Origin: a virus
Virus record (IMG/VR): IMGVR_UViG_3300049484_000055
Location: 1-21,660 of that record
DNA: 21,660 bases
Direction: 5' to 3' (one strand)
Every line of letters starts with the position of its first letter. Position 1 is the stretch's first letter. Positions 1 to 21,660 of this stretch are shown here, in pieces. The position numbers and the translations under genes were made by a program. The notes under the pieces were generated by a model that saw nothing but the letters and a program-made list of their open reading frames with translations, was not told where the DNA came from and made no database searches.

Positions 1-11
1 TCATTAATCAT
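1..11 (-). CDS. 5' end of the gene downstream of portal (truncated by window edge)
   Basis: Only the first codons (reading M-I-N) lie in the window. The ATG at 11-9 is preceded by a GGA element 7-9 bases upstream and by a perfect TATAAATA promoter-like site at 33-40. The ATG at 16-14 meets an in-frame TGA after one codon and is excluded; an ATG at 4-2 also remains possible. The position after the portal suggests a head gene such as a scaffold or capsid gene, but no protein sequence is available to test that. Confidence 0.3.
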
Positions 12-32
12 TTCATTTCCAATCTATACCAT

Positions 33-40
33 TATTTATA
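33..40 (-). promoter_or_regulatory. TATAAATA late-promoter-like element
   Basis: The minus strand reads TATAAATA exactly, the T4-type late promoter consensus. It lies between the portal stop codon and the start of the next gene at the left edge, about 22 bases before that ATG. It is the best match in a series of NTAAATA sites in this window. Confidence 0.55.
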
Positions 41-50
41 CTTTTGAATT

Positions 51-2336
51 TTACGAATAAACCTTTGGTTTACCTTGCGCAAGCGCCATGTAATCAAGTT
101 GACTTTCAGCATCTTGACCACTCATTTCTGCTTGAATCTGTTGTGCTTTAATAGTATTCAACTGTGCGGCACTTAGATCCTTCTTCTCTACTGGAGTAGG
201 TTCTTTTGCCTTCATTGCGGCTTGACCTTGTTGAATCATTTGAACAACTTCATCATCACTTGGTAAGTAAACGTCACAATCTTTAACACCTAAAACATAC
301 AATGTATCAGCAAATGGCTTCTTAACTTTCTGATAGATTTCTTTAGTTAATGTGCCTTGAGCAACCATACTGCTTGTTGTAGCATATAAATCACTTTGAC
401 ATTTCTGAATGATTTGTAAACGACCTAATGCGTTTTCTTCACTCAACATACCAATAGATAATTCTAGGTGAATTTGTTTTCTATCACAGAAGTTCATGTC
501 ATCCCAAGCCTTAAAGTCTAAGAACTCAGGTGCGCCATCTGGGTGATATTTTTGTGCTAGTTTCTTAACACCATAATCATCACCATACTGAATCAATGTG
601 CGCCATACTAACCACAATGCTTGCTTCAGACCTTCAGCACTGTTACGAACTGTATTGTCTTGAATGATTTGGTTAGGACTTAATGCAAGTTGTAATTTAA
701 CACCACTGTTACCTGGAGCCATAACTTCAGGATTAAACACATCAGTTGGTGTGGTCATACCTACCATAGCCATTGTGTCTTGTTGAATACGATTCATCGC
801 AACTTCCAAGAACTGTAAGTTTCCGCTTGGAGGAGGCACTTGATAGATATCTTTCGCAGGATCAAATTTGCTATCTAAGATGAAGATTGCGGCTTCGCCA
901 TCTTGCAACATCTCAAAGTCTAATCTGTCTGGCTTAACACCAAGACGAGGCGTAGCAGTTAATAATCCCAATTGTATCTCGGCACGTGCGGCTGATGTGT
1001 TGTATTCTTGCATAGGTATTACTGATTCAGCAACACTCATGCCATAGAAGTTGCCTGGCAAGGGCTTGGGACACATATTAGCAACAGGAATGAATTCCAC
1101 TTCTTTTGCTGAGATTATGTAACTACCACTATAAATTAATTCTACTAATTCTAACTCACCATCACCATCAATGTCATACTTGTTCCATACAGTAACAACA
1201 GAAATTTGGCGACTATCTGGGTCAGCACTTGAAGCACTAGAAACAGGGACGCCCATAACAGGCACACTATCACGTGCGTGAATTGCTAAGTTGTTTAAAA
1301 CAGATCCAGCTTGGTATGCCCCGTTCATGTTGTATTCTGCGTGTTCACGGAATTGTTCTAAGTCAATGCCGGGATACAACTCGGTTGCTTCCTGAATTGT
1401 CATTGGATCATAGTAACCACAGAAAGGTTGGTCCTTCATCTCAGGCACAGTTGGATCACAAATCCAATAGTGTTGTGCGATAGGAACAAACTTAACGTTG
1501 ATGTTGTAACCAGTTAGTTTATACTTTACAGAATATACTGTATTACGATTGATAGCATCATTTAATATTGTTTGTTGGTCATCAATAGCGCCAGTTGCCA
1601 ACTCTTGAGTTTCCATCATCATAGATTCTGGATCAGTTTGGTCATCTGGTTCACCAGCCATGTTTTCCATGTGCTTGTTGATTAAATCTTGTGCAAAACC
1701 TTTCTTTTGCTCACCTACTAATTGCTGAACTTCAGCAACTACTTTATCCATGTTTACATTAATTCTACGCTTGCCCTGACGTAGTGTAGTCAATCCACTA
1801 TCAGCAGCCTGTTGTTCAAATGCTTTTAATTGGTCTAATGTGCCTTGTGTTTCAACATAACGTGTGATTTGTTCACGTATTGGCTTAATCATCATCATGC
1901 CGTTTTTGTGCATGTTAGCATCCATGATCCAGCGTTCTAGTATAAAGTGTGGATCATTCATCTGATTGACAATAGCACTGACCATGTCGCTTGCTTGTCT
2001 TGCCGCTACTTCATCATCTTCTGTATCAGCAACAAACTCAAAGTTAATTTCACCGTTAGGCATTAGTCCCTTAGCAATAACTGCTGTAGCATAATCTACG
2101 ACAGGTTTAACTGTTGGGTGAATATAGTCAATGCCATTTACAGGTGCTGTTGAATCAGTAACAGCAAGGCAAAGATAATGGTAATCACTTGCTCTGTTGA
2201 CGGCATTTTTAGTTCCTAGATAACGCAAATAAGATGCCATTTTGACATCCATTAAGTTTTTCATGCGAACAAAATTAGCGTTAATTTTCTTGTTCTGGTT
2301 GATGTATTCAACAGGGATATTTTTAATATCTAGCAT
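51..2336 (-). CDS. Portal protein (P22-like, large podoviral type)
   Basis: The 761-residue product is the likely portal, the dodecameric ring at the capsid vertex through which DNA is packaged and ejected and onto which the tail is built. The length matches the roughly 700-residue P22-type portals. The central block is characteristic: an acidic DIDGDGELE segment near residue 385 followed by the PLPGNFYGMSVAE segment near 430, then a helical stretch rich in Gln and Arg (MQEYNTSAARAEIQLG). Residues 120-260 are helical and charged, and the C-terminus is Gln/Ala-rich and probably forms a helical barrel. It lies directly downstream of the terminase, the usual arrangement of packaging genes. A CTAAATAC promoter-like site lies 28 bases upstream. 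The start at 2336 has only a distant AAAGG element, but there is no better start nearby. Confidence 0.85.
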   Translation of the reverse strand: MLDIKNIPVEYINQNKKINANFVRMKNLMDVKMASYLRYLGTKNAVNRASDYHYLCLAVTDSTAPVNGIDYIHPTVKPVVDYATAVIAKGLMPNGEINFEFVADTEDDEVAARQASDMVSAIVNQMNDPHFILERWIMDANMHKNGMMMIKPIREQITRYVETQGTLDQLKAFEQQAADSGLTTLRQGKRRINVNMDKVVAEVQQLVGEQKKGFAQDLINKHMENMAGEPDDQTDPESMMMETQELATGAIDDQQTILNDAINRNTVYSVKYKLTGYNINVKFVPIAQHYWICDPTVPEMKDQPFCGYYDPMTIQEATELYPGIDLEQFREHAEYNMNGAYQAGSVLNNLAIHARDSVPVMGVPVSSASSADPDSRQISVVTVWNKYDIDGDGELELVELIYSGSYIISAKEVEFIPVANMCPKPLPGNFYGMSVAESVIPMQEYNTSAARAEIQLGLLTATPRLGVKPDRLDFEMLQDGEAAIFILDSKFDPAKDIYQVPPPSGNLQFLEVAMNRIQQDTMAMVGMTTPTDVFNPEVMAPGNSGVKLQLALSPNQIIQDNTVRNSAEGLKQALWLVWRTLIQYGDDYGVKKLAQKYHPDGAPEFLDFKAWDDMNFCDRKQIHLELSIGMLSEENALGRLQIIQKCQSDLYATTSSMVAQGTLTKEIYQKVKKPFADTLYVLGVKDCDVYLPSDDEVVQMIQQGQAAMKAKEPTPVEKKDLSAAQLNTIKAQQIQAEMSGQDAESQLDYMALAQGKPKVYS

Positions 2337-2364
2337 TTTGGTGGGTTACCTTTAGTATATCTAG

Positions 2365-2371
2365 TATTTAG
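2365..2371 (-). promoter_or_regulatory. CTAAATA late-promoter-like element upstream of portal
   Basis: The minus strand reads ACTAAATACTAG between the 79-aa gene and the portal, with the element ending about 28 bases before the portal ATG. It is the same core as the sites at 13442, 21237 and 6552. Confidence 0.5.
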
Positions 2372-2372
2372 T

Positions 2373-2402
2373 CATTGTAAAATTGGTGTTTTTACTCAAT
2401 GA
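2373..2402 (-). terminator. Weak hairpin after the 79-aa gene
   Basis: Five base pairs (CATTG/CAATG), a two-base bulge and five A-T pairs (TAAAA/TTTTA) form an imperfect hairpin that covers the stop codon of the 79-aa gene. No T tract follows on the minus strand, so it may be an mRNA-stability or partial termination element rather than a true terminator. Confidence 0.28.
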
Positions 2403-2635
2403 GGGAGTATGATTCGGGGCATATTATCCACAATATCTGGTAATAGACTACAAGCATGACACTTTTTGTCACTATCTTCTTCGTCCAATTCATAGATTGT
2501 ATGTGGTAATTCTGCCACTGTCATAACTTGTTCAAATATCATTGCGTGTTTTTCACACATAATGACAGGCGGATTTTCGTTAACTGTAACAAGATAACGT
2601 GATTCTTTTAAGTCGGGGAATAACTCTTTTTCCAT
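2396..2635 (-). CDS. Small zinc-binding-like protein between terminase and portal
   Basis: This is a 79-residue protein of unknown function. It has two paired potential metal ligands, C27-x2-H30 and C59-x2-C62, which together could hold one zinc ion in a ribbon-type fold. The rest is acidic, with a DEEDSD run just before the second pair. The first 28 bases overlap the 3' end of the terminase gene in another frame, which suggests translational coupling. The lack of a strong ribosome binding site fits this. A role in packaging is possible from position only. Coding status is supported by the tight packing, the ordered Cys/His spacing and the uninterrupted reading frame. Confidence 0.6.
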   Translation of the reverse strand: MEKELFPDLKESRYLVTVNENPPVIMCEKHAMIFEQVMTVAELPHTIYELDEEDSDKKCHACSLLPDIVDNMPRIILPH

Positions 2636-4218
2636 GCTGGTTTATTGCTTTCATCTCTACGAACGTATCTGTCTCTTTGAGCAGCCATTCTTTGTTGTGG
2701 GGTTCTATTGTCCCATGGTTCACATATGCCCTGCAAACATGCTAATAATGCATATCTAGCACTATCAATACAGTCATCAGGATCACTGAAACGTCCTCTT
2801 TCATCAACGAAATAATTCTGTGCCTCACTTAAAAAATGAGTGCAGTTTTCATTGACCATTAAACTTCCAACTTCTAGCATTTGTCGCATTTGGTTTACAC
2901 CATAACTCTTGTGATTAGTTACACGACCCTGACTATCAGGTGGATTCATAATGGCTTTTTCGTAAACATTAAGTTCATAACTTTCAAAAAGTTCTCTAAT
3001 ACTATTACTACTCATTGTGTATCTGCCACTAGCATTAGCATCAGCAGGTAAAACAATAGGGGTCCCAAACACCTCAGGACGAAGTAGATGATTGATATAC
3101 TGAGTGGGGACAGCCTCCTCAACACCCTGCACAACAATTTGTCTGTGTAAATAAGCAGTTCGCTCATGCGGTTCCCAATACATTAATGATATAACAGTTT
3201 TGTCGTTTACTAAACCCAAGTCAAGTGCAATAACACGTTGAATGTTAGGCATACGTTGAAAATCAATCTCACCTGTTTTGTATGTGGGCCAGTTACTCAA
3301 TTGGAACACAGCGCCTTTACCCATAACAGGTTTACCAGCAATACGTGCTTCACGTTCATGTGGTAAGTAATCTCGTTCAAGTTGTCTACGAGTTTCCATT
3401 AACAAGAATGGTAAGCCCCATGGATCATACTCAGGAACATCATCCCAACTTACACGAATATAATTGTAACCTTCTTCTCTATTCCAAAACTTACTTACAA
3501 GACCGTTCAATCCTTTGAGTGGAGTAAAAGAACAAAGAACTTTACCTTGAGTTGTAGCAGTTCGTGTAACGATTTCACTGAAAAAGTCATCTGGTGGCTG
3601 TTCGTCAAAAACTGCCAAATTAAGTTTGAAACCTTGTAGTTGTCTGACCTCTTGTGTGTAGTTAGCAAACAATAGATAACTTTTAGCACCACTGACATGC
3701 TTAATCTCGCAACCGATATTATTAGCACCATCATTACGCATAGTATCAGTAATGATACAATCACGGGGTATAGCACCAGTGCCCAAATTTTCTGTAATTT
3801 TGACATCTTGTGTCCCTAATAATTCATTCTGTAATACAAGTGCGACCTGACTCCAACCTTCACCTGCTACCATTGCTGTGATAGGTCCACTAAAGCGATG
3901 ACCTTCCCACCAATCAGGATATTGACCAGTTAAATGCATTGCTGTTTCAAAACAAGTTGAAACAGTTTTACCAATACGGTTTGCCGCAAGAATACCTCTA
4001 CGTTCACTGTCTCCTGTTCTGAAGAATATTTTTTGATGGTCAAAAGGTCTAAAGTATTTGAGTTGATTATATCTCATATCTTCAGCCACACTAATACTCA
4101 GATCCATTAATTTATTCTTTAATGGACCTGGTATTGTTTTTAATGCATCAACAGTGAGGTTATGTTTATCAACACTCCAGCGTAAAGCCCGAGCCATCAA
4201 TATGTCTTCACCAAGCAT
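2608..4218 (-). CDS. terL: Terminase large subunit (packaging ATPase and nuclease)
   Basis: The 536-residue product is the ATP-driven DNA-packaging motor and headful/site nuclease that docks on the portal. A Q-motif-like F-D-H-Q62 precedes a Walker A-type loop AANRIGKT at 78-85. A Walker B stretch ends in D205-E206 (LAVFDEQ), with the coupling motif SFTPLKG at 230-236. The C-terminal RNase H-like nuclease half shows its expected acidic residues: D333 in IALDLG, D393 in LPADAN, and D482/D485 in PDDCIDSARYAL. The length is usual for the family. An AAAGG lies just upstream of the ATG at 4218; a second in-frame ATG at codon 8 is possible. The 97-aa gene stops two bases upstream and the 79-aa gene overlaps its 3' end. 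Confidence 0.93.
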   Translation of the reverse strand: MLGEDILMARALRWSVDKHNLTVDALKTIPGPLKNKLMDLSISVAEDMRYNQLKYFRPFDHQKIFFRTGDSERRGILAANRIGKTVSTCFETAMHLTGQYPDWWEGHRFSGPITAMVAGEGWSQVALVLQNELLGTQDVKITENLGTGAIPRDCIITDTMRNDGANNIGCEIKHVSGAKSYLLFANYTQEVRQLQGFKLNLAVFDEQPPDDFFSEIVTRTATTQGKVLCSFTPLKGLNGLVSKFWNREEGYNYIRVSWDDVPEYDPWGLPFLLMETRRQLERDYLPHEREARIAGKPVMGKGAVFQLSNWPTYKTGEIDFQRMPNIQRVIALDLGLVNDKTVISLMYWEPHERTAYLHRQIVVQGVEEAVPTQYINHLLRPEVFGTPIVLPADANASGRYTMSSNSIRELFESYELNVYEKAIMNPPDSQGRVTNHKSYGVNQMRQMLEVGSLMVNENCTHFLSEAQNYFVDERGRFSDPDDCIDSARYALLACLQGICEPWDNRTPQQRMAAQRDRYVRRDESNKPAWKKSYSPT

Positions 4219-4219
4219 A

Positions 4220-4513
4220 TTAACCTTTCAGGTCTTTGCGAACGAAATAGATTGCTTCAATTGCTTGACTCAAATCTTTAAGTTCGGTGCAGTTAAGTTT
4301 CCAAGTTTTAGGATCTTCTAGTGTTACACTATCACGCTTATCAAGACCAATTTGTAATCGTTCTGTTAATAAGCGCAATATGTGTTCTAGTTGACCAGGA
4401 AACTTTTCACTAAAAGCAACACGATGACTTGCGTTAATCTTTTGCATGATTAACGTTTCACGAACTTTAGATTCTTCTGTTGCTCTTTTTATTTCTTGGT
4501 CACGTGAGTTCAT
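4220..4513 (-). CDS. Hypothetical helical protein before terL
   Basis: This is a 97-residue protein I do not recognise. It is highly charged and predicted helical: a Lys/Glu-rich N-terminal 40 residues, then LEHILRLLTERLQIGL, and a C-terminal helix ending in FVRKDLKG. The start codon overlaps the stop of the 265-aa gene as ATGA, and its stop lies two bases before the terL ATG, so it is translated in a coupled unit with terL. Small terminases often sit immediately before terL, so it could be one. It lacks an obvious DNA-binding motif, however, and the 114-aa gene at 6555-6899 is a better candidate. Confidence 0.7.
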   Translation of the reverse strand: MNSRDQEIKRATEESKVRETLIMQKINASHRVAFSEKFPGQLEHILRLLTERLQIGLDKRDSVTLEDPKTWKLNCTELKDLSQAIEAIYFVRKDLKG

Positions 4514-5307
4514 TTACTGATATCCCATGGGTTATGTGCCACTGCTTCGTTCAATGTAACGAATTCACGGTCTACCCATACGTCCCACTGATTACTTTTG
4601 TTAACACGATATGTTTGCATAGTAGCACGTAATCGTTTACCAATAGGTGTTAATGTTCCATCTTCACGTTGTGCGATTTGTTCGCCTGTGCGTGGATCAT
4701 ACCATTTGATAACTTCTGGACGAGTGCGACCGAACTTGTCAATCTTCTCACCAAAAGGTCGTTCTTGCAATGGACCTAAGATTTCATAACTGATAACACC
4801 AGTTTTGTATTTTCTAAAAATCATGTGACATTTCATGTCCTTAGCACGTGCCTCATCATCAGGATGTGGGAACGTTGGAACATAGAATGTGTTTTGAACT
4901 TCATTTAGTGCTGGCAAGTTCTTGTCACGTGCTGGTGACGGTTTGATTGGATCAATAGGAACTAATTCAGTTCTATCAATGTAAGGGTTGTCGCTACCAA
5001 CAAAGATAGGATCAACTTCCAATCCATTTAACACATCCATAGCAACTTGATACTTCAATTTGTTAGCACGACCTTTTAGATTCAATACTACGCCCTTTTG
5101 GTCGTATACAAATCGTTCAAGTTCTGTTGCTGTAGGGAAGTCAGTCATCAAACCTTCTAAATCGTATAGAGGTTCAACTGTAACTGGTTTTTTACTTTTA
5201 GATGGTTTCTTGTCCTGTTTGACTTCTTCTACGATGTCAATAGGTTCTTGTGGCATGGGTTCTAAGTCCCAAGTAGATTCTTCTGTGGCGTTTGTTTTTC
5301 TGTTCAT
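4510..5307 (-). CDS. Conserved-looking phage protein of unknown function
   Basis: This is a 265-residue protein I cannot assign. Residues 1-50 are acidic then Lys/Pro-rich and probably disordered (TWDLEPMP, KKPSKSKKP). The remainder looks folded, with aromatic and Pro-rich segments such as FPHPDDEARAKDMKCHMIFRK and the closing NEAVAHNPWDISK. No signal peptide, membrane segment or catalytic motif is visible. AAAGGA lies about 8 bases upstream of the ATG. The gene follows a hairpin and a GTAAATA element, so it opens a new transcription segment leading through the 97-aa gene to terL. A role in packaging or head assembly is a guess from position. Confidence 0.75.
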   Translation of the reverse strand: MNRKTNATEESTWDLEPMPQEPIDIVEEVKQDKKPSKSKKPVTVEPLYDLEGLMTDFPTATELERFVYDQKGVVLNLKGRANKLKYQVAMDVLNGLEVDPIFVGSDNPYIDRTELVPIDPIKPSPARDKNLPALNEVQNTFYVPTFPHPDDEARAKDMKCHMIFRKYKTGVISYEILGPLQERPFGEKIDKFGRTRPEVIKWYDPRTGEQIAQREDGTLTPIGKRLRATMQTYRVNKSNQWDVWVDREFVTLNEAVAHNPWDISK

Positions 5308-5330
5308 TTCTTTTCCTTTCTAGACAAAAC

Positions 5331-5358
5331 AATAGAGAGGCACCATTGCCTCTCTATT
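5331..5358 (-). terminator. Strong 12-bp hairpin, probable terminator
   Basis: A perfect inverted repeat, AATAGAGAGGCA and TGCCTCTCTATT, is separated by a four-base loop. It lies between the stop of the 97-aa gene at 5367 and the start of the 265-aa gene at 5307. On the minus strand a GTTTTG stretch follows, a short and interrupted T tract, so it would act as a factor-independent terminator of moderate strength or as an RNA-processing site for the upstream cluster of small genes. Confidence 0.6.
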
Positions 5359-5364
5359 ATTTAC
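5358..5364 (-). promoter_or_regulatory. GTAAATA promoter-like element overlapping the hairpin
   Basis: The minus strand reads GTAAATA immediately upstream of, and touching, the 12-bp hairpin, in front of the 265-aa gene. It shares the TAAATA core with the other sites but has G in place of C/T/A at the first position, so it is a weaker candidate. Confidence 0.3.
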
Positions 5365-5366
5365 CA

Positions 5367-5660
5367 TCACTTCTTAGGTGACTTGTATTTGCTTGGCAAT
5401 TTTGCGCCGTCTGCTGTTGGGTTCTTCTTAGGACCTGTATTAGAATGAACTCCTTCTAATGCTGGGTTAGTAGAACCTGCTTGACCGCGACCACGCATTT
5501 CTAATGCGTTTGTGATTACGTTTGCAATCTCGCTACGCATACTGCCTGTGCGACTTTTCTCAGCCATAAATTCATTACGCTTGCTTGGTGTGCCATTGTT
5601 ACCAGTGGTAGGACCACGCTTTTGATTAATTGCTTTGCTTTGTGGGTTTCTTGTATCCAT
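5367..5660 (-). CDS. Small basic disordered protein with an RGPTTGN motif
   Basis: This is a 97-residue, strongly basic protein rich in Gly, Asn, Ser, Thr and Lys. It has one short helical segment in the middle (SEIANVITNALEMRGRG). No known domain is recognised. RGPTTGN at residues 15-21 resembles the RGPTKGN motif found twice in the 120-aa protein two genes upstream, which links the two products. AAGGA lies about 6 bases before the ATG and the gene starts nine bases after the 122-aa gene. The hairpin at 5331-5358 follows its stop, so it ends a small-gene cluster. A minor virion or DNA-associated protein is possible but unproven. Confidence 0.7.
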   Translation of the reverse strand: MDTRNPQSKAINQKRGPTTGNNGTPSKRNEFMAEKSRTGSMRSEIANVITNALEMRGRGQAGSTNPALEGVHSNTGPKKNPTADGAKLPSKYKSPKK

Positions 5661-5669
5661 GATGTTTCC

Positions 5670-6038
5670 TTATCCTACGATTGCTACTGGTGTAATAAAC
5701 ACTGGGCTTGAGTTTGCCGCAACTGCCGCAACATAAATTGTTGCTGGTGTAGTAGTGTTCTGATTTACTTGAACAATAACTTCAGCATATGCTGGAACTA
5801 CACAACTACCTGCGTTGGCGCCATCACCTGTTGGTATCTTTGCTGTTTGAGTTGTAAGTCCAGTAGAGAAGTAAATGTTTTCACTAGCACTACCATTAGT
5901 AATTTTTAAAAAGTATGGACCACCTGCACCACTAAAACTAGTGCCTGCTTCTGTTGGAGTAATACTAATTTCACTACTAGTTGAAGTAGCAGTTACTAGA
6001 TGAGTGTTACCTGTAACTTGATATGAAGTAATAGCCAT
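5670..6038 (-). CDS. Small beta-rich protein, possible capsid decoration or head fibre protein
   Basis: This 122-residue protein is rich in Thr, Ser, Val, Ala and Gly with alternating hydrophobic residues, typical of a beta sandwich. It has an internal FLKITNGSASENIYFSTG stretch and ends VFITPVAIVG. It has almost no charged residues and a single Cys. Proteins with this look occur near head genes of tailed phages and can decorate the capsid; that is inference, not a domain match. The start overlaps the upstream stop as TAATG, and AAAGG lies about 10 bases before the ATG, so translation is coupled to the 120-aa gene. No signal peptide is evident. Confidence 0.75.
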   Translation of the reverse strand: MAITSYQVTGNTHLVTATSTSSEISITPTEAGTSFSGAGGPYFLKITNGSASENIYFSTGLTTQTAKIPTGDGANAGSCVVPAYAEVIVQVNQNTTTPATIYVAAVAANSSPVFITPVAIVG

Positions 6039-6400
6039 TATTCGTTACCTTTCGTTGGACCACGACCTACGTTGATAGAGTTAGCATTACCTTTGTAGTT
6101 CTGACCTTTGCTTGGTTCCCATGAACGTGTGCCACCTGGAGTGCGAACTTGTGCGCCACCATTGATGTAATCTGGGTTCTTAATCTTTGTGCTTGCTGGT
6201 AAACCTGCTGTTGGAGGCTCACGATGTTTGCCTTGCATAGCATCATAGTCTTGGTTACCTTTTGTAGGACCACGACCAAAGTTTACTTCACGTCCATCAT
6301 TAGAATGGCCGCTCCAGTGATTGTGTGAGAACTTATCGCTACCACGACTGAAGCCGGGACCTGCCGCCCCTGTTGCTGGGTTTGTTTTTTCAAATTTCAT
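6038..6400 (-). CDS. Gly/Asn-rich disordered protein with duplicated GRGPTKGN motif
   Basis: This 120-residue basic protein is of unknown function. It is rich in Gly, Asn, Pro and Lys and is predicted to be largely unfolded. The segment N-x-GRGPTKGN occurs at residues 40-49 and again at 110-119, the very end of the protein. The N-terminal part contains aromatic/His-rich [14 protein letters not shown]. Its start overlaps the stop of the 49-aa gene as ATGA, with AAAGGA upstream, and its stop overlaps the 122-aa start as TAATG. The three genes therefore form one translationally coupled unit. The repeated motif could be a peptide that binds a virion partner; this is untested. Confidence 0.75.
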
Positions 6401-6546
6401 TTTGATTTTCCTTTTGTTTTTTTCGCCGCTTGTCTTTTAACGGCGTAACCAATGGCGACGGCTTGTTTCACTGGTTTACCTGCTTTCACTTCAGTAGCAA
6501 TGTTCTTTTGCATTGCTTTTTTGCTTGTTGATTTAATTAACGGCAT
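6397..6546 (-). CDS. 49-aa basic phage protein
   Basis: This short gene encodes 49 residues beginning [15 protein letters not shown], with the core [20 protein letters not shown] and a Lys-rich tail. Small basic proteins of this pattern (MPLxKSxSKKA, AGKPxKQAVAI, Y-x-VKR) are, to my knowledge, common in tailed-phage genomes, but their function is unknown; the family recall was not checked by search. It starts 8 bases after the 114-aa gene and its stop overlaps the ATG of the 120-aa gene as ATGA. A CTAAATA site lies 5 bases upstream of the ATG and there is no good ribosome binding site. High Lys/Arg content suggests nucleic acid or virion binding. Confidence 0.8.
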
Positions 6547-6551
6547 AATAC

Positions 6552-6558
6552 TATTTAG
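6552..6558 (-). promoter_or_regulatory. CTAAATA element 5 bases before the 49-aa gene
   Basis: The minus strand reads GACTAAATAGTATTATG. The element includes the TAA stop of the 114-aa gene and lies directly before the next ATG. If used as a T4-type late promoter, transcription would begin at or next to the start codon. Confidence 0.4.
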
Positions 6559-6899
6559 TCTTTCTGAATTCCGGTAAGTTTGGCTAATGCATCAGCAAAC
6601 GCTAACTGTTTAGCATTAATCGCTTCCTGACTGTCTGTAATCTCAATTTTAGCCACACTGTTCATAACTTTGTTCAATATCAAGTTGTGATACTTAATCA
6701 CTAACTGGCTATCTTTATTCTTTCGTGCTTCTAAGAAGTCTTCCATGAGAATATCTTCATATTCTCTACCTGGCTCTTTTTTAGCAAGTGCTTCTAACAA
6801 ACCATTAATACTGACAGCGTTTTTGCCGCCCTTAGGTCTGCCCGCGCCTGGTCTAGCACCGCCCTTGCCTTTAATCTTTTCAACTGGTTTCTTTTCCAT
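6555..6899 (-). CDS. Probable terminase small subunit
   Basis: This 114-residue protein begins with a Lys-rich segment and the Gly/Arg/Pro motif [14 protein letters not shown] at residues 13-26. This N-terminal signature is common in phage small terminases and related DNA-binding proteins and resembles an AT hook. The rest is helical ([31 protein letters not shown], then an amphipathic C-terminus), fitting the oligomerising part of a small terminase that recognises DNA and hands it to TerL. It is separated from terL by five other small genes, which is unusual but not rare. It is the first minus-strand gene left of the divergent junction with the GNAT-like gene and has its own ATAAATAC site. 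It could alternatively be a general DNA-binding protein. Confidence 0.65.
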
Positions 6900-6903
6900 A
6901 GTG

Positions 6904-6910
6904 TATTTAT
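6904..6910 (-). promoter_or_regulatory. ATAAATA(C) element before the probable small terminase
   Basis: The minus strand reads AAATAAATACACTATGG, placing the element 4 bases before the ATG at 6899. It faces away from the TTAAATA site at 6918-6924 on the plus strand, forming a divergent pair. Confidence 0.45.
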
Positions 6911-6917
6911 TTTCCTA

Positions 6918-6924
6918 TTAAATA
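6918..6924 (+). promoter_or_regulatory. TTAAATA element before the GNAT-like gene
   Basis: The plus strand reads ATTAAATATAG, 19 bases before the ATG at 6944, with a GAGAG ribosome-binding-like stretch at 6932-6936 between them. It is the only such element assigned to the plus strand and it precedes the only plus-strand gene. Confidence 0.45.
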
Positions 6925-6943
6925 TAGATTTGAGAGCAATAAA

Positions 6944-7432
6944 ATGACTTATACTTGGAGACCTGCTATTGGTCCAGACGTATCACAAATCGTCAAAATA
7001 GCACAAGACCACTTTGAAACTGAAATAGATACAATCTTTACCCCAGATCCTGTTGCGTATAGTCGCAATATCACACTCGCAATCGTCAATCAATTCTATG
7101 GTCCAACTACCGAACTAGTATCAGTAGCAGTAGACCCTAACAACAATATTGTTGCCTATACATGGGCTAAGACCGGGGAACGTAGTCCCTGGAGTGATGA
7201 CGAAATGGTTATCGTCAAAATGGCTCATGTATCTCTACATTTGTCAGCAAGAGAAAGAGTCAGATTGGTCACAGACATGTTAGAACTGTGGTCGGCCTTT
7301 GCTACTTTGGCGCAGGTCTCAATTATATGTTCTACCACAATGCGAAAAGACCAAACTGCCTTTCTCAAACTACATGAACGTCATGGTTATGATGTTCGCG
7401 GTAGTTACGCTTACAAAAAATTGAACACTTAA
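6944..7432 (+). CDS. GNAT-like acetyltransferase-fold protein
   Basis: This 162-residue protein is the only gene on the plus strand. The N-terminus YTWRPAIGPDVSQIVKIAQ has the typical opening strand and helix of GNAT N-acetyltransferases, followed by strands around VSVAVDPNNNIVAYTWA. The C-terminal FLKLHERHGYDVRGSYAYKK (140-159) matches the closing helix-strand pattern. The acetyl-CoA loop, usually R/Q-x-x-G-x-G/A, is not intact: the matching region (LHLSARERVRLV, 99-110) has no glycines. It may therefore bind acyl-CoA poorly or serve a structural role; GNAT-like folds are also reported among internal virion proteins of T7-like phages. It is divergent from the small-terminase gene and convergent with the 55-aa gene. 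The target is unknown. Confidence 0.65.
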   Translation: MTYTWRPAIGPDVSQIVKIAQDHFETEIDTIFTPDPVAYSRNITLAIVNQFYGPTTELVSVAVDPNNNIVAYTWAKTGERSPWSDDEMVIVKMAHVSLHLSARERVRLVTDMLELWSAFATLAQVSIICSTTMRKDQTAFLKLHERHGYDVRGSYAYKKLNT

Positions 7433-7469
7433 CAAACTCGCCTGCCGATTCGTTGATGCCCCAGTTAGA

Positions 7470-7514
7470 AAGACGCAAAATCATCTGGGTTCTTGATAGT
7501 GTTCCGGGCGTCTT
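7470..7514. other. Inverted repeat between convergent genes
   Basis: AAGACGC at 7470-7476 and GCGTCTT at 7508-7514 could pair around a 31-base loop; CCCAG and CTGGG nearby offer an alternative stem. It lies in the 80-base gap between the GNAT-like gene and the end of the 55-aa gene. It may be a weak bidirectional terminator. No clear T tract follows it on either strand. Confidence 0.28.
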
Positions 7515-7680
7515 AACCTCTAATCTTTGCCATATAGAACAATGCTTGGTCGTATTTCTTTAATGCGATAGAAGCACTAAAATGCATTCTATCATGCGCG
7601 GGGCATTCGTTTTCTAAAAATGACTTCATATCATCTAGTTGTTCTTGTGGTATTGTTACTTCTTCAATAAAATCGTCCAT
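7513..7680 (-). CDS. 55-aa hypothetical protein after the Dps-like gene
   Basis: This short gene encodes 55 residues: an acidic first half (MDDFIEEVTIPQEQLDDMKSF) and a helical second half containing HDRMHFSASIALKKYDQALFYMAKIRG. It starts two bases after the stop of the Dps-like gene, so the two are probably co-translated. The alternating charged/hydrophobic pattern and the tight spacing support a real gene. No function is recognised. Its 3' end faces the convergent GNAT-like gene across an 80-base gap. Confidence 0.65.
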   Translation of the reverse strand: MDDFIEEVTIPQEQLDDMKSFLENECPAHDRMHFSASIALKKYDQALFYMAKIRG

Positions 7681-7682
7681 GA

Positions 7683-8114
7683 TTACTCCAATGTTACTTT
7701 AAGCATCCAAATAGATTTCTCTAAATCTAATGCTTGGTCTTGACCATAATTACTAATTTCTTCATAGCCTTCACTATCAGCGATAGCAATAAGTGCTTTG
7801 TAATCATCTAGCAAATGTTCTAAATCCATCATTACTGTTTCCAATAATGTGTCTGCTTTACCTTCAATTGCATCTGTAGGTATTGTGCTTTCACTGATTA
7901 CATCATTAATATCGCAAGGCATGTATTCATTCATGCTACGTAATATCTCACCGATTTTGTCAATTTGTTCTTGTCTACGTGTGTAAATGCCTTCAAGCAA
8001 TTTATGGTCGCTACGAAAGTTTCTTCCAGTTACATTAACATGTGCCGCATGACTACGAAAGTATGCGACAAAGTTATTTTTGAAGATTAGTGTTAGTTGT
8101 TCTGTTGTTCTCAT
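7683..8114 (-). CDS. Dps-like ferritin-family protein
   Basis: This 143-residue helical protein has the ferroxidase signature of Dps (DNA protection during starvation) proteins. In the stretch AAHVNVTGRNFRSDHKLLEGIY and the following IDKIGEIL, the residues H25, H37, E41, D52 and E56 have the spacing of the Dps ligands H31, H43, D47, D58 and E62 (Listeria numbering). The G-x-x-F-x-x-x-H pattern between the histidines is also kept. The tryptophan usually next to the first histidine is Val here. Dps proteins form 12-mers that oxidise and store iron at subunit interfaces and often coat DNA; there is no Lys-rich N-terminal tail, so DNA coating is doubtful. The gene lies among virion genes, just before the 55-aa gene. 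A TTAAATA site sits 5 bases upstream of the ATG. Confidence 0.75.
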   Translation of the reverse strand: MRTTEQLTLIFKNNFVAYFRSHAAHVNVTGRNFRSDHKLLEGIYTRRQEQIDKIGEILRSMNEYMPCDINDVISESTIPTDAIEGKADTLLETVMMDLEHLLDDYKALIAIADSEGYEEISNYGQDQALDLEKSIWMLKVTLE

Positions 8115-8118
8115 AGTA

Positions 8119-10530
8119 TTATTTAAACCTATATTTTTCTAGCAATTCTAAAGCGTTTTTAACTAACTTTACATCACCCTCATATTTGATACTTGGTAAT
8201 TGGTCTCTTAATGATTTCTCAAACGCATCACGTTGCGCTTGTGTCATATCAAATATTTTACCTTCAGTTGGTGACATTTCGCTTCGTGGCACATCTTGCT
8301 TCAATGCTTTAAATGTATCCTCAGGTGTCATCATTTTGCTGACGTTTTTAGGTGCTCGTTTCTTTAACACATTAATATCTGCTTTATTACCTGACTTGTC
8401 ATATTGAGCAATTAACTTGTTGTCAGCATCAAGGACTTTTACATTCTTACCACTGTCAACTTCCATAGTAATAGATTTACCATTTTTAGTTCCAGTCAAT
8501 ACCATTGAACCATCTGGATTAACTTGTTTAGTCAATATAGAAATTTCTGGATCAGGCTTAAATGTTGCTGGCTTTTCTAATTTAGTTACTTCACCTGTTT
8601 CTTTATTAGTTTCTTGAACTTTCTTCAATAAACCTTCAAGTTTGCCTGGTTCAGATTTAGTTTCACCGACTTCAAATCCTTTAGATTTAGGTCCTGCTTT
8701 CTTACCAGTTAATTCTTGATACATCATGCGAATAACTTGTTCTTGTGTCATACCAGCAATTTCTGGCACGCTATCAAATCCTGCTTTAACAATACGTTTA
8801 GCCATACCTAACAACACATTGTCTTTGTTATCCGCAATAGCACCTAAGTCAATACTTTGTGTTTGTGTTTTATCATTGATTGCTGTGCTTGCTCCACCAT
8901 GCTCTGGATTTCTACCAGCCATGTAATCATTGATAATATCTCTAGCACTTTGTGTTATTGCTTGTGGTCCTTGCTTTGCCATTTCTGCTTCTTGCGCAGG
9001 TGTAATTGCTGGTGGAGGATTCTGTTGAAGTTTTGCTCGTTCTAATGCTAACTTTTCAGCAGGTGACCAACGTTCACTTGGTAATGATTCTATTGCCGTA
9101 GGTGCTACTGGACCTGCGACTGGCTGTGCGACCGGTGCTGGAGCAGGGCGGTATGAGCCTCTTGCACGAATTTCATCTAGTAATGCTTGATTCTTTGGTG
9201 ACAATTGTGCTGGAACTTGCTTATTAACAATTTCTTGTGTCTTTTGTATCGCCATTTGCTCAGGCGTCTGTGCAACAGGTTGTGGAGCATACTTTTGTTG
9301 TGCTCCTGCTTGACTAACTTGACTTATGTTTGTGCCAGCAACTCCCTCAGGTGAAACATACATTGGTCCAGGCGTAACTGGTCCTGGAGCAGGTAATCTT
9401 AGTTGTGGATTAGGTTGCAATGCTTGTTGCGCTGCCTGTGGATTAACAGGCATAGGAATCTGTCCAGATTTATAGCCTTCCATTTTAGCAGGTAAGTTAG
9501 GGTCAAAACCTTTTCGTGCTAACATCCAATCAGCAAGACCTTGTGTTCCAGCAACTACTGCTTTACCTGCTGTATACAATGGAATACCTGTTAATGCCGC
9601 ACTGCCAACGTCAACTGCCGCTGTCAATGGATTACGATATGTCTCACCAAGACGCTCACCAAATGCTCTCATGCCTTTGCCTTGTGCTGGAATCTCTCCA
9701 CCACTTGCTTTTAATGCTTGACGCTCAAACCAGTTTTGTGGTAACTGTTGAATTGGTGTTTCTGGTGGTAGTTGACCATAAGGTAACTCACCACGTTGAA
9801 ATGCTTCCCAATCTTGAGGCTTTGTAAATGTATTACCCAATGGAATACGTGAACTAGGAATTTGATAGCCCACTGGTGCTTCGCCTGGTTTAGCAATATA
9901 GTTAGTTGCTCTACCTAATGCGCCACCTACTATATCTCCTGCGCCACCCAATACTGACTTAGCGGCATTATATTCCATCGCTGCCGCTTTTGGCATGATT
10001 GGACTACCTAATAATTGACCACCACCAAATGCTAGTCTACCTGCAGGACTTGTTGGTTCAGGTCCAGGCACTAATGTGTTAGACCATTCCATACCAGGTA
10101 GTATATTTTTATATTCTGGTAGTTCAGGTAATGGTTGTTGTTCATTGCCAGCAAGTTGACTACGAACGCTTTGATATCTGTTTTGAATATCTTGCGCTGT
10201 TCTTGGTAAGTTAGCAACTTGATTGACAATTGTTCCAGGTAAACCTAATGGTGCTGTAACGTTACTCGCTACACCACGCAATGTTTGTAAAGGCATTTCT
10301 GCTGATGCTTCACGGTCTTGTTGACTCTCTGGTCTACGGCCTGCAGGACGATAAACACCAAAGGCAGCACCACCCTCACCCTCAACAGGTTTAGGCATTG
10401 CTGATTCAGGCTTTGCTTTAGTATAGTTAGGTAAAATATTAATTTTAATAGCATTAGCAATTTGCTTGTCATCCATCGTATCAGGAAATTCAACAATGCC
10501 TACGCCTGGAACATCTACTTGCTGTGTCAT
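8119..10530 (-). CDS. Large Pro/Gln-rich protein, probable internal virion (DNA-ejection) protein
   Basis: This 803-residue protein is of unproven function. It opens with a compact segment VDVPGVGIVEFPDTMDD (5-21) followed by KQIANAIKINI, a short N-terminal module that recurs on large structural proteins of tailed phages. Long Pro/Gln/Ala-rich linkers follow (about 35-130, 340-520), enclosing a Gly/Ala-rich stretch near 185-330. The C-terminal 250 residues look folded, with ITMEVDSGKNVKVLDADNK in a beta-rich part and a helical end. The start overlaps the stop of the 724-aa M15-peptidase protein as ATGA, so both are made together, as expected for ejection or internal core proteins. A tail-associated role is also possible. 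Confidence 0.6.
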   Translation of the reverse strand: MTQQVDVPGVGIVEFPDTMDDKQIANAIKINILPNYTKAKPESAMPKPVEGEGGAAFGVYRPAGRRPESQQDREASAEMPLQTLRGVASNVTAPLGLPGTIVNQVANLPRTAQDIQNRYQSVRSQLAGNEQQPLPELPEYKNILPGMEWSNTLVPGPEPTSPAGRLAFGGGQLLGSPIMPKAAAMEYNAAKSVLGGAGDIVGGALGRATNYIAKPGEAPVGYQIPSSRIPLGNTFTKPQDWEAFQRGELPYGQLPPETPIQQLPQNWFERQALKASGGEIPAQGKGMRAFGERLGETYRNPLTAAVDVGSAALTGIPLYTAGKAVVAGTQGLADWMLARKGFDPNLPAKMEGYKSGQIPMPVNPQAAQQALQPNPQLRLPAPGPVTPGPMYVSPEGVAGTNISQVSQAGAQQKYAPQPVAQTPEQMAIQKTQEIVNKQVPAQLSPKNQALLDEIRARGSYRPAPAPVAQPVAGPVAPTAIESLPSERWSPAEKLALERAKLQQNPPPAITPAQEAEMAKQGPQAITQSARDIINDYMAGRNPEHGGASTAINDKTQTQSIDLGAIADNKDNVLLGMAKRIVKAGFDSVPEIAGMTQEQVIRMMYQELTGKKAGPKSKGFEVGETKSEPGKLEGLLKKVQETNKETGEVTKLEKPATFKPDPEISILTKQVNPDGSMVLTGTKNGKSITMEVDSGKNVKVLDADNKLIAQYDKSGNKADINVLKKRAPKNVSKMMTPEDTFKALKQDVPRSEMSPTEGKIFDMTQAQRDAFEKSLRDQLPSIKYEGDVKLVKNALELLEKYRFK
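8120..8126 (-). promoter_or_regulatory. TTAAATA element 5 bases before the Dps-like gene
   Basis: The minus strand reads GGTTTAAATAATACTATG. The element overlaps the stop of the 803-aa gene and is followed almost at once by the Dps-like ATG. There is no ribosome binding site at normal spacing; an AGG lies further up, before the element. Confidence 0.4.
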
Positions 10531-12701
10531 TCTAATTTTCCTGTTGTTGGATTATATCTACGAACTTTTGCTGGTGTTGTAGGTGCTGCCGGAGCATTAG
10601 GACTTGGAGCATTAGCCTGATTTACACTAGTTGCTTGTTGTTCGTATGCTCTACGACTTGCCGCAACATAATGTTCTAACCATTTCTTAACTTGAGCAGG
10701 ACTACTATTTTCATTAATCATGTTCTTGTTAATATATGCCAAATCTTTATCACTGAAACTACCCTTCAACAGACTTGCTAAGTTAGTTAAGTTTTCACGT
10801 TGTGCTAACTGCATAATGTCTGCTGTGTTTCTATACTCATCACTTTGAGTTTTCAATGGGTTCAATCTGTTGTTTGCTCTAGCAACTGCATTAGATCCGC
10901 CACCAAACAAGTGCTGATTATTTTCAAGCGCATCTAAGCCACGTTGTGCTTGATCCTGAATAGTATTCAAGTTGTTTAGTTTTTCATCAATTGTCTTTGC
11001 CGCTGTAGTTGCACGTTCTTTATTTGCGGCGGCTTGTGTTTCAATCGCAGCCTTTTGTGCAGGAATTGAAGGAACCTTATTGCCAGTCGCTGGACGCAAT
11101 TCCCAATGATTAGGATCATTTGCCAATGGACGATAGAAACCATTTTGTTCAGCGATTTTTGCTTGCTCAGGTGTCAACTTCATATCAACAGCATTTGCAT
11201 TTTGATGCTGACTTGTGCCTGGCTTAGCAATTGGATTACCACTTGCGGTAAAGCCTGTGCGACCTGCACGAACGCTTTCATCATACAACTGTTGTTGTTT
11301 TGCTTCATCACGAACACCACTGATAATAGGTAATCCAAGACGAGTTGCCATTTGAACAGCGTTTTCTGGTTGTGTTGGAGCAGCCTGACTTGAAGGAACT
11401 TGTAGACCTTGACCTGCAGCCTTACCTTGTTCACCTGCTTGTGCGCCCAAGAATTTCTGTTCAATATTTTGAGCAGGAGTTGTTAAGCCACTAGTGTCAT
11501 AACGCTTGTTACCAGATTCAAAGTATGTTTGATTTGTTCGTGGATCTGATTTAACCACACCTGTAATTTGAACAGGCTTACCATCAGGTCCTGTAACAGT
11601 TTTCTGCATCAATCCACCATGAACACCAGGCAATAAGTGTGCTTGTGTAGGTAATGCGGCGGCACTTAGTTTAGCAAGTGCTTCTTGACCTACAGATTTA
11701 CCACTGGCATCAAATCCTTTAATGATTTCACCATCTTTGTTACGATAGACTGTATACTTGTTACCATCTTCATCAACTGCACTACTCATTGTCTTAGTTG
11801 GGCTGATAAGTTCCATTTCTTTTTGAGCAAGGTCTGTCAATCCTAAACGTTGTAGCAAAATCGCTTTGATATAACTACCTTCGCTTTTGTTTTCACGCAT
11901 GTAACGTGACAAATCGTTAGGTGTAGCGTTTTGAAGTTCTTCGTTTGCTTTATCAATGTTGCGTTGCTTCAAATAATCTTCAGCAATTAAACGATTTGCT
12001 AATGTTTTAGTGCCTTCATTAACATCTTTGTTAGCAAGCAATTGAGCAAACATACTTCTACGCTTTGATGGATCTTGTTCATTACCAGCATCAATAACAG
12101 CCTGATGATGTTGCTGTTCCATAGTCAATGGTTCAGTTTCACGTTCAACTGTTGGAGTAAATCCTGATGGTGCTGGAGCAGGTGCCTGAGCCTGTGGGTT
12201 AACAGGTGCTACTTGTTGTGGTGGCATTTGTGCAGGACCTGCAACTTGAATGCCAGGACCAGGAGTCGGAGGCTGACCAATGTTAGGCATTGGCGTATTC
12301 GCTTGAATTGGAGCCTGTGCTACAGGATTAACTGGTGCTACTGGAGCAGGAGCCGGTGCAGGCATAGTTGCTTGTGGCATTTGCGTTTCAGGCGCAACTG
12401 GAGCAGGAACTTGAGTTGTTACTGTGTGTTCAGTGCTACCATCACCATAAGTTTTAATTGTTTGCTTTTTAACTTCATCATCAGGGCCTGGAGCCTGAGG
12501 TTGCATAACATTGCTAAACATTTGCCCAGCATTGTTAATAGTTTGTTGTGCTTGACCAACTCTATTTTGTATTGCTTGACTAGCAATATCACCTAGACCA
12601 GCACCTTCTGGCAAACCAGCCATCATCATAGCACGGCGCTTGCGTGTTTCTTCTTCGGTTTCGTTACCGTATCCTGAATAATCTGTAAATTGGTATGCCA
12701 T
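10527..12701 (-). CDS. Virion protein with M15-type peptidoglycan peptidase domain
   Basis: This 724-residue protein is a likely virion-associated lysin. The domain at about 448-537 has the M15/VanY pattern: SGVRDEAKQQQLYDE from S461 with R464, then GTSQHQNANAVDM, and NHWEL. The predicted zinc ligands are H499, D506 and H532. Such enzymes cut D-Ala-D-Ala or L-Ala-D-Glu bonds of peptidoglycan and help DNA pass the cell wall. The N-terminal 45 residues are charged, residues 70-185 are a Pro/Ala/Gln-rich linker, and the parts flanking the domain are helical and rich in Gln and Asn, suiting an internal ejection protein. TTAAGG about 8 bases before the ATG at 12701 supports the start. It lies between the 236-aa and 803-aa genes in one unit. 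Confidence 0.78.
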   Translation of the reverse strand: MAYQFTDYSGYGNETEEETRKRRAMMMAGLPEGAGLGDIASQAIQNRVGQAQQTINNAGQMFSNVMQPQAPGPDDEVKKQTIKTYGDGSTEHTVTTQVPAPVAPETQMPQATMPAPAPAPVAPVNPVAQAPIQANTPMPNIGQPPTPGPGIQVAGPAQMPPQQVAPVNPQAQAPAPAPSGFTPTVERETEPLTMEQQHHQAVIDAGNEQDPSKRRSMFAQLLANKDVNEGTKTLANRLIAEDYLKQRNIDKANEELQNATPNDLSRYMRENKSEGSYIKAILLQRLGLTDLAQKEMELISPTKTMSSAVDEDGNKYTVYRNKDGEIIKGFDASGKSVGQEALAKLSAAALPTQAHLLPGVHGGLMQKTVTGPDGKPVQITGVVKSDPRTNQTYFESGNKRYDTSGLTTPAQNIEQKFLGAQAGEQGKAAGQGLQVPSSQAAPTQPENAVQMATRLGLPIISGVRDEAKQQQLYDESVRAGRTGFTASGNPIAKPGTSQHQNANAVDMKLTPEQAKIAEQNGFYRPLANDPNHWELRPATGNKVPSIPAQKAAIETQAAANKERATTAAKTIDEKLNNLNTIQDQAQRGLDALENNQHLFGGGSNAVARANNRLNPLKTQSDEYRNTADIMQLAQRENLTNLASLLKGSFSDKDLAYINKNMINENSSPAQVKKWLEHYVAASRRAYEQQATSVNQANAPSPNAPAAPTTPAKVRRYNPTTGKLE

Positions 12702-12711
12702 TTGTTAAACC

Positions 12712-13422
12712 TTAAATCTTAATGCCCATGCTTGTGCCAGTTTGTGACTGACCTTGGGTTCCAGCAAAGTTAGCATTATAACTACCTGAAGGTGTTCCAA
12801 AGATAACACTAGCATATTGATTGTATAATTGTTGTGGTGTCATTGCCGCTGTAATACCTTGACCTGCGGCTGCTAATCCTTGACCAATGCCACCTTGACC
12901 TAAACTTGCTAAACTTTGTGCGGCTTGTGCTCTTTGTGCCGCAATTTGCGACTGAACTTGTGCCGCTGCCTGTGCTTGAGCACCTGCGGTTTGTCCTGCT
13001 GTCTGTTGTGCTGCCAATGCCTCACGTGCTGAACCTAATTCACCAGCACCTCCAAAGTTAGCCTTTTGGTTAGCAATGTTTTGCATATACTGACTTTGCG
13101 CAGGAGCAAGAGCCGCTTGTATTTGTGTTCTTTCATAGTCAGGATTGAACAAACTTTCTAAACCAGTGATACCTGTGCGTAATGCACTTTCACCTGTTTC
13201 ACCTAATGTTTGACCAGCTTGACTTGCTGTGCCTGCTAATTCTTGCGCGGCATTTGTGACTCCACCCACGTTTCTATTGTAAACATCTGTAGCACCCAAC
13301 ACAGCATTTTGATATGTTGGAGCGATTGTGTTTGTAAAGAACTGAGTTTGAGCACCAATTTGTGCTTTTTGTTCGTCAGTTAATTGTGGAGTTGTATATG
13401 AACTTGATTTTCCGAAACTCAT
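12712..13422 (-). CDS. Ala/Gln-rich protein, probable internal virion or DNA-transfer protein
   Basis: This 236-residue protein is rich in Ala, Gln and Gly. A helical N-terminal half (TDEQKAQIGAQTQFFTNTIAPTY onwards) precedes FGGAGELGSAREALAAQQTA near 130 and a long Ala/Gln helix (AGAQAQAAAQVQSQIAAQRAQAAQ), ending in a Gly/Ser/Thr-rich tail. It has no signal peptide or catalytic motif. Small Ala-rich helical proteins next to larger internal proteins are typical of podoviral DNA-ejection sets; the assignment is by composition and position only. AAGGA lies about 9 bases before the ATG and a CTAAATAC site lies about 20 bases before it. It begins a unit with the 724-aa and 803-aa genes. Confidence 0.6.
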   Translation of the reverse strand: MSFGKSSSYTTPQLTDEQKAQIGAQTQFFTNTIAPTYQNAVLGATDVYNRNVGGVTNAAQELAGTASQAGQTLGETGESALRTGITGLESLFNPDYERTQIQAALAPAQSQYMQNIANQKANFGGAGELGSAREALAAQQTAGQTAGAQAQAAAQVQSQIAAQRAQAAQSLASLGQGGIGQGLAAAGQGITAAMTPQQLYNQYASVIFGTPSGSYNANFAGTQGQSQTGTSMGIKI

Positions 13423-13441
13423 TATTTTATTCCTTATCTTG

Positions 13442-13448
13442 TATTTAG
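13442..13448 (-). promoter_or_regulatory. CTAAATA(C) late-promoter-like element
   Basis: The minus strand reads AACTAAATACAAGATAAGGAA before the 236-aa gene, giving a leader of about 14 bases that contains the AAGGA ribosome binding site. This is one of the best-formed promoter/ribosome-binding-site pairs in the window. Confidence 0.55.
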
Positions 13449-13470
13449 TTTTTGTAAATAACGACTATTC

Positions 13471-16400
13471 TTACACTATCGTAGTTGTCGTAGTTGTTGG
13501 TGCTACTGGTGTAACATTAGCCTGTTGTCCCTTCAATAACGCCTGATATTCTGCTAGAGTCATAAAAGGTTGATAAGGAACTGTATTTAATTGTCCATTG
13601 TTCATAGCACTAACATTACCTTGCGTGTTAGTAACAGAGCCAGGATTTGCTAATGAATTATGATAATCAGCATAGTTCATCAATGGTTTGTATGCAATTG
13701 GATTAACTTGCTGACCAACAATTGGAGCACTAAAAGGTGTGGTTGAACTGAACTGATTGTATGTTGGATTTACAGGAGTCGCAACTTGATTTGGAGCGTA
13801 ACCCTGTGGAACCACTGGTTTACCCATTGCTAAATCTTGCAATTGCTGATAGTTCAATGTGCTAGTTGCAGCCTGCTGTAAACCAAAAGGTGTTCTTGGT
13901 GCATTTGGCGCTGTGTTATACAATGCTTGATTGAACGTTGGTCCCTGTTGCAATGCATGAGGTCCCCAGTAATACTTACTTTGAACATCATTAGTTGTAT
14001 GATAGAAATCAGGCACATTTGTTTCCCAGCCTGGATTTAATAAGCCTGAACTAAATGTAACATTGCCAGTTGTATTAGCAAGATTAGGGGATACATTAGT
14101 TGTTACGTTTGCGTTAGTGTTAGGTGTCCATACGTTTGTAATGACATTAGCGTTAGTCAATACATTACTGTTTGGTGTAACGTTAGGTATCACTACATTA
14201 GCATTAGGCACATACACATTAGGTATTACAACGTTACCTGGAGGTATAACTACATTACCTGGTGGTATTACAACGTTGCCTGGAGTAACAACTGTTGTGT
14301 TAGCATCTCTGTTTGCTGTAATTACCATATTACCGTCAGGTAAAACAGTTACATTGCCAGGAGTGTTGCTTCCAGTAGTGTTAATTAATACATTACCATT
14401 AGGCGTTCCAAATATGTTACCTATTGTAGTAGTATTTTGGAAAGTATTAGCAGTGCTATTGTTTGATGTAACGTTAGTATTTGTGCTAGAGGTGTTAATT
14501 ACATTATTAGCAGTTGAATTTGTAATTGCGGCATTTGTCAATACACTAGTGCTATTAGTGATATTACCAGTTGTAATGTTATTTGCAACCAAATTGTTAA
14601 TTATACTATTAGCATTGTTAATATTGCCGCTAGTAGAATTTTGAATGTTAGCATTGTTTAATATACTAATAGCATTGTTAATGTCACCAGTCAATGTATT
14701 GATTGTGGTCAAGCCATTAGCGTTGCTAGTAACATTGTTTAGATTGCCAGTAGTTGAGTTAGTGATGTTAGCATTATTTAATATGCTTAATGCGTTGTTA
14801 ACATCGCCTGCCAACGTGTTACTAGTTGTTAAGTTATTAGCATTGCTTGTAACGTTATTAATGTTGCTAGTAGTTGAATTCGTAACAGCCAAGTTGTTTG
14901 TTGTGCTAGTTGCGTTAGTTATTGAGCCTGTATTAGCATTAGCAACATTACCTGTATTGATAGTAGAAACACTATTTGCAATATCAGTTAATGATGCGTT
15001 ATTAGCAAGCAAATCATTAATTTTACTATCAATATTTGTTACACTACCAGTGTTTGTATTAGTTGCTGTGATGTTACCATTAGTTACAGTAGAACCAGGA
15101 GTTCCAGTTACTGTTCCAGTTGTTACGTTGTTAGCAATAACGTCACGTCCAGAACCTTCAGTTGGTGCTACTGGACCTGTATAGTTTGCGTTCGCTAATG
15201 TGCTGTCTTCAATTGTGGTAGTGCCTGGTCTGACTGGACCGGTTTGATTACCATTAATGTCAATTGTCTGACCGCCCAAATCTAAGCCGCTAATATGTGT
15301 GTCCACAGGGCCTTGGAATTGTGAACCATCCATGTTAACTGCTTGACCATTAATGTCAGCATAACCACTTGGACTGTTATAATCTCTAGTGATACCATTA
15401 TGAAACTGTCCTGGCTGTAAGTTAGCCATTGTGTCACGTTCAATTTGTTGTTGTTCTTGCACAACCTTAATGTCGTTAATAACTTTAGCGTTTTGCAACT
15501 GTTCGTTACTGAAGCCATATTGTTCTTGGAAATTTAATAATTCATCAGGATTATCCCATGGTGCGTGATTTTCAATAAACTGATTACGTGCGGCTGCGGC
15601 TTCTGGATCTTTTGCATCTGTTAATATTTGGTCTTGTTGACGAGCAATACTTGCAAGTTGTTTTTGTATCGCAGATGCCGTTACCATATCATTGTTGTTA
15701 TTTGCATCAAGTTGCTGTTGTGATAAGGACTGATATTGTTCTTGCAAACTATCATATGCATCTTTAGTTGCGCCTGTCAAATCTTCAGGTTTAGCAACGT
15801 TGCTTGTTCCAATACCACCGACTTCAACCCCATAAGGTCCTGTGCCATCGCTCTTACCAATTGATTGTATTACGTTTTGACCACTATCATTAACGACAAC
15901 ATTACCTGATGTATCAACGGCAACTTGGTAGCCAGGACCATATGTGTTTGTGATGTTTGCTACGATGTTTGCACCTTGATTGAAGGTGTCTAGTATTTGG
16001 TTGTATGCAGAAGTGTCACCACTGATTACAGCGTTGCCTGCATTGTTCAATAGACTGTCAAATACTTGTTGGTTACCAGTTGTCAATACATTACTTGCGG
16101 TAGATGTAAAGTTGGTCAATGCATCAGTGTTGCTTGTGGTAGCGATGGTATTTGCTGTATTGACATAATTGGTCAATGTATCTGTGTTACCAGTTGATGC
16201 AATTGTATTTGCTGTAGAAATGAAGTTTGTAGTTGCTTCAGTGTTACCTGCACTTGACACAGTGTTTGCTGAGTTAACAAAACTGTCAATAACTTGACTG
16301 TTACCTGTATTAGTTACCTTATCTAATGTGTTGATAAAGTCGCCCAATACGTCAGTGTTACCACTAGTAGAAATGGTATGTGTTGTGTTTAGTAATGTAG

Positions 16401-18264
16401 AACCTGTATCATTGCTTGCGCCTGTCAATAGATTAACAACGTTAGTTTTATTTTCTACGCCAGCGTTATATGCGGCGGTGTTAACCAATGCAGTAACAGC
16501 AGATTCCATATTGCCGCCACTAGTTACAAACGCTCCTGCGCCTGCACCTAACGTGTTCATACCTGTTGCATTTGTGACAGCACTATTAATTACACTTCCT
16601 GCAACACTGGTCAATGCCGCACTAGCGTTACCACCACTTGCGACAAACGTTGTGCCAGCGGCTGTGATAGCGTTTGCTGCCATGTTCAATATTGTTGGAT
16701 CAGTAATAATACCATTCAATGCATTGTTTACGCCGGTGTTAACGCCTAAACCTGCGGCTGCTATTGTAGTCAATGCTGTTTGAATGTTACCGCCCATTGC
16801 TAAGTTCAATCCTGCACTAGCAATTGCTGTTCCTGTTGCCGCACTAACGCCCAATTCTGTGGCAAGTATTTCGCCAACACCAGGCAACAAGAAACTACCT
16901 GCAACACTTAGGAACATTCCTAAACCACCACTCAAGTCGCTTGAACTTGCGCCTTGCGTTGTAATCTTACCTGTTGCTGGATCAATGTAATAATCAGTAT
17001 GTCCTGGACCTGTATATGTTGATCCAATGTATGGATTAACAACTTGTCCACTACTATTCACATATTGTGTATTTGCTACTTTAGTTGAGTAACGGTCAAC
17101 AAGACCATAATCGCTGTCACTAACTTGTGACACTTGTAAGTTTGCTAATTCTTGCTGAGTTAATGGAGTGTAGTCTACGTTGTCATAACCATTAGGTGTT
17201 GCTTTCAAATATGTTGGATTACCATAATCATCGTATACTTTTAAAACGTTAGCACTATCGTATGTTGTTGTTTGATGAATATCACCTAGATTACTAATAC
17301 CTTGATTCATCAATTGACGAGCAATGTCAAACGCAACTTGGTCTGCTGATGATAGTTTAGCATTACCATAAGCGCCAGTCAATGTATTGTAATCAAAACC
17401 AATGTTCTCTTGATTTGTTCCAAACGCACCACCACTCATTTTGGTAGTGTCAAAGTTCTTTTCAACTTGCAATGCTAAATTAGCCAATTGTTGTGCATCA
17501 TAACTCTTACCTGTATAGTCAACAACTGTCTTTGGCGCAGTAGTTGTAGTTGTTGCCGGAGCAACTGGGGCTGGAGCTGGGGCAGGGGCTGGAGTGTTTG
17601 TTACGTAATTGCTTGGAGGTTGTGTTACCACTGGTGCTGGAGGAGGTGTAACAACAGGAGGCGCAACTGGCGCAGGAGTTGTTACAATTTGTCCAGTAGT
17701 TGTGTCAATGGGTAAATCAATTGTTGGGCGATAATCATCATATGAGCCAGTCATATATGCTTTGCTCATTTGTTCTTGCGTTATTGGAACACTTACATAT
17801 TCGTCGCCACGTGGAACCAACGCATATGATTGACCTTCATCATTAGTAATTACGTTAACTTGTGCTGTTGGAGTAGGATTGTAGTTTGAAACGTAATTGC
17901 TTGGAGGTGCACTAACGACTGGTGCTGGAGGAGCGACTGGAGCAGGTGGGGCTGGAGGCTCAGGCGGAACATATGTTGGAACTGGAGTTCCTGCACTAGC
18001 TGGTGGCAAACTATTATTAATCTGAGCAACTGATATACCTGTAGCAACACTAAGGTCTGAAGCACTAACACCATACTGTTGCATAGCGTCTGCAATTTGT
18101 TGCGGACTTGGGTTATTTGCTATAAAATTTTGAATGTTTTGATAATACTCTTGAGCACTAGAGCCATTGTTTAATGCCCAAGATAGTCCTAAACTCTGTG
18201 GTTCTTCATAAAAAGATGGTCCTGTATCTTCATATACAGTGTAATAGTTTGATTGATTAATCAT
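13471..18264 (-). CDS. Giant Asn/Thr-rich tandem-repeat virion protein
   Basis: This is a 1597-residue protein I cannot assign to a family. In order: a helical N-terminus with IADAMQQYGVSASDLSVATG near 57-77; Pro/Ala-rich linkers (95-235) holding a duplicated PPSNYV (120, 216); a small folded part; a Gly/Ala-rich hydrophobic region at about 440-610 with three GGN-x-x-x-A-[LV]-T copies; tandem 19-residue units at 636-768; a helical Gln-rich section near 825-900; eleven 20-residue units at 1072-1291; a PPGNVVI triplet at 1328-1348; and a Thr-rich end. Cysteine is absent. The size, position and hydrophobic region suggest an internal/ejection protein; the Asn/Thr repeats would equally suit a fibre or adhesin. 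TAAGG lies upstream of the ATG, and a GTAAATA site overlaps the stop of the 301-aa gene. Confidence 0.6.
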   Translation of the reverse strand: MINQSNYYTVYEDTGPSFYEEPQSLGLSWALNNGSSAQEYYQNIQNFIANNPSPQQIADAMQQYGVSASDLSVATGISVAQINNSLPPASAGTPVPTYVPPEPPAPPAPVAPPAPVVSAPPSNYVSNYNPTPTAQVNVITNDEGQSYALVPRGDEYVSVPITQEQMSKAYMTGSYDDYRPTIDLPIDTTTGQIVTTPAPVAPPVVTPPPAPVVTQPPSNYVTNTPAPAPAPAPVAPATTTTTAPKTVVDYTGKSYDAQQLANLALQVEKNFDTTKMSGGAFGTNQENIGFDYNTLTGAYGNAKLSSADQVAFDIARQLMNQGISNLGDIHQTTTYDSANVLKVYDDYGNPTYLKATPNGYDNVDYTPLTQQELANLQVSQVSDSDYGLVDRYSTKVANTQYVNSSGQVVNPYIGSTYTGPGHTDYYIDPATGKITTQGASSSDLSGGLGMFLSVAGSFLLPGVGEILATELGVSAATGTAIASAGLNLAMGGNIQTALTTIAAAGLGVNTGVNNALNGIITDPTILNMAANAITAAGTTFVASGGNASAALTSVAGSVINSAVTNATGMNTLGAGAGAFVTSGGNMESAVTALVNTAAYNAGVENKTNVVNLLTGASNDTGSTLLNTTHTISTSGNTDVLGDFINTLDKVTNTGNSQVIDSFVNSANTVSSAGNTEATTNFISTANTIASTGNTDTLTNYVNTANTIATTSNTDALTNFTSTASNVLTTGNQQVFDSLLNNAGNAVISGDTSAYNQILDTFNQGANIVANITNTYGPGYQVAVDTSGNVVVNDSGQNVIQSIGKSDGTGPYGVEVGGIGTSNVAKPEDLTGATKDAYDSLQEQYQSLSQQQLDANNNNDMVTASAIQKQLASIARQQDQILTDAKDPEAAAARNQFIENHAPWDNPDELLNFQEQYGFSNEQLQNAKVINDIKVVQEQQQIERDTMANLQPGQFHNGITRDYNSPSGYADINGQAVNMDGSQFQGPVDTHISGLDLGGQTIDINGNQTGPVRPGTTTIEDSTLANANYTGPVAPTEGSGRDVIANNVTTGTVTGTPGSTVTNGNITATNTNTGSVTNIDSKINDLLANNASLTDIANSVSTINTGNVANANTGSITNATSTTNNLAVTNSTTSNINNVTSNANNLTTSNTLAGDVNNALSILNNANITNSTTGNLNNVTSNANGLTTINTLTGDINNAISILNNANIQNSTSGNINNANSIINNLVANNITTGNITNSTSVLTNAAITNSTANNVINTSSTNTNVTSNNSTANTFQNTTTIGNIFGTPNGNVLINTTGSNTPGNVTVLPDGNMVITANRDANTTVVTPGNVVIPPGNVVIPPGNVVIPNVYVPNANVVIPNVTPNSNVLTNANVITNVWTPNTNANVTTNVSPNLANTTGNVTFSSGLLNPGWETNVPDFYHTTNDVQSKYYWGPHALQQGPTFNQALYNTAPNAPRTPFGLQQAATSTLNYQQLQDLAMGKPVVPQGYAPNQVATPVNPTYNQFSSTTPFSAPIVGQQVNPIAYKPLMNYADYHNSLANPGSVTNTQGNVSAMNNGQLNTVPYQPFMTLAEYQALLKGQQANVTPVAPTTTTTTIV
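14221..14283 (-). repeat. Three 21-base units encoding PPGNVVI
   Basis: Three consecutive in-frame copies encode PGNVVIP at residues 1328-1348 of the 1597-aa protein. Related P-x-G-N-V-x-[IV] and P-N-V/P-N-A-N-V segments continue on both sides, so the triplet is the most recent part of a longer, decayed series. Confidence 0.85.
14392..15051 (-). repeat. Eleven 60-base units encoding 20-residue repeats
   Basis: Residues 1072-1291 of the 1597-aa protein divide into eleven units of exactly 20 residues without gaps. Most units begin T/S/A-G-N/D-I/V-N/T-N, with small or hydrophobic residues at fixed positions and an Asn-rich second half. The three central pairs (14524-14883) also show a 120-base higher-order period, two of them nearly identical. 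The strict register suggests a repetitive beta-solenoid-like or fibrous fold. Confidence 0.85.
15961..16416 (-). repeat. Seven to eight 57-base units encoding 19-residue repeats
   Basis: Residues 636-768 of the 1597-aa protein form seven units of exactly 19 residues, with a looser eighth before them (16360-16416). The consensus is N-T-D-x-L-T-N-F-[IV]-N-T-A-N-T-[IV]-x-[ST]-T-G. The end units have diverged most, the usual sign of an array grown by internal duplication. Confidence 0.85.
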
Positions 18265-18283
18265 TTATTTTAGCCTTATTCTA

Positions 18284-18290
18284 TATTTAC
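18284..18290 (-). promoter_or_regulatory. GTAAATA promoter-like element before the giant repeat protein
   Basis: The minus strand reads CAGTAAATATAG, including the stop codon of the 301-aa gene, with TAAGG between it and the ATG at 18264. It carries G at the first position, like the site at 5358, so it is a weaker match. Confidence 0.3.
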
Positions 18291-19192
18291 TGTTTCACAA
18301 CTTGAGCACTTAGACTACGAAAGCCAAACTCATCGCTTGTAACTTGACCTGATCCACTTGTAAAGTTAAACGTAACTTCAAGGATATACCAAAAGTATCC
18401 TGTCCAACTGAACTCAGGATCAGTGCTTGCTGAAACGTTAGGATCAGGCTGGTCAATAACAGTTGCAAACACAGTGTCAATCAAATCAGTTGAGCCTGTG
18501 CCTGTCAGTCCAGGAAATGTATAAACACGTTGTGCCACAGTTGCACGAAGATTAAATTTAACGTCAGGATTTGTTGGAAGCAAATCATTGAAACCATAAT
18601 ACTTGTTAATCTGAACTGTAACTTGTAAGTCTGCTGAACCACTAGGCACAAGATAACTTATAACTTGATCCAATTGTCCACTGATAAAGATTCTGTCAGT
18701 GCCACCAGTAACTGTTACACGTGCGTTTGCATCAGTTGACAATGGGTTAGAACCTGTGGTCAAACCTATCGTTCCGCCTGTTGATGGACTGTGCAAACTG
18801 TTGTAACTTGACAAGCGAACAATCACATAAGTTGTTGTGCATTCTACAACACCAATGGTTACATAGTCACCATCATACCAACTGTCTGTTACGCCTGCAA
18901 CAGTAATACCATTACCATTCGCAAACGGTGGTGTAGGTTCGGCAGAGGCAAACGTAAACTTTAATGTTCGTTCATCAAGTTGTTCGCTAGTGCTTAATGT
19001 TATTGGAGCCACATATAGATTTGCTAATGAACTTACAGTGTAGGGAACACGAAAGTTACCTGTCAACCATGCTGGTGTAAAACTACTAAACCCTGCAAAG
19101 TTCTGACCAAGACCACTGGGACCACTAAGCAAATAATTAACTGCTTCTGCGGTGCCTTCATCGTCACCAATTTCTACTGGATACTTAGCCAT
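18287..19192 (-). CDS. Structural protein following the tail-nozzle-like protein
   Basis: This 301-residue protein is of unknown exact role. Its N-terminus VEIGDDEGTAEAVNYLLSGPSGLGQNF is distinctive: an acidic start, a helix, then a Gly-rich turn, followed by FRVPYTVSS. The rest is Thr/Ser/Gly/Val-rich and beta-type, with several short domains (for example ITVAGVTDSWYDGDYVTIGVVE around 95-117, which resembles a segment of the 671-aa protein near ITFVDAYATAPYVAGQQIIISG). No signal peptide or catalytic motif is seen. The ATG overlaps the stop of the 671-aa gene as TAATG, so both are made together and probably join the same tail structure. Confidence 0.7.
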   Translation of the reverse strand: MAKYPVEIGDDEGTAEAVNYLLSGPSGLGQNFAGFSSFTPAWLTGNFRVPYTVSSLANLYVAPITLSTSEQLDERTLKFTFASAEPTPPFANGNGITVAGVTDSWYDGDYVTIGVVECTTTYVIVRLSSYNSLHSPSTGGTIGLTTGSNPLSTDANARVTVTGGTDRIFISGQLDQVISYLVPSGSADLQVTVQINKYYGFNDLLPTNPDVKFNLRATVAQRVYTFPGLTGTGSTDLIDTVFATVIDQPDPNVSASTDPEFSWTGYFWYILEVTFNFTSGSGQVTSDEFGFRSLSAQVVKQ

Positions 19193-21207
19193 TATCTATC
19201 GTCCTCAACCTGTGTGATTTGCCATGTTGCCGCACTGCACATCCACAATGCATTGTTACTTGTGTCACCAATCTCAATCGTGTTAACTCTGAATGCGTTC
19301 TGGTCAATCTGACACCATGGGTTAGTTGTGTCAATAGTCATAGTCACAGGCGTTTTGCTTAATGGTGTTGATGCGACACTCTCTGCACCCATAATTGTAA
19401 CAGTGACGTTACCTTTGTGTGTTGATGTTGCTGGATTGACAGGTAGTTCATTGTCGCCAACGTTAACTACTTCAGGTAGTATACGATGAACCATTAGTTT
19501 GCCGCTGTAATCTTTGAGCAACTTGATGTTGTCTCGTCTAAAGAAACTTTCAATGTCACCGTTGGGATTACTTGTAGTTTGAACGAAACTATAACCCTGG
19601 TCTTTCATTACCAGTTTACCATCTTCAACACCACGAACGTAAACAATTGTTCTGGAACCTAGATTAGGTTCCCATGTTGTAGTATCTTCATTGTAGATGT
19701 ATATAGGACTTTCAGTTCCTTGTGTTGCGTTTGTAACGTCACGTGGAGCCTGCCACATGTCTAAGTCATAACGATATGCAAGCATCTTGTTTGGAACTCC
19801 ATTGACGATCGGATTTAATGGACTAGCAAACTCAGGCTTAGTTGTGTAATAGACCTCAATCTGATTGCGTTGAGTGTTACACAACATGAATACTCTATCG
19901 TGATACTGTGGATCAAGTTGGTCAAAGAACCAATTCTTTGTTCGTTGATTGCCTAGACCTGTAAAGTCTTTGCCATCAAAGACCCAGAAGTCACGTGCAT
20001 CAACGCCATAGATTGTTCTGTCAGTGTTAGCAAAGCAATTACTTGTTAACATGCCACGACCTTGGTTAAACAAACGAACGCCAAGAATAGGTGCTGATGT
20101 TGTTGAATAGTTCAATGGACTGAACACAACAGTATCCCAATAACTGCACAAGAAGAATTGACCATTCATAGGGAAGGCATCAATTGCTGGACCACGCAAT
20201 GGAACTTCTAACTGGTTGGCTACGTTGACGATTGTTGGAACCCAAGTCAATGGTGCTTGATTCAATCCAAATGCTTGACTCCACTGAACAGTTACAGGAT
20301 ACTCAACTGTTTTAGTTTCTGGTTGTCCTGGCACAATGAAAACTTCTGCTGTCAAGTCTCCAGCAACAAGTATTGAACCAACGTTAGGTGTGTTATACAA
20401 GCGTAAGAAGTTTGCTTTCACACTCTTCCAGTTAGGGTTATAGTTCCATGTATACGCTGGACTAACACTTCCCAATGGTCCGCTTGGATAACTAGCACCA
20501 GGAACTGCAAGATAGTCAATTGTTGTAGTAGTGCTTGAAACTACTGTGAACTGACCATTAAAGTAATTGTTAACTCCACTGATAATAATCTGTTGACCGG
20601 CAACATAAGGTGCTGTCGCATATGCATCAACAAACGTAATACGCATTGTTACAGGATCAACATATGTAATGTCTTGAATCTCTGCAGGAATGATTAAGTT
20701 ACTATATTGAACCATGATTGGTAATGGATCCAAATCAGTTGCTTCAGGTAAGAACATAGGCGCTGTCCATGTGTCGTTAAAGAATGGAATCGTGCCGTTC
20801 CACGCTTCAGTAATGTTTGTGTTTTGACGGTAACCTAAGATTCCAGGACCGCCTGCACCACCTGGCGTAACGTCATACCAATCTGTTACACCATCACTTG
20901 CATACCAACGTCCAATATTATAATCAGGATCAGTAGGGTGTGCAGGGTCTACAGTATATGTTGCAACGATAAACCAAAACTGTCCACCGTTTCTAAATCC
21001 GCCACTGATGTATGTGGGAGTGCCAGGAACTGTTGAGAGGAACTCTGTGTCACCTGCGACACTACGCAAGCCACGAACGTCACTTTCAACGTTTAGTCCA
21101 TCGTTGTATTCATTTGGGCCTAATTGCGTTGAGGGAACGTCAGGCGTGAAACTCATTTTGGTGAAGGGTATGCGAACCTCTTCGTAACTTGATTTGATTT
21201 GTGCCAT
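19192..21207 (-). CDS. Tail nozzle / DNA-stabilisation-like structural protein
   Basis: This 671-residue protein probably forms the nozzle or portal-proximal part of the tail. It opens with FTKMSFTPDVPSTQLGPNEYNDGLNV, a segment typical of proteins of this kind (a description of which residues are read from the genome-facing strands, followed by beta blades). The core near 382-432, GRGMLTSNCFANTDRTIYGV then DARDFWVFDGKDFTGLGNQ, is a beta-propeller-like block seen in P22 gp10-like and T7 gp12-like proteins; the precise family is inferred, not searched. The protein is beta-rich throughout. A CTAAATAC site lies 29 bases upstream of the ATG at 21207. There is no normal ribosome binding site before it (ACCCCACTATAATG), which is odd for an abundant virion protein. 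Confidence 0.68.
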   Translation of the reverse strand: MAQIKSSYEEVRIPFTKMSFTPDVPSTQLGPNEYNDGLNVESDVRGLRSVAGDTEFLSTVPGTPTYISGGFRNGGQFWFIVATYTVDPAHPTDPDYNIGRWYASDGVTDWYDVTPGGAGGPGILGYRQNTNITEAWNGTIPFFNDTWTAPMFLPEATDLDPLPIMVQYSNLIIPAEIQDITYVDPVTMRITFVDAYATAPYVAGQQIIISGVNNYFNGQFTVVSSTTTTIDYLAVPGASYPSGPLGSVSPAYTWNYNPNWKSVKANFLRLYNTPNVGSILVAGDLTAEVFIVPGQPETKTVEYPVTVQWSQAFGLNQAPLTWVPTIVNVANQLEVPLRGPAIDAFPMNGQFFLCSYWDTVVFSPLNYSTTSAPILGVRLFNQGRGMLTSNCFANTDRTIYGVDARDFWVFDGKDFTGLGNQRTKNWFFDQLDPQYHDRVFMLCNTQRNQIEVYYTTKPEFASPLNPIVNGVPNKMLAYRYDLDMWQAPRDVTNATQGTESPIYIYNEDTTTWEPNLGSRTIVYVRGVEDGKLVMKDQGYSFVQTTSNPNGDIESFFRRDNIKLLKDYSGKLMVHRILPEVVNVGDNELPVNPATSTHKGNVTVTIMGAESVASTPLSKTPVTMTIDTTNPWCQIDQNAFRVNTIEIGDTSNNALWMCSAATWQITQVEDDR

Positions 21208-21236
21208 TATAGTGGGGTCTTTACTAAATTATCATG

Positions 21237-21243
21237 TATTTAG
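21237..21243 (-). promoter_or_regulatory. CTAAATA(C) late-promoter-like element upstream of the nozzle-like gene
   Basis: The minus strand reads TACTAAATACATG about 29 bases before the 671-aa gene. The core is identical to those at 2365 and 13442. A TTTTATAAAA palindrome lies just upstream of it. Confidence 0.5.
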
Positions 21244-21289
21244 TATTTTATAAAACCCCTGTTTCCCAAGAAAAATATTGAAAGAAAAT

Positions 21290-21553
21290 CTATAATTGGA
21301 TTTTCTTCCAAGGTTTGCCTTCAGTTGTAATAACTTTCACTTCATCCAAATAACTTTCTGGATCTTTTTTCAGTTTGGCACTTAGACATTGATGCTTTGT
21401 TGCAACGTATGGTGTTTTTAATGTTTGCTCACAGATGTTGCATCTGTAGCCCATAAACTTCCATTGCTTTACTCTAATGTCAAAACCACTTATTACATGA
21501 TACTCTGGCTTTGCTTCTAACTTATGTTGTTCGTAAATTCTTTGAACATTCAT
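21290..21553 (-). CDS. Small zinc-finger-like protein
   Basis: This 87-residue basic protein is of unknown function. A single finger-like segment runs from C38-x2-C41 (GYRCNICEQ) to H54-x-C56 (KHQC), giving a CCHC set of ligands 12 residues apart, consistent with a small zinc finger that could bind nucleic acid or a protein. The flanks are Lys/Glu-rich. It has its own promoter-like TTAAATAC and an AGGTG ribosome binding site about 6 bases before the ATG, and it follows a strong terminator, so it starts a new transcription unit ahead of the tail genes. A regulatory role in late expression is conceivable but not shown. Confidence 0.65.
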   Translation of the reverse strand: MNVQRIYEQHKLEAKPEYHVISGFDIRVKQWKFMGYRCNICEQTLKTPYVATKHQCLSAKLKKDPESYLDEVKVITTEGKPWKKIQL

Positions 21554-21575
21554 TTTACACCTGTTTTGTTAGATG

Positions 21576-21582
21576 TATTTAA
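21576..21582 (-). promoter_or_regulatory. TTAAATA(C) late-promoter-like element before the zinc-finger-like gene
   Basis: The minus strand reads ATTAAATACATC directly after the T tract of the terminator at 21584-21617 and 22 bases before the ATG at 21553. The AGGTG ribosome binding site lies in the leader. Confidence 0.5.
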
Positions 21583-21583
21583 T

Positions 21584-21617
21584 AAAAAAGGGAAGTCAGC
21601 AGAATTACCAACTTCCC
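21584..21617 (-). terminator. Factor-independent terminator
   Basis: On the minus strand, GGGAAGT and ACTTCCC pair as a 7-bp stem that can extend by wobble pairs, with a 14-base loop, and a run of six T follows. It ends transcription coming from the right of the window, immediately before the promoter-like element of the 87-aa gene. Confidence 0.75.
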
Positions 21618-21637
21618 ACGTAACGGAACATACGCAT
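21605..21637 (-). CDS. 10-codon ORF between promoter-like site and terminator
   Basis: The minus strand encodes MRMFRYVGSW then TAA. The ATG lies 3 bases after an ATAAATAC element and the last codons form the left arm of the terminator stem. It could be a minute leader peptide, the remnant of a longer gene, or chance. Nothing in the sequence proves translation. Confidence 0.25.
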   Translation of the reverse strand: MRMFRYVGSW

Positions 21638-21640
21638 GAG

Positions 21641-21647
21641 TATTTAT
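21641..21647 (-). promoter_or_regulatory. ATAAATA(C) late-promoter-like element at the right edge
   Basis: The minus strand reads GAATAAATACTCATG. It matches the T4-type late core at seven positions and is the rightmost such site. Any transcript from it would meet the terminator within about 50 bases. Confidence 0.4.
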
Positions 21648-21660
21648 TCGGATATTTAAT

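Follow-up and report, generated by a model that had tools for sequence, protein, structure and literature searches.

Phage tails are known to follow the principle of a constant anchor with a variable body, and receptor-binding proteins classically combine a replaceable body with a constant end. Among podophages, mosaic evolution has been described for the ejection proteins (PMC8954989), and in phage SU10 the nozzle gene (gp17) is followed by those for the needle (gp18), gp19 and the ejection proteins gp20-24 (PMC9509320). The window analysed here, a virus sequence of 21,660 bases taken at its full length and probably a fragment, encodes a portal of SU10 type (Pfam SU10_portal, E = 6.5e-44) as well as a nozzle, and the presence of both in one genome places it among the SU10-type nozzle phages. 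The genes that follow the nozzle on the minus strand include one of unusual size:

19192-21207, minus strand: tail nozzle protein, 671 aa (PDB 8zkk, 'nozzle gp16', E = 1e-10; phrog_3287)
18287-19192, minus strand: 301-aa protein, a conserved neighbour in relatives by synteny
13471-18264, minus strand: giant open reading frame, 1597 aa in one open frame, termed the slot protein
12712-13422, minus strand: conserved 236-aa protein directly downstream of the slot, by alignment; ejection-like by position only
10527-12701, minus strand: 724-aa protein carrying a peptidase domain of VanY type (Pfam VanY, E = 4e-6, a little above the curated cut-off)
8119-10530, minus strand: 803-aa protein with two GPVxP motifs, by motif search

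Against a small local database, the profile of the 671-aa protein also hit the nozzle ORF of SU10, gp17 (E = 1e-8). The 301-aa protein returned no PDB or SU10 match, and its proposed homology to the SU10 needle gp18 or to gp19 was dropped when no match was found. For the 236-aa protein, neither PHROGs nor the PDB gave a match; by eye it is similar to SU10 gp21/gp22, but hhalign gave this pairing a probability of 2.6% and a profile of 80 homologues retrieved nothing. Position and the peptidase domain suggest that the downstream genes are ejection-like. Across the clade these genes are adjoined by a gene for a Dps/ferritin-like protein (window 7683-8114; Pfam Ferritin, E = 1.6e-11), and a lone plus-strand ORF of 162 aa with the look of an acetyltransferase, but with no Pfam match, lies at 6944-7432. 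In relatives, genes named by inspection and position as capsid-like, adaptor-like and large, N/S/T-rich and fibre-like precede the nozzle, and because fibre-like genes are thus already present upstream, the giant gene is probably not the sole candidate for receptor binding.

The slot protein and its family

The initial annotation had described a single reading frame of 1597 codons and suspected that its product belongs to no named family. The frame is borne out, on the minus strand, and so is the suspicion, as neither Pfam nor PHROGs has a family covering this protein and no usable sequence match emerged from Pfam, PHROGs, phage records or the PDB. The protein contains zero cysteines, carries very little charge and is high in N, T and P, and the following parts can be distinguished:

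18025-18264, minus strand: small N-terminal module, residues 1-80 (blastp/tblastn matches within residues 13-123)
17530-18024, minus strand: Pro/Thr/Ala-rich linker, residues 81-245, with 39 Pro, by composition
16417-16929, minus strand: Ala/Gly-rich region, residues 446-616, by composition and blastp
16018-16359, minus strand: 19-residue array, residues 636-749 (leave-one-out p values; AF2 model m944f934699a7)
15226-15240, minus strand: GPVRP motif, residues 1009-1013, by motif search
15163-15177, minus strand: GPVAP motif, residues 1030-1034, by motif search
14452-15051, minus strand: 20-residue array of ten units, residues 1072-1271 (autocorrelation, leave-one-out p values, AF2, fold comparison)
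14224-14286, minus strand: three PGNVVI heptads, residues 1327-1347, seen in the sequence as a 21-bp repeat
13795-14052, minus strand: conserved C-terminal segment, residues ~1405-1490 (blastp, alignment, pattern), the sole match in the window

The N-terminal module, judged helical by inspection, also occurs in L122, L126, L132 and further records (blastp/tblastn). The Ala/Gly-rich region, common to the window, L146 and L132, is modelled with low confidence and contains one borderline hydrophobic segment at residue 450 (19-residue KD mean 1.65). The previously reported PPGNVVI triplet was found again, with its PGNVVI units starting at residues 1327, 1334 and 1341.

Relatives, all uncultured phages, were found via the nozzle and the 236-aa neighbour, and in them the slot is flanked by the 301-aa protein, which comes after the nozzle, and by the 236-aa protein. 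The 52 complete slot proteins are 267-1797 aa in length (median 739). What they have in common is a C-terminal segment of ~60-80 aa with many aromatic, Pro and Gly residues (consensus LNPGW..FY.T...QS.YYWG...Q.GPTFN..YN..P.AP.TP[WF]GLQQ), which a pattern search detects in 57 of 64 dereplicated slot proteins and which blastp with the giant protein matched in nearly all loci. The giant gene, carrying this segment between the 301-aa and 236-aa genes, is a member of the same family. The only other record found to resemble the giant protein over most of its available length is L146.

Outside the segment, the slot body changes far faster than its surroundings. The comparison covered the 29 phages for which all genes were available, using BLAST without low-complexity masking and counting proteins as unalignable below 10% coverage. 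Among pairs whose 236-aa proteins are 70-80% identical, slot bodies were unalignable in 57%; the corresponding figures are 12% for the next protein downstream and 0% for the 301-aa protein. The relative closest to the window in the 236-aa protein (L115, 83%) has about 8% of the slot body in common with it, little beyond the C-terminal segment; L146 is only 75% identical in the 236-aa protein, yet the relationship of its slot protein to that of the window extends over most of the length available.

Several further features of the family were recorded. A module HGRGDDTILAHITPEEAQLLKDRGGSGTINPDTGLPEF is found close to the N-terminus of slot proteins that are otherwise unrelated, in L115, L189, L110, L111 and L100 (12 of 64 dereplicated, by pattern), and the slot protein of L115 (1996-7452) has other, helical-looking repeats (SGYTANDVKNLINAGYTAPDLVELASTG...) where the window has its arrays. 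GGD/GGN helical repeats were considered as a second common slot module and set aside as not general (38 seen, 17 expected). A candidate membrane segment is present in 24 of the 52 complete slot proteins, and a general role as a membrane channel is doubtful on this sequence evidence. In L107, L109 and L114, GNAT-looking ORFs similar in size to the 162-aa ORF of the window directly precede the slot gene. The nearest named genome, that of podovirus ctfne034 (MW202484; L112), is a distant relative in which the slot holds a 100-aa low-complexity ORF; there, a 787-aa protein (18189-20552) that begins like the 301-aa protein and then takes on the look of a tail fibre replaces the 301-aa gene. No named phage encoding the giant protein was found, nor were prophage copies or a host link through bacterial genomes; for that scan the profile of the C-terminal segment was too diverse.

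A motif common to three neighbouring genes

The pentapeptide GPVxP is present in 52 of 72 slot proteins (72%; 6.3 expected), in 30 of 68 homologues at the position of the 724-aa protein (2.0 expected) and in 32 of 66 proteins at the second downstream position (2.0 expected). This amounts to 44-48% of the two large downstream proteins and to an enrichment of ~8-16 times expectation across the three families, under a first-order Markov null applied to a motif that had first been spotted in the sequences, and with counts for both downstream families that are inflated by inherited copies among related proteins. The motif was found in none of 70 236-aa, 16 301-aa, 16 nozzle, 18 fibre-like, 7 capsid and 51 portal proteins, and is absent from MW202484 and from the SU10 structural region searched. 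When slot bodies stripped of the conserved segment were scanned for 4- and 5-letter patterns without prior choice, no other enriched pattern was as widespread as GPVxP (38 of 64 bodies, 4.9 expected), and the strongest fold-enrichments belonged to family-specific modules such as NAWE and ILAHINPEE.

This distribution can be read as that of a virion sorting or docking signal, in which case unrelated whole proteins would be swapped into the slot and recruited by the motif and the C-terminal segment only, with the body irrelevant, and arbitrary repeat proteins used during genome delivery could be plugged into the slot. We consider so strong a version rather unlikely, and a proline-rich composition could favour GPVxP beyond what a first-order Markov null allows for. 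Separately, small proteins encoded 3' of the Dps-like gene (L111, 18594-18995; L114, 11554-11939) contain GP[AI]NP or NQYA..LFGTP stretches similar to the C-terminal NQYASVIFGTP of the 236-aa family, which may be a second linear motif in common. A literature search found nothing on GPVxP or on the slot, and the combination of an unnamed family, a constant C-terminal segment, bodies replaced entirely by unrelated repeat proteins and a motif across three neighbouring genes looks new.

The two repeat arrays

The initial annotation had counted eleven 20-residue and seven 19-residue units in the giant protein. For the longer repeat, autocorrelation over residues 1060-1310 reaches 0.32 and 0.45 at lags 20 and 40 (shuffle maxima: mean 0.21, largest 0.26). 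Leave-one-out profiles, compared with shuffles that keep the local composition, support the first ten units (1072-1271), weakly so for units 2 (p = 0.022) and 10 (p = 0.010), and the eleventh (1272-1291) is indistinguishable from chance (p = 0.45). The units are N/T-rich and nearly uncharged, with a mean amino acid identity of 36%, and include a 40-residue super-repeat at 1132-1211 (80% amino acid identity), in which units 4/6 and 5/7 form an A-B-A-B duplication. For the shorter repeat, lag-19 autocorrelation over residues 630-790 is 0.28 (500 shuffles, maxima with a mean of 0.17 and a largest value of 0.25), and both periodicities are real; five units are strong (636-730, p = 0.0002), a sixth is weak (731-749, p = 0.012), a seventh cannot be told from chance (750-768, p = 0.25), and a partial unit may begin at residue 617.

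The two arrays are predicted to fold differently. In the 20-mers, AF2 with alignments of relatives predicts strands at intervals of 20 residues (pLDDT up to 87) and forms a beta-helix from about residue 1105, with the parallel strands and the coil length (~18-25 residues) of right-handed parallel beta-helices, and fold comparison with VIA retrieved proteins of that class (Z 14-16, rmsd mostly 4-5 Å over ~220-265 residues), so that a right-handed parallel beta-helix is predicted. Foldseek gave no match at E <= 0.001 (E above 0.1), and the Pfam beta-helix/NosD families gave none at E <= 10 for the arrays of the window, L127, L133 and L146. In the 19-mers, AF2 with an alignment of relatives (three sequences only) predicts one alpha-helix per unit at a spacing of 19 residues (pLDDT 62-75), and the hydrophobic moment peaks at 100 degrees, the angle of an alpha-helix, against 110-120 degrees in the 20-mers. 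An alpha-helical array is thus predicted, with moderate confidence; its VIA matches are mostly designed helical repeats (Z up to 14), which may reflect merely a common arrangement of such repeats. The earlier idea of a solenoid with one repeat per turn fits the prediction for the 20-mers.

A common ancestral repeat had also been proposed for both arrays. The profile alignment, which the initial annotation had named as a possible refutation, shows no similarity: the best cyclic alignment of the two profiles, with one gap allowed, scores 13.6, against 15.3 +/- 2.8 for column shuffles (p = 0.71). Together with the different fold classes and hydrophobic-moment angles this leads us to reject a single origin, and the shared TGN that had been taken as a sign of kinship reflects a common N/T/G-rich composition. 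The perfect register, described as free of insertions and deletions, holds inside the array of the window but not across relatives, as L146 differs in both arrays: in the 19-mers it lacks 38 residues (two units) and has a 2-residue insertion, and in the 20-mers the differences come mostly in steps of 10 residues, with two of 5.

Such repeats could also belong to a mostly disordered, low-complexity linker or assembly protein under weak constraint, with repeats arising by slippage and folds that are AF2 artefacts. AF2 has a known tendency to turn perfect repeats of random sequence into beta-solenoids that are confidently predicted yet unrealistic (PMC11795689), the pTM of the models of the two arrays is only 0.42-0.43, and the low charge and high N/T/P content of the protein agree with disorder. 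Against this, the units are imperfect (mean amino acid identity 30-36%) and have nevertheless kept their register, and L127 and L133 show the 20-residue register as well (autocorrelation 0.39-0.40 at lag 20, against 0.07-0.10 at lags 19 and 21). Moreover, pS is 0.69-0.88 and pN 0.09-0.25 in all but one comparison of duplicated units and aligned L146 blocks (the exception, 19-mers 674 and 712, is less clear), and since differences are mainly synonymous, purifying selection acts on the protein sequence. We regard the disordered protein as unlikely; the imperfect, nearly uncharged units and their recurring register favour, short of proof, a real 20-mer fold. Within the variability of the slot, the arrays are ordinary elongated modules.

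Candidate roles: tail appendage or delivery apparatus

The position of the gene leads us to infer that the giant protein is associated with the virion. It might then form an external tail appendage, such as a central tip fibre or a needle-like or tailspike-like structure, with its C-terminus on the nozzle and a host-facing repeat body that diversifies with the receptor. The replaceable body and constant end of the slot protein fit this well, the giant gene comes after the nozzle as the needle does in SU10, and the beta-helix model matches the P22 and HK620 tailspikes (Z about 14.5-14.8), tied with non-phage polysaccharide enzymes. The fibre-like genes already upstream of the nozzle, the lack of a significant Foldseek match and the sharing of GPVxP with the downstream rather than the fibre-like proteins speak against it, as do the many slot proteins that are only Pro-, Gly/Asp- or Ala/Lys-rich in sequence, with no obvious host-facing fold. 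An external appendage is the main rival to the delivery role, and the less likely of the two.

The reading we prefer, at a rough probability of 0.5, is an exchangeable virion protein that belongs to the tail/ejection apparatus and docks through its C-terminus. The giant gene would be one allele within a family defined by position, whose modular members, found in uncultured podophages of the nozzle type, are most likely virion proteins. The conserved C-terminal segment, kept in nearly all members, would dock the protein on the particle, and the body would be exchanged as a cassette built from the elongated repeats of each lineage, here helical 19-mers and beta-helical 20-mers. GPVxP, common to the slot and two large downstream proteins, may allow the same partner to recruit all three, and the most likely role would be that of a tail/DNA-ejection component that bridges particle and host envelope during genome delivery, with a body that diversifies against a variable host layer. 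The balance tilts towards the delivery apparatus, and away from the external appendage, because the motif is common to the downstream genes and separate fibre-like genes exist, although a stable beta-helix would be awkward cargo through a narrow tail. If correct, the delivery-apparatus reading would describe an exchangeable module in the tail/ejection apparatus of aquatic phages that is attached via a short segment and possibly a five-residue motif, account for large unrelated proteins replacing each other at one position, and provide an annotation handle for giant 'hypothetical' phage proteins and a possible peptide tag for loading phage particles.

Among described systems, the podophage ejection proteins (T7 gp14/15/16, P22 gp7/16/20) resemble the slot protein in their position beside a peptidase-bearing protein. 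They differ in that PHROG and PDB profile searches detect no sequence homology, neither the giant protein nor five other slot proteins matching any ejection family among the PHROGs, and in that replacement of the slot body is more extreme. Tail fibres and tailspikes with a constant anchor likewise conserve one end and exchange the remainder, but the conserved end of the slot protein is C-terminal or subterminal, its body is low-complexity and repeat-based, and its linear motif is common with downstream, not fibre-like, proteins. The 20-residue array is similar to the P22/HK620 tailspikes, NosD and the AlgE epimerases in its predicted right-handed parallel beta-helix, and unlike them in its strict, N/T-rich, almost uncharged 20-residue coils and the absence of a sequence family match and of an identified catalytic domain; the likeness to tailspikes is one of fold only. 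SU10 itself differs in having a 343-aa gp19, of another PHROG, between its needle and ejection genes, in the absence of the C-terminal segment and GPVxP from the region searched and in gp21/gp22 that are not detectably related to the 236-aa neighbour, whereas the portal type, the nozzle match and the order in relatives of capsid, adaptor-like, fibre-like, nozzle and further genes are all shared with SU10.
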